64,000 nucleotides of DNA from Limnobacter sp. MED105 (GTDB lineage Bacteria; Pseudomonadota; Gammaproteobacteria; Burkholderiales; Burkholderiaceae_B). Location: positions 124,001 to 188,000 of the forward strand of contig NZ_ABCT01000001.1 in the NCBI RefSeq assembly GCF_000170915.1, written 5' to 3'. The position numbers and the translations under genes were made by a program. Positions 1 to 64,000 of this stretch are shown piece by piece. Position 1 is the stretch's first letter. The number at the start of each line of letters is the position of its first letter. A model generated the notes under the pieces. That model did no database searches. It had not been told where the DNA came from and saw only the letters and a list, made by a program, of their open reading frames with translations.

Positions 1-1
1 T

Positions 2-694
2 TTGTTACCCACGGCCAATATTTTGAGAATCGACGCCGACAGCACCCGCAACAAGGGGCAAATGGAAGCCTTGCTGCAACAGGCACACAGCGGGGAAGCT
101 GATGTGTTGGTGGGCACGCAAATGATTGCCAAGGGGCACGACTTTGCAAATGTAACCCTGGTGTTGGCTTTGAATGTGGATGCCTCGCTGTATTCGCACG
201 CCTACCGCGCGCCTGAACGACTGTTTGCGCAGTTGATGCAGGTGGCTGGCCGGGCAGGGCGCAGAGCAGGTGATGCGCGCATGGTGGTTCAAACCCGTTA
301 CCCACAGCACCCCCTGTTTGATGCCTTGAAAGCGCACGACTACGAAAGCTTTGCCAGCCATGAAATGCAGGCTCGCAAAGACGCACGCATGCCGCCGTTT
401 TCTCATCAGGCCACCATTCGAGCCGACCATAAAAAGCTGGCCAACTGTTTGCAGTTCCTCAGCACAGCGAGGGAGCTGGGTGAACCCTTGGTGGACGCTG
501 ACAACCCTGTTTTTATGTGCGACCCGGTGCCGTTGACTGTGGTGCGGGTGGGTGGCATTGAGCGGGCGCAAATGCTGATTGAAAGCGAATCGAGGCCCGC
601 ACTTCACCGGTTTTTAACGCAGTGGCTGGCGCAATTGCACGAGCTGCCCGGCAGTGTGCGCTGGTTTTTGGAAGTGGACCCGGTCGATTTGTAA
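2..694 (+). CDS. priA: Primosomal protein N' (PriA helicase), C-terminal part
   Basis: This is the 3' end of priA; the reading frame is open to the window edge, so the true start lies upstream. PriA is the 3'-5' DNA helicase that reloads the replisome at stalled forks. The fragment shows the helicase C-terminal motifs: LRIDADST near its start, GTQMIAKGHDF (motif V) and QVAGRAGR (motif VI, arginine finger). The remaining ~100 residues match the PriA C-terminal domain. The fragment is 230 residues, against about 700 for a whole PriA. The rep gene follows after 46 bases, so two fork-restart helicases sit side by side. Confidence 0.93.
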   Translation: MLPTANILRIDADSTRNKGQMEALLQQAHSGEADVLVGTQMIAKGHDFANVTLVLALNVDASLYSHAYRAPERLFAQLMQVAGRAGRRAGDARMVVQTRYPQHPLFDALKAHDYESFASHEMQARKDARMPPFSHQATIRADHKKLANCLQFLSTARELGEPLVDADNPVFMCDPVPLTVVRVGGIERAQMLIESESRPALHRFLTQWLAQLHELPGSVRWFLEVDPVDL

Positions 695-740
695 GTACCC
701 TCTGGTACAGTAATGCCTTCCCCTGGAGTTTCCCCCCTGT

Positions 741-2741
741 ATGTCTGTTGGCCTGAACAAAGCCCAAAGCGAAGCCGTGAATTATGTGGATGGTCCCTGC
801 CTGGTACTGGCGGGTGCGGGTTCGGGTAAAACTCGGGTGATCACGCAAAAAATTGCACACCTGATCCAGAACAAGGGCGTGAGTGCCAAGAATATTGCAG
901 CGGTTACCTTTACGAACAAGGCCGCCAAGGAAATGGAAGAGCGTGCGGCCAAGTTGTTGCATGGCAACGAGGGCAAGGGCTTGTTGGTGTGCACGTTTCA
1001 CAGCTTGGGCATTCGAATTTTGCGGGAGGAACACAAACACGCAGGTTTGAAGGCGCGCTTCTCGATTCTGGATGCGACCGACACTTACGGTTTGGTACAG
1101 CAGTTGTACGGCACCACCGACAAGCAATTGATACGCAAGGCCCAAAGCGTAATTTCGCTGTGGAAAAACGGCCTAATTGACCCCGACACTGCCCTGGCAC
1201 AAGCCACTACCGAGGATGAAGGGCAAATTGCACGCCTGTACAAAAGCTATGAGGCCACATTGGCTGCATACCAAGCGGTGGATTTTGATGACCTGATTTT
1301 GAAACCCACGCGTTTGTTGGCCAGCAACGATGAAGTGCGCAACCGCTGGCAAAACCGGCTGCGTTATTTGTTGGTAGACGAGGTGCAAGATACCAACGCC
1401 TGCCAGTACGATTTGCTGCGTTTGATTGCCGGGCCACGCGCCATGTTCACCGCTGTGGGCGATGATGACCAGGCCATTTATGCCTGGCGAGGCGCAACCA
1501 TTGAAAACCTGCGCCAGTTGACTGAAGACTACCCGCAGTTGAAAGTGATCAAGCTGGAACAGAATTACCGGTCCACCTTGCGCATTCTTCAGGCGGCCAA
1601 CCGCCTGATTGAAAACAACCCCAAGCTGTTTCCGAAAACACTGTGGAGCGACCACGGCCCGGGCGAACCGATTGTGATCAGCCCCATGGCCGATGATGAA
1701 CACGAGGCCGAACAAGTGGCAATGATGCTCAGCGGTCATCGCTTCGAGCGCCGTGCCAAGTACGGTGACTATGCCATTTTGTACCGCAGTAACTTTCAGG
1801 CGCGTATTCTGGAGCAGGCTTTGCGCCGCCAGAAAATTCCGTACATTTTGAGTGGCGGGCAAAGCTTTTTCGAACGTGCTGAAATCAAGGATGTGATTGC
1901 TTATCTGCGCTTGCTGGTGAACCAGGACGACGACCCCGCATTTATTCGCGCGGTGACCACGCCCAAGCGCGGCATTGGTCAAAAAACACTCGAGGCCCTG
2001 GGCACTTATGCGGGCACACGTGGCGTTTCATTGTTTGAGGCGCTGTTTGAAACTGGCGCTGAGAGCCACCTGAATGCAGGCATGGTCGATGCGCTGCGCA
2101 CTTTTGGCACCTTCATCAACAAGCTTGAATACCGCGCGCAGCGCGAGCCAGCCCGTGATTTGCTCAATGAGTTGCTGAGCACCATCAAGTACGAGGAGTG
2201 GCTTTACGAGCAGCAAGACGAGCGCGGCGCACAAGCCAAGTGGCAAAACGTGCTCGACTTTGTGAAGTGGATGGGCGACAAGGGCGAGGAAGAAGGTTCA
2301 ACCCTGCTGGACCTGACCCAGAAGGTGGCCTTGATGACCATGCTGGACCGGCAAGACGATGGCACCAGGCCCGATGCCGTGCAGCTCAGTACGCTGCATG
2401 CCGCCAAGGGGCTTGAATTTCCGCATGTGTTTTTGATTGGTTGCGAAGAGAGTATTTTGCCCAGTTTTGGCGACGGCGAAGGCCGTGAACTGACCGACGA
2501 CAGGCTGGAAGAAGAACGCCGCCTGATGTATGTGGGCGTGACCCGCGCACAGCGCAGCCTGAACATTACCTGGTGCAGAAAGCGGAAAAAGGCACGCGAG
2601 CTGGTGAGTTGTTTTCCATCTCGGTTCATCAAAGAGCTTCAACTGGAAACCGACAAAGACCTGCCCGACGACACGCCGAAGATGAGCCCCAAAGACCGGC
2701 TGAGTGCGCTGAAAGGTTTGTTGACCAAGGTAGCGACTTAA
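741..2741 (+). CDS. rep: ATP-dependent DNA helicase Rep (UvrD/Rep superfamily 1)
   Basis: A 666-residue superfamily-1A 3'-5' helicase, close in length to E. coli Rep (673). It unwinds DNA ahead of replication forks and helps clear protein roadblocks. Visible motifs are LNKAQSEAV (Q motif), GAGSGKT (Walker A), TFTNKAAKEM (Ia), VDEVQDTN (II), GDDDQAIYAWRGA (III), QNYRST (IV), STLHAAKGLEF (V) and VGVTRAQ (VI). The opening and the C-terminal tail fit Rep better than UvrD. The ATG start is preceded by GGAG 12 bases upstream. It follows priA directly and probably shares its transcript. Confidence 0.93.
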   Translation: MSVGLNKAQSEAVNYVDGPCLVLAGAGSGKTRVITQKIAHLIQNKGVSAKNIAAVTFTNKAAKEMEERAAKLLHGNEGKGLLVCTFHSLGIRILREEHKHAGLKARFSILDATDTYGLVQQLYGTTDKQLIRKAQSVISLWKNGLIDPDTALAQATTEDEGQIARLYKSYEATLAAYQAVDFDDLILKPTRLLASNDEVRNRWQNRLRYLLVDEVQDTNACQYDLLRLIAGPRAMFTAVGDDDQAIYAWRGATIENLRQLTEDYPQLKVIKLEQNYRSTLRILQAANRLIENNPKLFPKTLWSDHGPGEPIVISPMADDEHEAEQVAMMLSGHRFERRAKYGDYAILYRSNFQARILEQALRRQKIPYILSGGQSFFERAEIKDVIAYLRLLVNQDDDPAFIRAVTTPKRGIGQKTLEALGTYAGTRGVSLFEALFETGAESHLNAGMVDALRTFGTFINKLEYRAQREPARDLLNELLSTIKYEEWLYEQQDERGAQAKWQNVLDFVKWMGDKGEEEGSTLLDLTQKVALMTMLDRQDDGTRPDAVQLSTLHAAKGLEFPHVFLIGCEESILPSFGDGEGRELTDDRLEEERRLMYVGVTRAQRSLNITWCRKRKKARELVSCFPSRFIKELQLETDKDLPDDTPKMSPKDRLSALKGLLTKVAT

Positions 2742-2760
2742 AAGAAAACCTGGGTAAAAA

Positions 2761-3126
2761 TTAAGCTGTACCCAGCGCCGAGTTTGCTTTTTGGATCAGC
2801 GCTTCGGGAGTAACGGGTTTGAGTAACCAGCCAGCAAGGCCAAGTGTTTTGGCCCGTTGAATCATTTCCTTGTCGGAGTACGAGGTGATCACCACGATCG
2901 GCACGGTGGCTCCGGTTTTTCGGATTCGGTTGCACAATTCCAGCCCGTCCATGCCCGGCATGTCAATGTCGGTGATGATCAAATCGGGCGCCCCACTTTC
3001 TACGATGTCCCTGATTCCTTCCTCTGCACTTGCTGCTGTACGCACCACGTGACCTGCTTGGGTCAGGATGTGGGCGCAAACTTTTCGAATGGTGTTCGCG
3101 TCGTCGATCAGCAGAATATTGGCCAT
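2761..3126 (-). CDS. Single-domain CheY-like response regulator
   Basis: A 121-residue stand-alone receiver domain with no output domain. The acidic pair D8-D9, phosphoacceptor D53 (ITDIDMPG), T81 and K103 (LLKPV) are all present, so it should accept phosphate normally. Proteins of this form act by protein-protein contact (chemotaxis or twitching motility) or as phosphate shuttles. It is convergent with rep and followed on its own strand by no partner, so its kinase cannot be read from context. The hybrid kinases elsewhere in the window are possible but unproven partners. Confidence 0.85.
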   Translation of the reverse strand: MANILLIDDANTIRKVCAHILTQAGHVVRTAASAEEGIRDIVESGAPDLIITDIDMPGMDGLELCNRIRKTGATVPIVVITSYSDKEMIQRAKTLGLAGWLLKPVTPEALIQKANSALGTA

Positions 3127-3163
3127 GGGATGCTTGGGTGGAATTGTAAGTTGATGTGCACAA

Positions 3164-3826
3164 TCATACCGCGTCAGATTGAAATACTTCCGACTCTAGA
3201 ACCTTCACGCCGTGTTCGGCTTTCAATGCCTCGTGCAACATGACACGGGCCAGTTTTTCAACTTTTACGCTGCGCAAACGTTTGGGTAAAAGTGGGTTGA
3301 ACACGCGACTGGCCACGAGACCAATTTCTTCGCCGAGTCGAAACTCTTCGCGCTGACCGTCAAGAAGACCAGGGCGCGCGATCACAACACTGGAAATACC
3401 CGCATTCTTGACCGCCTGTTCTGCTTCGCCCTTGGTGCGCAGGTAGAGGCCTTTCGCTTTGGGATTTGCCATCATGGCCGAATTCAACACGAAGCAAGGC
3501 ACTGAATGTTGTGCAGCCAGTGCAGCGAATTGGGCCACAAGTGTGTAGTCTACAAAACGGAACTGCTCGGCGGTTTTGGCCACTTTGATGGTGGTGCCCA
3601 AAGTGCAAATGACCGCATCGGCTTGCCACCATGGTGCTACTTCAGGAATGGCGTTGAAGTCGATCAACTGGTTGAGTAACTTGGGGTGTGGTGTGAGGGG
3701 TTTGCGGGTTAGTGCAACAACCTTGCCCACCTGCGGGTGAGCCAAGGCTTGCGCCAACACATGGTGCCCCACCACACCGGTAGCACCGATCAGCAGCAGG
3801 GTTTTTTGAATGTTCGTTGAACTCAA
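3164..3826 (-). CDS. NAD(P)H-binding Rossmann protein (atypical SDR, HTATIP2/YwnB-like)
   Basis: About 220 residues. The N-terminal LLLIGATGVVGHHV is a glycine-rich dinucleotide loop (GATGxxG), and the fold resembles the atypical short-chain dehydrogenases (NmrA/HTATIP2 type). AVICTLGTTIK and FVLNSAMMANP fit later strands of that fold. The substrate is unknown. The frame is open further upstream to 3892, but that extension would run through a strong terminator hairpin at 3841-3877. A TTG at 3826 has GGGGA six bases upstream, so I take TTG as the start. The product of the upstream SDR gene is independent, because the hairpin separates the two. Confidence 0.7.
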   Translation of the reverse strand: MSSTNIQKTLLLIGATGVVGHHVLAQALAHPQVGKVVALTRKPLTPHPKLLNQLIDFNAIPEVAPWWQADAVICTLGTTIKVAKTAEQFRFVDYTLVAQFAALAAQHSVPCFVLNSAMMANPKAKGLYLRTKGEAEQAVKNAGISSVVIARPGLLDGQREEFRLGEEIGLVASRVFNPLLPKRLRSVKVEKLARVMLHEALKAEHGVKVLESEVFQSDAV

Positions 3827-3840
3827 ATCAAGTCCCCAAT

Positions 3841-3877
3841 AAAAAAAACGCGGCAGTCTTAAGACTAACCGCGTTTT
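3841..3877 (-). terminator. Rho-independent terminator of the SDR gene
   Basis: AAAACGCGG at 3845-3853 and CCGCGTTTT at 3869-3877 form a perfect 9-bp stem around the inner palindrome AGTCTTAAGACT. On the minus strand the stem is followed by eight T residues (3841-3848). It lies just after the stop of the SDR gene at 3901. Confidence 0.85.
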
Positions 3878-3900
3878 GCAGTGAAAGTCCAAACGCGTTG

Positions 3901-4797
3901 TTATGCGCTCTGAGTTTGCTTTTCTGCTGCTTTGCGCTTTTTGCGGGCAATTTGCTTGTCGCGCATTTTTTTCATTTGGCCTACGATAATGGCCTGATAG
4001 GTTTCAGGCAGTGTGCGCACCATGGCATCCATGGCAACGGCATCCGGACCCACCAGCACGCGGCGCTTGTTGCCTTTCACGGCTTTCAGGATAATGTCAG
4101 CGGCTTTTTCAGCGCTGGTGATAAAGAACTTTTCAAAGAATTCTTTGCCCTGTTCAGAGTCGGCACCTGTGAACTCTTCAATTTCAGGGGATGCAATGCT
4201 TTTGCGGGCAATCGCTGTTTTAATACCGCCGGGGTGAACGCTGGTGGCGGATACGCAGCAGTTCATCATGTCGAGTTCTTGACGCAGGCTTTCTGTGAAA
4301 CCGCGCACAGCGAACTTGGTTGAGTTGTAAGTGCTTTGTGTGGGTTGAGCACACAGGCCGAACAAGCTGCTGGTGTTGATGATGTGACCTTCACCAGATG
4401 CCTTCAGGTGTGGCAAGAATGCTTTGGTGCCGTAAACGACGCCCCAGAAGTTGATGCCCATGATCCACTCGAACTTGTCGTAGTCGATGTGTTCAACGGG
4501 GGTTGCGTAAGCCACGCCAGCGTTGTTGAAAATCAGGTTGACTTTGCCGTGGTCTTTCGCGGTTTGATCAGCCCAGGCGTACATGGCTTCGCGATTGGAC
4601 ACGTCCAGCTGCTGGCTGGTGACCTTGACATTGGGGGCCGCTGCTTTCACCAGTTTTACGGTTTCGGCCAGGCCTTTGGTGTCAACATCAGAGATGGACA
4701 CATGGCAGCCGTCTTTGGCCAGTTGAAGGGCAAGAGTGCGGCCCATGCCAGATGCGGCGCCAGTGATTGCGGCAACTTTGCCGTTGAATGATTTCAT
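3901..4797 (-). CDS. SDR-family NAD(P)-dependent oxidoreductase
   Basis: A 298-residue classical short-chain dehydrogenase. It has the cofactor motif TGAASGMG near residue 15, NNAG near residue 90, a serine in INTSSLFG and the catalytic YNSTK. The C-terminal ~60 residues are basic (ARKKRKAAEK), an extension often seen in SDRs annotated as acting on lipophilic alcohols or ketones. The substrate cannot be read from the sequence. It is transcribed divergently from a TetR regulator, with a perfect inverted repeat between them, so it is probably repressed by that regulator. Confidence 0.88.
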   Translation of the reverse strand: MKSFNGKVAAITGAASGMGRTLALQLAKDGCHVSISDVDTKGLAETVKLVKAAAPNVKVTSQQLDVSNREAMYAWADQTAKDHGKVNLIFNNAGVAYATPVEHIDYDKFEWIMGINFWGVVYGTKAFLPHLKASGEGHIINTSSLFGLCAQPTQSTYNSTKFAVRGFTESLRQELDMMNCCVSATSVHPGGIKTAIARKSIASPEIEEFTGADSEQGKEFFEKFFITSAEKAADIILKAVKGNKRRVLVGPDAVAMDAMVRTLPETYQAIIVGQMKKMRDKQIARKKRKAAEKQTQSA

Positions 4798-4833
4798 GTG
4801 TCGGTCTCCAATGTGCTGTGTTGTAGCTGTAAT

Positions 4834-4853
4834 TTGACAATCGTGGTTGTCAA
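4834..4853. promoter_or_regulatory. Candidate TetR operator
   Basis: TTGACAATCGTGGTTGTCAA contains 7-bp half-sites TTGACAA and TTGTCAA around a 6-base spacer. It sits between the divergent SDR and TetR genes, where a TetR-family repressor usually binds. The first half-site also resembles a -35 box. Confidence 0.55.
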
Positions 4854-4909
4854 TTTAATGTTGGGCCTGCATACTGTCAATGCCTATTTTTTGAGTATAT
4901 CTTCCAATT

Positions 4910-5578
4910 ATGAATGCGAAAGCACCGGAGCAAATTGCCAAAGCCGCAGGGCGTCGTTACCGCGGGGTCTCCAATGAAACCCGCAAGGCGGAGCGTCGGC
5001 TCAAGTTGATTGAAGCGGGCATCAAGGTGTTCGGGTCGACTGGTTACCATGCGGCCACGGTGAAAGGCCTGTGCCAGGAGGCAGGGCTGACTGAGCGATA
5101 CTTTTACGAAAGTTTCAGCAATGCCGAGGCTTTGTTTACGGCCTGCTACCTGCACATTACCGATACCCTGCGTGAGAAGCTGCAAAAGGTGTTGTTGGGT
5201 ATGGAGGACGACAATCTGGAGCAGGCCACCCGTACGGGTTTGACCGTGTTTTTCAGCCAGTTCAAGGAAAGCCCGCAGGCGGCCCGTATTTTGTTGGTCG
5301 AGGTGCTGACAGTGAACCGGCACCTGGAAGAATTGAGTTTAAAAACGCTGTACAGCTTTGTGGAAATGCTGGAAACACTGGCCAAACCCTTGATTGAACA
5401 GCGAAAGGACGGTGCAGTGAAAGGCCTTGATTCAACTTTGCTGGCCTCGGGCCTGGTGGGGTCGGTGCTTTACATGGCTGCACGCTGGAGCATGGACGGT
5501 TGCAGGAAGCCGGTAGAGGATGTGGTGGAAAATGCCATGCTGATATTTCGTGGCGTGGGCATGCTGCTGACCGAATAA
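4910..5578 (+). CDS. TetR/AcrR-family transcriptional regulator
   Basis: 222 residues with the typical TetR layout. An N-terminal helix-turn-helix spans about residues 25-70 (KLIEAGIKVF, YHAATVKGLCQEAGLTERYFYESFSN), followed by an all-helical ligand-binding and dimerisation domain. The first ~20 residues are a basic tail. It lies divergent to the SDR gene with an inverted repeat between them, which suggests local repression released by a small, probably lipophilic, ligand. A strong bidirectional terminator follows immediately. The ligand is unknown. Confidence 0.88.
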   Translation: MNAKAPEQIAKAAGRRYRGVSNETRKAERRLKLIEAGIKVFGSTGYHAATVKGLCQEAGLTERYFYESFSNAEALFTACYLHITDTLREKLQKVLLGMEDDNLEQATRTGLTVFFSQFKESPQAARILLVEVLTVNRHLEELSLKTLYSFVEMLETLAKPLIEQRKDGAVKGLDSTLLASGLVGSVLYMAARWSMDGCRKPVEDVVENAMLIFRGVGMLLTE

Positions 5579-5605
5579 AAAAACCCGCCGGATGGCGGGT
5601 TTTTT
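5577..5605. terminator. Bidirectional Rho-independent terminator
   Basis: CCCGCC (5584-5589), loop GGAT and GGCGGG (5594-5599) are flanked by seven A residues on the left and six T residues on the right. It serves the TetR gene on the plus strand and the convergent cytochrome c gene on the minus strand. Confidence 0.9.
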
Positions 5606-5647
5606 ACAGCGGACTTATTTGATTGGCCTTGCCAGTTAAATTGCCGG

Positions 5648-6175
5648 TTACTTCGCAGCTTCAGCGGTTGCGGGAGCGGCTGGTTCGGGTGCAACATAGT
5701 CAGCGCCCACTTCCTTGCCCATGTAGGCCACTGCTCGGGCCACTTCGATGTCGTCGAGGTCGGAATTGCCGCCCTTGGCAGGCATGGCACCAATGCCATT
5801 CACCGCGTTTTGCCAAAGGGTATCAAAGCCCTTGGTCAAGCGGCTGCTCCACTGGCCTTGATCGCCCAGTTTTGGGGAACCAGCAGCGCCAGAGTCATGG
5901 CAAGCTGCACATGCGGCGGCGTAAACCTGTTCACCTGTTTTCAGAACACGGGGAGCGCTGGCATCAACGAAGTCGATGGTGCCCACGGGCGCAAGGCGTG
6001 CGGCAATTGATTCTTCAGAAAATGCATTGCTGCCAGCGGCGGGTTTTTCGCTGCTGCTGACGTAGTAAGCCAGCAAAATAATGACGAAAATCGGAATGAC
6101 AAACGCTGCAATGACGGCATAGATCAGTTGCTTGGGTGTCTTGATTAGAAGTTCGTGTTCGTTTGAATCGCTCAT
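5648..6175 (-). CDS. Membrane-anchored monohaem cytochrome c (c5-type)
   Basis: 175 residues. One transmembrane helix (about residues 18-38) anchors a periplasmic cytochrome c domain. The haem-binding motif is CAACH with C89, C92 and H93; M131 in GAMPAKGG is the likely axial ligand. The size and the motif around the methionine fit the cytochrome c5 (CycB/CccA) group. These proteins pass electrons between membrane complexes and terminal oxidases or periplasmic enzymes. The C-terminus is alanine/proline-rich (PEPAAPATAEAAK). It is divergent from a cytochrome b561-YceI operon. Confidence 0.88.
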   Translation of the reverse strand: MSDSNEHELLIKTPKQLIYAVIAAFVIPIFVIILLAYYVSSSEKPAAGSNAFSEESIAARLAPVGTIDFVDASAPRVLKTGEQVYAAACAACHDSGAAGSPKLGDQGQWSSRLTKGFDTLWQNAVNGIGAMPAKGGNSDLDDIEVARAVAYMGKEVGADYVAPEPAAPATAEAAK

Positions 6176-6240
6176 ACGACGTCCTGATTGAAAGCGCTGG
6201 TTGAAACGTAATTATTAGGGCTGCACAATACTGGCTGATT

Positions 6241-6272
6241 AACGCCTATGAAACGCCTATGAAACGCCTATG
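6241..6272. repeat. Three tandem copies of an 11-bp repeat
   Basis: AACGCCTATGA occurs at 6241-6251 and 6252-6262, with a third copy from 6263 complete except for its last base. It lies in the 233-base divergent gap between the cytochrome c and cytochrome b561 genes. It could be a binding-site array or slippage; no further function is visible. Confidence 0.7.
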
Positions 6273-6408
6273 GACGTGCCCGATAGATGTTTAGGCCTTG
6301 CGGCATGTACGCAGCTTCAAAACAACTGTAAATTGTATCTTGAAAAAGGCTTTAAACCCAACTATTTATTGCTGAAAATGCAAGCCTGTGCTGCAAAGGG
6401 ATGAGATT

Positions 6409-6969
6409 TTGAAAAGTGCATTGAGCGAAAACCATCGATATGGTTTGCCCATGGTGTTGGTTCACTGGTTAATGGCGGTGGGCATTTTGACCGCATTTGG
6501 TGTGGGTTTGTACATGGTCGACATTCCCGGTATTACCCCGTTCAAGCTGAAACTGTTCAATTGGCACAAGTGGTTGGGCGTTACCCTGTTTGCCTTGGTG
6601 TTGTTGCGCATGGTGGTTCGAATGTTGTCGAAAACCCCCAAGTACCCGGCACATTGGGGACACAACACGGTGCTGCTGGCCAAAATGGGGCATTTGGCCC
6701 TGTACTTGTTCATGTTGGGTGTGCCCGTGTTTGGTTACCTGTACAGCCTGGCCTCGGGCTACCCAGTGGTTTGGTTCGGTGTGATTGAACTGCCGGTGGT
6801 GATCGAGAAAAACGCGGAATTAAAAGAGTTGTTTAAAACCTTGCATGAACTTTCAGGCAAAGGCTTGGTCTTGTTGGTGGTGGGCCATGTGTTGATGGCC
6901 TTGAAGCATCACGTTCTGGATCGCGACGGTATTTTGGGTCGCATGATTCCCGGGATGCGAGCCGATTAG
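6409..6969 (+). CDS. Cytochrome b561 family protein (YceJ-like)
   Basis: A four-helix membrane dihaem cytochrome b of about 186 residues. Histidines suited to haem ligation occur in LVHWLMAVGI, NWHKWLGVTL, KTLHELSGK and VGHVLMALKHH. Members of this family move electrons across the inner membrane, for example from quinol or superoxide. A TTG at 6409 with AAGGG eight bases upstream is a better start than the in-frame GTG at 6388, which has no ribosome site. Two YceI genes follow. The b561-YceI pairing is the same as E. coli yceJ-yceI. Confidence 0.85.
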   Translation: MKSALSENHRYGLPMVLVHWLMAVGILTAFGVGLYMVDIPGITPFKLKLFNWHKWLGVTLFALVLLRMVVRMLSKTPKYPAHWGHNTVLLAKMGHLALYLFMLGVPVFGYLYSLASGYPVVWFGVIELPVVIEKNAELKELFKTLHELSGKGLVLLVVGHVLMALKHHVLDRDGILGRMIPGMRAD

Positions 6970-7003
6970 TCTCCGATAGTTCTCAAGCTCTGCAGGATTC
7001 ACT

Positions 7004-7561
7004 ATGACATATCCGTTCGCCAAGGCGCTTTCAGGCCTGGTACTCTCAGTTTTAACCTTTCCTGCCGTGGCTGCACCCCTTGACGTGACGCAGAGCGAGG
7101 TCAAGGCCACGTTCAAACAGTTCAATGTGCCGGTGAGTGGCAATTTCAAGAAGTTTTCCGGCGATGTGCAGTATGACCCTGCCAAGCCCGCAAACACCAA
7201 AGCCACCCTGAGCGTAGACACAGCCAGTTACGACCTGGGCGATCCTGAGTACAACAAAGAGGTTGCAGGGAAAGACTGGTTTGATTCAAAGAATCATCCC
7301 AAGGCAACTTTTGTCATCACGGGTGTAACGGGCAGTGGTAACAATTTGCAGGCAACCGGCGATTTGACCATTCGTGGCATTAAAAAACCGTTGAAGTTTC
7401 CCGTAAAAATTCAAACAGCCGGCGGCAAGCACACTTTCACTGGCAAAACCCAGATCAAGCGCCTGGAATACAAGGTGGGTGCCGATGGTGAGTGGGGCGA
7501 CACCAGCCTGGTGGCCGATGAAGTGGTGATCGATTTTAAATTGGTGGCGCCTGCGAAGTGA
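7004..7561 (+). CDS. YceI-family periplasmic lipocalin-like protein
   Basis: 185 residues with an N-terminal signal peptide (cleavage near AVA-APLDV). The mature part is a YceI beta-barrel, shown by DYDPAKP-type and FVITGVTGSGNNLQATGDLTIRG-type strands. YceI proteins bind isoprenoid-like lipids in a central cavity. It lies 34 bases after the b561 gene and before a second YceI gene, so it is probably in the same operon. It lacks the DPSHTFPSFEADH start seen in its neighbour, so the two are diverged paralogues. Confidence 0.87.
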   Translation: MTYPFAKALSGLVLSVLTFPAVAAPLDVTQSEVKATFKQFNVPVSGNFKKFSGDVQYDPAKPANTKATLSVDTASYDLGDPEYNKEVAGKDWFDSKNHPKATFVITGVTGSGNNLQATGDLTIRGIKKPLKFPVKIQTAGGKHTFTGKTQIKRLEYKVGADGEWGDTSLVADEVVIDFKLVAPAK

Positions 7562-7604
7562 GCAGGCACACCGCGTAATACACAGCAACAACAGGGAGTT
7601 AGGG

Positions 7605-8207
7605 ATGTTCAAACAAGTATCAAAAACAATGTTGGGCGGTGCGGTTGCACTGGGTATGTTCGGTGCGCTGGGCTCAGCAAATGCGGCGGTGGATACCTAT
7701 GTCATTGATCCAAGCCACACCTTCCCATCGTTCGAGGCGGACCACATGGGCGGGCTTTCATTGTGGCGTGGCCAGTTTGAGAAAACCAAGGGCATGGTGA
7801 CCCTGGACCGTGCCAACAAAACCGGCACCGTGGACATTGAAATTGATGCGGCCAGCCTTGATTTTGGCCATGGCAAGATGAACGAGCATGCCAAAGACGT
7901 GGACATGTTTGATGTGGAAGCGCACCCCACAATTACCTACAAAGCCAGCAAAATGCGCTTTGAAGGCGACAAGCCTGTGGAAGTGTTGGGCGATTTGACT
8001 TTGAAGGGCATTACCAAGCCAGTGCCTTTGAAGATCAACACCTTCAAGTGCATTATGCACCCCATGAAGAAAGCCGAGGTGTGTGGGGCCGATGCGGTGG
8101 CTGAATTCAAGCGCACGGATTTCGATCTGGGTTATGCAGTAGACAGGGGGTTTTTCCCGGAAGTGAAAGTGCTGATCACCATTGAGGCAGTGAAGCAACC
8201 CAAGTAA
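7605..8207 (+). CDS. YceI-family periplasmic lipid-binding protein
   Basis: 200 residues: a signal peptide (GSANA-AVDTY) and a canonical YceI domain beginning DPSHTFPSFEADHMGG, with LDFGHGKMNEHAKD and GDLTLKGITKPV. A pair of cysteines (FKCIMHP, VCGAD) could form a disulfide, as reported in some YceI proteins. It is the third gene of the b561-YceI-YceI operon and carries a GGGAG ribosome site. A strong terminator follows. Likely role: binding polyisoprenoid or quinone-like lipid in the periplasm next to the b561 electron carrier. Confidence 0.9.
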   Translation: MFKQVSKTMLGGAVALGMFGALGSANAAVDTYVIDPSHTFPSFEADHMGGLSLWRGQFEKTKGMVTLDRANKTGTVDIEIDAASLDFGHGKMNEHAKDVDMFDVEAHPTITYKASKMRFEGDKPVEVLGDLTLKGITKPVPLKINTFKCIMHPMKKAEVCGADAVAEFKRTDFDLGYAVDRGFFPEVKVLITIEAVKQPK

Positions 8208-8224
8208 ATCTGGATTGGAAATAG

Positions 8225-8260
8225 AAAAAGGCCGGTGACTTTAAAATCACCGGCCTTTTT
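8225..8260. terminator. Bidirectional Rho-independent terminator
   Basis: AAAAAGGCCGGTGA (8225-8238) pairs perfectly with TCACCGGCCTTTTT (8247-8260) across an 8-base loop. It ends the YceI operon and the convergent terC-like gene. Confidence 0.92.
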
Positions 8261-8274
8261 GTTGTCAGCAAGGC

Positions 8275-9285
8275 TTACTTGTTTTCTGTGACGTGTTCCA
8301 GTTTTTCAGCTTTGTTGTCGCCGCGTGTTTTCCACAGAGAGAACACCACGCCACCGGCGATCAGACCCAAGGTCACGCTGAGCGAGAACGCAGGCGGGAA
8401 CTTGCCAATGAAGTTCACCAGGAAAATTTTGCTGCCGATGAACACCAATACCATCGCCAAAGCGTACTTCAGGTAGTGGAAGCGGTGGATCATCGCGGCC
8501 AGTGCAAAGTACAGGGCACGCAAACCCAGAATTGCGAAAATATTGCTGGTGTACACAATGAACGGGTCGGTGGTGATTGCAAAAATTGCGGGTACGGAAT
8601 CCACCGCGAAAATCAGGTCGACAAACTCGATCAATACCAAAGCCAACAACAGGGGGGTTGCAAAACGCACCACCTTGCCGGTTTTTGGGTCAGGCTCGTT
8701 GACCACAAACGCGTTGCCGCGCAGGCCTTCGGTAACACGCATGCGTTTGCGCAGGAACTTCAGGATAGCGTTGTTCTCAATGTCGGGTTCGCTATCGGCC
8801 ATGAACCACATTTTGATACCGGTGATCACGAGGAACGCACCGAACAGGTAAAGCACCCAACTGAATTCTTTCACCAGTGCAGCACCCAGACCAATCATGA
8901 TGGCGCGCAGCACAATGACACCCAAAATACCCCAGAACAACACGCGGTGCTGGTACTGGCGTGGAATGGCGAAGAACGAGAAGATCATGGCGATGACAAA
9001 CACGTTGTCCATCGACAGTGATTTTTCAATGGCAAAGCCGGTGAAGTAGTTCATGCCGCTTTCGGAGCCCAGGTAATACCAAATCCAGGCACCGAACAAA
9101 CACGCTGCGGTGATGTAGCCACCCGAGAGCAGCAGGCTTTCCTTGACCCCAATTTCGTGGTCATCCTTGTGCAGCACGCCGAGGTCGAAGGCGAGCAGCG
9201 CAACCACAATACCGACAAACAACAGCCAAATCCATGCGGCTGTGCCGAGAAAGTCGGTGTGCATGAATTCCATTAAAACGTCCAC
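8275..9285 (-). CDS. TerC/Alx-family integral membrane protein
   Basis: About 336 residues with eight or nine transmembrane helices. The TerC-family acidic signatures are visible: FDLGVL, EKSLSMDNVFV, LIEFVDLIFAVDSVPAIFAI. These intramembrane aspartates are typical of the family, which includes Alx and is linked to metal (Mn2+) export and tellurite resistance. The frame is open to 9324, but a GTG at 9285 with GGAG seven bases upstream is the better start. I saw no convincing yybP-ykoY riboswitch in the 120 bases upstream. Confidence 0.87.
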   Translation of the reverse strand: MDVLMEFMHTDFLGTAAWIWLLFVGIVVALLAFDLGVLHKDDHEIGVKESLLLSGGYITAACLFGAWIWYYLGSESGMNYFTGFAIEKSLSMDNVFVIAMIFSFFAIPRQYQHRVLFWGILGVIVLRAIMIGLGAALVKEFSWVLYLFGAFLVITGIKMWFMADSEPDIENNAILKFLRKRMRVTEGLRGNAFVVNEPDPKTGKVVRFATPLLLALVLIEFVDLIFAVDSVPAIFAITTDPFIVYTSNIFAILGLRALYFALAAMIHRFHYLKYALAMVLVFIGSKIFLVNFIGKFPPAFSLSVTLGLIAGGVVFSLWKTRGDNKAEKLEHVTENK

Positions 9286-9408
9286 TTTGATACTCCATGA
9301 GGGTTGAATTGAACACGGCGCCATGGTGTACCAGTTGTGAGTTCGGAAAAATCAGTATTTAATGAACTGTTACTGCGGTTTTTACGAAGTTAATTGGTGG
9401 GGTTTTGA

Positions 9409-10284
9409 ATGAACTTGAATTATCGTCATTTGCATTACTTCTGGATGGTGGCCAAAGAAGGTGGTTTTGCCCGTGCAGCTGAGCGCATGGACATGGCCAT
9501 TCAAACGGTTAGTGCGCAGGTGCGCGAACTTGAGAAAGACCTTGGGCTCCAGTTGTTGAAACCGGATGGCCGAGGTGTGACTTTGACCGAGGCTGGACAG
9601 GTGGCTTTTGCCAAAGCGGAGGAAATTTTTCAACTGGGCCAAAGTTTGCCGGAGCTGGTGCGGGCGGTGGCCAGCAAACCGGTGAAGCGTTTCAGGGTGG
9701 GTTTGTGCGACGGAATTTCGAAACTGGCGGTGCACGCTTTGCTGAAGCCAGTGCTGGATACTGAAGACCTGCACTTGACCTGTCACGAGGGTGAGCCTGA
9801 GCAGTTGCTGGCTGAGTTGGCTTTGCTTCACCTTGACTTTGTGTTTGCTGGGCAACCCCCGCCAGCCAACCCCAACTTGCGCATGCAAAGCCGCGTGTTG
9901 AATACCACTACGGTGGATTGGTACGGAGCTTCGAGGTGGGTGAAAAAAAGCAGTGTGAGCCATTTTCCGCACTGCCTGGCAGAACTGCCCGTGTTGCTGC
10001 CCACGGGGCATTCCCGCTTGCGGGTGGACTTGAATTACTGGTTTGAGCAGCTGGGAATTGTGCCCCATGTGGTGGGCGAGTTCGAGGACAGCGCTTTGAT
10101 GTCGGTGTTTGCCGCCCGTGGCCTGGGTGTATTTCCGGTGAGCCGCTTGGGTGTGTACGATGCGGGCACTTTAAGCGGTTTGCGCTTGTTGGGGCAGTGC
10201 CCGGATCTGCACGAGGAAATTCATGGTGTGTGGAATGTGAAGGGAATCGACCACCCCTTGGTGGTCGAATTGCTGAAAGTTTAA
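9409..10284 (+). CDS. LysR-family regulator, NhaR-like
   Basis: 291 residues. The winged helix-turn-helix occupies about residues 1-65, starting LNYRHLHYFWMVAKEGGFARAAE; this opening is characteristic of NhaR rather than of most LysR proteins. A substrate-binding domain follows (FRVGLCDGISKLA). NhaR controls the Na+/H+ antiporter nhaA in E. coli and surface adhesin genes in some bacteria. No antiporter gene is adjacent here. It is divergent from the TerC-like gene across 123 bases, so control of that gene is possible. It ends tail-to-tail on the CBS gene with stop codons overlapping. Confidence 0.82.
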   Translation: MNLNYRHLHYFWMVAKEGGFARAAERMDMAIQTVSAQVRELEKDLGLQLLKPDGRGVTLTEAGQVAFAKAEEIFQLGQSLPELVRAVASKPVKRFRVGLCDGISKLAVHALLKPVLDTEDLHLTCHEGEPEQLLAELALLHLDFVFAGQPPPANPNLRMQSRVLNTTTVDWYGASRWVKKSSVSHFPHCLAELPVLLPTGHSRLRVDLNYWFEQLGIVPHVVGEFEDSALMSVFAARGLGVFPVSRLGVYDAGTLSGLRLLGQCPDLHEEIHGVWNVKGIDHPLVVELLKV

Positions 10285-10877
10285 GCAGCGGCCACCGCGG
10301 CTTCAATTTCAGCGAAGGTGCTGGCTTTGACAGGGTCCATCACGGGAATGCCCATTTGCCGCGCAATTTGTGTAGAAGAGAACAAACCCACTACACGCAT
10401 TTTGCCTGTGCGGTTGTCGACCACCAGTGCGTGTTGCCGGTTGTGTTCGCGCAGTGTGGCAATAATGTGACCCACTTCAGCGCGCGATACGGCACCGAAC
10501 TCCAGAAACTCCAGGTCTGGCAGTTTCACCATCACGTCATTCACCGTGAGTTCAGGCACATTGCGATTGCTGGAAGAAGCTTCCTTGATTGCGCGCTCGC
10601 CGGCCAGGTCATTGGCGGTGAGCAGGCCTTGCAAATGACCATGGCTGTTTCTAACGAACAGCAGCTTGACGCCACACACGATCATGGTGGTGCGGGCTTG
10701 CTCCAGCGTTTCAGAGCCGGAGATGCTGACGGGGTGTACACGCCGAAGGTCTGTCATGGCGTCGAAGGCTGGCGAATCTGCTGTCAGCTTCAAAGGGCGG
10801 CTGGGGTCGCTGACCGTGATGGTGTCGGTGGCGCTGGCGCTGATGTGTTCGAGTGCTTGGTAGTGTTGTCTGATCAT
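10281..10877 (-). CDS. CBS-domain pair protein
   Basis: About 198 residues with two CBS-type repeats (around residues 45-110 and 120-190; VVGLFSSTQIARQMG is a typical repeat end). CBS pairs bind adenine nucleotides and act as energy or redox sensors; no catalytic domain is attached. The frame is open to 11021, but the ATG at 10877 has AAGGG seven bases upstream and starts just before the recognisable domain. A 218-base gap upstream (10878-11095) contains no gene that I can support. Confidence 0.78.
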   Translation of the reverse strand: MIRQHYQALEHISASATDTITVSDPSRPLKLTADSPAFDAMTDLRRVHPVSISGSETLEQARTTMIVCGVKLLFVRNSHGHLQGLLTANDLAGERAIKEASSSNRNVPELTVNDVMVKLPDLEFLEFGAVSRAEVGHIIATLREHNRQHALVVDNRTGKMRVVGLFSSTQIARQMGIPVMDPVKASTFAEIEAAVAAA

Positions 10878-11095
10878 GTTGAAACCCTTTTTGACACACA
10901 GTCGTATTGCATCCGCAGGCTTGGGGCCGACGGGCGAGTTTGCAGGACGGACTGCATGCAAAAGAGGGTACAGGCACAAGGGTTTGTTGCCTTGTGTCGT
11001 GGCAGCGCAAGCACCGTCCACTAGAAATTTAGTCTACGCTGCTGGCGAAAAGTTTCAAGTCAGTAAAAGCCCGGAGGACACAGGTGAATACCCGC

Positions 11096-11821
11096 CTATT
11101 TCAGCGGTGTACCCAAGGCATAAGGCAGCAGGTTCATGACTTCCTTGCTGACACCCATGGCCAGGTGGGGCGTGTCGATCTCGATGTGTTCAACATTGGG
11201 GCTGAAGCGGTCGATGCAGGCCTGCCAGCTTACGATCGAGTCTTTCTTGCAATACAGCGCAACGATGGGGCACACAATGGGGTGCTCAAAGCGCTTCAGG
11301 GTGCTGTTTTCAATGGACTCGACATCGAGTCCGCGCATGTCATACAGCGTTTTCACGGCGGTGTATTTGGGCCCGCCAATCACTGGACTGCCAATAGTGA
11401 CAATGCGGCTTACGTTTTGTTGTACTTCACGTGCTGCCTCGCGGGCCAGGTAACCACCCAGGCTCCAGCCCAGCAATTTGATGGGTGCCTGCGCCTGCTC
11501 GGAATGTTCCTTGATGTCGGCGATGACTTGCGGCAGCAGTTTGCCCACTTCGCCGTGGTTAAAACCGGCTGACCAGTGAACGGCTTTGTAACCCAGTGAG
11601 TTCAGATAGCGTTTGATGAAGGTCATGCTGCTGGAGCTGGCCCCGAAGCCTGGCAACAACAACACGGTTTGGCCTTGCCCCACGTTTTTGCGTGCCAGAA
11701 AACGCCATCCCACGGCTAGTTTGGCGGCCTCAAACGGGGTTTTGGCCTCGCCCAAAAGTAAGCTGAGCTTGGGTTTGCCAATGGAATTGCCGTAGCGTTT
11801 CTGGAATTCTGCTTTGTTCAT
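11096..11821 (-). CDS. Alpha/beta hydrolase
   Basis: 241 residues with the alpha/beta hydrolase core. LLLPGFGASSSSM is the oxyanion-hole region, LGWSLGGYLAR the nucleophile elbow (GxSxG), D in CKKDSIV the acid and H in DTPHLAMG the base. The substrate is unknown; the lack of a signal peptide places it in the cytoplasm. It is a single gene between the CBS protein and the SulP transporter on the same strand, with an 87-base gap upstream. Confidence 0.82.
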   Translation of the reverse strand: MNKAEFQKRYGNSIGKPKLSLLLGEAKTPFEAAKLAVGWRFLARKNVGQGQTVLLLPGFGASSSSMTFIKRYLNSLGYKAVHWSAGFNHGEVGKLLPQVIADIKEHSEQAQAPIKLLGWSLGGYLAREAAREVQQNVSRIVTIGSPVIGGPKYTAVKTLYDMRGLDVESIENSTLKRFEHPIVCPIVALYCKKDSIVSWQACIDRFSPNVEHIEIDTPHLAMGVSKEVMNLLPYALGTPLK

Positions 11822-11908
11822 GGGGTGTTACAAGGTTGTGCACATCCGAGAAAATACGGCAAGGCGGGGCTGTACACAAAGAGGAAACCCTCTATTAGAG
11901 CCTTCAGG

Positions 11909-14107
11909 CTACTGGGTTAGCGAAAGGCTTTGGTTGGCTAGCCGTATTCGCAGGGCCAGTTCACGGGCCAGGTTGTTTTGCAGAATCTGGCTTAACTCGG
12001 GTTGCTGCATCAGCAGTTGGTCAAATTGCGCAGTGGGCAAAAATAGCAGGGTACAGGCTGTGTCTGCGCGTACGGTGGCCGAGCGTGCCTTGCGGTCAAT
12101 CAAGGCCATTTCGCCAACCATGCTGCCGGGGCAAAAGCGCATGAGTCTTTCATTGCTGTGCCCGGTGTGGTGCCATGCGCTTAATTGCCCTTGCAGCAAC
12201 ACATACAAGCCGCAAGGCTCAGCGCCTTCGGTGAACAGGGCTTGGCCTGCAGGCAGGGCGGTGGTTTGCCAGTGTGCACAAAAGGCTTGTGTTTGTACGG
12301 GGCTCATGTGGTCGCACAGGTGGCTGTTTTTCAGGGCGCTCTCGGGGCTGCAGGCGAGATTGTCATAGGCAGTTTGGTCCAGCAACTGGTTTTCAATGTG
12401 CCAAAAAGCGTCGTCAATGTGGCCTTGTGTAGCAATGCCCAAACGCGCAAGGCAGCCGCGCAGCAGGGGCATTCCGCCCGTGGCCTGTTCGTGTGTGGGT
12501 AGCACGGCCACGGTGTGGGCTCGAGGCAGGCCTTGTTTAAAAAGCCGTTCGAGACAGTCGCAAGCGGTGTCGTCAATGTAGCGAAGGTGGGTGAAATCGA
12601 GTAAAGCCGATTGCGCCGGTGCCAATTCATCTTGCAGGCGGATGGCAATGGCGGGTGCGTTGCCAAAAAACAGGTTGCCCTCAAAGCGCACCCAGGCCAG
12701 GTGTTCAAAGGCGCTGTCTAGTTGTTGGCGATGGGCGCGCGGGCGCATGCTGCGAGAACGTGCAGCGGGCTTGAATTCAATGCTGCGCAAGCCGCTGCCG
12801 GATTGTTGTTGAAGAAAGTAGGCCGCGACAAACAGAACGCCGGCCAGGGTGCCAATCAACAAATTACTGATGCCGGTGACAAATACCATGCTGAGCACCA
12901 CCCACACGGTAAAGCGTTCGGTGGGTGCCATTTGGCGGCGTGTGCCGGGCATTGCAAAACGTTTCAGCAAGCCCAGTGTGCTGCCTTGAATGAGGAAAAG
13001 AGAACTGACCGCCACAGCAGTGGCAAGAATGTGCAGGGGCAATTGGGACAGAATTGGCCAGCTCAGCAGCAAAAGCAGGCCCAGTAAACCCACGTACCAG
13101 GCTTCGCTTTGGCGGCTTTTCGCGCCGACACCCAGCGCGGCATTGCTTCTGGAAAAGTAGTTGGAGCTGGGCAAGACCAGCGCAAGGCCGCACAGCACGT
13201 TGGCCAGTGCCAGTGTGTTCAATTCACGGCGGGTGTTGTGCCGAGTCCCCAGTGTTTGATCCACTTGCAACAGCGACTGCATGCTTTCCAGCACAACGAG
13301 CAGGGCCAGCACTGCCGCACCCACCAGGACCTGCAAAAGCAGGCCGGGTGTACTCAATAACAGGTCAAGCACTTGTTGCAGGCCATCAAGAATGGCTGGC
13401 GTGGGCTGGGTTTGAGCGGTTTGTAAAAGCGGGTGGCTGGGCATGGCTGCCACGGTTTGTATGGGCAGTGCGCCTGGCCATGCCCACAGCAACAGGGCGT
13501 GCAGTGTAAAGCCGCAGGCCAGGCCGTACACCAGCCCCAAGGGGTTGGGGCGTATGGCGCGGAAGTACAGCAGTACAACAACCGTGATTGCCGACACGCT
13601 GAGTGCCGTGGGAGAAAACAGGGCCGGGGTATTGGCGGCTTGCAGGGCCGTGGTGTACACCGCAAAGCCCAGCATGGCAGGCAATAGTTTGTAGGCCGAG
13701 AAAAGGCCCAGTGTGGTGTTCATGCCAATAAGCACCGGGGCAGGCAAAAACTGCATTAGCTTGCCCACACCCTGTTGTTGAGCCAGTGCAATCAACAGGC
13801 CTGCCAGCACAATTTCAAGCGCCAGCAACAGCATGAGTTCGGTGTGCTTGTCGGTAATTTGAAGAAAGCCCAGCAGTGAGCCGGCAACAATAAGGGCGGT
13901 GGAAGAGCGTGGCCCACCGAATTGAACAGGCGCTTTCCCGATCAGGGCACCCAACAAACCGCCCAGCAACGCGCTGGCCAAGCCCGCGTAGATGCCGTAG
14001 GCCAGCCCGGCTTGCCCCAGTGGGGCAAAGGCCAGCATGCCGTACACAATTGCTTGAGCGTATCCACCGAATGCGACCAGTGCGCCCGCTTTGAATTCGG
14101 TGTTCAA
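11909..14107 (-). CDS. SulP anion transporter fused to STAS and cyclic-nucleotide-binding domains
   Basis: 732 residues. The N-terminal ~400 are a multi-spanning SulP/SLC26 transport domain (GLAYGIYAGL, FGGPRSSTALIVAG). A STAS domain follows at about 430-560 (LLDFTHLRYIDDTACDCLE). A C-terminal Crp-type cNMP-binding domain spans about 590-720 (LPAGQALFTEGAEP, VGEMALIDRKARSATVRA). SulP proteins move sulfate, bicarbonate or organic anions. The extra cNMP domain suggests gating by a nucleotide or by membrane state. The start codon is TTG at 14107 without a clear ribosome site, so the exact N-terminus is uncertain. Confidence 0.88.
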   Translation of the reverse strand: MNTEFKAGALVAFGGYAQAIVYGMLAFAPLGQAGLAYGIYAGLASALLGGLLGALIGKAPVQFGGPRSSTALIVAGSLLGFLQITDKHTELMLLLALEIVLAGLLIALAQQQGVGKLMQFLPAPVLIGMNTTLGLFSAYKLLPAMLGFAVYTTALQAANTPALFSPTALSVSAITVVVLLYFRAIRPNPLGLVYGLACGFTLHALLLWAWPGALPIQTVAAMPSHPLLQTAQTQPTPAILDGLQQVLDLLLSTPGLLLQVLVGAAVLALLVVLESMQSLLQVDQTLGTRHNTRRELNTLALANVLCGLALVLPSSNYFSRSNAALGVGAKSRQSEAWYVGLLGLLLLLSWPILSQLPLHILATAVAVSSLFLIQGSTLGLLKRFAMPGTRRQMAPTERFTVWVVLSMVFVTGISNLLIGTLAGVLFVAAYFLQQQSGSGLRSIEFKPAARSRSMRPRAHRQQLDSAFEHLAWVRFEGNLFFGNAPAIAIRLQDELAPAQSALLDFTHLRYIDDTACDCLERLFKQGLPRAHTVAVLPTHEQATGGMPLLRGCLARLGIATQGHIDDAFWHIENQLLDQTAYDNLACSPESALKNSHLCDHMSPVQTQAFCAHWQTTALPAGQALFTEGAEPCGLYVLLQGQLSAWHHTGHSNERLMRFCPGSMVGEMALIDRKARSATVRADTACTLLFLPTAQFDQLLMQQPELSQILQNNLARELALRIRLANQSLSLTQ

Positions 14108-14159
14108 GGAAGAATTCGCGCAGCCGAAGTTGAGTTGAACCTAGTCTACGCGAATTGGT

Positions 14160-15683
14160 TTATTTCGAGGTGGGCATGACAAATTCCGCGCCCTTCTCGA
14201 TGCTGTCTGGCCAGCGCTGCATGATTGATTTCTGGCGTGTGTAGAAACGAACACCTTCTTCACCGTATGCATGCATGTCGCCGAACAGGCTGGCTTTCCA
14301 GCCGCCGAAACCGTGCCAGGCCATGGGCACAGGAATGGGCACGTTGATGCCCACCATGCCCACCTGCACCTGGCGACCAAATTCGCGGGCCACGTTGCCG
14401 TCGCGGGTGTAACAGCTGACACCGTTGCCGTATTGGTGGCTGTTGATCAGGTTCAGGCCCTCAGTGAAGTTGGCCACGCGCACGCAGCTGAGCACAGGCC
14501 CGAAAATTTCTTCGAGGTAAATGCGCATATTGGGCTTTACGTTGTCGAATAAGGTGCCGCCGGTGTAAAAACCGTTTTCGAAACCAGCCGGTTTTTGGCC
14601 GCGGCCATCGACGACCAATGTCGCGCCTTCATCCACGCCAATCTGCACGTAATCTTCAATGCGCTGGAGTGCTTCGGCGGTGACAATCGGGCCCATTTCA
14701 GCGGACAAATCCATGCCGTCAGTCACCTTCAGGGTTTTCAGGCGGGCGGCCAGTTTGGGGATTAGTTTGTCGCCCACGTCGCCCACCATCACGGCCACGG
14801 AAATGGCCATGCAGCGTTCGCCAGCGCTGCCGTAAGCAGCGCCGATCAGTGCGTCGGTGACCTGGTCCAAATCGGCATCGGGCATCACCAGCAAGTGGTT
14901 TTTCGCACCGCCCAAGGCTTGCACGCGTTTGCCGTTGCGGGCGCCAGTTTCGTAGATGAACTTCGCAATGGGGGTGGAACCCACAAAGCTGAGTGCGGCC
15001 ACATCGGGGTGATTCAGCAGGGTTTCAACGGCCAGTTTGTCGCCGTGTACCACGTTGAATACGCCATCGGGCAGGCCTGCCTCTTTCAGCAGCCGAGCCA
15101 TGAAATTGCCGGCGCTGGGGTCGCGTTCGCTGGGCTTCAGAATGAAGGTGTTGCCGCAGGCAATCGCCACCGGGAACATCCAGCACGGCACCATGCAGGG
15201 AAAGTTGAACGGCGTAATGCCTGCCACCACGCCCACGGGCTGGCGCAGGGTCCAGTTGTCGATGTTGGTTGACACCTGTTCGGTGTAATCGCCTTTCAAC
15301 AATTGCGGAATGCCGCAGGCAAATTCAATGATGTCGATGCCCCGGCTGACTTCGCCTTGGGCATCGGTAAAAACCTTGCCATGTTCAGCGGTGATGATGG
15401 CGGCCAGTTCGTCGCGATGTTGGTTCATCAAGGCCAGGAACTTGTTCATGACGCGCACGCGCTGCAGAGGTGGCTTGTTGGCCCAGGCCGGCAGCGCCGC
15501 TTTGGCGGCTTCCACGGCTTTGTTCACGGTGGCGATATCGGCCAGCTCGACCTGACGGGCTACGTTGCCCAGTGACGGGTTGAACACATTGGCTGTTTTG
15601 CTGCCAGCAATGCTCACGGTGTTGCCGTTGATGAAGTGGGCGACAGTTTGATCGTTCTTGTAGGGTTGCATGGCGGGTTGCAT
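14160..15683 (-). CDS. mmsA: CoA-acylating methylmalonate-semialdehyde dehydrogenase
   Basis: About 507 residues of the ALDH superfamily. MmsA converts methylmalonate or malonate semialdehyde plus CoA and NAD+ to propionyl- or acetyl-CoA in valine, beta-alanine and inositol breakdown. [31 protein letters not shown] and the catalytic cysteine in GSAGERCMA are diagnostic; GERCMA in place of GQxC is typical of MmsA. The frame is open to 15794, but the ATG at 15683 gives the usual family length. No mmsB neighbour is present. Confidence 0.9.
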
Positions 15684-15875
15684 GTGTTTTGGCCTGCTTG
15701 GTTGCTTCTGAAGACCTCTATTGTCGCGCAAGCCGGGTGCGGGTTGAATCGGTGCTAACACCAAGCTTTCGGAAATTTTCGGTGAGCGCACCATGCACAG
15801 GCAATTTACTGAAGCCTGTCGGTAAAGCCCTGATTTTTAATCCAAATGTAATCAACGGAGGTACTACTAACACAT

Positions 15876-15895
15876 GGCATGCCTCGATGCATGCC
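15876..15895. promoter_or_regulatory. Inverted repeat upstream of the acylase gene
   Basis: GGCATGC (15876-15882) and GCATGCC (15889-15895) are perfect 7-bp arms with a 6-base spacer. They lie 26 bases before the chosen GTG start, in the leader, so they could be an operator or an mRNA hairpin. Confidence 0.4.
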
Positions 15896-15920
15896 CAGAA
15901 TTAAAGCAGAGGAGACAGCA

Positions 15921-18620
15921 GTGATTACAGGCTTGAAGAACAAGGCCGCGTTGCGGCGCGGGTTACGGGTAGGCGCGGTCAGCGTCGCCCTGTTGGTGTT
16001 GGCGGGTTGCCTGGGCAGCAGCAACAACGAGATTGCCGGCACGGACGGCCGCACCAATCCGAACGAGAACCCCAACCTGAAATACGACGTGAGCATTACC
16101 CGCACCACCTATGGCGTGCCGCACATTCGTGCCAAGGACTATGGCAGTTTGGGTTATGGGCAGGGCTATGCCTTTGCACAGGATAACCTGTGTGTGTTTC
16201 TTGAAGACCTGTTGACGATTCGCGGTGAGCGCTCCCGCTTTTTTGGACCCGACGGCACCTACACCATTGAGCCCAATGGTTCGACGGCCAACAACGTGGC
16301 CAGCGACTTCTTCTGGAAAAGCCTGTTTGCCTTTGAAGAAGAGGGCGCCGATGGGGTGACCCGCAATGCCTGGCAGCGCACGCGCGACAAAACCATTCCT
16401 GATTTTCAGAACGTGGTGACGGGTTATGCAGATGGTGTAAACCGCTACATTGCTGAACTGAAAGCAGGCGAGCATGAGTACGAGCAGGCCGACGGCAGCA
16501 AGGTGCCTGCGCATGCCGCTTGTGCCGATGCTGAATGGCTGGCCCCAATTACGACAGACGACATGTATCGCCGCTTTGTGCGCCTGGCTGTGTTGGCCAG
16601 CAGTTCGGTGTTTGTGACGGAAATTGGCAATGCCCAACCTCCGGGTGTGTTGCCCGGCTTGCCCGCGGGCGGTGGTGCCCCTGCCTTGCCTGTGGCCAGT
16701 GCGGGTAAAAAAGCCAAAAGCCCAGGTATTGCCGAGCAAGTGGCTTTGCTCAAGGCCAACCCGAACCCCTTCACTGCGATGCAGAACAAGGATCACTTTG
16801 GCAGCAATATGTACGCCTTTGGCAAAGACGCAACCGCCAATGGTCAATCACTGGTGTACGGTAATCCTCACTTTCCTTGGAAGGGCACCGAGCGCTTGTA
16901 CCTGAGCCACAATATCCTGGAGTTGAACGGCGAGAAGGCCATGGACATCATGGGTGTGGGCCTTTATGGCGTGCCTGCCGTGTTGATTGGCTTTAATGAG
17001 CACGTGGCGTGGAGCCACACGGTTTCAACGGCTTTCCGCTTTACGCTTTACCAGTTGCAAATCAACCCGGCCAATCCGACCCAGTACATGTACGAAGGTG
17101 AAATGGTCGACATGATAGCCCTGCCCACCGAAATTGAAGTGAAGCAGCCCGATGGCAGCATTACGACCATGCAGCGCACCATGTACCGCAGCCACTACGG
17201 GCCCATGTTGGTATTGGAGGCCAGTGGAGTACCGGTGCTGGGCTGGAACCAGTTGATGGCTTTTACCCTGCGGGATGCAAACGTGGAGAATGATCGCCTG
17301 ATCAACCAGTTTGCCAAGTGGAACATGGCGAAGTCGCTGGAAGAATTTATTGGTTTACATGGCAGTGAACTGGGTGTGCCTTGGGTCAATACCGTGGCCA
17401 GCGGCCCTGGCAAGCCTGCGTACTATGGTGATGTGACTGTGGTGCCGCATGTGACCGATGAAAAAATTGCCGATTGCGCAGCTGAGCCTTTCAACACTGT
17501 GGTGGGCCAACTTTCACCAGGCTTGCCCGTACTGAATGGATCTCGCGAGGCCTGCGAATGGGGCAGCGACCCCGATGCACCTGCGCCTGGCATTTTTGGC
17601 CCAGGTAATTTGCCCACGCTTCAGCGTGACGATTACGTAACCAACTGCAACGACAGCCATTGGTTAAGCAATCCACGTCAGCCACTGACTGGATTTGACC
17701 GGATTATTGGAGACGAAAACGCAGAGCGAACTTTGCGCACCCGCTTGTGTACCCTTCAAGCGGAACGCCGTTTGGGTGGTGCCGATGGTTTGCCAGGCAA
17801 CCGGTTTACGCAAGATAACCTGAAAGAAGTTGCACTGAACAGTGAAATTTACTCGGCGACGCTGGCCAAGCAATCAGTGGTCGATGCGTTGTGCCAAGTG
17901 CCTGTGCTGCTCAGTACCAGTTTAATGCCTGTGCAAACAGCCGACGCCTGCGCTGCTTTGGGTGCGTGGGACGGCAAGGCCAACCTGGAGAGCAAAGGTG
18001 CGCACCTATGGCGCGAATTTTGGAGCCGAGCCATTGCCAACCCAGGTGGTTTGCCGGTGGGCGTGCCGCAATTGCATTTGCCGTTTGATGTGCCTGTGCC
18101 TTTGTCACTGCCGACCAATTTGTGGGCGAATGGCTTCAATGCGGTTGATCCGGTCAACACCCCCAACACGCTGAATATTGCCAATCCATTTACGGCTGCT
18201 GCCCTGGCCGATGCGATTTTGGCGGTGCAAACGGCTGGTTTTGCGCTGGATGAGCCTTTGGGCAATATTCAAAAATCTGGAGTACAGGCCAGTGCCACGC
18301 CAATTTTCGGGGGTACAAGCCCTGAAGGTGCGTTTACGATTGTGAGTACAGAACCAAGCCGTCTGAATTCTGAAGGCTACAAAGTTACGTACGGCAACAG
18401 CTACATTCAGGCTGTGACCTGGGATGCGAATGGCAAACCACAGGCCGACGCCATGTTGACCTATTCACTCTCGACTGACCCAGCCAACCCACACTTTGAC
18501 GATTACACCAAGGCTTATTCTCAGAAAAACTGGGCTCGCTTGCCCTACACCGATGCTCAAATTCAGGCGGCCAAAGTGGGTCAAACCAAGGTGTTACGCC
18601 AGCAAAGGGCGTCAAACTGA
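15921..18620 (+). CDS. Penicillin-acylase-family Ntn-hydrolase, predicted lipoprotein
   Basis: 899 residues from a GTG start with AGGAGA six bases upstream; a frame extension to 15879 has no ribosome site. The N-terminus is a lipoprotein signal (LLVLAGC, lipobox cysteine), so it is probably periplasmic and membrane-tethered. The family is made as one chain and self-cleaves before a catalytic serine. Here that is S295 in HFGSNMYAFG, with an alpha-chain signature RTTYGVPHIRA near residue 50. Relatives cleave penicillins, acyl-homoserine lactones or other acyl amides, and which applies here cannot be told. A strong terminator follows. Confidence 0.87.
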   Translation: MITGLKNKAALRRGLRVGAVSVALLVLAGCLGSSNNEIAGTDGRTNPNENPNLKYDVSITRTTYGVPHIRAKDYGSLGYGQGYAFAQDNLCVFLEDLLTIRGERSRFFGPDGTYTIEPNGSTANNVASDFFWKSLFAFEEEGADGVTRNAWQRTRDKTIPDFQNVVTGYADGVNRYIAELKAGEHEYEQADGSKVPAHAACADAEWLAPITTDDMYRRFVRLAVLASSSVFVTEIGNAQPPGVLPGLPAGGGAPALPVASAGKKAKSPGIAEQVALLKANPNPFTAMQNKDHFGSNMYAFGKDATANGQSLVYGNPHFPWKGTERLYLSHNILELNGEKAMDIMGVGLYGVPAVLIGFNEHVAWSHTVSTAFRFTLYQLQINPANPTQYMYEGEMVDMIALPTEIEVKQPDGSITTMQRTMYRSHYGPMLVLEASGVPVLGWNQLMAFTLRDANVENDRLINQFAKWNMAKSLEEFIGLHGSELGVPWVNTVASGPGKPAYYGDVTVVPHVTDEKIADCAAEPFNTVVGQLSPGLPVLNGSREACEWGSDPDAPAPGIFGPGNLPTLQRDDYVTNCNDSHWLSNPRQPLTGFDRIIGDENAERTLRTRLCTLQAERRLGGADGLPGNRFTQDNLKEVALNSEIYSATLAKQSVVDALCQVPVLLSTSLMPVQTADACAALGAWDGKANLESKGAHLWREFWSRAIANPGGLPVGVPQLHLPFDVPVPLSLPTNLWANGFNAVDPVNTPNTLNIANPFTAAALADAILAVQTAGFALDEPLGNIQKSGVQASATPIFGGTSPEGAFTIVSTEPSRLNSEGYKVTYGNSYIQAVTWDANGKPQADAMLTYSLSTDPANPHFDDYTKAYSQKNWARLPYTDAQIQAAKVGQTKVLRQQRASN

Positions 18621-18630
18621 GCATGTTACA

Positions 18631-18663
18631 AATGTTAAATTGACAATAAGTGTAAAGTAACAA
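18631..18663 (+). repeat. 33-bp conserved element, copy 1
   Basis: AATGTTAAATTG, six variable bases, then AGTGTAAAGTAACAA. The same blocks with the same spacing recur at 22456-22488. TGTTA and TAACA form inverted ends (TGTTA-N20-TAACA). It sits between the acylase stop and the first SBP gene. TTGACA at 18640 could be a -35 box. Confidence 0.7.
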
Positions 18664-18665
18664 TA

Positions 18666-18689
18666 AAAGGGGGCGAAAGCCCCCTTTTT
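18666..18689 (+). terminator. Rho-independent terminator after the acylase gene
   Basis: GGGGGC (18669-18674), a GAAA tetraloop, GCCCCC (18679-18684) and five T residues. It directly follows the 33-bp element. Confidence 0.9.
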
Positions 18690-18752
18690 CTTCGATTGCT
18701 TCCTTGCAAAACGCGCACTGTGGGTGAGTTATCACTTTGATTTCAAGCCTCC

Positions 18753-19742
18753 ATGTTCAGTCGCCTGCGTGTTGCGCGTTTTTCCACCGTCATGTTTTGT
18801 GCATTCATGGGCTTGTCTTCCTTGGGATGGGCCAGTGAGCCACGCATTGCAGTGTCCAAATCGCCGTTATCTTTGCCATTTTTTGTGGCCAAAGACAAAA
18901 ACCTGTTTGCAAAGCACAAGGTTGAGCCGGTGTTGATTGAATGCCTGGGTGGCAACCGGTGTGTGAAAGAACTGACCGATGGACGAGTGGACATGGCCAC
19001 GTCTTCGGAACTGCCATTCATGTTTGCGGTTTTTCAAGGTAAACCAATTGGCCTGGTGACCACTTTCAACACCAACAAAGACGACATGAAATTCGTGGTT
19101 CGGAAGGCGGCGGTGAAAGGTGGCACCAAGGGTTTGACTGGCAAGCGAATTGGTTATGTGGAAAAGGCCTCTTCCCATTACTACATGGATTTGTTTTTGT
19201 TGTACAACGGCATTGATCCTAAAACCACAGTACCGGTGCCCATGGGCGCAGAGGCCTTGGCGGCTGCCTTGGCCAAAGGCGAGGTGGATGCAATTTCGGT
19301 GTGGGAACCCTGGGGGCAAATTGCATTGAACCTTGGTGGTGACGAGGTGGCAGTAGTTGATGCTCCGAAGTTGTATAGCCAAACCTTCAACCTGTTGGCC
19401 AGCAATGAATATCGCCTGGCACAAACGCGCAAATCGATTGCTGTGTTGAGTGCGCTGGACGAAGCAATTCAGTTCATCAAGAAGAACCCTGACGAGGCCA
19501 AACGCATACTGGCACGTGATGTGGGTGTTGACCTTGACACAGTGAAGGCCGCATGGCCCACCTATCAGTTCGAGTTGACTTTGCAGCAGTCACTGTTGAG
19601 TACTGTGCAAGGCCAGGCAAGGTGGGCGAGGCGTGAAGGGCATGTTGCCCCAACCCTGGCTGAACCCGAATTTCTGAATTTTATTGACGCTAGCCTGCTG
19701 CGAAAAATTAAGCCCAATGCCGTTGATTTTGTGTATCCATGA
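18753..19742 (+). CDS. NMT1/SsuA-type periplasmic substrate-binding protein 1
   Basis: 329 residues with a signal peptide (GLSSLGWA-SEPRI). The body is of the NMT1/SsuA/TauA class that binds thiamine precursors, sulfonates or nitrate-like ligands: LSLPFFVAKDKNLFAKHKVEP near the start, SSELPFMFAVFQ, and DAISVWEPWGQIA. No ABC permease or ATPase is nearby. Its stop overlaps the start of a hybrid histidine kinase (ATGA), so the two are translationally coupled. I infer that it feeds ligand information to that kinase. It is a paralogue of the protein at 22577 (shared STVQGQARWA/STLQGQARWA and VDFVY ends). Confidence 0.85.
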   Translation: MFSRLRVARFSTVMFCAFMGLSSLGWASEPRIAVSKSPLSLPFFVAKDKNLFAKHKVEPVLIECLGGNRCVKELTDGRVDMATSSELPFMFAVFQGKPIGLVTTFNTNKDDMKFVVRKAAVKGGTKGLTGKRIGYVEKASSHYYMDLFLLYNGIDPKTTVPVPMGAEALAAALAKGEVDAISVWEPWGQIALNLGGDEVAVVDAPKLYSQTFNLLASNEYRLAQTRKSIAVLSALDEAIQFIKKNPDEAKRILARDVGVDLDTVKAAWPTYQFELTLQQSLLSTVQGQARWARREGHVAPTLAEPEFLNFIDASLLRKIKPNAVDFVYP

Positions 19743-22456
19743 AACCTTTGTTGCGACTTAAACAAGGCGTATTAATAGCCTTGGTTCTATTGATTGGCCT
19801 TGTGGTGGTGGCAACTGCTACGGTCGTTTCCATTAACCAGCAACGCAATGACGTGCTGGAACAAAGCGTTGCTGCGCGCAAAATTTCCCGGTTGTCCACG
19901 CGTATGCTGGTGTTGACGCACACTGCATCGACCTACATGACCGAGACCAATATTCGCCAGTGGTGGGTGGTGCATCAATCGATTTCCGATGAGCTTGATC
20001 ACCTTCATTTTTCGGATGAGAGCGGAGAAATTTCCACCAGGCTGGAGGAGCGACTTAGCGACTTTGCGGCCCTGTTCAGTGGTTTTTCGCACATGCTGAC
20101 TTCTCAGGAAATTGATTTGGACGAAAGGCGCAGCAGTGTGTTGACCGACCGTTTGATTTCCGAGGCTGAACAACTCGCAGAACTGAGTTACAAAGTCTCA
20201 GATGCTGCGTTTTCACTGCAGGAGGCCCTGACACAGAAGCGAAGAAATATCCTGTTCATTTTCGCTGTGTTGTTTACGGCGAATTCTTTCTTGTTGTTGC
20301 TTTTGATTCGTTACCGGGTGGTTAGGCCACTTGCGCAAATTGAAAACGTGGCCAATGCGATGCGTGCGGGCGATTTGAATGCACGTTGCAATTTGCCGGA
20401 AGGCGATGAACTTGGCGATGTGGCCGCAGCGCTCGATTCACTGGCCCTTGAACTCAACAACAGACTGGCCGATTTAACATCGACCACGCACTTGCTGGAG
20501 GTGGCTGGCCGAATGTGTGGTGTGGGTGCATGGACTCTGGATGTCAACACCCATGCGTTAAGTTGGTCAAAACAAATTTACGACATTGTTGAAGCAGACT
20601 TCACGCATCAGCCTACACTGGAAGAAGCGATTGCACTTTATCCCGAAGATTCCGCTGCGAAGCTGTCCAAAGCACTGGAGGATGCTACGCGCGCAGGCTG
20701 CGATGTCAACATTGAACTGCAATTGCGCACCTACAAAGGCAAGCTGATCTGGGTGCATGTGTTTGGCGAAGTCATTTGGCGGGGGGATGGTGCACAGCGC
20801 AAACCCTGGATGATTCGGGGCGCTTTTCAAAATATTACCGAACGTCGCCGCGTTGAAGAGGAAATTCGACAGGCCAAAGAATTGGCCGAATCGGCCAGCA
20901 AGGCCAAAGGCGAATTTTTGTCAAACATCAGCCATGAAATTCGCACCCCACTGAATGCAGTGGTGGGGCTGGCTTACATCTTGAAGCAAAGCAAGCTGGA
21001 CTCATCTCAACTGGAGTTTGTTGAAAAACTTGAAAATGCAGGCCGAGGCCTGATTGATTTGGTCAGTGGCGTGCTGGATGTTTCCAAGATTGAAGCTGGT
21101 GCCATGGAGTTGGAAACCCGGCCATTCTCAGCCCGGCAATTAATGGATTCGCTGGCTGATTTAATGACGGGTTCCCTGGCGGACAAGCCCATCGAGTTTG
21201 TAGTTGCTGTAGCCCCCAATGTGCCCGACCAGTTGGTGGGTGATGAAACCAAACTAAGGCAGGTACTGGTGAATTTGGCGGGCAATGCCATCAAGTTCAC
21301 CGAGAATGGCTATGTCAAGGTGGGCATAACTTTGGATCAGCTGGACACCCAACATTGCGTGTTGCGTTTCATTGTTCAAGACACAGGTTTGGGCATGGAT
21401 GCTGGTGCCATGAAGCGTTTATTCCAGTCATTCTCCCAAGCAGATTCATCAATTTCTCGCCGTTTCGGCGGCACGGGCATTGGCTTGGCCTTGAGCCAAA
21501 AACTGGTGGAGTTGATGGGCGGCACTATATCGGCCGTGAGCGCACCGGGGCAGGGTAGCCTGTTTGCATTCTCGCTGATGTTGAACCTGGATTCGCAGGC
21601 CAGCGCAGCGCCTGTTGCCACCGGGTTTGCTTACGATGTGGTGGTCATTGACAGTTTCCAAACCCAACTTGAAAGTGTGGCCCAAATGGTGGAGTGGACC
21701 GGCGTGGTTCCCCAACGTTTTGTGAACCCGGAGCAGGCTTTGAGCTTGCCCCCTGGGCAGCGGCCACGATTGTTCGTGGTTAACAACCAGTTGAACCACA
21801 CCAGCGGGCTGGAATTGGCTGACAAACTGAAAGCCGCGCATGCCCCGGCATCTGCCAAGGTTGCCCTGATGGTGCGGCCCAAAGATGTGAAGCAAGTACA
21901 AAACCCGCTTTCCACAGGCCAACTTGATGCGGTGTTGATGAAACCCGTTTCTTTCTCGGCTTTGAAAAATGTATTGCAAGAGGCCACGGGCAATTCGCAG
22001 GGCAAGACCAGCGCTGTGAACCGTTTGTTGAATCAAAACGAGTTGGTGTTTCTTGCTGGCTTAACCGTGTTGGCTGTGGACGATCACAAACTGAATTTAA
22101 TGATTCTGAAAAAAATTCTGGAAACCCATGGAGCCAAAGTCATTTTGGCAGAATCGGGGCAAGCCGCGATTCAAGTGCTTGGTCAGCCCAACCACAGTGA
22201 TGTGGATGTGTGTTTGATGGATGTGCAAATGCCAGACATGGATGGCATGGAAACCTGCCACTACCTGCGAGACCAGATGGGCTTGCGGCAGCTGCCCATA
22301 CTGGCTTTAACTGCGGGCGTAATGGAGGCCGACCACCAGTTGGCCCTGGCTGCGGGCATGGATGAAGTGCTGGTGAAGCCCTTGCAAATTGACAAAGTGC
22401 TGGACGCTGTAAAGCGTTGGGGTGCGCAGATCAAGTTGAGAGCTCAAATACACTGA
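19739..22456 (+). CDS. Hybrid sensor histidine kinase (TM-HAMP-PAS-HisKA-HATPase-REC)
   Basis: 905 residues. Two transmembrane helices (about 10-32 and 170-192) flank a periplasmic helical sensor of ~140 residues. Then come a HAMP domain, a PAS-like domain (about 245-375) and HisKA with H399 in SNISHEIRTP. The HATPase has NLAGNAIKFTE, DTGLGM and FGGTGIGLALS. A degenerate receiver-like segment (YDVVVIDSFQTQ) precedes a C-terminal receiver with phosphoacceptor D828 (CLMDVQMPDMDG). It overlaps the preceding binding-protein gene by four bases, which suggests that the periplasmic protein is its ligand sensor. No output regulator is encoded beside it. Confidence 0.88.
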   Translation: MKPLLRLKQGVLIALVLLIGLVVVATATVVSINQQRNDVLEQSVAARKISRLSTRMLVLTHTASTYMTETNIRQWWVVHQSISDELDHLHFSDESGEISTRLEERLSDFAALFSGFSHMLTSQEIDLDERRSSVLTDRLISEAEQLAELSYKVSDAAFSLQEALTQKRRNILFIFAVLFTANSFLLLLLIRYRVVRPLAQIENVANAMRAGDLNARCNLPEGDELGDVAAALDSLALELNNRLADLTSTTHLLEVAGRMCGVGAWTLDVNTHALSWSKQIYDIVEADFTHQPTLEEAIALYPEDSAAKLSKALEDATRAGCDVNIELQLRTYKGKLIWVHVFGEVIWRGDGAQRKPWMIRGAFQNITERRRVEEEIRQAKELAESASKAKGEFLSNISHEIRTPLNAVVGLAYILKQSKLDSSQLEFVEKLENAGRGLIDLVSGVLDVSKIEAGAMELETRPFSARQLMDSLADLMTGSLADKPIEFVVAVAPNVPDQLVGDETKLRQVLVNLAGNAIKFTENGYVKVGITLDQLDTQHCVLRFIVQDTGLGMDAGAMKRLFQSFSQADSSISRRFGGTGIGLALSQKLVELMGGTISAVSAPGQGSLFAFSLMLNLDSQASAAPVATGFAYDVVVIDSFQTQLESVAQMVEWTGVVPQRFVNPEQALSLPPGQRPRLFVVNNQLNHTSGLELADKLKAAHAPASAKVALMVRPKDVKQVQNPLSTGQLDAVLMKPVSFSALKNVLQEATGNSQGKTSAVNRLLNQNELVFLAGLTVLAVDDHKLNLMILKKILETHGAKVILAESGQAAIQVLGQPNHSDVDVCLMDVQMPDMDGMETCHYLRDQMGLRQLPILALTAGVMEADHQLALAAGMDEVLVKPLQIDKVLDAVKRWGAQIKLRAQIH

Positions 22457-22488
22457 ATGTTAAATTGTGAACTAGTGTAAAGTAACAA
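22456..22488 (+). repeat. 33-bp conserved element, copy 2
   Basis: AATGTTAAATTG, six variable bases, AGTGTAAAGTAACAA, identical in both blocks and in spacing to 18631-18663. It begins within the stop codon of the first hybrid kinase. It is followed at 22493-22511 by AGGGGTTGAAATCACCCT, a weaker hairpin placed like the terminator after copy 1. Confidence 0.7.
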
Positions 22489-22576
22489 ACTAAGGGGTTG
22501 AAATCACCCTTATTCACCCATGCGAGTTGTTCTCATCGATGCAACATGGAGTTGTTAAATCGTGAGGGCAGGCGCT

Positions 22577-23569
22577 ATGAAACAATTTCAGTTGAGCACA
22601 TGGATCTACTCCCTGCTGCTGGCTTTGCTTTTGGCTGCTCAAAGTGCAGACGCTGCCGATGTGGTGCGAATTGCAGTGCCGCCCACTGTCATGTCTTTGC
22701 CGGTGTACGTGGCCACGGAGCGAAAGTTCTTCGAGAAACACCAAGTGAATCCCGTGCTGATTGAGTGCAGCAGTGGACAGGACTGCATCAAAGCTCTGGG
22801 GCAGGGAAAGGCTGACCTTGCCAGTTCTTCGGAATTGCCGGTGATGTTTGCTGCATACGACAACAATCCGATTTCGGTGCTGGCTACCCTGGTGACCAAC
22901 AAGGACGATCTGAAGTTTCTGGTGTCACGCAACTTGCTCCAGAACGGTCGCTTGAGTCTGGCTGGCAAGCGAATTGGCTATGTACCCAAATCTTCATCGC
23001 ACTATTACATGGATACCTTTTTGTTGTTCAAGGGGGTTGATCCTCAGCAGGTAATTAAGGTGCCCATGGCCGCATCTGAACTTCCCCAAGCCTTGCAGCA
23101 AGGCCGGGTGGATGCAATTTCGATTTGGGAACCCATGGCTGAACAAGCCCTACAACTGGGTGGCCGTGACATTGTGCAAGTGGATGCGCCACGCCTTTAT
23201 ACCCAAACCTTCAATGTCAGTGTGCGAAACCAATTCAAAAACAAACACGCGGCGCAAGTGCGCGGTGTGATGAAAGCCTTGAGCGAGGCAGTCGATTACA
23301 TTCGCGATTATCCCTCCAGGGCGCAGGCATTGCTGCTGAGAAAAAAAATGGTCAGCCAGGAACACATCGAGAAAAACTGGAATGACTACACCTTTCGAAT
23401 GACTTTGCAACAGTCGCTGGTGAGCACCTTGCAAGGCCAAGCCAGGTGGGCCATGCGCGAGGGTCACGTTCAGAATAATTTGCCCAAAGAACCCGAATAT
23501 TTGAACTATATTGATGCGAGCTTCCTGAGAGAACACAAATCGGGTCAAGTTGATTTTGTGTATCGCTAA
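22577..23569 (+). CDS. NMT1/SsuA-type periplasmic substrate-binding protein 2
   Basis: 330 residues with a signal peptide (AAQSADA-ADVVR). It is a paralogue of the protein at 18753: MSLPVYVATERKFFEKHQVNP against LSLPFFVAKDKNLFAKHKVEP, SSELPVMFAAY, DAISIWEPMAEQA. An ATG at 22577 with AGGG eight bases upstream is chosen over GTG at 22562. It is again without any ABC partner and is followed after 26 bases by a hybrid histidine kinase. The ligand is unknown. The repeated pairing with kinases suggests a sensor rather than a transport role. Confidence 0.85.
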   Translation: MKQFQLSTWIYSLLLALLLAAQSADAADVVRIAVPPTVMSLPVYVATERKFFEKHQVNPVLIECSSGQDCIKALGQGKADLASSSELPVMFAAYDNNPISVLATLVTNKDDLKFLVSRNLLQNGRLSLAGKRIGYVPKSSSHYYMDTFLLFKGVDPQQVIKVPMAASELPQALQQGRVDAISIWEPMAEQALQLGGRDIVQVDAPRLYTQTFNVSVRNQFKNKHAAQVRGVMKALSEAVDYIRDYPSRAQALLLRKKMVSQEHIEKNWNDYTFRMTLQQSLVSTLQGQARWAMREGHVQNNLPKEPEYLNYIDASFLREHKSGQVDFVYR

Positions 23570-23595
23570 ACGATTTTTATCCAAGTGATTGGCCA

Positions 23596-25212
23596 ATGAA
23601 CAATGTGATCGAGTACCTGCCGCACGGCTTTTGTATTGCGTGGAATCCACAACTGCTGGCCATGCACGTCATTTCAGACCTCTTGATTGCCATCGCCTAC
23701 TTCTCGATTCCAATCGGCATTGTGTACGTGGCCAAGAAGCGACCCGACGCCGAATTGCAGCCTATTTATTACCTGTTCGCGGCATTTATTCTGGCCTGTG
23801 GTGTGACGCATGTCATGGGCATTCTCACCTTGTGGGTGCCGCTGTATTACACACAGGGCATTACCAAAATTGTGACAGCTCTGGTCTCAGTGGCCACTGC
23901 AATTTATTTACTGCCCAAGTTAAAACACATCATGGCCTTACCTGACCTGGGCAAACTGACGCAAATTAATACCGCATTGGCACAGGAAATTGTGTCGAGA
24001 CGCCAAAGCGAAGCGTCGCTAAGGCAGTCCCAAGAACTCGCCTTGCAGGCTCAAAAAACGCAGGCTGCTTTTTTGGCAAACATGAGCCACGAAATTCGCA
24101 CCCCCATGAACGGCGTGCTGGGAACGCTTGATCTGTTGCTCGACACTGAATTGAAACCTGAACAACTTCAACTTGCTGCAGCTTCCAAACGCAGCGCAGC
24201 CTCCTTGCTTAGCTTGTTGAATGACATTCTCGATATTTCAAAAGTGGAAAGTGGGCAACTAACCCTGCGCCACAGCCCACTTGAACTTGCTGATGTGTTT
24301 GCCGATGTGGAAGCCGCACTGGCCTTTGATGCCAACAGCAAAGGCATTGAACTGCAATGCCCTGCAGAGCGTGTGCCCAATACAATTTACCTTGGTGATT
24401 CGGTGCGCATGCGTCAAATTTTATTGAACCTGGTGGGCAATGCAATCAAGTTCACTGATGTGGGCCACGTAAAAGTGGTTTGTCAGGAAGTGTCACGAAC
24501 CGCGCAACAAGCCGTACTCGAATTTACTGTGAAAGACACAGGCATCGGCATTGCGCCCGAGCATCAAAAAAACCTGTTCAAACGATTCACGCAGGTGGAC
24601 AACTCCAGCACACGACGCGCGCAAGGCAGCGGGCTTGGCCTTGCCATTGTTAAGGAGTTGGTCGAGCTGATGGGAGGAAAAGTTCGCTTGCACAGCGAGC
24701 CAGGGCGGGGCACTGAAATTGTGTTTTCCCTGAAATTGGGTTTGCCAGCGGATAGCGGTCAACTGAAAGGTGATGAAACAATTGAAACCACGCCAGGTAC
24801 CGATACAGCAACTGCGCCAACGGTGCAGCAATTTAACGGAAAAGTGTTGGTGGTCGAAGACGCTGCCATGAACCAAATGGTGGTGTGCAAAGTGCTTGAA
24901 CGCTTGGGTCTTGCCAGTAAGGTTGCCAACAATGGCCAGGAGGCGATTGATTTGCTTGCACAAGAGCAATTTGATTTGGTGTTAATGGATGGCCAAATGC
25001 CGGTGATGGATGGCTATGAAGCCACAGCGATGATTCGAAGTGGCAGCGTGCCGGGCATAAACCAGAATATACCTGTGGTGGCGCTGACCGCACATGCCAT
25101 GGTGGGAGAAGACAAAAAATGCCTGGATGCAGGAATGAACGACTACCTCACCAAGCCCCTGGACCGCGCGAAGTTGATTGAAGTGTTGGGCAAGTACCTG
25201 CAAAAGGCTTGA
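23596..25212 (+). CDS. Ethylene-receptor-like hybrid histidine kinase
   Basis: 538 residues. The first ~110 form three transmembrane helices that match the ethylene-binding domain of plant ETR1: ISDLLIAIAYFSIP and FILACGVTH. ETR1 residues D25, Y32, P36, I62, C65 and H69 correspond to D28, Y35, P39, I65, C68 and H72 here, at a constant offset of three; C65 and H69 hold the copper cofactor in ETR1. Then follow a coiled linker, HisKA with H165 (ANMSHEIRTP), HATPase (NLVGNAIKFTD, DTGIGI, GSGLGLAI) and a receiver with D465 (VLMDGQMPVMDG). There is no GAF domain, unlike ETR1. Actual ethylene binding is inferred, not shown. Confidence 0.88.
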   Translation: MNNVIEYLPHGFCIAWNPQLLAMHVISDLLIAIAYFSIPIGIVYVAKKRPDAELQPIYYLFAAFILACGVTHVMGILTLWVPLYYTQGITKIVTALVSVATAIYLLPKLKHIMALPDLGKLTQINTALAQEIVSRRQSEASLRQSQELALQAQKTQAAFLANMSHEIRTPMNGVLGTLDLLLDTELKPEQLQLAAASKRSAASLLSLLNDILDISKVESGQLTLRHSPLELADVFADVEAALAFDANSKGIELQCPAERVPNTIYLGDSVRMRQILLNLVGNAIKFTDVGHVKVVCQEVSRTAQQAVLEFTVKDTGIGIAPEHQKNLFKRFTQVDNSSTRRAQGSGLGLAIVKELVELMGGKVRLHSEPGRGTEIVFSLKLGLPADSGQLKGDETIETTPGTDTATAPTVQQFNGKVLVVEDAAMNQMVVCKVLERLGLASKVANNGQEAIDLLAQEQFDLVLMDGQMPVMDGYEATAMIRSGSVPGINQNIPVVALTAHAMVGEDKKCLDAGMNDYLTKPLDRAKLIEVLGKYLQKA

Positions 25213-25230
25213 GCGAATTTCAGACAGGGT

Positions 25231-25587
25231 TCACGCAGCTTGCATGCTTTTTCTCAGGGCCAGAATGTGGCGTGCAATTTCACGCAGGGAATCGAGTGCC
25301 TGAATGCAGCCCGACGCGTCGCCTTCTTTGGCTGCTTGCTCAAGGTGTTGAACTTTTGGCAAGAACCGCTCTAACCCGAGGTTCTGCGCGACACCTTTGA
25401 AGTAATGTGCTTTGCTGGCCAACCCTGTGTAATCTCCCGTATGAACCCGGCTCAACAAGTTGGCCTGTTCTTTCGCGAACTCATCGAGAAACAAATCGAG
25501 AATTTCAAGCAGCAAAGCCGAGTCTCCACACAGGCGGTCCAGCGTGGTTTCCAAATCAATCTCGGCCGATAAATGACTTAAGTTCAT
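25231..25587 (-). CDS. HPt-domain phosphotransfer protein
   Basis: 118 residues, a four-helix histidine phosphotransfer domain. The phosphorylatable H61 lies in the family motif SKAHYFKGVAQNLGL. It has no catalytic or output domain. It is convergent with the ethylene-receptor-like kinase, 18 bases away. Hybrid kinases ending in a receiver need an HPt to pass phosphate on, so this protein is the natural partner of one or both kinases in the block. The final response regulator is not encoded here. It ends close to the start of the region upstream of the thioesterase gene. Confidence 0.87.
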   Translation of the reverse strand: MNLSHLSAEIDLETTLDRLCGDSALLLEILDLFLDEFAKEQANLLSRVHTGDYTGLASKAHYFKGVAQNLGLERFLPKVQHLEQAAKEGDASGCIQALDSLREIARHILALRKSMQAA

Positions 25588-25596
25588 CTCTTCAGT

Positions 25597-26070
25597 CTAC
25601 TTCAAATTGTTCATGCGCTCTTCATGTTCTTTGCGCAATATTTTGCGCAACTCGGCGTTGGCATGCCGCTTCTTTTCTTCGTCAGTGCTGGGTTCCAGAG
25701 GAGGCACTTTGCCAGGAGTTCCATCGGCGTTCATGGCCACCATGGTGAAAAAGCAACTGTTGGTGTGAGTGGCAATGCCTTTGTGAATGTCTTCAGACAC
25801 CACCTTGATGCCCACCTCCATTGAGGTGTTGCCGGTGTAATTGACACTGGCCAGGAAGGTCACCAGTTCACCCACACGAATGGGCTGGCGAAACAACACC
25901 CGATCAACTGAAAGCGTGACCACGTACATGCCCGCATAACGGCTTGCACAGGCATAGGCCACCTGATCGAGCAATTTCAGAATATGCCCCCCATGCACCT
26001 TGCCGCTGAAGTTGGCCATGTCGGGGGTCATCAGCACGGTCATGCTGAGCTGGTGGTTGGGAAATGGCAT
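25597..26070 (-). CDS. Acyl-CoA thioesterase (YciA/BACH hot-dog family)
   Basis: About 157 residues of the hot-dog fold. MTPDMANFSGKVHGGHILKLLDQVAY carries the family asparagine and HGG, with the catalytic aspartate in LLDQVA; SVDRVLFRQPIRVGELV and NYTGNTSMEVGI follow. YciA-type enzymes hydrolyse short- to long-chain acyl-CoA. The frame is open far upstream to 26541, but this overlaps the divergent YdcF-like gene and shows no domain, so I place the start at the ATG at 26070. It has a charged C-terminal tail (EEKKRHANAELRKILRKEHEE). Confidence 0.87.
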   Translation of the reverse strand: MPFPNHQLSMTVLMTPDMANFSGKVHGGHILKLLDQVAYACASRYAGMYVVTLSVDRVLFRQPIRVGELVTFLASVNYTGNTSMEVGIKVVSEDIHKGIATHTNSCFFTMVAMNADGTPGKVPPLEPSTDEEKKRHANAELRKILRKEHEERMNNLK

Positions 26071-26140
26071 GGTAATTGGCAGGCATGAGTGGTCGAAGAA
26101 AGCAGTGTAGCGCGCTTGTGTGCGGGGTAGCACGTCTACA

Positions 26141-26965
26141 ATGACCCTTGATTCATTTGCGGAGAATACTGTGGCTGCCGAGCTGACCAAGTACGCCATC
26201 TGGCTGTTAAGCCCCCTGGGGTTGTGGATCGCCCTGACTGTGTTTGCGGGCTTGGGCCTGTTTGGCCGAGGGCAGTGGCGTGTGCATCTGTTGGTGTTGG
26301 CACAACTGCAATTGCTGGCGTTCAGCCTTCCATGGGTAGGCGACAGCTTGTTGGGCCGGCTTGAAGATGAGGCATTGGTGCTGGAAGCCAACCGACCCTT
26401 GCCCGCACAGGTCGATGCCATTGTGGTGCTGGGTGGTGGACTTGAGGGGCGGTTTGATGGTGTGCGCGCCTTACCCGATTTGAACGATGCCGGCGACCGT
26501 GTGTGGCAAGGCGCAAGGCTATACAAGCAAGGCGTAGCCACACGAATCGTGTTGAGTGGTGGGCAGTTTCAAACCGATCCCCGCAAGGAAGCCGAAGCCC
26601 CTGGTATGAAAATGTTCATGCTGGACATGGGGGTACCTGAAGACGCTTTGGTGATTGAGGACAACTCCCGAACTACTTTTGAGAATGCCGTACGCACCCG
26701 CGAATTGCTGGGCGAGCGTGCACGTTCTATTGCGCTGGTCACGTCTGCATTTCACATGGGGCGCTCGGTGTTGTGGTTCGAAAAAGCAGGGTTTACCGTG
26801 TACCCGGTGCGCACTGACATTCGCGTGCTGAATGAAAGCCGTGCCTTCTGGGAATGGTTGCCCAAGCCACAGGCACTGGATGAAAGCACCGTTGCGATTA
26901 AAGAATACCTGGGCCGGCTGCAGTTGAAAGTAAGCGGTGCTTATGAAACAGGGGGAAGTCAGTGA
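26141..26965 (+). CDS. YdcF/ElyC/SanA-family protein (DUF218)
   Basis: 274 residues. Two N-terminal transmembrane helices are followed by a DUF218 domain starting VDAIVVLGGGLEG. RIVLSGGQ, EAEAPGMKMFMLDMGVP, EDNSRTTFENA and LVTSAFHMGRS are the conserved stretches. E. coli relatives ElyC and SanA affect envelope integrity and peptidoglycan precursor handling. The enzymatic role is unsettled. Its stop overlaps the GTG start of the AapJ-type gene (GTGA), so the two are probably co-transcribed, although no functional link is obvious. Confidence 0.82.
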   Translation: MTLDSFAENTVAAELTKYAIWLLSPLGLWIALTVFAGLGLFGRGQWRVHLLVLAQLQLLAFSLPWVGDSLLGRLEDEALVLEANRPLPAQVDAIVVLGGGLEGRFDGVRALPDLNDAGDRVWQGARLYKQGVATRIVLSGGQFQTDPRKEAEAPGMKMFMLDMGVPEDALVIEDNSRTTFENAVRTRELLGERARSIALVTSAFHMGRSVLWFEKAGFTVYPVRTDIRVLNESRAFWEWLPKPQALDESTVAIKEYLGRLQLKVSGAYETGGSQ

Positions 26966-27993
26966 AGCTGCTCAAACTTCGGGCAACACGCTTGTTGGGC
27001 ACCTTGTTTTGCCTGCTGGTGGCCAACACCGCGCAGGCAGGCCCGGTGCTGGATGCCATTTACAAACGCGATGCCGTGCGTTGCGGGGTGAGCAGTGGCG
27101 TGGCTGGTTTTTCGGCCCTGGGTAGTGACGGACAATGGCGTGGGCTGGACGTGGCCGTGTGCCGTGCTGTGGCCGCAGCTGTGTTGGGTGATGCACAAAA
27201 AGTACAGTTCACCCCATTAAGTTCACAGCAGCGCTTTGCTGCTTTGCAGGCTGGGCAAATCGACATTCTTTCCCGCAACACCACCTGGACCTTGGGTCGC
27301 GATGCAGGCCTGAACGCGCACTTCGCCGCCATTACTTATTACGATGGGCAGGGCATTTTGATGCACAAACGCTTCGGCGTAAAAAGCGCCAAAGAATTGA
27401 AAGGTGCCGAGATTTGCGTTCAATCGGGCACCACCAATGAGAAAAACCTAAGCACTTATTTGGGCTCGCAAGGCATTACAGCCAAAGCCATTGTGTATGA
27501 CAATTTTGAGGCAGCCTACAAAGCCTTTTTCAGTGGCCGTTGCCAAGCATTTTCAACTGATGTGTCGGCACTGATTGGCTTGAAAAGCAGCCAAAGCGGT
27601 CGGCCTGATGATTATGTGGTGTTGCCTGAAGTTTTTTCCAAAGAACCTTTGGGCCCTGCGGTGCTGCGTGGCGATGACGAGTTTTTTGCCATCGTGAAAT
27701 GGGTGGTGTTTGCCATGATTGAGGCTGAAGAACTGGGGGTTGGAAAAGGCAATATTGAACAAGCGTTGAACAGCAGCAATCCAGCTGTGCAACGCTTGTT
27801 GGGCGGCGCAGAAAACTTGGGGAAACCACTGGGCCTGCCGCGCGACTGGGTGGTAAAAATTTTGCAACAAGTGGGCAATTACGGCGAAGTGTTTGAGGAG
27901 AACCTGGGCAAGCAATCGCCCTTGAAACTTGAACGGGGCTTGAATGCGCTGTGGACCCAAGGCGGGCTGATGTACGCCCCACCTTTGCGCTGA
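26962..27993 (+). CDS. aapJ: General L-amino-acid ABC transporter, periplasmic binding protein (AapJ-like)
   Basis: 343 residues with a signal peptide (VANTAQA-GPVL). The mature chain begins VLDAIYKRDAVRCGVSSGVAGFS, continues with WRGLDVAVCRAVAAAVLG and has DILSRNTTWTLGRDAGL; these are the signatures of AapJ/BztA binding proteins. It delivers a broad range of L-amino acids to the inner-membrane permease. The start is GTG, overlapping the preceding stop. The permease genes follow directly. Confidence 0.88.
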   Translation: MKLLKLRATRLLGTLFCLLVANTAQAGPVLDAIYKRDAVRCGVSSGVAGFSALGSDGQWRGLDVAVCRAVAAAVLGDAQKVQFTPLSSQQRFAALQAGQIDILSRNTTWTLGRDAGLNAHFAAITYYDGQGILMHKRFGVKSAKELKGAEICVQSGTTNEKNLSTYLGSQGITAKAIVYDNFEAAYKAFFSGRCQAFSTDVSALIGLKSSQSGRPDDYVVLPEVFSKEPLGPAVLRGDDEFFAIVKWVVFAMIEAEELGVGKGNIEQALNSSNPAVQRLLGGAENLGKPLGLPRDWVVKILQQVGNYGEVFEENLGKQSPLKLERGLNALWTQGGLMYAPPLR

Positions 27994-28005
27994 AGGTGCT
28001 TGCCC

Positions 28006-28833
28006 GTGAACTTTGAATTTCTCAGTGACCCCGCCGGTTTTGGACTCAGTGAAGGCTGGCTGCAGGTGGCCTTCAGTTCGCCCTACTGGCAAATACTGTT
28101 GGCAGGTTTGTTGAACACCTTGAAAGTGGGCCTACCTGCCTTGCTGATCAGTACGCTTCTGGGCTTGTTGATTGGATTGGGGCAACTGGCACACCACCCC
28201 TTGTTGAAAGGGCTGTGCAAGGGCTATATCAACCTGTTTCGCAATGTGCCATTGTTGTTGCAACTGCTGGCCATTTACTTTGCCATCACCCAGTTTTTGC
28301 CCATCGCCAGCCAAGCCTGGTCGGTTGGCGACAGCGTGTTTTTAAGCAAAAGCGGTTTGGCTTTTCCCTCGTTTTCGGAAGCCCCGGTGCGCGGGCGTTT
28401 TTCAATTGAAGGGGGTTGGGTACTTAGCCCTGAATACCTGGCCGTGCTGCTGGCGCTGGTGGTTTACACTGCCGCCTTTGTTGCCGAAATAGTGCGCGCA
28501 GGCGTACAGGCCGTGAGGCCAGGCATGCGCCAGGGCGCGCTGGCCTTGGGCTTGAGCAACGCGCAAACCACCCGGTACGTGGTGCTGCCCTTGGCCTTGC
28601 GTGTGGTGGTGCCCTCGCTTTCCAACCAATATTTGAACTTGCTGAAAAATGCCTCGCTGGGTGTGGCTGTGGGTTACCCCGAACTGGTGTCGGTGGCCAA
28701 CACCGCCATCAATCAAAGCGGCAAGGCGGTGGAATGCGTGCTGATCATCTTGGTCACTTACGCACTGCTCAGCGCCGTGGCTGCTGGCTTGATGAATGCG
28801 CTGAACACGCGTGTCAACAGGGGGGCTTTGTGA
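28006..28833 (+). CDS. aapQ: General L-amino-acid ABC transporter permease (AapQ-like)
   Basis: 275 residues with several transmembrane helices and the HisM/Q-type permease signature. The EAA loop is RAGVQAVRPGMRQGALALGLSN. GTG at 28006 with AAGG nine bases upstream is preferred over TTG at 28000. It is shorter than Rhizobium AapQ (about 400 residues). The C-terminal stop overlaps the next gene's GTG. It forms the membrane channel with AapM. Confidence 0.85.
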   Translation: MNFEFLSDPAGFGLSEGWLQVAFSSPYWQILLAGLLNTLKVGLPALLISTLLGLLIGLGQLAHHPLLKGLCKGYINLFRNVPLLLQLLAIYFAITQFLPIASQAWSVGDSVFLSKSGLAFPSFSEAPVRGRFSIEGGWVLSPEYLAVLLALVVYTAAFVAEIVRAGVQAVRPGMRQGALALGLSNAQTTRYVVLPLALRVVVPSLSNQYLNLLKNASLGVAVGYPELVSVANTAINQSGKAVECVLIILVTYALLSAVAAGLMNALNTRVNRGAL

Positions 28834-29828
28834 ACACCAACCTGTTGCTTCATCGCTTTTTCAATGGTTTTCTGTGGCTTGCGCTGCCATTGCTTTTGGC
28901 ACCAGTGGCTTGGGCACTGGCGGACTGGGCTGTGTTTAGCGCCGTATTTCGCCCCGATTTACAAGCGTGCCAACAGGCCGGCGGGCAGGGTGCCTGCTGG
29001 GGTGTTGTGGCTGAAAAGTGGCGGGTTATTTTGTTTGGCCGCTATCCTCTTGAAGAACAATGGCGCGCGGGTATCGTGTTGTTGTTGTGGTCGGTGTTGC
29101 TGTTTGCAACGGCAGCACGGTTGTTTAAAAGTAAAACCGCTTTTTCGCTTTGGGCGTTGTTGTTGCCTGCCAGTGCGGTGTTGCTGCACGGTGGTGTTGC
29201 CGCCCTGCCCACAGTACCCACTAACCTGTGGGGCGGCCTGCCACTCACCCTCATTCTAAGCACTGTGGGTTTTGCCTTGGCCCTGCCGCTGGCCGTGCTG
29301 CTGGCCTTGGGGCGACAATCTGCATTTGCACCACTGCGCCGATTTTGTATTACGTACATTGAATTGTTGCGAGCCTTGCCATTGGTCACAGTGCTGTTTC
29401 TGGCCGCTTTTGTGTTGCCCTTGTGGTTGCCAGGTGAGGGGCTGGACCTCTTCACCCGTGTGTTATTCACCATCGCATTGTTCAGCGCCGCCTATTTGGC
29501 CGAAGTGTTGCGCGGTGGCTTGCAGGCTGTGCCAGCCGGTCAGGGGCAGGCCGCCAAGGCACTGGGCCTGAATCGGGTTCAACGCAATGTGCATGTGGTG
29601 TTGCCCCAAGCCATTCGGGCCTGTTTGCCCAGCTTGATCAACAGTTTCGTGACCTTGTTCAAAGAATGCTCATTGGTCACCATTGTGGCCTTGTTTGAAT
29701 TGACTGGTGCCCTAAGCCTGGCCCTGGCAGGGGACGTGCAATGGCGCAGCTTTTACCTGGAAGGCTATTTGTTCATTGGCCTGGTGTATTGGGCCTATTG
29801 CTTTGGTTTGTCGAAAACGGTCAAATAG
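28830..29828 (+). CDS. aapM: General L-amino-acid ABC transporter permease (AapM-like)
   Basis: 332 residues with the start GTG at 28830 (AGGGGGG upstream), overlapping the aapQ stop. The EAA loop is RGGLQAVPAGQGQAAKALGL, followed by LPSLINSFVTLFKECSLVTI. This is the second half of the AapQM permease pair. Normally an ATPase gene (aapP) follows, but here the next gene is an unrelated hydrolase after a 111-base gap. The ATPase must come from elsewhere in the genome or the set is incomplete. Confidence 0.85.
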   Translation: MNTNLLLHRFFNGFLWLALPLLLAPVAWALADWAVFSAVFRPDLQACQQAGGQGACWGVVAEKWRVILFGRYPLEEQWRAGIVLLLWSVLLFATAARLFKSKTAFSLWALLLPASAVLLHGGVAALPTVPTNLWGGLPLTLILSTVGFALALPLAVLLALGRQSAFAPLRRFCITYIELLRALPLVTVLFLAAFVLPLWLPGEGLDLFTRVLFTIALFSAAYLAEVLRGGLQAVPAGQGQAAKALGLNRVQRNVHVVLPQAIRACLPSLINSFVTLFKECSLVTIVALFELTGALSLALAGDVQWRSFYLEGYLFIGLVYWAYCFGLSKTVK

Positions 29829-29879
29829 AAATCAACAGGCGCTTCTTAGAGTTGAATTTCTAGCGCGGAAAAATAATTA

Positions 29880-29897
29880 AGTGTACATTTGTACACT
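29880..29897. promoter_or_regulatory. Perfect palindrome upstream of hydrolase gene
   Basis: AGTGTACATTTGTACACT has perfect 8-bp arms with a 2-base centre, 43 bases before the hydrolase start. This size and form are typical of a dimeric repressor operator. TGTACACTAAC also occurs just before the tRNA-Arg gene (from about 39809). Confidence 0.5.
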
Positions 29898-29939
29898 AAC
29901 AAGAAAATACACCGTCGAATTCCGATTCGGAGACACCGC

Positions 29940-31223
29940 ATGAGCAAGAAAGAAGAACCCAGCACCAGCGAAAAACTGGAAGGCACCCTGATGTTTGTGG
30001 GCGACACCATTGCGCAAGCCACCACGCGGGTGCATGAATTTCATCGCGCTATCAGCGACATGCCATTCAAGGCGGTGGGTGCAGCCACGCTCAATGCCAG
30101 CAAGCCTGTTGAATCGGTTCACAACGAAATTACCGACCTGGTGTACGGCGCTGTTCGCGAAGCGGGCAAAGGCGTATTTTCTGGTGCGGCCTGGGTGGTT
30201 CGGCAGGCCAACCAAAGCCTGGCCTCGCCACAAGTGATAGACCAGGCCATGGGTGGGGAGTTGATGGACGATGTGGACCACTTGCCCGTACCGAACATGC
30301 CGAATGCAAAAACGGACAAGCGGGTGTCGGCCATTTCCAGCGCGATCAACGGTGTGTTTGGCGACCACTTGGCCGCCACACGCAACCCCATGCAAGTGCA
30401 CATGAACCTGTATGCCAATGGCCAGCCTTTGCAGGCCGATCAGGCTGCGCTGATGGCGCAGTTTCCCGATGCACAAAACCACCTCATTATTTTTGTACAC
30501 GGCCTGTGCTGCAATGAAGACAGCTGGCAGATGTACTACAACCCCAGCGAACCAGCCACTCGCCCGTATGGCGACAAGCTGCAAGACGACTTCCCCGTTA
30601 CCGCGCTTTACCTGCGCTACAACACGGGCCGCAACATTGATTCCAATGCGCGCCAGTTCAAGCGCATGCTGAACAAGCTGGTTCGAAACTGGCCTGTGGC
30701 TGTTGAAGGCATTACCTTGGTGGGCCACAGCATGGGTGGTTTGGTCAGCCGTGCAGTGGTTGAAGCACTGACTGACGACGACATTATTTTGAAACGCGCC
30801 ATTCGCGATGTGGTGTGTTTGGGTTCACCCCATGCGGGTGCACCGCTGGCCCGCCTGGCCGCCGCAGGCGAGCAGTTGTTCAGCAAGTTTGAATTGGCCA
30901 AGCCGATTGGCCGGGTGCTGGGCGTGCGTTCACGCGGCATTCGCGATTTGGACCACGGCCTGGGTGCGCTGCAAACTCGCGACGGGCAAGAAGTGATGTT
31001 TCACCTGATCGGTTCGACGATTGGCGACCATACTTCATCCTGGCTGAACACCACTGTGGGTGATGGTTTGGTCACGCCTGATTCAGCACTGGCCGACGAC
31101 ACAGGCAAAGCGCAACGGGTGACCTTCGCGCAAAAGCATCACATGACCTTGCTGAATGATCCCGATGTGTTTCTAGAATTGAAAATGGTATTGCGCCAAC
31201 ACCTCAAGCCCAAACTGAATTAA
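29940..31223 (+). CDS. Alpha/beta hydrolase (lipase/PGAP1-like)
   Basis: 427 residues from ATG at 29940, with GGAG eight bases upstream; a frame extension to 29889 would start inside the palindrome. IIFVHGLCCNEDSW is the oxyanion loop, VGHSMGGLVSRAV the nucleophile elbow, and VVCLGSPHAGAPLARL is typical of lipase/PGAP1-type hydrolases. HHMTLLND near the C-terminus holds the likely catalytic histidine. An N-terminal ~150-residue helical region is unassigned. No signal peptide is visible. Substrate unknown; ester or lipid is likely by family. Confidence 0.82.
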   Translation: MSKKEEPSTSEKLEGTLMFVGDTIAQATTRVHEFHRAISDMPFKAVGAATLNASKPVESVHNEITDLVYGAVREAGKGVFSGAAWVVRQANQSLASPQVIDQAMGGELMDDVDHLPVPNMPNAKTDKRVSAISSAINGVFGDHLAATRNPMQVHMNLYANGQPLQADQAALMAQFPDAQNHLIIFVHGLCCNEDSWQMYYNPSEPATRPYGDKLQDDFPVTALYLRYNTGRNIDSNARQFKRMLNKLVRNWPVAVEGITLVGHSMGGLVSRAVVEALTDDDIILKRAIRDVVCLGSPHAGAPLARLAAAGEQLFSKFELAKPIGRVLGVRSRGIRDLDHGLGALQTRDGQEVMFHLIGSTIGDHTSSWLNTTVGDGLVTPDSALADDTGKAQRVTFAQKHHMTLLNDPDVFLELKMVLRQHLKPKLN

Positions 31224-31786
31224 AAGTTGTAGGTTGAGGTTTTGCTTTCCTGCAAGAACACGCGTTGCGTGGTCAGCAGGTAGTTCACCAACAGGTCAGC
31301 ATAGGTGCGTTTGAATTTGGACTCACGCATGCCTGTTTCAACCAGGTTCAGGCCGTAGTACTTCAAGGCCAAGTGGGCCTGTTGGCATTCTTTGGTCCAA
31401 CAGTCCAGCGGTTCCAGAATTTGATTCACAGCGTCTTGAAAACCGGTGGTGAAATTCAGGAAGTCTGCTTCATTCATGTCCTCAATCAACTCCAGCGCAT
31501 TGTGCTCGGCATGCATGTGCTGTGCATGGGCGCCATTGCGTGGCCGGGTTTGAAACACATTCAGAAATTGAAACAGCAGTGGCTCGGGCAAATGCGAGCT
31601 GGGCACGCCGTACAGCAACTGCACACGGCTCAAATCGATTTGTAGCTGCATGGCGAACAGGCCACTGACGTTGCGAGAACTCAACGCCCAACAGGCACCC
31701 AGCGTTTCAAAAAACACCTCGCGCTCGAAGGAGTATTTTTTGTAAGGGCTGCTGTGCAGCACTTGGTAGGGTGCTCGAATGGTCAT
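31220..31786 (-). CDS. Conserved hypothetical protein
   Basis: About 188 residues from the ATG at 31786 (open upstream to 31870). I do not recognise a family. The chain is soluble, rich in leucine and aromatic residues, with a histidine-rich central stretch (HAQHMHAEHNALE) that could bind metal. It overlaps the hydrolase tail-to-tail by its stop codon. The start is uncertain because no strong ribosome site is present. Confidence 0.55.
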   Translation of the reverse strand: MTIRAPYQVLHSSPYKKYSFEREVFFETLGACWALSSRNVSGLFAMQLQIDLSRVQLLYGVPSSHLPEPLLFQFLNVFQTRPRNGAHAQHMHAEHNALELIEDMNEADFLNFTTGFQDAVNQILEPLDCWTKECQQAHLALKYYGLNLVETGMRESKFKRTYADLLVNYLLTTQRVFLQESKTSTYNF

Positions 31787-31863
31787 GCTGAATCCAATGC
31801 CTTGCCGTTCATCGTTTAAGTATTGTCGACTGCATTGCTTTGGCGTGGCATCGCATAGGTGAG

Positions 31864-31894
31864 GGTTCACCGTTTACGGGGAGGTTCACCATTT
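31864..31894. repeat. Short direct repeat
   Basis: GGTTCACCGTTT (31864-31875) and GGTTCACCATTT (31883-31894), 11 of 12 identical, 19 bases apart, in the gap downstream of the hybrid kinase gene and upstream of the hypothetical gene at 31220. Possibly regulatory sites for the latter. Confidence 0.45.
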
Positions 31895-31911
31895 CAGGGG
31901 GTAGGTTTCCC

Positions 31912-34761
31912 CTAGGAGGGGGTGGCTTTCTCGGCCAGTTCGGAATACTTCTTCACCAAGGCAGGCCACACGGTGCGAATTTGATCCAACACCTCCTTAG
32001 CGTCAATGGTTTGGTTGTTCAAGCCCTGCTCAAAATCCCGAAACACAAGGTGCAAGGCCTTTTCACCCAACAAAGCCAGCAGGCTGACCATGGAATGTAT
32101 TTCACGCACAAACGCCCCTTCATCCAGTTGATCCAAGTGGCCGCGCAGCTTGATCGGCAGGTCGGTACAGTGCTCCATGAACAAATTGGGCAGGGCTGGT
32201 GGCGAAGGCAAGGGCGAAGGTATTTCAGTGTGCAAGAGGTCGGCCAGGGTTGCGTATAGCACGCGGGCCTCCACGGGCTTTGCAATAAAGTCGTCCATGC
32301 CCAAATCCAGACAACGGTTGCGTATTTCTGAAAAAGCATGGCCGGTCAGGCCCACCAGGGGGGTGTCCATCCAGCGAGTCTGGTCGCGCAACCAAGCTGT
32401 AAATTCATAGCCGTCCATCACTGGCATTTCAAGGTCGGTGATGATGACATCAAAATGAGGCGCGTCATCGGGGTCCAGCAATTCAACGGCCTCTTGGCCG
32501 TGTTCACACAGGGTTACGTGCATGCCGGCCGCTTTCAGGTAGGAGCAAACCAATTCCTGGTTCACCGGGTGATCCTCCAGTATCAGGGCGCTTTTCCCCT
32601 GAAGGCTCTCGGGATATTCCCGAGGTGCATCGGACCGCGGCAAGATGGGCAAGTCGGGTCGCGGTGCTGCACAAATGTCTTGCATTAACACCGGGTGCGC
32701 CAGGTGTATCAGTTGTTTGGTGATGTCGGCGGGCAACATTTGCAGCAGGGCACTGTCGGCTGACAGTAGATCGCGGTCAATCGCCACCACGCGCAAGGCC
32801 GGGTTACTCAAGTGTTCCAGCAGTTCAGCGGGCAGTGGTTCGCTGGGGTCGAGTAAATCCGATTGAATAAATACCCAGTCGCAAATGTTTTCGTCCAAGT
32901 GCCTTATGCATTGCCCCAGCGTGCTCACCAAGGTCGCTTCCATGCCGGTGGCAGTCAGCACTGACATCACGCAGTCGGCCACAGGCCCAGGCTGGTGTAA
33001 CAGCACACCACTCTGGTAATCCAGTGGCAGGGGTTCAATCAAAATATCGCTGTCGTAAACCACGGGCACCGAGAACCAAAAACAACTGCCCACACCGGGT
33101 GTGCTTTCCACTGAAATTTGGCCACCCATGCGGATCACCAACTCGCGGGCGATACTCAAACCAAGGCCCGTGCCACCATACACCCGGCTTACGCTTGAAT
33201 CACCTTGTGCAAATTTCTCAAAAATTCGCTCCACTTGCGATTTGCTCAAGCCTGAACCGGTGTCGTGCACCTCAATCCGCAGGTCAAGCCCGGTGTCTGA
33301 ACGGGTTTGGAGTTTTGAAAACACACGCACCGAACCGCTTTCCGTGAATTTCACCGCATTGCTCAGCAAATTGCTAAGCACCTGCCGCAGGCGTGAGGGG
33401 TCGCCCACCAAGCGTTGGCCCAACTGGTTGGAGTAACCAGGCGCAACCTCGTTCAGCAGCATCAGTTTGCGGCTGGCCGCCTGGCTTTGTACGGCAAGAA
33501 ATGAATTGGCCAGCACTTCATCCAGAGTGAACGGAATGTGTTCAAACTCCACCATGCCAGCCTCGGCCTTGGAGTAATCCAGGATGTCATTGAGCAAACC
33601 CAGCAGCGACTTCGCAGCATCCTGCACTTTCAGCAAGTAGTTGCGTTCCTGCTCGGGCAAATCCGATTTCAGGGTTAGCGCGGTCATGCCCAAAATCGCA
33701 TTCATGGGCGTTCGGATTTCATGGCTCATGTTGGCCAGTAACATGCCGCGTGCTTCTACCTGTGCCTCGGCTCGCTCACGGCCCATTTTTGCCTCGAAGG
33801 CGATCATCTCGGCTGATCGGGCTGCCTCGCCTTGTTCCAGCTCGCGCTTGAATGATCCAATCATCAAGGCAAAGCCTTTCACCAGGTTCGTCATCTCGGT
33901 CACGAAGCGGGGCTCGGGCAAGGTAACACTGTAATTGCCCTGTGCAATCTGTTTGCTCACCTTGTTCAGTTCGCGCAGCGGTGCCACCACAAAGCGCTGC
34001 AACACGGCCAGGCCTACCAGGGCCATCAAGGTAACAAGCAAGCCCAGGTACAGGTCGAAATTTGCGGTGGCCTTGATGTTGTTGGCCTGGGCAGCAATCA
34101 CGGTTTGAAAGCCAAGTTCCACTGCGCGAATTCGACCCTGAATTTCAGCGCGAATGGCGTTGGTCATGCCCAGGTATTCTTCCGAGAACAGCATTTGAAT
34201 GGCCAGGTCGTCGCGAACGGGCGCCTCCGACACATACTTGCCTGCATCGGGGTCGTACAGGCCCTGGGTGAGGGCAAACACAATTTGCTCGCGTTCGCGC
34301 AAACGCTTGCTCAAGTTCAAAATATTGTCGACCGAGGCTTTTATATCGCCACTCAGGTTGGGCGCCACGTTTTGTGGGGCGAACAGGCGGCTTTCAAGGG
34401 TTTCACCTTTGGCGGGCACCAAGGGCACGGCTTCGGTGTTGCCGGCGATCAGCTTGCTCCAATACACATTGTCGACAGGCTGGGCATATTTTCGTGCGCC
34501 TGCGTGGGCATCCAGCAGCTCGTAATAATTCACCAAGTGTTGGCTGTTTTTGCTGACCACAAAAGCGGCCACCAGTGTTTGCAGTGCATCGAATTCAGAT
34601 TGCAGCAGGCGCAGTTCGTTGATGGCATTCAAACGCGCAGTGAGTAGGGCTGTTTGTGAAGTTTGCAACTGGTCCGCCCGCTCGCCCATCCACACATTGG
34701 AGGCCAAGCCAAGCAAAGTGGCAAATAACACAAAACGAAACAGGGCCGCCAGCTTCATCAA
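31912..34761 (-). CDS. Hybrid sensor histidine kinase with HPt (BarA/TorS-like layout)
   Basis: 949 residues. Two transmembrane helices (about 5-22 and 240-260) bracket a ~215-residue periplasmic helical sensor. Then HAMP (PLRELNKVSKQIAQGNY), HisKA with H347 (ANMSHEIRTP), HATPase (NLLSNAVKFTE, DTGSGL, GGTGLGLSIA), a divergent receiver-like region, a receiver with D776 (IITDLEMPVMDG) and a C-terminal HPt-like domain with H889 (REIHSMVSLL). The complete three-step relay in one chain is the BarA/TorS-type arrangement. The usual HPt motif is imperfect (no lysine two positions after the histidine). No cognate regulator is next to it. Confidence 0.87.
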   Translation of the reverse strand: MMKLAALFRFVLFATLLGLASNVWMGERADQLQTSQTALLTARLNAINELRLLQSEFDALQTLVAAFVVSKNSQHLVNYYELLDAHAGARKYAQPVDNVYWSKLIAGNTEAVPLVPAKGETLESRLFAPQNVAPNLSGDIKASVDNILNLSKRLREREQIVFALTQGLYDPDAGKYVSEAPVRDDLAIQMLFSEEYLGMTNAIRAEIQGRIRAVELGFQTVIAAQANNIKATANFDLYLGLLVTLMALVGLAVLQRFVVAPLRELNKVSKQIAQGNYSVTLPEPRFVTEMTNLVKGFALMIGSFKRELEQGEAARSAEMIAFEAKMGRERAEAQVEARGMLLANMSHEIRTPMNAILGMTALTLKSDLPEQERNYLLKVQDAAKSLLGLLNDILDYSKAEAGMVEFEHIPFTLDEVLANSFLAVQSQAASRKLMLLNEVAPGYSNQLGQRLVGDPSRLRQVLSNLLSNAVKFTESGSVRVFSKLQTRSDTGLDLRIEVHDTGSGLSKSQVERIFEKFAQGDSSVSRVYGGTGLGLSIARELVIRMGGQISVESTPGVGSCFWFSVPVVYDSDILIEPLPLDYQSGVLLHQPGPVADCVMSVLTATGMEATLVSTLGQCIRHLDENICDWVFIQSDLLDPSEPLPAELLEHLSNPALRVVAIDRDLLSADSALLQMLPADITKQLIHLAHPVLMQDICAAPRPDLPILPRSDAPREYPESLQGKSALILEDHPVNQELVCSYLKAAGMHVTLCEHGQEAVELLDPDDAPHFDVIITDLEMPVMDGYEFTAWLRDQTRWMDTPLVGLTGHAFSEIRNRCLDLGMDDFIAKPVEARVLYATLADLLHTEIPSPLPSPPALPNLFMEHCTDLPIKLRGHLDQLDEGAFVREIHSMVSLLALLGEKALHLVFRDFEQGLNNQTIDAKEVLDQIRTVWPALVKKYSELAEKATPS

Positions 34762-34807
34762 GCAAAAAAGGCAAGTGTGGACAAGCCCCTATTCTTACCG
34801 GAAAAGC

Positions 34808-35584
34808 TTAGTGCGTGTGTAGTGATTGCAAAATCAGCCAGAAAGCTGCAACGATCATGACTGCTGCAAAGCTTCTTCGAAGCGCCTTTTCAGGCAAGTA
34901 GTGCGCAATGGCCACACCGGCCGATACCGTAAACAGCCCGCCAAACGCCAGGGGTAAACCCAATTCCCAGTTCACGCGGTGGGCATTGGCATAAGTGGTC
35001 AGTGCCATCACAGAGCTGGGTGCCACCAAGGCCAGTGACAAAGCCTGCGCCGTGGTTTGAGTGTGTTTGAACACGGTGGTCAACATGGGTGTGGCCACCA
35101 AACCGCCCCCCATGCCCAGCAAGCCCATGCTGGTGCCGCCCAGCACACCCACAATTGGCATGGTTGCGGTGCGGGGTTGGTCGCTGTTGTCTGAATTCGC
35201 GCTGGGGTTTTTGCGCAGCAACAGCATGCGCAGGCCCACTGCCAAAATAAACAGGTTGAATATCCAGTGCAGCAGGTTTTGATCCAGGCGAACGGCCAGC
35301 TTGGCGGTTAACCAGGTGGTGATAGTGGCAGTAATACCAATGGCGGCCACGGCCAACCACGGCAATTTGTGGTGCTGGTTGTAACGCCACCAGCCAATCA
35401 ACAAATTGGGCACCATCAACACCAGTGCGGTGCCTTGGGCCAGGGCCTGGTCCATGCCAAACCCGATAATAAAAAGCGGGACGGCAATAATACCGCCCCC
35501 GATACCAAACAGCCCACCGAAGAAACCCAAAGCCGCGCCCAACGACAAAACAAGGAGCAAATCAGGAAGAGCGAGCCAAGACAT
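34808..35584 (-). CDS. TauE/SafE-family sulfite/organosulfur exporter
   Basis: About 258 residues with eight predicted transmembrane helices. The two glycine-rich repeats of the family are visible: GFFGGLFGIGGGIIAVP and GGTSMGLLGMGGGLVATP. Family members export sulfite, sulfoacetate or other small anions. The start at ATG 35584 precedes the first helix; the frame is open to 35650. It is divergent from a LysR regulator with an inverted repeat in the shared promoter region, so LysR control is likely. Confidence 0.87.
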   Translation of the reverse strand: MSWLALPDLLLVLSLGAALGFFGGLFGIGGGIIAVPLFIIGFGMDQALAQGTALVLMVPNLLIGWWRYNQHHKLPWLAVAAIGITATITTWLTAKLAVRLDQNLLHWIFNLFILAVGLRMLLLRKNPSANSDNSDQPRTATMPIVGVLGGTSMGLLGMGGGLVATPMLTTVFKHTQTTAQALSLALVAPSSVMALTTYANAHRVNWELGLPLAFGGLFTVSAGVAIAHYLPEKALRRSFAAVMIVAAFWLILQSLHTH

Positions 35585-35639
35585 GGGTGGTGTGCCGTAG
35601 ATGTGGAAGCGCCCAGTGTATTCGTTATAAAAATATCTA

Positions 35640-35688
35640 CAATGATTCAATATTTAAAATATTATTAACAAATACGCACGAATCATTG
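35640..35688. promoter_or_regulatory. Wide inverted repeat in a LysR/TauE divergent promoter
   Basis: CAATGATTC (35640-35648) and GAATCATTG (35680-35688) are perfect 9-bp arms 31 bases apart, with an A+T-rich near-palindrome AATATTTAAAATATT between. Placement fits a LysR-type control region. Confidence 0.5.
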
Positions 35689-35700
35689 TTGAGGTAGTTT

Positions 35701-36606
35701 TTGAAGCATTTGTCCGATCTTGCTTTTTTCAGTGAACTGGTGCGCCACGAAAGTCTGGCCAGTGCGGCCATGGCTTTTGATGTGACACCGCCTGCTGTCA
35801 GCCGCCGACTGGCTGCACTGGAAAAAAGGCTGGGTGTTCGCCTACTTCACCGCAGTACGCGGCGCATTGGTTTGAGTGCCGAGGGTGAACGTTACCTGGC
35901 CGAGGGGGCCAACATTCTTCGTCAAATTGATGTGCTGGAGGCCACCTTGCGTGCCGGGCAAGACACCCCGCGCGGCCTGCTTCGGGTCAACGCCAGTTTG
36001 GGTTTTGGTCGCAAACACGTGGCCAATGTGGTGTCGGCTTACCATGCCGAATTCCCGGCGGTGGAGGTGATTCTGGAACTGACGGATCACCCCATTGATT
36101 TAATCGAGGGCGGCTTTGATTTGTCGGTGCGCTTTGGTGAACCGCCCGACCAAAGGCTGATTGCCCAGAAGCTGGCCAGCAACCGGCGAATATTGTGTGC
36201 GGCGCCGTCGTATTTGGCTGCGACGGGTGAATTGAACACCCCTGGCGATTTAACCCGGCACGACTGCCTGGTGATTCGGCAAGAGAACCACACGTTTAAC
36301 AATTGGCAATTGCGCAACGGCAAGCAGGAGACCACCGTCAAGGTGCATGGGCCAGTGAGTTCAAACGATGGGGATGTTTCCGTGCAATGGGCCTTGCAGG
36401 GCAAGGGTGTGTTGTTGCGCTCGGAATGGGACATTCAACAAGAACTGAAAACTGGCGTGCTGGTGCGTGTGCTGCCCGACTGGGCAGGGGCACCAGCCGA
36501 TATTTTTGCCGTGTGCCCTTATGCCAATCCCATGCCCGCCAAAACCCGCGAATTTATTCGGGTAACCCGCGAGGTGTTGGCCAGCCAGGCGGGGTTTATT
36601 GTCTAG
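35701..36606 (+). CDS. LysR-family transcriptional regulator (DmlR-like)
   Basis: 301 residues with start TTG and GAGG six to seven bases upstream. The helix-turn-helix (residues 1-60: FFSELVRHESLASAAMAFDVTPPAVSRRLAALEKRLG in parts) is canonical, and the effector domain has LRVNASLGFGRKHV and GGFDLSVRFGEP, typical of the DmlR/CrgA group. It probably regulates the divergent TauE/SafE-type exporter. The effector is unknown. Confidence 0.87.
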   Translation: MKHLSDLAFFSELVRHESLASAAMAFDVTPPAVSRRLAALEKRLGVRLLHRSTRRIGLSAEGERYLAEGANILRQIDVLEATLRAGQDTPRGLLRVNASLGFGRKHVANVVSAYHAEFPAVEVILELTDHPIDLIEGGFDLSVRFGEPPDQRLIAQKLASNRRILCAAPSYLAATGELNTPGDLTRHDCLVIRQENHTFNNWQLRNGKQETTVKVHGPVSSNDGDVSVQWALQGKGVLLRSEWDIQQELKTGVLVRVLPDWAGAPADIFAVCPYANPMPAKTREFIRVTREVLASQAGFIV

Positions 36607-36617
36607 CTTTTGGTGGC

Positions 36618-39600
36618 TTACTTGTTCACAGCCACACCCAGTTCCATCGGCACGGTTTTGTCATCATTGGCTTTGGTTTCCTTGGGTGTATCGGTTTTCA
36701 CGCGCTCGGCGGGCACACCCGCTGTGGTCAGGCCAGTGCTCACCAGTTGCTGGCGCTCTGTGGCCAAGGTTTGCAATTGTGCAGTGCTTACTTCTTCAGA
36801 ATCTTGCAGCTTTTGCGCAAGCACGGCGTAGAAGTTTTTGCCTTTCAGTGCATTCACTTCAGCGTCGCTCAGCTCGCGTGTGTCTTTGAACAAATTGGTG
36901 ATTTGTCCCAAGGCTTTGCCTGCCACACCCTGTTCCAGTTGGCCCGGGTTGGCTTTTCTGAAACCGGTTTTCAGCGAGGCCAGTTCGCCACCGCTGAAGC
37001 GTTTTTCAAACAGTGCTTCAATTGCTTTTTGAGTGGCTTCATTGTTCAAGGCCAGTGGGCCGGGGTTTTCACCCGGCTGCAGTTTTTCGCCTGCCTGTGT
37101 GGCTACAGCGCGGCGCATTTGCAGGTTTTGAATTGCGGTTTTGTCGGCTGGTGCCCAAGTGCCTTGCACGGTCAGCGCGAGGTTGGGGCGGGTGGTCAGT
37201 GCTTCGCCCAATTTTTTCAAGCCTTCCCGCTGAGAAGGGCTGAGCGTATTGGCCCCGGCGGTGAATTCAATCTTGCCCAGTTCATCTGAATCGCCACCAC
37301 CGAACAGGGCACCCAGGGCCCGGAAGGGTGCCGTCACGATTTTGGTCAGCACATTGCCAATGGCTTTCCAGACAATGGCACCGTAGCTGAACTGGGGATC
37401 GTTCAAGTCGCCTGTGATGGGCAGGCCCAAATCGATTCGGCCATTGCTGTCTTCCAGAATGGCAATTGCCAACTCAAGGGGCAGGTCGCGGCCTTGCGGG
37501 CTTTGCACACGTTCGCCCAGTTTCAGTTTGTCGACAATCACTTGGTTGCTGCTGTTGAGTTGCTGGTTTTCAATGTTGTACACCAGGTTCAACGACAACT
37601 TGCCCGACTCGATTTTTCGGTTCGCAAAGGTGCCGGAATAGGGTGTCAGGTTGCGCATTTCGACATTGCTGAATTTCACGGCAATGTCCATGTAGGCGGT
37701 GGGGTCCAGCAGGTTAATGGTGCCTTGTGCATCGGCCTCACCAAACTCATCGACTGCGCCCTTCAAAGCCAGTTCACCACGGGTACCGGGCTTGTTCGAC
37801 AAGCCATTCACCACGCCCTCCAGGCTGTGAATACGCGTACCAAACGGAATGAACAGCGACTCATCGGCAAAGTCCATTTCACTGTTGGCAATATTGAAGC
37901 GGTCAATATTGACTGCGAATGCAGAGGGAGTGTTGTCGGCCGGCTTTGCAGGTTCTTCCTTGTTGACCAAAATTCGGCTGATGTTGGTTGATTTGTCTTT
38001 CGCAATCAACAGTGCTGTGTCCAGGCCTTCAAGTGTTAAGCGCTGAATGTTCAAGCCTTGGGCATTCACGCGCAGGCCGGGGGTAAACAGCTTTCTGAAT
38101 TCGAAAAACGAGTTGTTGGTGCCGGCTTCATTCAGGCGCAGGCTGCCAATGGTCAAGCTGCCGACATAGCCCTGTTCTTTGGCGTTGTAGGTGGCTTTGC
38201 CTTTGGTGTAAACCGCCCCACTGACCAGATTCAGTTTGGCAAACTGGCCGATGAAAGGCTGAGCTGGTTTCAAGGCCAGCGCATTCACTTCCACAGTCAT
38301 TTGGGTGGCGGCGGTGCTGGGGTTGAAGTTGCCATTCACGGCGATGCTTCCGCCACTGGCCACATTCAGGCTTGCTTTCAGTGGCAGTGTTTTGGAAAGG
38401 TCTTGTGTCACACCGTTGGTTGACACCGCAATATTGTTCAAACCAATGTTCAACGCAGGGCTTACCGTTTGGTCTTGAATATTGGCATTGATGCCGGAAA
38501 GGTCGATGGTGTTGACTGCATAGGTCCAGGGCCGGGCTGGTGGATCATCGGCTGCTTTCGCAACGGGCTTGTTGGCTGGAATCCAGTCGTTAATCGTCGC
38601 CATCAAATCAAGCTCGCCCTTGGCGTTGCGCTTCACATTCACTGCACCACCTTTCACGGTGGCTGCGTTTACTTCTGCATGTTGCTCAGTCAAGTCCACT
38701 GCAATTGGACCCACTTCAATGGTGTCCAGTCCAATCGCCTTGGCTTTGTTGCTGTGGTTTAGTTGCAGGCCGGCCAGCACAACACCCGCAACGTCGGCTT
38801 TGTTGGCCTGTAAATCGAAGTTTGCATTGTTGAGGTTCAGTCTGGAAAATTTCGCAGCCGCTGATGCACCTTGGGGCTTGGCTGCAAGGCTGAATTCACG
38901 CACTTCCGCGTTGATGTTGTTGATCAGTACTTTGGGTTGTGCGGCTTCGGCGCCCGGTGTGGTCGCAGGTTCTTCTTTCAGGTTCACATCAAAGTTCAAG
39001 GCCAGGTCGGCACTGCCGGCAGGTGGGGCTGTGGGCAACAGCGGTGCCAGCAGGGGTTCAAGCTTGGCGATGTTCAAGCCGGTCAGCGAGAATTCACCTG
39101 TGGCCGACGGGTCAGCCAACTGAATTTGCGCGCGCAGTTTCAGCTCGGCGTCCAGCCCGGTCACAGCGTTCAACACAAAGTCGCCATCGGTTTCGGAACG
39201 GGTGGCCAGGTCGCGCAGCTCCAGGTTCAGTGGCGCAAAGCGGGTTTTCAGGCCATCGGGCTTGCGGCGGTCTTCGAAATCAACAGCCGCATCACTAATC
39301 AACAAATGGCTTAACAAAAATGCGGGTGGCTCGGTATTTTCTTCTTCGGGTTCATCGGTCTTGAATGTATCCAGCAGGGCGGTGAAGTTGTTCTTGCCTT
39401 CGGGCAGCAGCGCCACATTCAGGTTCAGGTTTTTCAGGTCAATTTGATCCAGCGCAACAAGGCCGGTGAACAGGTCGGCACCGGACAAATCGACGAACAG
39501 GTGGTCAAAGGCCACCAACTGCTCGCCCTCGGGTGTGGCCAGGCTCAGCTTGGGGATACGCACGGTCAGTTTGAAGGGGTTGACTTCGGGCAGTTCCATT

Positions 39601-39752
39601 TTCAGTACATGGCCCGAGCGTTCCAGCACCTGCTTTTCGGCTTGCCAGTGCACCAGGCGCGGCAAGCCAGCCCAGGCGAACAGGTAGAACAACACGACAA
39701 TGGCGAGTGGAATCAACAGTGCTTTTGAGCGCAGAATAGTCGTTAATTTCAT
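36618..39752 (-). CDS. DUF748-domain AsmA-like envelope protein
   Basis: 1044 residues. One N-terminal transmembrane helix (ALLIPLAIVVLFYLFAW) is followed by a long beta-rich periplasmic region with repeated AsmA-like segments (LNLELRDLAT, LNLASGGSIAVNG-type strands). A DUF748 core and a C-terminal OmpA-like stretch follow (IEFTAGANTLSPSQREGLKKL). The family resembles AsmA/TamB-type bridge-forming lipid-transport proteins; that role is inference. The gene is monocistronic and ends next to the LysR stop. It is the last core gene before the tRNA and the accessory region. Confidence 0.85.
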   Translation of the reverse strand: MKLTTILRSKALLIPLAIVVLFYLFAWAGLPRLVHWQAEKQVLERSGHVLKMELPEVNPFKLTVRIPKLSLATPEGEQLVAFDHLFVDLSGADLFTGLVALDQIDLKNLNLNVALLPEGKNNFTALLDTFKTDEPEEENTEPPAFLLSHLLISDAAVDFEDRRKPDGLKTRFAPLNLELRDLATRSETDGDFVLNAVTGLDAELKLRAQIQLADPSATGEFSLTGLNIAKLEPLLAPLLPTAPPAGSADLALNFDVNLKEEPATTPGAEAAQPKVLINNINAEVREFSLAAKPQGASAAAKFSRLNLNNANFDLQANKADVAGVVLAGLQLNHSNKAKAIGLDTIEVGPIAVDLTEQHAEVNAATVKGGAVNVKRNAKGELDLMATINDWIPANKPVAKAADDPPARPWTYAVNTIDLSGINANIQDQTVSPALNIGLNNIAVSTNGVTQDLSKTLPLKASLNVASGGSIAVNGNFNPSTAATQMTVEVNALALKPAQPFIGQFAKLNLVSGAVYTKGKATYNAKEQGYVGSLTIGSLRLNEAGTNNSFFEFRKLFTPGLRVNAQGLNIQRLTLEGLDTALLIAKDKSTNISRILVNKEEPAKPADNTPSAFAVNIDRFNIANSEMDFADESLFIPFGTRIHSLEGVVNGLSNKPGTRGELALKGAVDEFGEADAQGTINLLDPTAYMDIAVKFSNVEMRNLTPYSGTFANRKIESGKLSLNLVYNIENQQLNSSNQVIVDKLKLGERVQSPQGRDLPLELAIAILEDSNGRIDLGLPITGDLNDPQFSYGAIVWKAIGNVLTKIVTAPFRALGALFGGGDSDELGKIEFTAGANTLSPSQREGLKKLGEALTTRPNLALTVQGTWAPADKTAIQNLQMRRAVATQAGEKLQPGENPGPLALNNEATQKAIEALFEKRFSGGELASLKTGFRKANPGQLEQGVAGKALGQITNLFKDTRELSDAEVNALKGKNFYAVLAQKLQDSEEVSTAQLQTLATERQQLVSTGLTTAGVPAERVKTDTPKETKANDDKTVPMELGVAVNK

Positions 39753-39829
39753 TTTTTAGGTGCAATACGGTGGATAGTTGCCGTCAGTATCCTAGATACC
39801 AGCGCTGGTGTACACTAACGCCTTCTCGC

Positions 39830-39905
39830 GCGGCTGTAGCTCAGTGGATAGAGTATTGGCCTCCGAAGCCAAGGGTCGTGGGTTCGATCCCCGCCAGCCG
39901 CGCCA
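39830..39905 (+). tRNA. tRNA-Arg (anticodon CCG)
   Basis: 76 bases with a complete cloverleaf. The acceptor GCGGCTG pairs with CAGCCGC, discriminator G, encoded CCA. The D arm is TAGCTCAGTGGATAGAGTA, the anticodon stem TTGGC/GCCAA with loop CTCCGAA gives anticodon CCG, and the T loop is GGTTCGATCC. It marks the left edge of the accessory region and is a plausible integration target, but I found no repeat of its 3' end in the window. Confidence 0.96.
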
Positions 39906-39996
39906 TTTTCGTTTTCCTCCGAAAGCCCGCCGTTTGGGTGTTTCCGTCAAAAACTAGTCTTCTCTATCCAAAATCTGCTTGTTTTTCTCAGCATGT

Positions 39997-40077
39997 TTGT
40001 GCCCATTCTGTGCCCAAAAATTTTGGGCACGATGGGCACAAGAGTATCGGTTTGAAATAGGGCACACTTGTGCCCAA
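39997..40077. repeat. Palindromic cluster of TGTGCCCA sites
   Basis: Six copies of TGTGCCC or its complement lie within 80 bases: 39998-40005, 40009-40016, 40024-40030, 40033-40040, 40060-40066 and 40069-40075. The first four form one 45-bp nested palindrome centred near 40019; the last two form a smaller one. It begins 92 bases after tRNA-Arg. This is a multi-site binding array for a dimeric protein or a cruciform. The rest of 39906-40243 has no gene I can support. Confidence 0.75.
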
Positions 40078-40243
40078 ATTATTCGCTTGTTTTGATTGAG
40101 TAACCGCAATTCGGCCGAAGAAGCCATTAGGACTGATGGCTGGGACGTCTGAGTTATTTGCAAAAGCAGACTTCGGAACCTTAGCAGTTGTCGATGATAG
40201 ATCTGACCTTCGAAATCGAGTTCCAGGTTCAACATTTTGCGGC

Positions 40244-40377
40244 GAATAACCTAGGTTTATTTTTCATCCTGTTCATGCGATGCTTTGTAAATATTTGAAA
40301 TAGTTAATTTAAAGAAATCTTTTGCTATGTGCGGATAAATGGATATCGCCTTTGTTATTCGATAAATCAAGTTAGGC
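40244..40377 (+). other. Possible attC recombination site (upstream of cassette A)
   Basis: The right-hand core GTTAGGC (40371-40377) fits GTTRRRY exactly. The left box GAATAAC at 40244-40250 is imperfect. Flanks pair: AACCTAGGTTTAT on the left against the complement of ATAAATCAAGTT on the right. At 134 bases it is near the upper size seen for attC. It could be attI or a degenerate site instead. Confidence 0.45.
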
Positions 40378-40431
40378 GACCAATCCTAGCCCGCTCGCAG
40401 TTGATGGAATCATGAGAAATCGGAGGGCATA

Positions 40432-42390
40432 GTGCTAACACTCGTCAAGGCGCAGGTCTGGAAATACAAGTCCATTGAGGATTCAACGCCCGTGGCGCTT
40501 GCCGATGACGTGACGGTGCTGGTTGGCAAGAACGAGTCCGGCAAGACGGCCTTCCTCGAAGCGCTGTATAAAGCGCTGCCGCTCGGCGCCGCCGGATACG
40601 ACTACGTCGCCGATTACCCGCGCAAGGACCTGGTGCGCTACCGACCTCAGCACGAGGCGAAAAACTATCAGAAGGTCGTGCAGTTGACTTTTCGCATCGA
40701 GAAGGAGCTGGCCGACACGATCAACAAGGAAGTCTTCGGGGGTGCGCAGATCGTCGCCGCCGGCAGTACCTTCATACGCGATACGACCATCGCCAACACG
40801 AATACCATCGGCTTCCATATCGACCAGAAAGCGGCCTTGGTCGCGCAGCAGAAGCCGCTAAGCGATCTGGAGCACCAGGACGAAGTCTTTGCCGGGGCCA
40901 CGTCGCTCGCCGACGTGCTTGCCAAAATCGAAGGCCTGAACCTGCCAACGGACAACCGCCTGGCGAAGTTCGCTGCACAGTGGCGTGCACGGGCGATCAA
41001 GGCGAACGGCTGGGGACTGGTTGACGGCCATATCTGGCAGACCTACCTGTTGCCGGCACTGCCAAAGTTCCTCTACTTCGACGACTACAAGCTGCTCGAA
41101 GGCAAGATCAATCTGCCTGCGCTGCAGCAGCGCGAAGCCGCGAAGCAATTGACTGACGCCGACGAAACCGCGCAGGGGCTTCTGCAGCTCGCCGGAACGA
41201 CTCTGCAGGAGTTGATGAGCGACGAGGGCTACGAAACCGCGAAAGCGAAGCTAGAAGCCATCGGCCTGAACATCACCCAGAAGGTCTTCGAGTTCTGGAA
41301 GCAGAACCAGGACTTGGACGTAGAGTTCGATCTCAAGACCGATAGCAAGGACGTTGCGCCCTACAACAGCGGTGTCAACCTCTATATCCGCATTAAGAAC
41401 CGCCGCCACGGCGTCACGGTGCCGTTTGACCAGCGCAGCAAGGGCTTCATCTGGTTCTTCAGCTTCTTGGTCTGGTTCGACGCCGTGCAGTCGCGCGCCG
41501 CGACGCAGGACGCGCTCGTTCTTCTGCTCGACGAGCCGGGCCTGAACCTGCACGCGCTGGCGCAGGCCGACTTCCTGGCCTACATTCGCGAGCTGTCGAC
41601 GCAGCATCAGATCATCTACACGACACACTCGCCTTTCATGGTGGACAGCGCGTGCCTGGACGAAGTGCGAGTCGTCGAAGACCGCGTCAAGGAAGGCACC
41701 AAGATCACCGGTGACTTGGCCGGCTCATCGGACGAAAGCGTGTTCCCGCTGCAGGCCGCGCTCGGCTACTCCATCGCGCAGAACCTCTTCATCGCCAAGA
41801 AAAACGTCCTGATCGAAGGGCCGGCGGACCTGATTCTGCTGCAGCATATGGGCGCGTTGCTGGAAGCCAGCGACAAGCAGGGGGTGGGGGACGCGATTCT
41901 GGTGCCGGTCGGCGGTCTGGACAAGTTGGCTACCTTCGTCGCGCTGCTCGGGTCGAACAAGCTGAAGCTCGTGGTGTTGCATGACCGCGCCGCCAGCCCT
42001 AACCAGAAGCTGGAAGACCTGGTGCGGCAGAAACTGATCGAGCGCAAGCGCGTCCTCGACTTCTCCATGTTCATCGACCCGGCTCCGGCCGAAGCCGACA
42101 TCGAAGACCTGTTGCCCACCGACGCCTATATCGAAGCGTTCAACCAAGCCTACGGCAAGGAGTTGAACGGCGTGACGCTGACCGCGGCCGATCTTGGCGC
42201 GCAGCCGCGCATGATCGAGCGCATCAACCACTGGCTCAAGGCAAAGAACATCACGCTGCTGAAGGATGGCGGCTTCAACCACTACCGCGTCGCGCAGGCG
42301 GTACTGCCGGCGCTGACGGCTGCGACACTTAAGCCCGATGAACTGGCACGCTTCGAGCGCCTGTTCTCCAAAATCGGTGAGGTGCTGTGA
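40432..42390 (+). CDS. OLD-family AAA ATPase with TOPRIM-like nuclease domain
   Basis: 652 residues, start GTG with GGAGG six bases upstream. The N-terminal ABC-type ATPase has Walker A GKNESGKT, Walker B LLLDEPGLNLHA and the H-loop TTHSPFMVD. The C-terminal part has a TOPRIM-like VLIEGPADLILL and a following acidic stretch (LVVLHDR). This is the overcoming-lysogenization-defect layout, related to P2 Old and Gabija GajA, which act against phage. No GajB-type helicase is beside it. Its GC-rich codon use differs from nearby genes. It lies between two attC-like sites, so it reads as an integron cassette gene. Confidence 0.8.
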   Translation: MLTLVKAQVWKYKSIEDSTPVALADDVTVLVGKNESGKTAFLEALYKALPLGAAGYDYVADYPRKDLVRYRPQHEAKNYQKVVQLTFRIEKELADTINKEVFGGAQIVAAGSTFIRDTTIANTNTIGFHIDQKAALVAQQKPLSDLEHQDEVFAGATSLADVLAKIEGLNLPTDNRLAKFAAQWRARAIKANGWGLVDGHIWQTYLLPALPKFLYFDDYKLLEGKINLPALQQREAAKQLTDADETAQGLLQLAGTTLQELMSDEGYETAKAKLEAIGLNITQKVFEFWKQNQDLDVEFDLKTDSKDVAPYNSGVNLYIRIKNRRHGVTVPFDQRSKGFIWFFSFLVWFDAVQSRAATQDALVLLLDEPGLNLHALAQADFLAYIRELSTQHQIIYTTHSPFMVDSACLDEVRVVEDRVKEGTKITGDLAGSSDESVFPLQAALGYSIAQNLFIAKKNVLIEGPADLILLQHMGALLEASDKQGVGDAILVPVGGLDKLATFVALLGSNKLKLVVLHDRAASPNQKLEDLVRQKLIERKRVLDFSMFIDPAPAEADIEDLLPTDAYIEAFNQAYGKELNGVTLTAADLGAQPRMIERINHWLKAKNITLLKDGGFNHYRVAQAVLPALTAATLKPDELARFERLFSKIGEVL

Positions 42391-42406
42391 CAGTCTCCCC
42401 TTGGTC

Positions 42407-42466
42407 GCCTAACAACAGCATGCAGCGGACGGCGCTTCGCGCCGCCGCTGATGCTGGGCGTTAGAC
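42407..42466 (+). other. attC recombination site (59-base element)
   Basis: 60 bases bounded by GCCTAAC (RYYYAAC) and GTTAGAC (GTTRRRY), both exact fits. Between them, CAGCAT, CAGCGG and CGGCGC pair with GCGCCG, CCGCTG and ATGCTG, with extrahelical bases, the normal attC hairpin. It lies 16 bases after the OLD gene stop and 15 bases before the next gene. Confidence 0.87.
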
Positions 42467-42481
42467 CTCGTTGGTGACGCC

Positions 42482-43744
42482 GTGGGTCCAATAGCGCTCT
42501 TCGACAAATCCTTCTTGCAGTCTCTCACGCTCGATGAGTCGGTGTGGTTTGATCATTTCTTTCTGCCTGTCATCTGCCCCTTGTTTTTTGTTGAAACCCT
42601 CGCCGATCTGAGCAAGCGAACCCGTGTAGGTACACGAACTCCTGAAGACCTTGTCCGCATCATTGCGGACAAAACGCCTGTCATGTCGGGAGCGCCTTGC
42701 GTACATCACTCACAGATCTGCATAGCGAACCTGATGGGTCATGAGGCGCCGCACTTTGGTCAAGTTCCCCTTGCAGGGGGCCGACCGGTCAGAGGCGTAG
42801 ACGGCAAGGCGGGCGTCGTGTTCAAGAATTCTCCCGAAGCCGAAGCCTTCTCCCGATGGCAGCGCGGGCAATTTCAAGACATTGAACGGGAGTCGGCTTC
42901 TGCTTGGCGTGCAATGCTGTCGGATCTCAATCTGCCTGAAGTTGCGTCGAGGATGCGCGCACTTGGCATAACGCCTCAAAGCTGCAAGACGATTGAGCAA
43001 GCGTATGGCATCGCCGCCTCGCTTGTGAATACGAGATTTGCGCCGGAGCAGCAACTCGGTCTGCTCTTCTCCTTCGTTCATATCCCGCAGCATCTGTGGG
43101 GTCCCATTATTCAGCGTTGGTCGGACGCAGGCTTTCCGTCGCTGGCGGAGTTCGCAAGCTATGCGGCGCACGTGCTGAAAGTCGAGATCTTCTTCCAAAT
43201 TGCGCTCGCGGCCAATCTGATCTCTTCCGATCGGCCCTCGAATCGTGCTGACATTGCCTATCTTTTCTACTTGCCTTTCTGCCACATCTTCGTGTCGGGG
43301 GACAAACTCCACCGTCGCTGCGCACCAGCATTTCTGAGTAAACGGCAAGACTTCGTCTGGGGTCCGGACCTGAAGGCCGATATCACGCGAATCAATCAGG
43401 AACTCTCCTCTATCCCAGAGGAGGAGCGTCAGATCGGCTTGCACAAGTTGGCTCCCCAGCCGCCGGGTGACCCCGGTGGCGTCGTCGCCTCGCTGTGGAG
43501 AAAGCATGCCCCGAATGCTCAATCCTCTCGTGAGGCTCCCATCCCCTTGTCTCCGGAGGTGGAGCGAAAACTTGTCGAACACCTCAAATCGTTCACGAAG
43601 GCTCCGACGGCGCCAGATGTCGCTCGGCTACCTCAAGATAATCTCGAAAACATCGCAATCGAACGGCTGGTCCCGGCGAAGAGAGGCGGATGGTGGATCA
43701 TTCCGAAAGAAGTCGCAGATCGAGAACGGGGCGAAGAGGTATAA
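42482..43744 (+). CDS. Cassette-borne protein with PIN-like features
   Basis: 420 residues; start GTG at 42482. I do not recognise it securely. The N-terminal FDKSFLQSLTLDESVWFDHFF and FFVETLADL, and the later YLPFCHIFVSGDKLH, resemble the spaced acidic motifs of PIN-domain RNases, but the spacing is long and a match is not certain. The C-terminal ~120 residues are charged and proline-rich. It sits alone between two attC sites in the same orientation, as expected for an integron cassette. Confidence 0.65.
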   Translation: MGPIALFDKSFLQSLTLDESVWFDHFFLPVICPLFFVETLADLSKRTRVGTRTPEDLVRIIADKTPVMSGAPCVHHSQICIANLMGHEAPHFGQVPLAGGRPVRGVDGKAGVVFKNSPEAEAFSRWQRGQFQDIERESASAWRAMLSDLNLPEVASRMRALGITPQSCKTIEQAYGIAASLVNTRFAPEQQLGLLFSFVHIPQHLWGPIIQRWSDAGFPSLAEFASYAAHVLKVEIFFQIALAANLISSDRPSNRADIAYLFYLPFCHIFVSGDKLHRRCAPAFLSKRQDFVWGPDLKADITRINQELSSIPEEERQIGLHKLAPQPPGDPGGVVASLWRKHAPNAQSSREAPIPLSPEVERKLVEHLKSFTKAPTAPDVARLPQDNLENIAIERLVPAKRGGWWIIPKEVADRERGEEV

Positions 43745-43819
43745 CATAGCAATAGACACGGACGGCCTATCGGTATGCGTTCGCGTGCCTAATGTTCGCT
43801 GGTCATTTCTACGTTAAGC
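43739..43819 (+). other. Probable attC recombination site
   Basis: 81 bases from GTATAAC (imperfect left box) to GTTAAGC (fits GTTRRRY). TAACATAGCAATAGA on the left matches the complement of TCATTTCTACGTTA on the right with two or three extrahelical positions. It overlaps the stop of the preceding gene and lies 15 bases before the next start. Confidence 0.62.
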
Positions 43820-43834
43820 GTCAAGGAGAGGAAT

Positions 43835-44191
43835 GTGTCGGATTGGATGTTCGGGCGAAATGGTCAAGCCACCGTCATTTTCGATAATGATTGTTTCCGC
43901 AATAATCGAGGCCAAGTTGTAGCGTGGATAAACGGAGAAAACGTCTATTCGCTCAGAGGTCAGCATATTGGTTGGTTCGAAGGCGGTGTTCTTTACGATA
44001 ACCGCAATCAAGCTTTGGGATTTCTTCGAAATTCGACTGGTTACCTGCCAAGTCGGCCCGGGATCGGTGGTACACCGGGTGCGCTTGGTTTTGGCGGTAA
44101 GCCGGGGCGACCCGGATTAGCAGGAGCTCCCGGCAAACCAGGTCGAGGTAGCTGGTCACAGAATGACCTGGAGACGTACTTCAATGCTTGA
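43835..44191 (+). CDS. Small cassette protein, 4-fold beta-flower-like
   Basis: 118 residues, start GTG with AAGGAGAGG upstream. The N-terminal half has short repeats of the kind DNDCFRNNRGQVVAWI and YSLRGQHIGWFEGG, each a small beta unit with a WI/WF turn; this matches my memory of the 4-fold beta-flower proteins common in integron cassettes. The second half is glycine/proline-rich and collagen-like (GKPGRPGLAGAPGKPG). No enzymatic motif is visible. Flanked on both sides by attC sites. Confidence 0.72.
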   Translation: MSDWMFGRNGQATVIFDNDCFRNNRGQVVAWINGENVYSLRGQHIGWFEGGVLYDNRNQALGFLRNSTGYLPSRPGIGGTPGALGFGGKPGRPGLAGAPGKPGRGSWSQNDLETYFNA

Positions 44192-44257
44192 CAATTACGT
44201 CAACGGGATTAGTTTTCCGCTGGCGCTTCAAACCAACCCGTTAAGTTAGTGTTAGGT
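44186..44257 (+). other. attC recombination site
   Basis: 72 bases from GCTTGAC (one mismatch to RYYYAAC) to GTTAGGT (exact GTTRRRY). TTGACAATTACGTCAACGGG on the left pairs with the complement of CCCGTTAAGTTAGTGTTAG with a bulge. It overlaps the stop codon of the preceding gene and ends 6 bases before the next start, the usual tight cassette packing. Confidence 0.77.
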
Positions 44258-44263
44258 GGCTTT

Positions 44264-45193
44264 ATGAGTAAGTCTAGGCTCCCAATCTCAATCCTGGAAC
44301 ACAACGTTGTTTATGAATTTGAACGACGTGCACAATCTAATGCACACGATCTCGAATTGGCTGTGGCGAGTAGAAAAGTGGTCCCGACCCTAGAGTTGAT
44401 TCTCGACAAGGTCCCTCCGAAAGTGCCACATGCAAACGTGAAAACAAGAGAGATCACAATCTATGAATCACATCTTGCATATTTGTGGGCATTTGTTTAC
44501 TCGAGCTTCGTACTTTACGAAGAAGGCATACAGAAGCCAATGCTCGCCGGCACTTTCAGCGGAAGTTTAGAGTTCAACAATTCGTTGCTTCAACGTGCGG
44601 CAGCGCTACAGAGCTGGGCTATCAAGTTTGTCCGTTGTTATTCCGACTGGAGCATAGATGAACTCCCAAATCCAGCCAAAGTGGAGAGCGAAGCTGAGCA
44701 GTTTTACGTACCAAAGGTGAATAGCCTTTTTTTGCAGGCCGTGAATTTTTTACTATTTCACGAGTACGGGCACCTAGTGTTGGGACATGTCGTAAATGAA
44801 GACAAAGACTGGACTCTTGACCAAGAAAAAGATGCGGATAATTATGCAACCACATTTTTCATTGAGGCGGGTACAAACGAAAGTGAGCGCCGATTTGTAG
44901 GGGTTTCAATCGTTTTGCTGCTCGTCTCTTGTGTCTTTATCCCTGAGAAGATTTCGGGTCTGTGGCAGGTAAAGCACCCTCACCTACATGACCGCATCCG
45001 AAACGGTATCAGTTCGCTCAATTTGGAGGAGGAGGAGTCGAAGTTCTACATTTACTATCTTGCAAGTATTGCCCTCCAAAAATACCTTCTTGAGAAGGGC
45101 GTAGATTGTGCACAGCTTGAAATAGAAACGGCTGAGGAGCTGTTTTTTGAGTACTTGGCGAGGATTGATGAGTTTCGAGAAAGCGGCATCTAA
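44264..45193 (+). CDS. HExxH metallopeptidase (U49/Lit-like), cassette-borne
   Basis: 309 residues, start ATG at 44264. FLLFHEYGHLVLGH is a zinc-binding HExxH helix, and a third ligand is offered by EKDADNYAT some 30 residues on (ExxxD/H type). The rest is helical. This arrangement is similar to the Lit (peptidase U49) family, whose founder cleaves EF-Tu to block phage T4, but I am not sure of the family. The membrane-like segment VGVSIVLLLVSCVFI may be a buried helix. It sits between two attC-type sites. Confidence 0.7.
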   Translation: MSKSRLPISILEHNVVYEFERRAQSNAHDLELAVASRKVVPTLELILDKVPPKVPHANVKTREITIYESHLAYLWAFVYSSFVLYEEGIQKPMLAGTFSGSLEFNNSLLQRAAALQSWAIKFVRCYSDWSIDELPNPAKVESEAEQFYVPKVNSLFLQAVNFLLFHEYGHLVLGHVVNEDKDWTLDQEKDADNYATTFFIEAGTNESERRFVGVSIVLLLVSCVFIPEKISGLWQVKHPHLHDRIRNGISSLNLEEEESKFYIYYLASIALQKYLLEKGVDCAQLEIETAEELFFEYLARIDEFRESGI

Positions 45194-45286
45194 CAAATCG
45201 ATACAGTGGACATTTGACCCGTCACCCATTTTTGCTTCCGCAAAAACAGGCATCGCCTCAAATGCCGCCGAACTCAGGTGTTACAC
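45188..45286 (+). other. Probable attC site (last of the cluster)
   Basis: 99 bases from ATCTAAC (exact RYYYAAC) to GTTACAC (one mismatch). GGACATTTGA pairs with TCAAATGCC, and TTTTTGC-TTCC-GCAAAAA closes the tip. It overlaps the stop of the preceding gene. No further cassette follows; 45287-45416 holds nothing I can support. Confidence 0.55.
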
Positions 45287-45416
45287 AAAGTCCGTTTAAG
45301 ATTTCTCTGGAGACGTTCTAAGTCAAAAGTCACAGGTCCGCTCTGGCCGACAAGCGGAAGCAGTAATCAATGCATTAAACTCATTTATTACTTTAAAGGT
45401 CGTTCTTTCGCGGGCG

Positions 45417-46118
45417 TTATTCAGGTTGGTACGGGTCAATCAGGCCCTGGGAATCAATCCTATTCTTCCCAACCCCACTAACGCCAAATCCTACAGCATG
45501 AAAATTCAAGTCGTCGCTACTAGAAATAAGTTGCCTTAGTGCCTTCACATCTTGATTCTTTGGATCCAACCACACAGCCCAATCCTCTTTCGAGATCATC
45601 ACTGGCATGCGGTCGTGAACTTGCTTCAGCTTCTCGCTAGGTTCGGTGGTAATGATGGCAGTGCTCATGACAAGCTCACCACTTGTTTTATCGATCCAGT
45701 GATCACAAACGCCAGCCATTGCGAAGTAGGGTGTTTCATTGGGGTAAATATAAAAAGGTTGCTTGCGGTTTTCACTGCCCTCTGACGGGGCTTGCCATTC
45801 GTAGTAGCCGCTTGCGGGAATTAAACAGCGAAACTTTTTGAAAGCTGTTCGAAAAGATGGCTTCTCATGGACAGTTTCTCCGCGAGCATTATTCAATTTC
45901 GCACTTCCAGATTTGTCTTTTGCCCAATGGGGAATCAGCCCCCAAACATGGTTGAGAATTACCCGTTTGCCTTCTCGATTTATTCGCACCACAGGTACCC
46001 ATGTAGTGGGTGCAATGTTGTAGCTGTTCTTGAAGCGGCTCTCTTCTTCCGTATAACGTGCATCGAAATATGCTGTTAACCGGGAAACTGGTCCTTCGAG
46101 AACATACCGACCGCACAT
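45417..46118 (-). CDS. SRAP-family (YedK/HMCES) abasic-site protein
   Basis: 233 residues. The mature N-terminal cysteine C2 (MCGRY), N in NNARGET, E in PASGYYEW and H in VHDRMPV are the four active-site residues of the SRAP family. These proteins form a thiazolidine crosslink with abasic sites in single-stranded DNA and protect forks. Family length is typical (about 225). It is oriented against the cassettes and lies four bases downstream of the XRE gene on the same strand, so it may be co-transcribed with the element's repressor. SRAP genes are common on mobile elements. Confidence 0.92.
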   Translation of the reverse strand: MCGRYVLEGPVSRLTAYFDARYTEEESRFKNSYNIAPTTWVPVVRINREGKRVILNHVWGLIPHWAKDKSGSAKLNNARGETVHEKPSFRTAFKKFRCLIPASGYYEWQAPSEGSENRKQPFYIYPNETPYFAMAGVCDHWIDKTSGELVMSTAIITTEPSEKLKQVHDRMPVMISKEDWAVWLDPKNQDVKALRQLISSSDDLNFHAVGFGVSGVGKNRIDSQGLIDPYQPE

Positions 46119-46122
46119 ATCG

Positions 46123-46332
46123 CTAGTCCTGCTCGTCTACCAATTCAAACAAGTCGCCCACCTGGCAGTCGAACAGCTTGCACAGCGCCTCAATTGCTGC
46201 CAAATCAACCCTAGTGGCGGTCTCGTTGTAAAGCAAAGTAATCGTATTTCTATTCAGTCCAGTGGCTCTCGCCACGTCTATAACCTTCAATTTTTGCTCG
46301 CCCATGAGCCTTGATAAATGGCATTTAATCAT
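46123..46332 (-). CDS. XRE-family (Cro/C1-type) repressor
   Basis: 69 residues, consisting only of a helix-turn-helix domain: GEQKLKVIDVARATGLNRNTITLLYNE. The start is the ATG at 46332; the longer frame upstream runs into the operator region. It is divergent from the excisionase-like gene with three operator-like repeats between. I infer that it represses the excision promoter and autoregulates. SRAP follows in the same direction. Confidence 0.82.
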   Translation of the reverse strand: MIKCHLSRLMGEQKLKVIDVARATGLNRNTITLLYNETATRVDLAAIEALCKLFDCQVGDLFELVDEQD

Positions 46333-46346
46333 TCTAAAAATCCAAA

Positions 46347-46434
46347 TGTCATTCAGGATGACAAAAATAGTTGACATATGCATTTTAGCGTGGCAATATG
46401 TCATCCAGGATGAATAAAAATCATCTGGAGTGCA
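46347..46434 (+). promoter_or_regulatory. Divergent operator/promoter of the integrative element
   Basis: TGTCATTCAGGATGACA (46347-46363) and TGTCATCCAGGATGAAT (46399-46415) are near-identical imperfect palindromes; a weaker third (TCATCTGGAGTG) lies near 46421. A promoter toward xis has TTGACA (46371-46376), a 17-base spacer and CAATAT (46394-46399). The second operator overlaps the -10 box, so binding would shut xis-int transcription. Confidence 0.72.
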
Positions 46435-46459
46435 GAAAGTTTAACGTAATGGAGGCTAT

Positions 46460-46672
46460 ATGTCACAAACTTTTTTAACCACTGAAGAGCTATCGACACG
46501 AATCAAATATGACGTGCGCACCATCCGCGATCGTTTGAAAGATTCAGTGTTGCTGGAAGGTCGCCATTATTTTCGTCCTTTTGGTGGCCGCAAGATTTTG
46601 TATATCTGGGAAGCGATTGAAGCCGATATGCAGAAAGCAGCATCCACCAAATTGATGGCCTCTGGCATCTAA
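46460..46672 (+). CDS. Excisionase-like helix-turn-helix protein
   Basis: 70 residues with a winged-helix/MerR-type DNA-binding fold: LTTEELSTRIKYDVRTIRDRL and RHYFRPFGGRKILYIWEAIE. GGAGG lies five bases before the ATG. Its position ten bases before the integrase gene and its size indicate a recombination directionality factor, but an AlpA-type activator is possible. It is driven from the operator-controlled promoter upstream. Confidence 0.78.
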   Translation: MSQTFLTTEELSTRIKYDVRTIRDRLKDSVLLEGRHYFRPFGGRKILYIWEAIEADMQKAASTKLMASGI

Positions 46673-46681
46673 GGGGACATC

Positions 46682-48136
46682 ATGGGAAGCGTACGCGCAA
46701 GAAAAGACAATGGTCAGCTTTTCCTTGATTTTAGATATCTTGGGGAGCGCTGTAGAGAACGATCCGTTTTGCCAGATTCGAAACAGAATCGATACAAGCT
46801 CGAACATCTGATGAACCAGATTGAGTCTGAGATCAAAGCAGGGCAGTTTCGCTACAGAAATTACTTTCCAGGTAGTAGTCTGCTCGAGAAAATCGAAGCC
46901 CTTGAAACTCAGCAATATCAACCCGCCTCGCCAATGGTTTCCATTCCAATGACCAACCAGTCGGTGCGGCAATCAGTGGAAAAAATTTCCACCGCAGGTC
47001 ATCCCACCTTCACTGAATTCGCTCAGAAATTCATTGAAGAAAACGAGTCGCTGTGGAAGCGCTCGAACATTCGCACCAAGCGGGACATCTTGGAAAAGTG
47101 GTTGATCCCGCAGTTCGGAAACAGGGTGATCAGCAGTATCACCAAACAGGACCTTCTGGAATTTCGCTCAGTTCTCGCCAAAGCCCCGGGCAAAAAACCA
47201 GAAACAACAATGTCAGCTTCACGGATCAATCATGTGATGACGTCTGTGAAACAGGTCTTAGATGAAGCCGCTGATCGATTCAACTTTACCACTCCGTACC
47301 AGAATATCAAACGGATGCGGATCAAAAAGACAGATGTCACGCCCTTCACGATTGAAGAGGTGGAGATGATCATCAAGTACTGCCGCGAAGACTTTCGAAA
47401 TTACTTCACGGTGAAGTTTTTCACGGGCATGCGCCCTGGAGAAATTCATGGGCTGAAGTGGAAATACATCGATTTCGAAAAGCGCCTGGTCACCATTCGC
47501 GAAACCATTGTGGATGACTACGAGGAAACGCCCAAAACAGCCGATTCCAACAGAGATATTCAAATGGCACCGCAGGTGTATGAGGCCCTTAAAACCCAGT
47601 GGGAAGTTACGGGCAAGAAATCGCCATTTGTGTTTGCCAATGGCAATGGCGGGCCGCTGACCAACCGCAACATGAGTAACCGGGTGTGGTACCCCATGCT
47701 GCGCTCACTGGGGTTAAAACTCCGTACGCCGTACCAAACCCGGCACACCTTTGCCACGCTGATGCTGGCCGCAGGTGAGTCTCCAGAATGGATAGCATTT
47801 CAGATGGGGCATTCCTCCACGGAAATGCTGTTCAAGGTGTACTCACGCTATGTACCCAATTTGACTCGTCGTGATGGCTCAGCGTTTGAGCGCATGTTGG
47901 CTGCCAACTTGGGTCCCGGTGTATCACCGCCGATTGCTCCGAGTTCTGTGGCGGTGGCGGAAAAGTCCTCTGTTTCGGAGGCCCTAGAGCAAGCCCAGCC
48001 ACCACGAGTAGCCAAACCGGCACCCACATCCGCCGCACCTGTTACCGGCGTGAATCAAGCTTCCAAACCTGCCATTCAAAGCCCATGGCTGCAAATGTTT
48101 GAAAGCTACCAAAACAAGAACACTCAGGGAGAATAA
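46682..48136 (+). CDS. Tyrosine recombinase (phage/ICE-type integrase)
   Basis: 484 residues. N-terminal arm-binding domain (MGSVRARKDNGQLFLDFRYLG; resembles DUF3596), a SAM-like core-binding domain (about 115-215) and a catalytic domain with R in TGMRPGEIHGL, the HxxR box YQTRHTFATL, MGHSSTEML and the tyrosine in FKVYSRY. A proline/alanine-rich tail of ~90 residues follows. It lacks the extra helix of integron integrases, so it is not IntI. The likely role is site-specific insertion of this element; tRNA-Arg is one possible target 7 kb away. Confidence 0.93.
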   Translation: MGSVRARKDNGQLFLDFRYLGERCRERSVLPDSKQNRYKLEHLMNQIESEIKAGQFRYRNYFPGSSLLEKIEALETQQYQPASPMVSIPMTNQSVRQSVEKISTAGHPTFTEFAQKFIEENESLWKRSNIRTKRDILEKWLIPQFGNRVISSITKQDLLEFRSVLAKAPGKKPETTMSASRINHVMTSVKQVLDEAADRFNFTTPYQNIKRMRIKKTDVTPFTIEEVEMIIKYCREDFRNYFTVKFFTGMRPGEIHGLKWKYIDFEKRLVTIRETIVDDYEETPKTADSNRDIQMAPQVYEALKTQWEVTGKKSPFVFANGNGGPLTNRNMSNRVWYPMLRSLGLKLRTPYQTRHTFATLMLAAGESPEWIAFQMGHSSTEMLFKVYSRYVPNLTRRDGSAFERMLAANLGPGVSPPIAPSSVAVAEKSSVSEALEQAQPPRVAKPAPTSAAPVTGVNQASKPAIQSPWLQMFESYQNKNTQGE

Positions 48137-48138
48137 TC

Positions 48139-49290
48139 ATGATCAATCCAAAACTTCAAACCGGTAATATCTCTCTTAGCGCTCAAGCCGATAAAAAAAC
48201 AGTCCGTTCAAGCCAAGGTATTCACGCCAACAAAGTTTGTGTTCAGAAAATGGTTCGCATCAATCCAGATGCTAATCAGCTTTTCACTGGTGCTTTCTCT
48301 GGTCTGAATATGCCGCAGTTCGCAAAACTTGGTACTGGCATTTGCGTGGCCAAACATGGCTATGTTTCGCAAAGACAGCAGCGTGAGGGCGTAACTTACG
48401 TGAAGCTTGGTATACCGGTTTACGCTGCGGCTGATCGAATCTACCAAGGAATGCTGTTTGTAAACCTAGCCTGTAGTGGCGCAGATGGCCTGGGAGATCA
48501 CTCGGTCGTGAAGGTTGTTCCCTCGTTGTGGGCCCGTGCTGTTGATGATGGTAAGAACTGCTGGGTGTCGGGATTGAGCCCAGCTGAGGGTGAGCCTGAA
48601 TACAATCCTTTCGACTACGCAATAGCTCAATTGCCTTCCACGTTGAATCAAGCTGCAAGCACGGCAATCTGCGCTTCAAGTCTGTGCGAGTTCTTGAGTG
48701 AGGCGTTTCGATTGCTAACCCCCGAGGATCGTTCCCTTTATTTGGGAATCATGTTGCAGAGCAACCGCTTCTCCAGGTTCCTAAAGTACGCGGCTTCAAC
48801 ACGCAGTCATCACAATGGCGATCACGGACTTGTGTTGCACACAGCAGAAACTGTGGCCAATGTTTTGCTTGGCTTTTTAGCGGCGTCGCCGTGGCAACGC
48901 AGCATAGGTAAACCCGCTTTTGACTTAAGTCTGACACTTCTTGCAGCACTCTTACATGATGCCGCCAAGGTGGACGATTACTACCGTCTTGCGCCAGACG
49001 TCTATTCTACAAATCTAAATTGCAAACTACTTGGCCATGAGCAAACCATGCTCAAGTGGATCGCAGCGGCTTGCTCTAATTCAGGGAATTATCCACTTAA
49101 GCGTGAACTACAGCTTGAACATGCCATCTGCGCCGTGAAGCGACAGCATGATCAGTCGGGTGCTCGAAAGCGTAAAACTCCCGAGAGCTTTGTGTTGCAC
49201 GAAGCTGATTGCGCAAGCGCGCGTGCATTCGATAAAGGTGAGAAAAGTGTCTTGCTGGCCCATCATTTTGTACGTGGAGAATCTGCATGA
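48139..49290 (+). CDS. HD-domain protein (TraI_2/MobH-like)
   Basis: 383 residues starting two bases after the integrase stop. The C-terminal half has an HD phosphohydrolase pattern: HHNGDHGLVLHTAETV, LLHDAAKVDDY, LGHEQTML and EHAICAVKRQHDQ. This resembles the HD part of TraI_2/MobH relaxases of integrative conjugative elements, but the protein is shorter and lacks other relaxase parts that I can see. The stop overlaps the following AAA gene (ATGA). A role in element DNA processing or defence by nucleotide hydrolysis are both possible. Confidence 0.72.
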   Translation: MINPKLQTGNISLSAQADKKTVRSSQGIHANKVCVQKMVRINPDANQLFTGAFSGLNMPQFAKLGTGICVAKHGYVSQRQQREGVTYVKLGIPVYAAADRIYQGMLFVNLACSGADGLGDHSVVKVVPSLWARAVDDGKNCWVSGLSPAEGEPEYNPFDYAIAQLPSTLNQAASTAICASSLCEFLSEAFRLLTPEDRSLYLGIMLQSNRFSRFLKYAASTRSHHNGDHGLVLHTAETVANVLLGFLAASPWQRSIGKPAFDLSLTLLAALLHDAAKVDDYYRLAPDVYSTNLNCKLLGHEQTMLKWIAAACSNSGNYPLKRELQLEHAICAVKRQHDQSGARKRKTPESFVLHEADCASARAFDKGEKSVLLAHHFVRGESA

Positions 49291-50738
49291 ATAACCAGGG
49301 GCAGGGCAGCAAATATCCATTTGGTGAGACCGCTTTCCTACGGAGAGGGATTCCCCAACAGGAAAGTGTAGTTTGCAGTGAGTACTACTACAGCGACTTG
49401 TGTGAAATTCTCATTCCTAGAAATCGACAAGAAGAGCTGCAAAGCAGAATGCAATTGCTTTCCAAGGATAAATTTATCAGGCAACTTAACAGTCTAGATT
49501 TTCATGAAGAACTTCATGATTTTTTTGACTCTCAGCGATTCGAAGAATTAAAGAAGAAGTGGTCTGACAATCCGAACGAGCACCCCAGTTGGGTATTTCA
49601 AGATGGTGGGGAGAAGAAAAATCACTCTCAAAAGGCGTTGAAAAAAGCAGAGAATCTCAAAGTTCCAGACTCTACGAGCTTGTTTCTTAAGCACTTGAAG
49701 GAGTGCATGAGTGATAGCAAAGCATACCTAAGGGCATATAAGGGTATGGCGCGGATCTTTACAGCCAGAGCCACATCAGAATTTGTCGAACAAATTGGTG
49801 AGGACCGTGAACGTATTGGTCGCTCCTGGCGGCTGTTTGTTTCAATGTCTCAAAACAACGGCTTTAGAAGAATTATCAAGCCCAGCACGCCGATTGAAAA
49901 GCGGCTGCAAAACCTGCGATCTAACTTTCCAAATTTTGCACATGTCGTGGATCACGTGCTTAGGCAGATGCGAATCTGGTCTTTAAAAAGCTCTCATGAG
50001 CGAAGGCTCAAGCCAATTTTGCTGGATGGACCAAAGGGGACAGGTAAAAGCGCATTTGCTCGCGAATTGGCCGAGGCTCTGAACACCCGCTACGCGTATA
50101 TAAACATCTCGGCCACATCAATGGGTGGGGTGCTGACAGGTACATCCAACAAATGGGGAAACGGTCAGACGGGTTTAATTTTCTCTGAATTGGCAAGAAG
50201 TGAAACAGCCTCGCCCCTTATTCTTCTCGATGAAATCGACAAGATGTCCTCATTTCAGCAGCACCCTGTTGAGGGGCCGTTGCTTGCAGCACTGGAGCCA
50301 CAAACCGCCCGCGAATTGCGAGATGAATATGGGTCCATTGAGTTCGACGCTTCAAGGGTGATCTATGTCGCGACTTCGAATAATTTAAGTTCGGTTTCGG
50401 CCCCTCTTAGATCTCGGTTTGACGTATTTGATATTTCTTACCCTGATCGCAGCCAGAGATTGATCATTATTCGCAGCATGCTGGCGAAGGCCTATCGCAA
50501 TGTCGATTTCGCACCGCAGGCTTTGAATTTTCTGGCAAGACAAGAAGGTGATCTTCGTTTGCTTCAGTCGATTTTGGATCGTGTGGTTGCCTGCCATGTT
50601 GATTTAACTCTTGCTCAGATGGGGTTGGGGCGAGGTGCAACGCTTCGTGGAAAACAGTTAATTCAGGAGCTCACGGTGAGGATCGCTTTGGAACAGATGG
50701 GGGCCAAGGTCAGGTTCTTTGATCACATTGAGGTGTGA
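49287..50738 (+). CDS. AAA+ ATPase
   Basis: 483 residues. The C-terminal half is an AAA+ module like that of Lon or FtsH: LLDGPKGTGKSAFA (Walker A), SPLILLDEIDKMSS (Walker B), YVATSNNLSSVSAPLRSRFDVF (sensor 1 and arginine finger). The N-terminal ~230 residues are helical and charged, with no recognised domain and no protease site. It is translationally coupled to the HD-domain gene by a 4-base overlap, so the two probably act together. I do not know the substrate. Confidence 0.8.
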   Translation: MNNQGQGSKYPFGETAFLRRGIPQQESVVCSEYYYSDLCEILIPRNRQEELQSRMQLLSKDKFIRQLNSLDFHEELHDFFDSQRFEELKKKWSDNPNEHPSWVFQDGGEKKNHSQKALKKAENLKVPDSTSLFLKHLKECMSDSKAYLRAYKGMARIFTARATSEFVEQIGEDRERIGRSWRLFVSMSQNNGFRRIIKPSTPIEKRLQNLRSNFPNFAHVVDHVLRQMRIWSLKSSHERRLKPILLDGPKGTGKSAFARELAEALNTRYAYINISATSMGGVLTGTSNKWGNGQTGLIFSELARSETASPLILLDEIDKMSSFQQHPVEGPLLAALEPQTARELRDEYGSIEFDASRVIYVATSNNLSSVSAPLRSRFDVFDISYPDRSQRLIIIRSMLAKAYRNVDFAPQALNFLARQEGDLRLLQSILDRVVACHVDLTLAQMGLGRGATLRGKQLIQELTVRIALEQMGAKVRFFDHIEV

Positions 50739-50787
50739 AGGCCGAGTGATCTCAGCGATGATCCGCGTTCGATATATCAAAAAAACT

Positions 50788-50832
50788 GTCCTCCCCTGAT
50801 GCTCTGAAAAACGGAAGTGCATGGGGGAGGAC
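50788..50832 (+). other. RNA hairpin over a GTG start candidate
   Basis: GTCCTCCCC (50788-50796) pairs perfectly with GGGGAGGAC (50824-50832), and TGATGC/GCAT extends the stem. There is no T tract, so it is not a simple terminator. It encloses the GTG at 50817, one of two starts of the next gene. Confidence 0.6.
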
Positions 50833-50855
50833 TCAGTTCAGTAAGGAAGATTACG

Positions 50856-51269
50856 GTGAACAAAAAAACCGGCTCATCTGATAAAGCTAGCAATGAAAGG
50901 TTTGCACAGGAAAACCAAAAGTCGTCTACGCAAATTAAACAGGCGTACCAGTGGGGGGTCATTAAATATATCGACAAAGAAGGAGTGGTTTATCGATTGG
51001 TTTCGGCGCCTCATGATGGTGAAGATGCTGTCTGGAGTCTGAACTCCGGCATTCTTAGCTTCGAAATTCAGGATGGCTTCGTGGACTTTCACGGGTTTTC
51101 AGGGTCGATTTATCGTTGCAAATTTCAGGATCAAGGCTTCAGTCAGCAGATGTTAATAACCATCTTGGGCTGGAGGGCGACGGAGCTCGAGCTAGGAAAT
51201 GATCTTGATTTGATGCCTTTCGCGTTGTTCTTGAGAGAGTGGGAGGCAAAAACGCCAAGGGTCATGTGA
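50856..51269 (+). CDS. Small hypothetical protein of the integrative element
   Basis: About 137 residues from GTG at 50856, with AAGGAAG eight bases upstream; GTG at 50817 within the hairpin is the alternative. A lysine/serine-rich tail is followed by a compact domain (VIKYIDKEGVVYRLV, FVDFHGFSGSIYRC). I do not recognise the family. It is the last intact gene before transposase debris. Confidence 0.6.
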   Translation: MNKKTGSSDKASNERFAQENQKSSTQIKQAYQWGVIKYIDKEGVVYRLVSAPHDGEDAVWSLNSGILSFEIQDGFVDFHGFSGSIYRCKFQDQGFSQQMLITILGWRATELELGNDLDLMPFALFLREWEAKTPRVM

Positions 51270-51329
51270 AGTTAAAGAATTCAAAGTTGGTATCCACCGA
51301 GCACAAGAAGCCGAAGAAGCTGCACAGGA

Positions 51330-51415
51330 ACCTGCGCAGCATGTCCGGGATTTGGTGGCCTTGGGCTTTACCGGGTCTATGACCGGGTCAGGCAGTGGAA
51401 AGATTTCGAGTAGTT
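51330..51415 (+). pseudogene. Frameshifted transposase fragment (IS21 IstA-like)
   Basis: One frame reads HVRDLVALGFTGS and another continues YDRVRQWKDFE; joined, they resemble the IstA stretch where a gLxxxGYxGSYxxVR motif occurs. The frame change and short length make it a remnant. Recognition is by pattern only. Confidence 0.35.
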
Positions 51416-51582
51416 CAAGGCAAAACATCGGGCAAGGGTTGTTTTGCGTATTTTGGTCGAAACTGGACACTGATTCCAGCATAAACTGGAAACCTAAAAT
51501 CGCTCGCTGATAACCGTGGCGCCTTGCTTGGTTTTTTAACCAAACAACAGCGGCCACACCAATGCCTAACCGGAGGTTGTCC

Positions 51583-51870
51583 ATGAGGAAGATTTTAGAA
51601 ACACTGCGGCTGCGCGAACGGCTTGGGTTCACCAATCAGCAAATTGCTGAGGTCATCAAAGCCGGCCCCATCACCGCGTGAGACTATCTGTGACGGGCCG
51701 AGATGGCCGCTATCGATTATTCAATTGGCGTTAAAATAGATGAGCAGCGCTTGTTTCCTCCTGCTTTGCCATCAAGCGTGAAGCGCCCACAACCGAACTC
51801 GGCTTTCATTCACAGCGAATTGAAACGCAAACACGTCATACTCGATTTGCTGTGGCGCGAGTACAAGTAA
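51583..51870 (+). pseudogene. istA: istA pseudogene (IS21-family transposase N-terminus)
   Basis: A single frame of 96 codons from an ATG with CGGAGG upstream reads ILETLRLRERLGFTNQQIA, then after two in-frame TGA codons (51679, 51691) RAEMAAIDYSIGV, LFPPALP and SAFIHSELKRKHVILDLLW to a TAA. IELKRK-type HRELKRKGVTLxLLWxEY is the hallmark of IS21 IstA. The gene is dead by stops and truncation; no istB follows. The 100 bases upstream contain GGACAC and CCAG repeats that may be the IS end. Confidence 0.7.
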
Positions 51871-51997
51871 AACAGGCAACGAAAGTTACCGCTTCAAACA
51901 CAGTTCAACGCAAAACAGGAAGGAGGAAAAACAGATCTAAAAACTGAAAATCGAGACATAATTCTGACCCCAAGGGGGGGCAAAATTCAATGCAAAC

Positions 51998-52021
51998 CCC
52001 AATTCAAATCCCAATTCAAAT
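51998..52021. repeat. Two tandem copies of a 12-bp repeat
   Basis: CCCAATTCAAAT occurs at 51998-52009 and 52010-52021. It lies between the transposase remnant and the AraC gene, in the otherwise empty stretch 51871-52059. Confidence 0.55.
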
Positions 52022-52059
52022 CTGGGTGTAAATCAACAGAATGCCGTTGGCACTGTTAT

Positions 52060-53088
52060 TCAGGAGGCAAGTTCAGTGTTTTTTCGAATAGCAAGGGGAG
52101 AGCGCCCAAAGTGACGCCTGCAGAATCTGACTAAAGTGGCCTGTTCGGAAAACCCTAGGATAGAGGATAGGTGAGACATAGAAACTTCCGTCTCGGTGAG
52201 ATATCGAATCGCTTCTTGACAAATGATTTGTGTCTTTATTTGATCAAAAGAAGTGCCTTCATCAGACAAATGCCGTTGCAAAGTTCTTGGGTGAATCGCC
52301 AACAGGTTAGCAACTGCAGATTTGTCGCACACTGTTCTTCCAAGTATTTTTTTGATTACTTGGGCAGTCCTCGCTGAATAAGTACCACGGAGGCTTCGGA
52401 AATTGGTTTGAATGTGTAGATCTACGATGTGACTAAGCTCAATATTGGGCTTATCGAGCCGAGTTGCCAGAGTCGAATTACTCAAGAGTAGTGCTGCTTT
52501 GTCACGATCAAACTCAACAGGAGCACCAAAGAATCGATCATAAACTTCATGGTGATTTTTCGAACCATGAGGCAAGATTACTTTAGTCAATTGATAATTA
52601 TCGCCTGCCAGAATCTTTATAAAACGGTGAAGATTGCCCAAGCAAATATCCAAGGTTTGTGTGTGGACTATCGGCTTTCCCAAATTAATTGAAATACTTA
52701 CCCAGCTATTGAACGAGGACCTTTGAGGCAGTGACGGTTCCGGAAAACTGTCAATCTCAATTGCTGGGCTCATGATGTCAATATGTTTGGCTGCGTATTC
52801 AACTGCCTCGCGCACTGTGGGCAAATTGCTGATTACCAGCGAAAGCGGGCCTAGGATGCTGATGTCGTGATACGGAGACATGCTTAAACCGAGACAGGGA
52901 AGATTCTTCGCTCTGGCGGCGTATTCGAGCATCTTGACAAAGTCATCTATCGGGACGAACTCGTTGTCTTGATTCGCAAGGTCTAGGTCCAGACCAAACC
53001 GCGAAGCAATTTCGCGAGCATCACTACCACTACTGCTCAATACCTCAAGAAATCCCAACATGACCGTCGATCTAAGTAAAAGACTCAT
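52060..53088 (-). CDS. AraC-family regulator with AraC-type ligand domain
   Basis: 342 residues: an N-terminal ~200-residue ligand-binding region (PF12625-like, EFVPIDDFVKMLEYAARA) and a C-terminal double helix-turn-helix (SAVANLLAIHPRTLQRHLSDEGTSF, LSSILGFSEQATLVRFCRRHFGRSPLA). It is divergent from the binding-protein gene at 53191 and is paralogous in layout to the AraC gene at 57059. I infer that it controls the plus-strand uptake genes. Confidence 0.86.
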   Translation of the reverse strand: MSLLLRSTVMLGFLEVLSSSGSDAREIASRFGLDLDLANQDNEFVPIDDFVKMLEYAARAKNLPCLGLSMSPYHDISILGPLSLVISNLPTVREAVEYAAKHIDIMSPAIEIDSFPEPSLPQRSSFNSWVSISINLGKPIVHTQTLDICLGNLHRFIKILAGDNYQLTKVILPHGSKNHHEVYDRFFGAPVEFDRDKAALLLSNSTLATRLDKPNIELSHIVDLHIQTNFRSLRGTYSARTAQVIKKILGRTVCDKSAVANLLAIHPRTLQRHLSDEGTSFDQIKTQIICQEAIRYLTETEVSMSHLSSILGFSEQATLVRFCRRHFGRSPLAIRKNTELAS

Positions 53089-53190
53089 TTGTCTCCAAAG
53101 GTCAAAAAATAGTCTTCAATGGTCAAGAGTATATGTTTTTACCAATGTAATAATCAAATGAAATATTAAAACCATATGGAGACAATAACG

Positions 53191-54249
53191 ATGAAATTTA
53201 CTACCCGCGTTGGCCGCAAAAAACTTTGGGCATTTCTGCTCGCAAGCTCATTCAGCTTATCCGCCCAAGCACAGCAGGGTAATCAAAAATTATGTGTATA
53301 TGATCTTTTAGGTGCTGCGGGTGATATTTTTGCCATGGCTAAAGACTATGAAGTTGCCTCTAAAGCTTGGGGCGGCAACGTCAAAATTCATGCTTACACG
53401 GATGAGCGAATTGCCACTCAAGACTTTATCGCGGGTGAATGTGATGCAGTGTTTGCGACTGGTTTCCGTACCCGTCAATTCAACGCCATCACTACATCTA
53501 TTGACTCACTGGGCGCATCCTCAATCGTCAAAGACGGCAAGGTGGACATGAACGCCAGTTACGAAGTAGTACGTCGCGCAATTCAGGTATTTTCCTCACC
53601 AAACTCCACAAAAACCGCAATCAATGGAAAATTTGAGATCGCCGGTATTATCCCTTTTGGGACGGCTTACCCAGTGCTGAACGATCGAAAAATCCAGACC
53701 GTTGAAGATCTTGCTGGCAAGAAAATTGCAGCTTTTGACTATGACAAGGCACAGGCCGTGATGATCCAGAAAATTGGTGCTCAACCAGTTTCTGCAGATA
53801 TCACCAACTTCGCCAGCAAGTTCAACAATGGCATTGTTGACATGATTGCAGCACCAGCCGCCGCATATAAACCGCTAGAACTCTATCGAGGCATTGGCAC
53901 CAAAGGTGCTATCAATCGTTTTCCGATTGTGATCTTGAGCTATCAGATGGTGATCAACACCAGCAAGTTTCCGGTCGGCTTTGGACTTGAGTCAAGAAAG
54001 TATTGGAGCGGTCAGTATGATCGTGCTTTGAAATTGATTCTTCGAGCAGAGCAAACAATTCCAGAGAAAACATGGAGTGACCTGACCCCTGAAAACATGA
54101 TTAAGTACACCATCATGTTGAGGGAAAGCAGGGGGTCGATTGTCGAGCAAGGCATATACGACAAGCAGGGTTTGAGCATCATGAAGAAAATCCGGTGCAG
54201 TGTGAATCGGGCGGACTCAGAATGCACACCTGACAGCAAAACGTTCTGA
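53191..54249 (+). CDS. Periplasmic solute-binding protein (TRAP-like, DUF6091-type)
   Basis: 352 residues from ATG at 53191. GGAG lies nine bases before that ATG, inside the alternative start at 53176. Signal peptide (SFSLSAQA-QQGNQ) and a binding-protein fold: KLCVYDLLGAAGDIF, GECDAVFATGFRTRQFN and LNDRKIQTVEDLAGKKIA. It lacks typical ABC partners. Genes for FadL-type channel and a lipoprotein follow, suggesting a TRAP-like or hydrophobic-substrate uptake function. A hairpin terminator lies just after its stop. Confidence 0.72.
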   Translation: MKFTTRVGRKKLWAFLLASSFSLSAQAQQGNQKLCVYDLLGAAGDIFAMAKDYEVASKAWGGNVKIHAYTDERIATQDFIAGECDAVFATGFRTRQFNAITTSIDSLGASSIVKDGKVDMNASYEVVRRAIQVFSSPNSTKTAINGKFEIAGIIPFGTAYPVLNDRKIQTVEDLAGKKIAAFDYDKAQAVMIQKIGAQPVSADITNFASKFNNGIVDMIAAPAAAYKPLELYRGIGTKGAINRFPIVILSYQMVINTSKFPVGFGLESRKYWSGQYDRALKLILRAEQTIPEKTWSDLTPENMIKYTIMLRESRGSIVEQGIYDKQGLSIMKKIRCSVNRADSECTPDSKTF

Positions 54250-54261
54250 TAGTTGACCAGT

Positions 54262-54298
54262 CCGATATGTGACGAGAAAGGATCATATCGGCCTTTTT
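54262..54298 (+). terminator. Rho-independent terminator
   Basis: CCGATATG (54262-54269) pairs with CATATCGG (54284-54291), followed by CC and five T residues. It separates the binding-protein gene from the FadL-type gene; read-through may still link them. Confidence 0.7.
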
Positions 54299-54442
54299 AT
54301 CTCCTGGTCTCAACCACCCAAGCCACTCAAATCAGTCTCTGTAAGCATCTTGAGACTGCCGCTTGTTGGCGATATAGAAAAGCTGGTTTATGTCTTGCAC
54401 TCAGTGAAATGCAATACGACCTCATTTCCCGACGGATATAAC

Positions 54443-55930
54443 ATGAACAAAAAAATACAGTACTGCCCAAACTTCAAGATGCTAATTGTAGGCGCATTGA
54501 CAGCAACCCCAATTCTGTCTTTTTTGTCGAGCAAAGCATATGCGGGAGGAACCGCATTTGATGCAACCTCAATCAGTTCTATGGGAAGTGCCAATGCGGG
54601 GATGGCTGCCGAAGCAGGTGACGCATCTGTTCTATTTGCGAACCCTGCTGCATTGACCAGACTCAAAAGAGCGGAAGTTGTACTTGGCGCTGCATTTGTT
54701 GGTATCAACACCTCTTACACCTCCGGTCAAACACCGGATGGATCTCCAACGAACAGCGGCACTACAGGCAGCGCTGGGCAGGAATTCAATCGAAAAAGTG
54801 GATACGATTCAACTGCCCTTGCGCCCAACCTGTTCGTAGCAATTCCAATTACTAAAAAACTCGTTGTTGGTTTCGGAGGGGCCGCCTCCCATGCACTGAT
54901 TGTTCGCTACGATGAAAATTTTCCGGGACGCAACCAAGGCCGCGATATTGACTTTAAGGTCAGCCGGGCAAACCTTGGGTTTGGCTACAAACTTACTCCG
55001 ACTTTGTCGATTGGCGCCAATGGATCTTATGAGCGATACTTTCAATCCCTTAAGCTGAAACTGAACTATCGGGATGCCGTTGATGGGCTGTTGAACAATG
55101 GGTCAACACTTCTTGATGGGTTGAATGCCGCTGGGCTGGCACCGCCTATTCCTGAAGAAGCTGATTTAAGTTTGCGAATGTTCGGTTGGGCATTCAATGC
55201 ACAAGCCGGCGCGCTTTGGGAACCCACGATCAATACACGAATTGGTATTTCCTATCGACCGAAAACGGAATTCACCGGTATGCGTGGCAAACTGAAAATA
55301 CAGGAAACAGCGGAGGGTGCTGAGTTCAGGGAGTTCCTTAATGGAGGACTGATCGGGGTATCAGGTCCTTTACTCGGTGTGAACGGACCGCAGGCTGCTG
55401 GCGACTTGCTTCCGGAGCAACGAATCAAGCAAGACATCACGTTGCCGGATGAGCTTCGCTTGAGTATTTTTCATCATGCTAGCCCCAAACTTGATCTAAT
55501 GGCCAGCTACACGCGTCAGGACTTTTCGGTGACAAATCTTAAATTTGTTCGGGAATCGAATGGGCGGGTACTTCAAGAGATTCAACAAAATTATGTAGCA
55601 GCCAACAGCTATCGCGTTGGTCTTAATTATAAAGCATTCAAACGCCTCGTTTTAAAAGCTGGCTACGCAGTAGAGAACAGCGTAATTGATGATGACACAC
55701 GAATTACACTGTTACCCGACTCAGACAGACAATACTTTGGCTTAGGAGCACAACTTGAGTTGCGACGGGATACCACACTGAATTTCTCATATATGAAATT
55801 TGACCTGGAGCCAGGCGCAACCGGTGCCAACGGGCAAGTCAGCCCTGCTGAAGTAAGGGGGGGCGATTTTCAGGGTACAACCAAACTTGACATCGACTTT
55901 TTTGGTGTAAGCATCACCGAGCGATTCTAA
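54443..55930 (+). CDS. FadL/OmpP1/TodX-family outer-membrane hydrocarbon channel
   Basis: 495 residues from ATG at 54443. Signal peptide ends near SSKAYA-GGTAFDATS; the following SISSMGSANAGMAAEAGDASVLFANPAAL is the FadL N-terminal hatch with the NPA motif. The rest alternates into beta strands ending in an aromatic residue (SITERF), as outer-membrane barrels do. FadL-type proteins move long-chain fatty acids, alkanes or aromatics across the outer membrane. Being next to an alkane-hydroxylase operon supports hydrocarbon uptake. A longer frame to 54269 overlaps the terminator and is rejected. Confidence 0.88.
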   Translation: MNKKIQYCPNFKMLIVGALTATPILSFLSSKAYAGGTAFDATSISSMGSANAGMAAEAGDASVLFANPAALTRLKRAEVVLGAAFVGINTSYTSGQTPDGSPTNSGTTGSAGQEFNRKSGYDSTALAPNLFVAIPITKKLVVGFGGAASHALIVRYDENFPGRNQGRDIDFKVSRANLGFGYKLTPTLSIGANGSYERYFQSLKLKLNYRDAVDGLLNNGSTLLDGLNAAGLAPPIPEEADLSLRMFGWAFNAQAGALWEPTINTRIGISYRPKTEFTGMRGKLKIQETAEGAEFREFLNGGLIGVSGPLLGVNGPQAAGDLLPEQRIKQDITLPDELRLSIFHHASPKLDLMASYTRQDFSVTNLKFVRESNGRVLQEIQQNYVAANSYRVGLNYKAFKRLVLKAGYAVENSVIDDDTRITLLPDSDRQYFGLGAQLELRRDTTLNFSYMKFDLEPGATGANGQVSPAEVRGGDFQGTTKLDIDFFGVSITERF

Positions 55931-55945
55931 AGGGCAGGCATCGAC

Positions 55946-56977
55946 ATGATAGTGATACAAAAACTGACAAAAAAACTCTTGGTCTTTGGAACTGCAGCAA
56001 TATTGACTGGTTGTTCCAGCATTCAGGGCGGCATCACAAACTTTGCTATTGGCATCGTGGAAGACCGAATTGTGCCACCTATTCTTGAACTGAACGATGT
56101 AGACATGGGTTGCCAGTTTGCCACCAGCGGCTTTCCTCTAATATCAGGTGCCACGCGAGCGTTCTATGGCGACCCAGCGTTATTGGAATCATTGTTGTAC
56201 ACCACATCCGCAGTGTGTTCTGAGAAGCGCTCTGTTGATGAGGAACTTCGTTATCTGCGAGCCACACGCGCGAATCAAATTTCAGATGCACAAGATGCCC
56301 GAATTGCACAAAAGCGCCTTCTTGAGATCACCGCAAGACGACAGTTCTCGGCATTCAAGGTTATGCGCAGTCATTTGGAGGAGAAGTATGATTTTGAATA
56401 CGGCAAAACATGCCCAAATTTTGAGCGTGATTACGATGAACTTACCTTCATATTAGGGACAGTCGCAGGCCTGCAGGCAGTGATCAACGACATCGCATCT
56501 CAGCAAATGGTCGGCGTTCCAACTGATATAGCACCATTGTCTGAACGGGCCTTGAAATGCGTTTCCAACACCAAATGGTGGGGGGTCCCTCTCGCAGCAA
56601 GATCTGTCGTTTGGAACATCCTGCCTGGCGGGGCAGAAGGCAAAGACGTCTGGGGCAGTTTCAATCGCTCAATGTTGATTGGCGAGCGAAGCGGTGTGCG
56701 ATTGGCACACGTGATGTACGCAATATCGGCGCAGGCGGCTGGGGACGAAAAGCGTTTCAGGGATGCTACTAAACGTTGGGCAGCGGCGCAGAATTTTAAG
56801 CCGAGCAAGCAGTATCGCTTGGTCGAGGACATATCCACACTCACGATGATTAATCTTTCAGATCGCTACTGGTCAGCAAATATCGGTACACGTACACCGA
56901 TAGCGTCAATTGGAACTTACTGGGACGAATCAAATTCTGCCGCCCAAGATATTGATTTGGGAGACCTGCTTGAGTAA
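55946..56977 (+). CDS. Predicted lipoprotein (possibly TatT-like)
   Basis: 343 residues with a lipobox (AAILTGC) giving a lipidated periplasmic protein. The body is helical, with YGDPALLESLL and regularly spaced helices that recall TRAP-transporter T-component (TatT) lipoproteins; that assignment is tentative. It starts 15 bases after the FadL-type gene and shares its direction, so the two form a unit. It may couple the periplasmic binding protein at 53191 to the outer-membrane channel. It ends 81 bases before the convergent AraC gene. Confidence 0.62.
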   Translation: MIVIQKLTKKLLVFGTAAILTGCSSIQGGITNFAIGIVEDRIVPPILELNDVDMGCQFATSGFPLISGATRAFYGDPALLESLLYTTSAVCSEKRSVDEELRYLRATRANQISDAQDARIAQKRLLEITARRQFSAFKVMRSHLEEKYDFEYGKTCPNFERDYDELTFILGTVAGLQAVINDIASQQMVGVPTDIAPLSERALKCVSNTKWWGVPLAARSVVWNILPGGAEGKDVWGSFNRSMLIGERSGVRLAHVMYAISAQAAGDEKRFRDATKRWAAAQNFKPSKQYRLVEDISTLTMINLSDRYWSANIGTRTPIASIGTYWDESNSAAQDIDLGDLLE

Positions 56978-57058
56978 CAAAAATGAAGTCTCCGCAACTT
57001 GTTGCTTAAAATGTTAGCTTTACAAATCAAAAAGAGTTCAGATAAGTTGACAGACTTC

Positions 57059-58084
57059 CTACAATTTGGACGGTGGAAAACCATACCAGCGGGTAAACGC
57101 CCTCCTAAAATTTGCGATATCGCCATAACCCAATAGATAGGCTGTTTCCTTTACACCCAAATGCATCATCTTCAGGTACTCATGAGCAAGGCGGCAACGT
57201 ACCTTGTTTAACACATCTCGATACGAGGTTCCATTCTCCCGAAGCCTTCGGTGAAATGTACGAGGAGTCATATTCAGCGTCTGAGCGCATACATGTTGAT
57301 TTGGAAATTCTCCTTGTTTACTTTTCAATAACAACCGTTCAAGACGGGCTGCAATTGAATGGTTCGATTCAAGGCGCTCCAGGTCTCGCTGACAAATTGA
57401 TAGCGCTTCGGACATAACCAGCGCATCGCGATGACTCAGCGGGTTTAATACTTCCGAATAATTGAGGGAGATGCCTGTCCACGATTGCCCGTAAAGCACT
57501 TCGCAACCCAACAATTCCCGGGAAAGGGCTGCATGCGAAGGTTCAGACATCGAAAATAGAATACTTTGGCATGGACTATTGCTAGCCACTGTTGCATCTA
57601 TTATGTTCTTGACTGTCCCCAACGCAATTTCAGCAACGACATTGCCAATTTCTCCAAGTCCTGGTATCGGTTCAAACACCACTCGAAATTCATCGTTGAC
57701 TGTTTCAGATCGAATAGCCAGTAATGACGTCCGCAACGGTACGTACCTTTCCACGATTTGCATTGACTCCTGTATGGTATTTGCTGACAACGCGGCCAAT
57801 CCAACATTTCCATGCGCGCTCGGTACGAGGTTACACCCCAATCTCAAGCCAAGCCCACTGTCGCCTGTCAACTCAATGGCCTGTTCCAGCAATGCACTAT
57901 AGGCTGCAACAGGTACTTCATAACCGGGTTTAGTCAAACAGGTTACATCAAGCCCAACACCCGCAAGCCAACCAAACACGTCAAGTCCTTTGGTGTTCAG
58001 TTGTTCGGCGATCTGTGGAATGTAATGAATTACCGTGTTTCCCAAATTAGTCGGGATAGGGTAGGGGTTATCCTTTGAGCGCAT
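57059..58084 (-). CDS. AraC-family regulator (last gene of the oxidation operon)
   Basis: 341 residues: ligand-binding N-terminal domain (about 20-210; LEQAIELTGDSGLGLRLG) and C-terminal AraC helix-turn-helix pair (VCAQTLNMTPRTFHRRLRENGTSY, ETAYLLGYGDIANFRRAFTRWYG). Its start overlaps the aldehyde dehydrogenase stop by 17 bases, so it is made from the same transcript as the hydroxylase, which suggests positive autoregulation by substrate or product. It is similar in layout to the AraC protein at 52060. Confidence 0.87.
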   Translation of the reverse strand: MRSKDNPYPIPTNLGNTVIHYIPQIAEQLNTKGLDVFGWLAGVGLDVTCLTKPGYEVPVAAYSALLEQAIELTGDSGLGLRLGCNLVPSAHGNVGLAALSANTIQESMQIVERYVPLRTSLLAIRSETVNDEFRVVFEPIPGLGEIGNVVAEIALGTVKNIIDATVASNSPCQSILFSMSEPSHAALSRELLGCEVLYGQSWTGISLNYSEVLNPLSHRDALVMSEALSICQRDLERLESNHSIAARLERLLLKSKQGEFPNQHVCAQTLNMTPRTFHRRLRENGTSYRDVLNKVRCRLAHEYLKMMHLGVKETAYLLGYGDIANFRRAFTRWYGFPPSKL

Positions 58085-59846
58085 TGATGAAAATTCCCGG
58101 TAATTTCCAAACCGAAGGAAGGTAATAAAAATAGGTTAATAACCGTCCAAGGATGTGTTGTTTACCGTTTGTTATAAACCATGGTGGTCGAGGTAATAGG
58201 CTAAAATTCAAAGACAATAAATTCCTCGGAAAAGGACGCCAAGGCGCTTGAACAACTGTTTTTTCAGTACGCTCTAGCATCCAGGTGTTGTGCACCGTAC
58301 CTATGCCCGATCCTGGTTTTTTCAAACTGGCACCGGGAAAGGCACCCCAAGGGCAGGCGTTGAGAAGAAAGGCTAATCCAGTCCATGTATTAATCGCGAT
58401 GGTGCCATAACGAAGTTGGCCTAGAAGCGATTCAAATTTTTCACGTCCAATTTTTTTAATGGTTGCAGGGTGGATCACGATGTTCGCCCCTAAAGTACCG
58501 TGTAATTTTTCATTCGCGAAATCAATGGCTGAGGCCAGGTAGTTTTTGGGGCATTCACCTGACAAAAATTTGATTGTGAAGGCAGGAGCAAACACTTCAT
58601 TGTTGGCCAGCCATTCAGATTCGCCCTGATCAAAGTCGGCCACCAAAAAGGTCAGCCTTCCAAATTGATCAAAAGACTCTATGCCACCATGCGCTCGAAA
58701 ATCAGCGCAGCGCTGTTGACTGCCAGGATAATATTGCTCACGTCCACCGTGGGATGTCATGATGGACTTTAACTCACGAAGTAGTACCTCTGTTCCTTCC
58801 CACCCCTCTGGCACTATGAGCGTTTGCATGGCCACGCAGTTGTAACCGGAATTTTGCATTTTTTGTGTCGCAATCTGCTCAGCCTGAAAGCGAATGTCCG
58901 CTTTTGTCCATGAACCAGGCACCACAATGGTCGGGCAAACTGCACCTAGCTCGGAAGTAATGCGCCGGGTATTACGCGGTTTGTCGTTTTTCCTGTTGTT
59001 GTCTGCCTCCTTCCCCTCACCCCATACGATCAGGTCATGCGTGGCGGCAGCGCCCGTAATGTGAATGCTCTCCACTAAGGGATGTTCTACCAAATACGCC
59101 CCCAGTTGGTTTCCGCCGCGCACAATCCGAAGAGCATTGCGGTCAATTAATGGTTTGAACGCAGCGTGCAAATAATCAAAAAGATAATCATTGATCGGGT
59201 TGAGTTTAAGCAACACGACCTCGTTTTCAACAAAGAGTTTGTGGAGTGCGTCCAATGGACTGATCGCTGCCACATTGCCTGCTCCTAACACCAAGGCCAG
59301 TTTTCCAGATCTTTCACCGGCTGGTAGATCATAGGCTGAGGCAGCTTCAATCGAAACTTCATTTACGCCGCGCTGCATCCAAACCTCTGCCTTCACACCT
59401 GATAAAAGAAGTTTGTCCCAAAGGGTATGCGGGAATACTTTCAAAGCAAGTTGACCTTTCGCGACTCGGCGATAGGGTAGTTGCGCTAGAAAGGCCTTGT
59501 TTTCCATTTTGGAGAGTGTTTCAATAAGGCCATTGCAAGTGGCCATTACTGGCAACGGACCTGCTAACCATTCTTCCCCTTTCAATGTAGAGCTTGCAGG
59601 TAAACGCTTGCGACGTGCTGCAATTTCAGCCCAGCCCTCAGATTGTTGAAGAAGCGCAGTCTTGATTTCTTGAAGAATGAAAATGCGAACGGTACAGTCG
59701 GTACGGGCCCATTCATGTTTGTTCCCATCGAGAACCAACAAAGCGTCGTCACAGCGTTGAGTCTCTTCGGAAGCAGTTTTCTCTCCAGGTATAAGGTTTT
59801 GAACGGACATCTGCTCTATCGATAAATTACCTAACGACTCAGACAT
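58068..59846 (-). CDS. Aldehyde dehydrogenase family protein, extended form
   Basis: 592 residues, about 100 longer than a classical ALDH. The core has [17 protein letters not shown] (Rossmann), a glutamate in [13 protein letters not shown] and a catalytic cysteine in [11 protein letters not shown]. The C-terminus ends in an aromatic, proline-rich region ([12 protein letters not shown]) and a hydrophobic stretch ([14 protein letters not shown]) that may attach it to the membrane. It likely oxidises the fatty or aromatic aldehyde produced by the GMC enzyme. Start ATG has AAGGAG nine bases upstream and overlaps the GMC stop by eight bases. Confidence 0.82.
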
Positions 59847-61509
59847 AACTCATCTCCTTCTCATTAATCTGAGGGCTTGTACTTGTTTTGGTGATTCGAT
59901 TCTTACCGAGGATCATATCAGCCGCTTTTTCGGCAATCATGATTGAGGGTGCATTTGTATTGCCAGAAACCAAGGTGGGCATCACGCTCGCGTCTACCAC
60001 TCTTAGTCCCTGCAGCCCATGCACACGTAGTTGCGCATCCACAACCGACATTGTGTCGGTTCCCATTTTGCAAGTTCCTACAGGGTGATAGATGGTGTCG
60101 GCTCTAGCGCGTATTTTTGATTCCCACTGAGAATCGCTCATGCCTTCATGCACGTCGAAAAGTTCTTTATGTCGGTAGTTCTCTAATGGTTTTTGCATCA
60201 AAATTTCACGGGTGATTTTTGCTCCCTTGATCAAAGTTTCCAGATCCCTGTGATCCGATAGGAACTTTGGATCGATCCCTGGATCATCCAAAGGATCCGC
60301 AGATTGCAAGAAAACTTCTCCTCGAGAATAGGGACGAAGCGCGCACACATGGCAAGAAAAGCCGTAGCCTGAATGTAGTTTGCGCGCGTGGTCCTCCACT
60401 ATAGAAATTACAAAGTGCAATTGTAAATCTGCACGATCAATTGACTTCGATGATTTCAGAAATGCAGCTCCTTCCGCAAAAGGCGAGGACAGCATACCGG
60501 TGCCATTTCGACGCCACGAAGTAAGGTGCTTGAATAATCCCAGCGCGCCTGCCAAACCCAATCCAAAGTTGTCAGTATCAAGGGATTTGAATGCCAGTGT
60601 GAAATCCAGATGATCCTGCATGTTCTGCCCGACACCTGCTAACTCGTGCACCATGCTAATGCCATAGGGGGTGATGTCTTGTGGTCTACCAACACCGGAT
60701 AACTGTAAGAGTTGAGGGGAGCCAAAAGCACCAGCAGAGACGATCACCTCGCGACGGGCTTTAACTAGAAACTCCTTGCCGCTGTGGCGATAAAAAACAC
60801 CCTTTGCACGCTGATTCTCCAAAAGAATGCGACAGGCATGAGCGTTTGTAAGCACCGTTAGGTTTGAACGCTCGGTCATTATGGGATGAAGGTAAGCGGC
60901 GGCCGCTGAGCAACGTTCACCGTGCTTATTCGGGTCATGAAATTGTGTTACCTGGTATAGCCCGGTACCCTCATTGTCACCGGTATTGAAGTCTTGCTGC
61001 TCTGGTAGTCCCCAGGCTTTTGCTGCTTCAACAAACGCGCGAGTCACCGGTCGTGGGCTGTTCTGATCCGACACATGAAGTGGTCCGCTGGCCCCGTGAA
61101 ATGGATCAGCACCTCGCTCGTTGTTTTCGGCATCTTTAAAGTAAGGCAATACACTGTCCCAGTCCCAACCATCACAACCCAGGTTTGCCCAGCCATCGTA
61201 ATCCTGTCTTTGTCCTCGGATGTATAACATGGCATTAATCGCTGAAGAACCCCCCAGCGCCTTGCCGCGAGGCTGATAGCCAATACGCCCGTTTAAACCG
61301 GGCTGAGGCACTGTATTAAAAGCCCAGTTGTTCAGTTTTCCGTGCCCGGGAACCATCGCAACCATTGCAGCAGGTGTTCGAATCAAGGAATTGTCTCCAC
61401 GACCACCAGCTTCAAGAAGGCACACTGTTACTGACGAATCTTCGCTCAAGCGCGCTGCCAGAGTTGCTCCGGATGAGCCTCCACCCACGATTACAAAATC
61501 GAATTCCAT
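59839..61509 (-). CDS. GMC-family alcohol dehydrogenase (AlkJ/choline-dehydrogenase-like)
   Basis: 556 residues from ATG at 61509, preceded by GGAG at seven bases. FAD-binding [19 protein letters not shown] at the N-terminus, GMC signatures [18 protein letters not shown] and [17 protein letters not shown], and the C-terminal catalytic histidine in [10 protein letters not shown]. Homologues such as AlkJ oxidise primary alcohols and pass electrons to the respiratory chain. In this operon its substrate should be the alcohol made by the hydroxylase. It lies 33 bases after that gene. Confidence 0.9.
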
Positions 61510-61542
61510 AATAATCTCCAAACTAAGAATTAGTTGCTTCTC

Positions 61543-63813
61543 TCAAGTCGAATACTTGATCGAATCAAGAGACCATTGGCGGGGGTCATAGTCGACCAAC
61601 TCTTTAATTCCACTTCGCTGATTGGCACGAAGAGCCAAGATTTGTTCCTCCGGGGAAGCAAAGTGTCGGTCCCACTCAACTAGTTTTGATGTCATGAGCT
61701 TGTGCCAAAGGGGCGGGCAAAGCGTCAAAAAAATTGTGGTTAGGTATCCGCCGATCATCACAGGCGCATCAGGCAGTGGCATCAAGTTCTGGTAGGGCAC
61801 TTCGCCTTGTGCATGATGATGCGAATGACGACTCAGGTTGAACATGCCCCATGATGTCATTCGACGGTTCGTATTCCAGGAGTGACGTGGCTGAACAGGC
61901 TGTTCAGGTAAGCGCACCATGCCGTAATGCTCCATGTAGTTCACGATTTCAAGTAAGGATTTGCCAAATAAAGCGGCCAAGCTAAAACATAGTGCGCCTG
62001 TCCAGCCCGCAACCGAAAATGCAGCTACATTCAACACCACGCTCATGAGCAGGCCTCGAATGTACGCATTGTGATAAGACATTACTGGGAGTCCCTTTTT
62101 ATTCAGGCGTTCAGCTTCAATTTTTGCAGCACTGATATTTCCCTTGATAGTTGAGAGCACTATGTGAAGATATACATTGCGTCCACGTGGTGCTGTCGCT
62201 GGATCATGCTCAGTTGACACATAACGATGATGACCGTACACATGCTCAATGGCAAAGCCCGCATCGTAACTAAACGCCAGAAGCCAACGCCCAACCCACA
62301 ACGAAACGGGATCCCATGTCCGATGCGTTAATTCATGAGCAACCACAGTGCCCATGATTCCAATCAAATAGCCATAGTAAATAATCCCTGAAAAATAGCG
62401 ATGTACAGACGAGGTTGCCTCCCGCGCCGCAAAGACGTCGTAACTGGTAAGACCCATGACAAATTCACCTAGACCAAGTGGATCTCCTGTCGACATCGTC
62501 CACATAAAGCAAAAACCAATCAACAAAAGGAGTGGCAAAGCTAACCACAATTGAACGGTCAAAATCCAGGGCTTGCGGTACTCGGGTGTCACTGTGTCGT
62601 CGCCCGTCAACATGTCTCCTAGAACATAAAAGCCCAACAAACTCGCAAAACCCGCAGTGATCCAAGCGCCACCCGCCAAATATGCAACGACTGCGATTAC
62701 TCCCATCAAATGAAACATCATGAACTTCAGATAATCACCAATGGTCGCCGGAGTTCTCTCAATCAAGGGCAAACCAACCGCTCCATAAAAGCCAGTGTTC
62801 ATAACCTCTCGAACTACGAAGCGATCTGCATAAATACCTTGTGCTGCAAGCTTGTTCTCCTTTAATTCCTTAATTGCAGCATCAATCATTTGAGGCGGAC
62901 CACATAAGTAGGCTTGGGTGGCACCCGCAGCTTCCCTACGAATATGGTCCGTTACCAAGCCACGCAAGCCATTCCAGTTGTGATTGGAATTATCTTCACT
63001 AAGAATGGGAACAAACCGAAATCCAGGCCAATTCTTTGTGTAAGCGTCAAGGCGATGTAATTCGTATAGATCTTGTTCGGTGCGTGCACCGAACAACAGC
63101 GTAACGGGGCGCCGATCACCCTTGCGCTCCATCTCCTCAAGCATCCCAAGTATTGGAGCCAGGCCACTACCACCGGCGATAAATACAACCTTTTCTCCAC
63201 CCTCACGTAGCCAAAAGTCTCCACCGGGACCTCGTACGGTTAGTATTTCCCCTTCGACCAGCTTATCGAATACATAAGTTGAAAACCGACCACTAGGCAC
63301 TCTGCGAATGGTGAAGCTGGCCAGACCTTGGTTGTCTGGTGCATTTGAAAATGAATAACTACGAGGTGCGTTTTTGACAGAATCCAGCGTCAACTCGGCG
63401 AATTGGCCGGCCTTGTAATTGATTGGCTGATCAAGTTGCACGTCAATTCTCGCTATGTCGTGTGTCAAGAACTCGCGCTTCACAATGCGTCCCGCTACTG
63501 GCGAAGAAGTAATCGCGGCGCTCTCGTCCATTTCCACTTCAATGTCCGACTTCAAGCGACTTTGACAAGCCAAAATGTAGCCTTCAGCAATCTCTTCCTC
63601 AGAGAGCAGGTACGCGCTCTCAGTCAACTCCTGAACCCTGCCGTCCTTGAGCTTACACTTGCAGGAACCACATCCTCCAACTCTGCAAATATTGGGAATT
63701 TCGACGTTTTGACGCAAAGCAGCTAGAAGTAGCGTTTCGTCGGCTTCAACATGAATGAGTTTGCCGTTTATATTGGCTTTGTGGGTTGAGCCTTTGTTTA
63801 GAAATTGAAGCAT
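61543..63813 (-). CDS. Self-contained ferredoxin-reductase-AlkB/XylM-type hydroxylase
   Basis: 756 residues from ATG at 63813 (GGAGG five bases upstream; a frame extension to 63861 has none). Residues 1-90 are a plant-type [2Fe-2S] ferredoxin with C43, C48, C51 and C83. About 100-330 form an FAD/NAD(P) reductase (RSYS at 151-154, GGSGLAP at 214-220). The C-terminal ~400 residues are a membrane di-iron hydroxylase with HELTH (493-497), EHVYGHH (523-529), NYMEHYG (H629) and RHSHHH (663-667). AlkB and XylM normally use separate electron carriers (rubredoxin or XylA). Here all are in one chain. Likely substrate: alkane or alkyl aromatic. Confidence 0.9.
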   Translation of the reverse strand: MLQFLNKGSTHKANINGKLIHVEADETLLLAALRQNVEIPNICRVGGCGSCKCKLKDGRVQELTESAYLLSEEEIAEGYILACQSRLKSDIEVEMDESAAITSSPVAGRIVKREFLTHDIARIDVQLDQPINYKAGQFAELTLDSVKNAPRSYSFSNAPDNQGLASFTIRRVPSGRFSTYVFDKLVEGEILTVRGPGGDFWLREGGEKVVFIAGGSGLAPILGMLEEMERKGDRRPVTLLFGARTEQDLYELHRLDAYTKNWPGFRFVPILSEDNSNHNWNGLRGLVTDHIRREAAGATQAYLCGPPQMIDAAIKELKENKLAAQGIYADRFVVREVMNTGFYGAVGLPLIERTPATIGDYLKFMMFHLMGVIAVVAYLAGGAWITAGFASLLGFYVLGDMLTGDDTVTPEYRKPWILTVQLWLALPLLLLIGFCFMWTMSTGDPLGLGEFVMGLTSYDVFAAREATSSVHRYFSGIIYYGYLIGIMGTVVAHELTHRTWDPVSLWVGRWLLAFSYDAGFAIEHVYGHHRYVSTEHDPATAPRGRNVYLHIVLSTIKGNISAAKIEAERLNKKGLPVMSYHNAYIRGLLMSVVLNVAAFSVAGWTGALCFSLAALFGKSLLEIVNYMEHYGMVRLPEQPVQPRHSWNTNRRMTSWGMFNLSRHSHHHAQGEVPYQNLMPLPDAPVMIGGYLTTIFLTLCPPLWHKLMTSKLVEWDRHFASPEEQILALRANQRSGIKELVDYDPRQWSLDSIKYST

Positions 63814-63869
63814 GTCCGCCTCCAAGTGATTTTTATAATGTGAGAAATGGCGATAGACCAAATGAGAAT

Positions 63870-63898
63870 TATTATGCGGAGGGGGTCATTTTCTGCAA
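63870..63898 (-). promoter_or_regulatory. Candidate sigma70 promoter of the oxidation operon
   Basis: On the minus strand TTGCAG (63893-63898) and ATAATA (63870-63875) are separated by 17 bases, 57 bases before the hydroxylase start. 63899-64000 shows no gene. Confidence 0.5.
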
Positions 63899-64000
63899 AG
63901 AGGTGCGTCGGACAAAAAGGGGTCTTTTTCCGCCAATCTTATGCAGTAGTCGTTTGATTTACCTTTGAAGGAAGCTAACTCTTACATACTTCAGATTAAA

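Follow-up and report, generated by a model that had tools for sequence, protein, structure and literature searches.

A Limnobacter membrane sensor that probably senses ethylene

Does a hybrid histidine kinase of Limnobacter sp. MED105 sense ethylene, and with which of its gene neighbors would it form a signaling pathway? The gene lies in a stretch of 64,000 nucleotides of contig NZ_ABCT01000001.1, here called the window, between genes for a binding protein and a single-domain Hpt protein (Table 1). Judged by its sequence, the receptor is a well-supported, ordinary member of the known ethylene-receptor family and not a new type of system, and this Limnobacter membrane sensor probably senses ethylene.

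Table 1. Features of the window, with three divergent Limnobacter receptors given by locus
Feature	Coordinates	Strand	Basis and remarks
Ethylene-receptor-type hybrid histidine kinase	23596..25212	+	ORF (ATG at 23596, stop ends 25212), Pfam ETR1_N, HisKA, HATPase_c, Response_reg; 538 aa
Ethylene-binding-type domain, residues 1-115	23596..23940	+	Pfam, alignment, predicted helices, dN/dS
HisKA and HATPase_c, residues 155-385	24058..24750	+	Pfam, motifs
Receiver domain, residues 416-538	24841..25209	+	Pfam, motifs
Single-domain Hpt protein, 118 aa	25231..25587	-	Pfam Hpt, 33.9 bits against a cut-off of 24.6; convergent with the receptor gene
SBP2, NMT1/SsuA-type binding protein	22577..23569	+	26 bp upstream of the receptor gene; facultative neighbor
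HK1, hybrid kinase	19739..22456	+	HAMP-PAS-HisKA-HATPase and two receiver stretches; PAS match below the Pfam cut-off
SBP1, binding protein	18753..19742	+	SBP2 paralogue
Divergent receptor, L110	6149-8134
Divergent receptor, L118	6281-8326
Divergent receptor, L119	10999-13047

Domain order and the ethylene/copper site

The profile search with the ethylene-binding domain, proposed in the earlier note as a check, places ETR1_N at residues 20-114 of the receptor (114.5 bits, E 2.9e-33, Pfam cut-off 27). It is followed by HisKA (156-220), HATPase_c (267-381), and Response_reg (417-530). Neither GAF nor PAS was matched by Pfam at E<=0.001, so that the receptor lacks the GAF domain which separates membrane domain and kinase in plant-like receptors. 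The kinase output of the ETR1-type family is present: beside HisKA and HATPase_c there is a phospho-acceptor, H165, within SHEIRTP, and the ATPase motifs are intact, with an N box (NLVGNAIKF) from 278 and G boxes at 314 (DTGIG) and 344 (GSGLGL). The receiver carries D465 in the motif VLMDG, and also T498 and K520.

An AlphaFold2 model built from nine close sequences (the window receptor and those of eight relatives' loci) places helices at 18-48, 55-80, 84-113, and 118-139, at a moderate mean pLDDT of 73.7. The first three are predicted to span the membrane, and each coincides with a hydropathy peak; the loops between helices are short, and the model contains no periplasmic domain. Foldseek comparison of the model with the PDB gave no match at E<=0.001, and no solved ETR1 membrane domain was found there for comparison; a PDB sequence search gave no match at E<=1.

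The correspondence of D28, Y35, P39, I65, C68, and H72 with D25, Y32, P36, I62, C65, and H69 of ETR1, proposed in the earlier note, is borne out by alignment, which adds I38 (ETR1 I35) to the site and K91 and S98 (K91 and S98 in ETR1) as further matches. The alignment is not, as the earlier note had supposed, free of gaps: ETR1 has three more residues in its TM2-TM3 loop, the first ~20 residues align poorly, and identity to ETR1 residues 16-110 amounts to 34/91 (37.4%) with four gapped columns. The ETR1 sequence agrees with the numbered residues in PMC12643061 and PMC6586836; six of the seven site residues are named there, and the seventh, Y32, is given in the earlier note.

All seven site residues (the D25, Y32, I35, P36, I62, C65, and H69 positions) are canonical in the 12 aligned Limnobacter receptors, that of the window included, and all are present in AzoEtr1 of Azospirillum brasilense. 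Variation is found in the wider set of 52 aligned rows, ETR1 among them: cysteine occupies the C65 position in 50 and histidine the H69 position in 50, and the D25 position holds aspartate in 43, asparagine in 6, and glutamate in 3. This count was made after removal of genus and class duplicates (L002-L006, L008, L009, L081-L090, L096-L108), the truncated L010, and the weak match L091; L092-L095 had given no match beforehand. Some relatives, such as L130 and L131, have lost site residues. The window receptor thus keeps the canonical form of the site where some relatives do not.

The receptor domain might bind Cu(I) and yet respond to copper itself or to another pi-acid ligand, such as CO or a different alkene. 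The core residues are those that define the copper site (PMC12643061), no ethylene-making gene was recognized among the scanned neighbors (ethylene-forming enzymes lay outside the search), and the genome yields only a sub-cut-off match to the ACC-deaminase model. The site as a whole makes a signal other than ethylene unlikely, since the positions kept include, besides those of C65 and H69, those of I35, P36, and I62, which PMC6586836 names as essential to the binding of ethylene, and since ethylene is bound by AzoEtr1, a proteobacterial protein in which the same residues occur (PMC11819568). The window's genome has two genes that pass the copper-ATPase cut-off, which says little about the receptor because 13 of the 14 control genomes also have one.

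Gene neighbors within the genus

The receptor gene of the window was compared in its surroundings with the loci of 11 other receptor-bearing Limnobacter genomes. The order receptor, convergent Hpt gene, then thioesterase and DUF218 genes recurs in 9 of the 12 loci (window, L109, L111-L117). Hpt orthologues, at 40-100% identity, occur in exactly nine of the 16 genus genomes, those with a syntenic receptor, and H61 is invariant in the alignment of all nine; every remaining Hpt match in the genus lies at 21-28% identity. The orthologue is absent from the genomes of the divergent receptors L110, L118, and L119, which are 661-682 residues long and have other gene surroundings. By Pfam, L110 has two receiver stretches, and L117, L118, and L119 have one each.

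Four genus genomes lack an ETR1_N match; two of them, with loci L161 and L162, were inspected, and the others are 85% and 65% complete. L161 keeps SBP1, HK1, SBP2, and the flanking genes, with a 38-codon remnant of the receptor and no Hpt gene, in an assembly of ~250 contigs where misassembly is possible. L162 keeps SBP1, HK1, and the flanking genes, and has neither receptor nor Hpt. Within the genus, therefore, receptor and Hpt come and go together at this locus. The Hpt gene is matched in its constancy beside the receptor by the thioesterase, DUF218, and acylase genes, which remain where the receptor is gone; because of this equal constancy, only the joint absence singles out Hpt. Since the two genes are adjacent, a single deletion could have removed both whatever their function. 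The co-occurrence is in line with a relay shared by receptor and Hpt, and supports it short of proof; it makes the Hpt protein, whose opposite-strand gene the earlier note passes over, a better candidate partner than the binding protein.

One evolutionary scenario was discarded. The shorter receptor of the window might have shed internal sequence on gaining an outside Hpt protein; however, L117 is long (663 residues scanned), syntenic, and accompanied by an Hpt orthologue at 40% identity, so receptor length and Hpt are not alternatives.

The earlier note had placed the receptor in an operon-like unit with a periplasmic binding protein as its partner. The arrangement itself is as described, with SBP2 encoded closely upstream on the same strand; the partnership is not sustained by the genus comparison. 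SBP2 adjoins the receptor in only 5 of the 12 loci (window, L112-L115), and matches of at least 71% are confined to 6 of the 16 genomes, those five and that of L161, where the gene persists beside the receptor remnant; in an unrooted tree these six group as a single clade. SBP2 as an obligate partner was accordingly rejected. A complete SBP1-HK1 pair lies upstream of the receptor in 7 of the 12 loci. L116 has lost SBP1, HK1, and SBP2, and L109 retains only an HK1 fragment upstream, and both keep receptor and Hpt. Thus the upstream binding-protein genes are not needed for retention of the receptor.

SBP1 and HK1 look like a sensing unit of their own, since the two binding proteins SBP1 and SBP2 are paralogues (50.8% identical over 299 residues) and the SBP1 gene overlaps that of HK1 by 4 bp. 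The genes scanned beside SBP1-HK1 (18753-22456) do not encode transporter components, and these neighbors together with the overlap suggest a binding-protein-dependent sensor.

It might still be proposed that receptor and SBP2 are one signaling unit, a dual sensor to which SBP2 presents a periplasmic solute. The shared strand, the 26-bp spacing, and the adjacency in 5 of 12 genus receptors speak for such a unit, as does a scan of 18500-25800, of low sensitivity, which gave no promoter-like site on the receptor strand. That scan found two promoter-like sites where 5.0 were expected, neither on the receptor strand, and is uninformative. The proposal is improbable when seven of 12 receptors have no SBP2 beside them, SBP2 is intact in L161 next to a 38-codon receptor remnant, its paralogue SBP1 is encoded in overlap with HK1, and the predicted receptor offers short loops only and no periplasmic domain.

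Next to the sensor cluster, at 15879-18620, is a gene for a penicillin-amidase-family protein that is PvdQ-like, though below the NCBIfam cut-off, and is possibly an acyl-homoserine-lactone acylase. The gene adjoins the cluster in nine syntenic receptor loci (that of L112 is cut by a contig end). In L116 the gap between acylase and receptor (10535-10951), read by eye as DNA, holds an apparent degenerate remnant of the end of a receiver domain, which suggests that HK1 was lost there secondarily.

Selection, relatives, and a proposed pathway

In comparisons of the window receptor with seven relatives, whole-gene dN/dS is 0.06-0.10; within the ethylene-binding-type domain it is 0.011-0.032 in six, and the seventh (L113) shows no amino-acid change. 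The values are rough, many dS values exceeding 1, and the set omits the syntenic L117 and the divergent L110, L118, and L119. The domain is under purifying selection. The notion that it is a relic, a mere membrane anchor of the kinase that has ceased to bind ethylene, could appeal to the relatives that lost site residues (L130, L131) and is very hard to credit, given that every one of the 12 genus receptors retains the seven site residues and that domain dN/dS is at most 0.032.

Other stretches of the gene behave differently. The linker between ATPase and receiver (24751-24840, residues 386-415) is hypervariable, at 16-38% identity in the seven comparisons. Between L113 (6629-8242) and the window, dS is 0.04-0.07 over residues 1-221 (domain, linker, and HisKA) and at least 0.9 from the ATPase domain onward, a jump that looks like recombination inside the receptor gene.

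The earlier note had expected an ethylene sensor with this partner to be little described in a betaproteobacterium. Rarity in the order is not supported: ETR1_N scores above cut-off in 25 of the 399 genomes sampled there, including two of Limnobacter, and a review already describes ethylene-binding domains, with a variety of outputs, from many proteobacteria (PMC7700396). With the same profile the window's genome gives a single copy and the 14 control genomes give none; matches above cut-off occur in 12 of 16 genus, 12 of 369 class, and 28 of 398 phylum genomes, each taxon sample counting the window's genome. None was found in the 11 genomes of the same family outside Limnobacter in the order sample. 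Among named near-full-length matches, the best five (L002-L006) come from three Limnobacter and two Burkholderiales MAG sources, at 78-87% identity in the best segment.

Domains were scanned in 20 relatives. Of the 24 loci outside Limnobacter that passed the cut-off in the order sample, 18 were included; one further locus lies on a plasmid, and one comes from the class sample. Seven of these ORFs extend past the examined stretch, with tails outside the scan. Absence of GAF and direct fusion to the kinase, which the earlier note had offered as distinctive, do hold for the window receptor; they do not set it apart, since 14 of the 20 relatives show no GAF within the examined stretch and AzoEtr1 is itself described as domain-PAS-kinase (PMC11819568). 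ETR1_N passes directly into HisKA in four (L134, L137, L147, L159); of these, L137 and L159, the latter from Eleftheria terrae, carry a receiver as well and so share the order of the window protein. The architecture is uncommon, not unique.

GAF was matched at E<=0.001 in the remaining six relatives, always with GGDEF (in L149 the GAF match is below the Pfam cut-off). In all, 8 of the 20 join the ethylene-binding-type domain to GGDEF or GGDEF-EAL, as GAF-GGDEF (L143, L148, L149, L152, L154, L157) or PAS-GGDEF-EAL (L133, L138), and five of the eight (L148, L149, L152, L154, L157) have asparagine at the D25 position. Such fusions suggest ethylene control of cyclic di-GMP.

The preferred reading, to which we assign a probability of roughly 0.68, is that the window protein is a Cu(I)-dependent ethylene sensor that would feed a His-Asp-His phosphorelay. 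It builds on what was observed directly: the domain with its canonical site, intact motifs in kinase, receiver, and Hpt, purifying selection, and the co-occurrence of receptor and Hpt genes. The receptor would sit in the inner membrane in the manner of ETR1, SynEtr1, and AzoEtr1, with its three N-terminal helices forming a dimer and Cu(I) held by C68 and H72, with D28 nearby. Binding of ethylene to the copper would alter the activity of the HisKA-HATPase core that directly follows; by analogy with ETR1, it would most likely lower autophosphorylation of H165. The components of a multistep phosphorelay are in place, an attached receiver (417-530, D465) and an Hpt protein with a conserved H61. 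Phosphate may thus pass from H165 to the protein's own D465, then to H61 of the adjacent Hpt protein, and on to a response regulator.

A bolder version can be put forward only tentatively, and its chances are clearly below even: that Limnobacter senses ethylene by way of a complete His-Asp-His(-Asp) phosphorelay, a hybrid kinase with a dedicated Hpt protein kept or lost together with it, in wiring like that of plant cytokinin signaling, and uses it in contact between alga and bacterium. L. alexandrii LZ-4, the source of receptor locus L004, was isolated from dinoflagellate surfaces (PMC12628687).

Direct evidence of microbial ethylene sensing by a defined receptor comes from few organisms, before Azospirillum from Synechocystis and a mycorrhizal fungus (PMC11819568). 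If the preferred reading is true, ethylene signaling would extend to alga-associated betaproteobacteria, through a receptor that 12 of the 16 genomes of this aquatic genus carry. The variation within the genus, where the receptor occurs with or without SBP1-HK1-SBP2 and is lost together with Hpt, makes the wiring testable.

Comparison with known systems

In the open-licence PMC literature, no ethylene receptor of Limnobacter appeared among the matches listed, judged by title and start of abstract, and no ethylene-binding data for a Limnobacter protein were found. Matches listed there for bacterial ethylene receptors with an HPt phosphorelay concern, by title, mostly plants.

TorT/TorS and LuxP/LuxQ are binding-protein-dependent sensor kinases. 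The receptor does not resemble them, as SBP2 lies beside 5 of 12 receptors and the receptor model has no periplasmic domain.

Plant ETR1 ends in a receiver, as the window receptor does. The two also share 34 of 91 residues in the domain, with identical copper-site residues; ETR1 differs in its GAF domain and its longer TM2-TM3 loop. Signaling by ethylene in plants mostly bypasses the kinase step (PMC11819568).

SynEtr1 (slr1212) of Synechocystis, set beside the window protein by description only, is likewise a bacterial ethylene receptor kinase, but it is also a light sensor and signals to Slr1213 (PMC11819568). The receptor of the betaproteobacterium Eleftheria terrae (WP_301261158.1) and the L137 protein, from a different genome, have the same order as the window protein, ETR1_N-HisKA-HATPase-receiver, with no GAF or PAS. 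The E. terrae locus differs in having no binding protein annotated within 5 kb of the receptor; two small ORFs beside that receptor gave no Pfam match, which, like the lack of an Hpt orthologue with the three divergent genus receptors, counts against the proposed relay.

The closest comparison is with AzoEtr1, which binds ethylene and whose residues 1-130 show saturable binding (PMC11819568). It was found by a plasmid search whose 19 records include plasmid p1 of A. brasilense Sp7. On p1 the ORF, of 525 aa, lies downstream of a release-factor-3-like ORF (recognized by eye) and overlaps a response-regulator ORF; it was identified as AzoEtr1 because length and gene order match the description in PMC11819568. 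Over 126 residues, the domain of the window receptor and AzoEtr1 show 46.8% identity, and the two proteins share the N-terminal three-helix ethylene-binding domain, the seven site residues, and a histidine kinase, with no GAF in the published description of AzoEtr1. AzoEtr1 is a domain-PAS-kinase protein with no attached receiver and an overlapping, separate gene for a single-domain response regulator (PMC11819568). Unlike AzoEtr1, the window protein has its receiver attached and is accompanied by a convergent Hpt gene.
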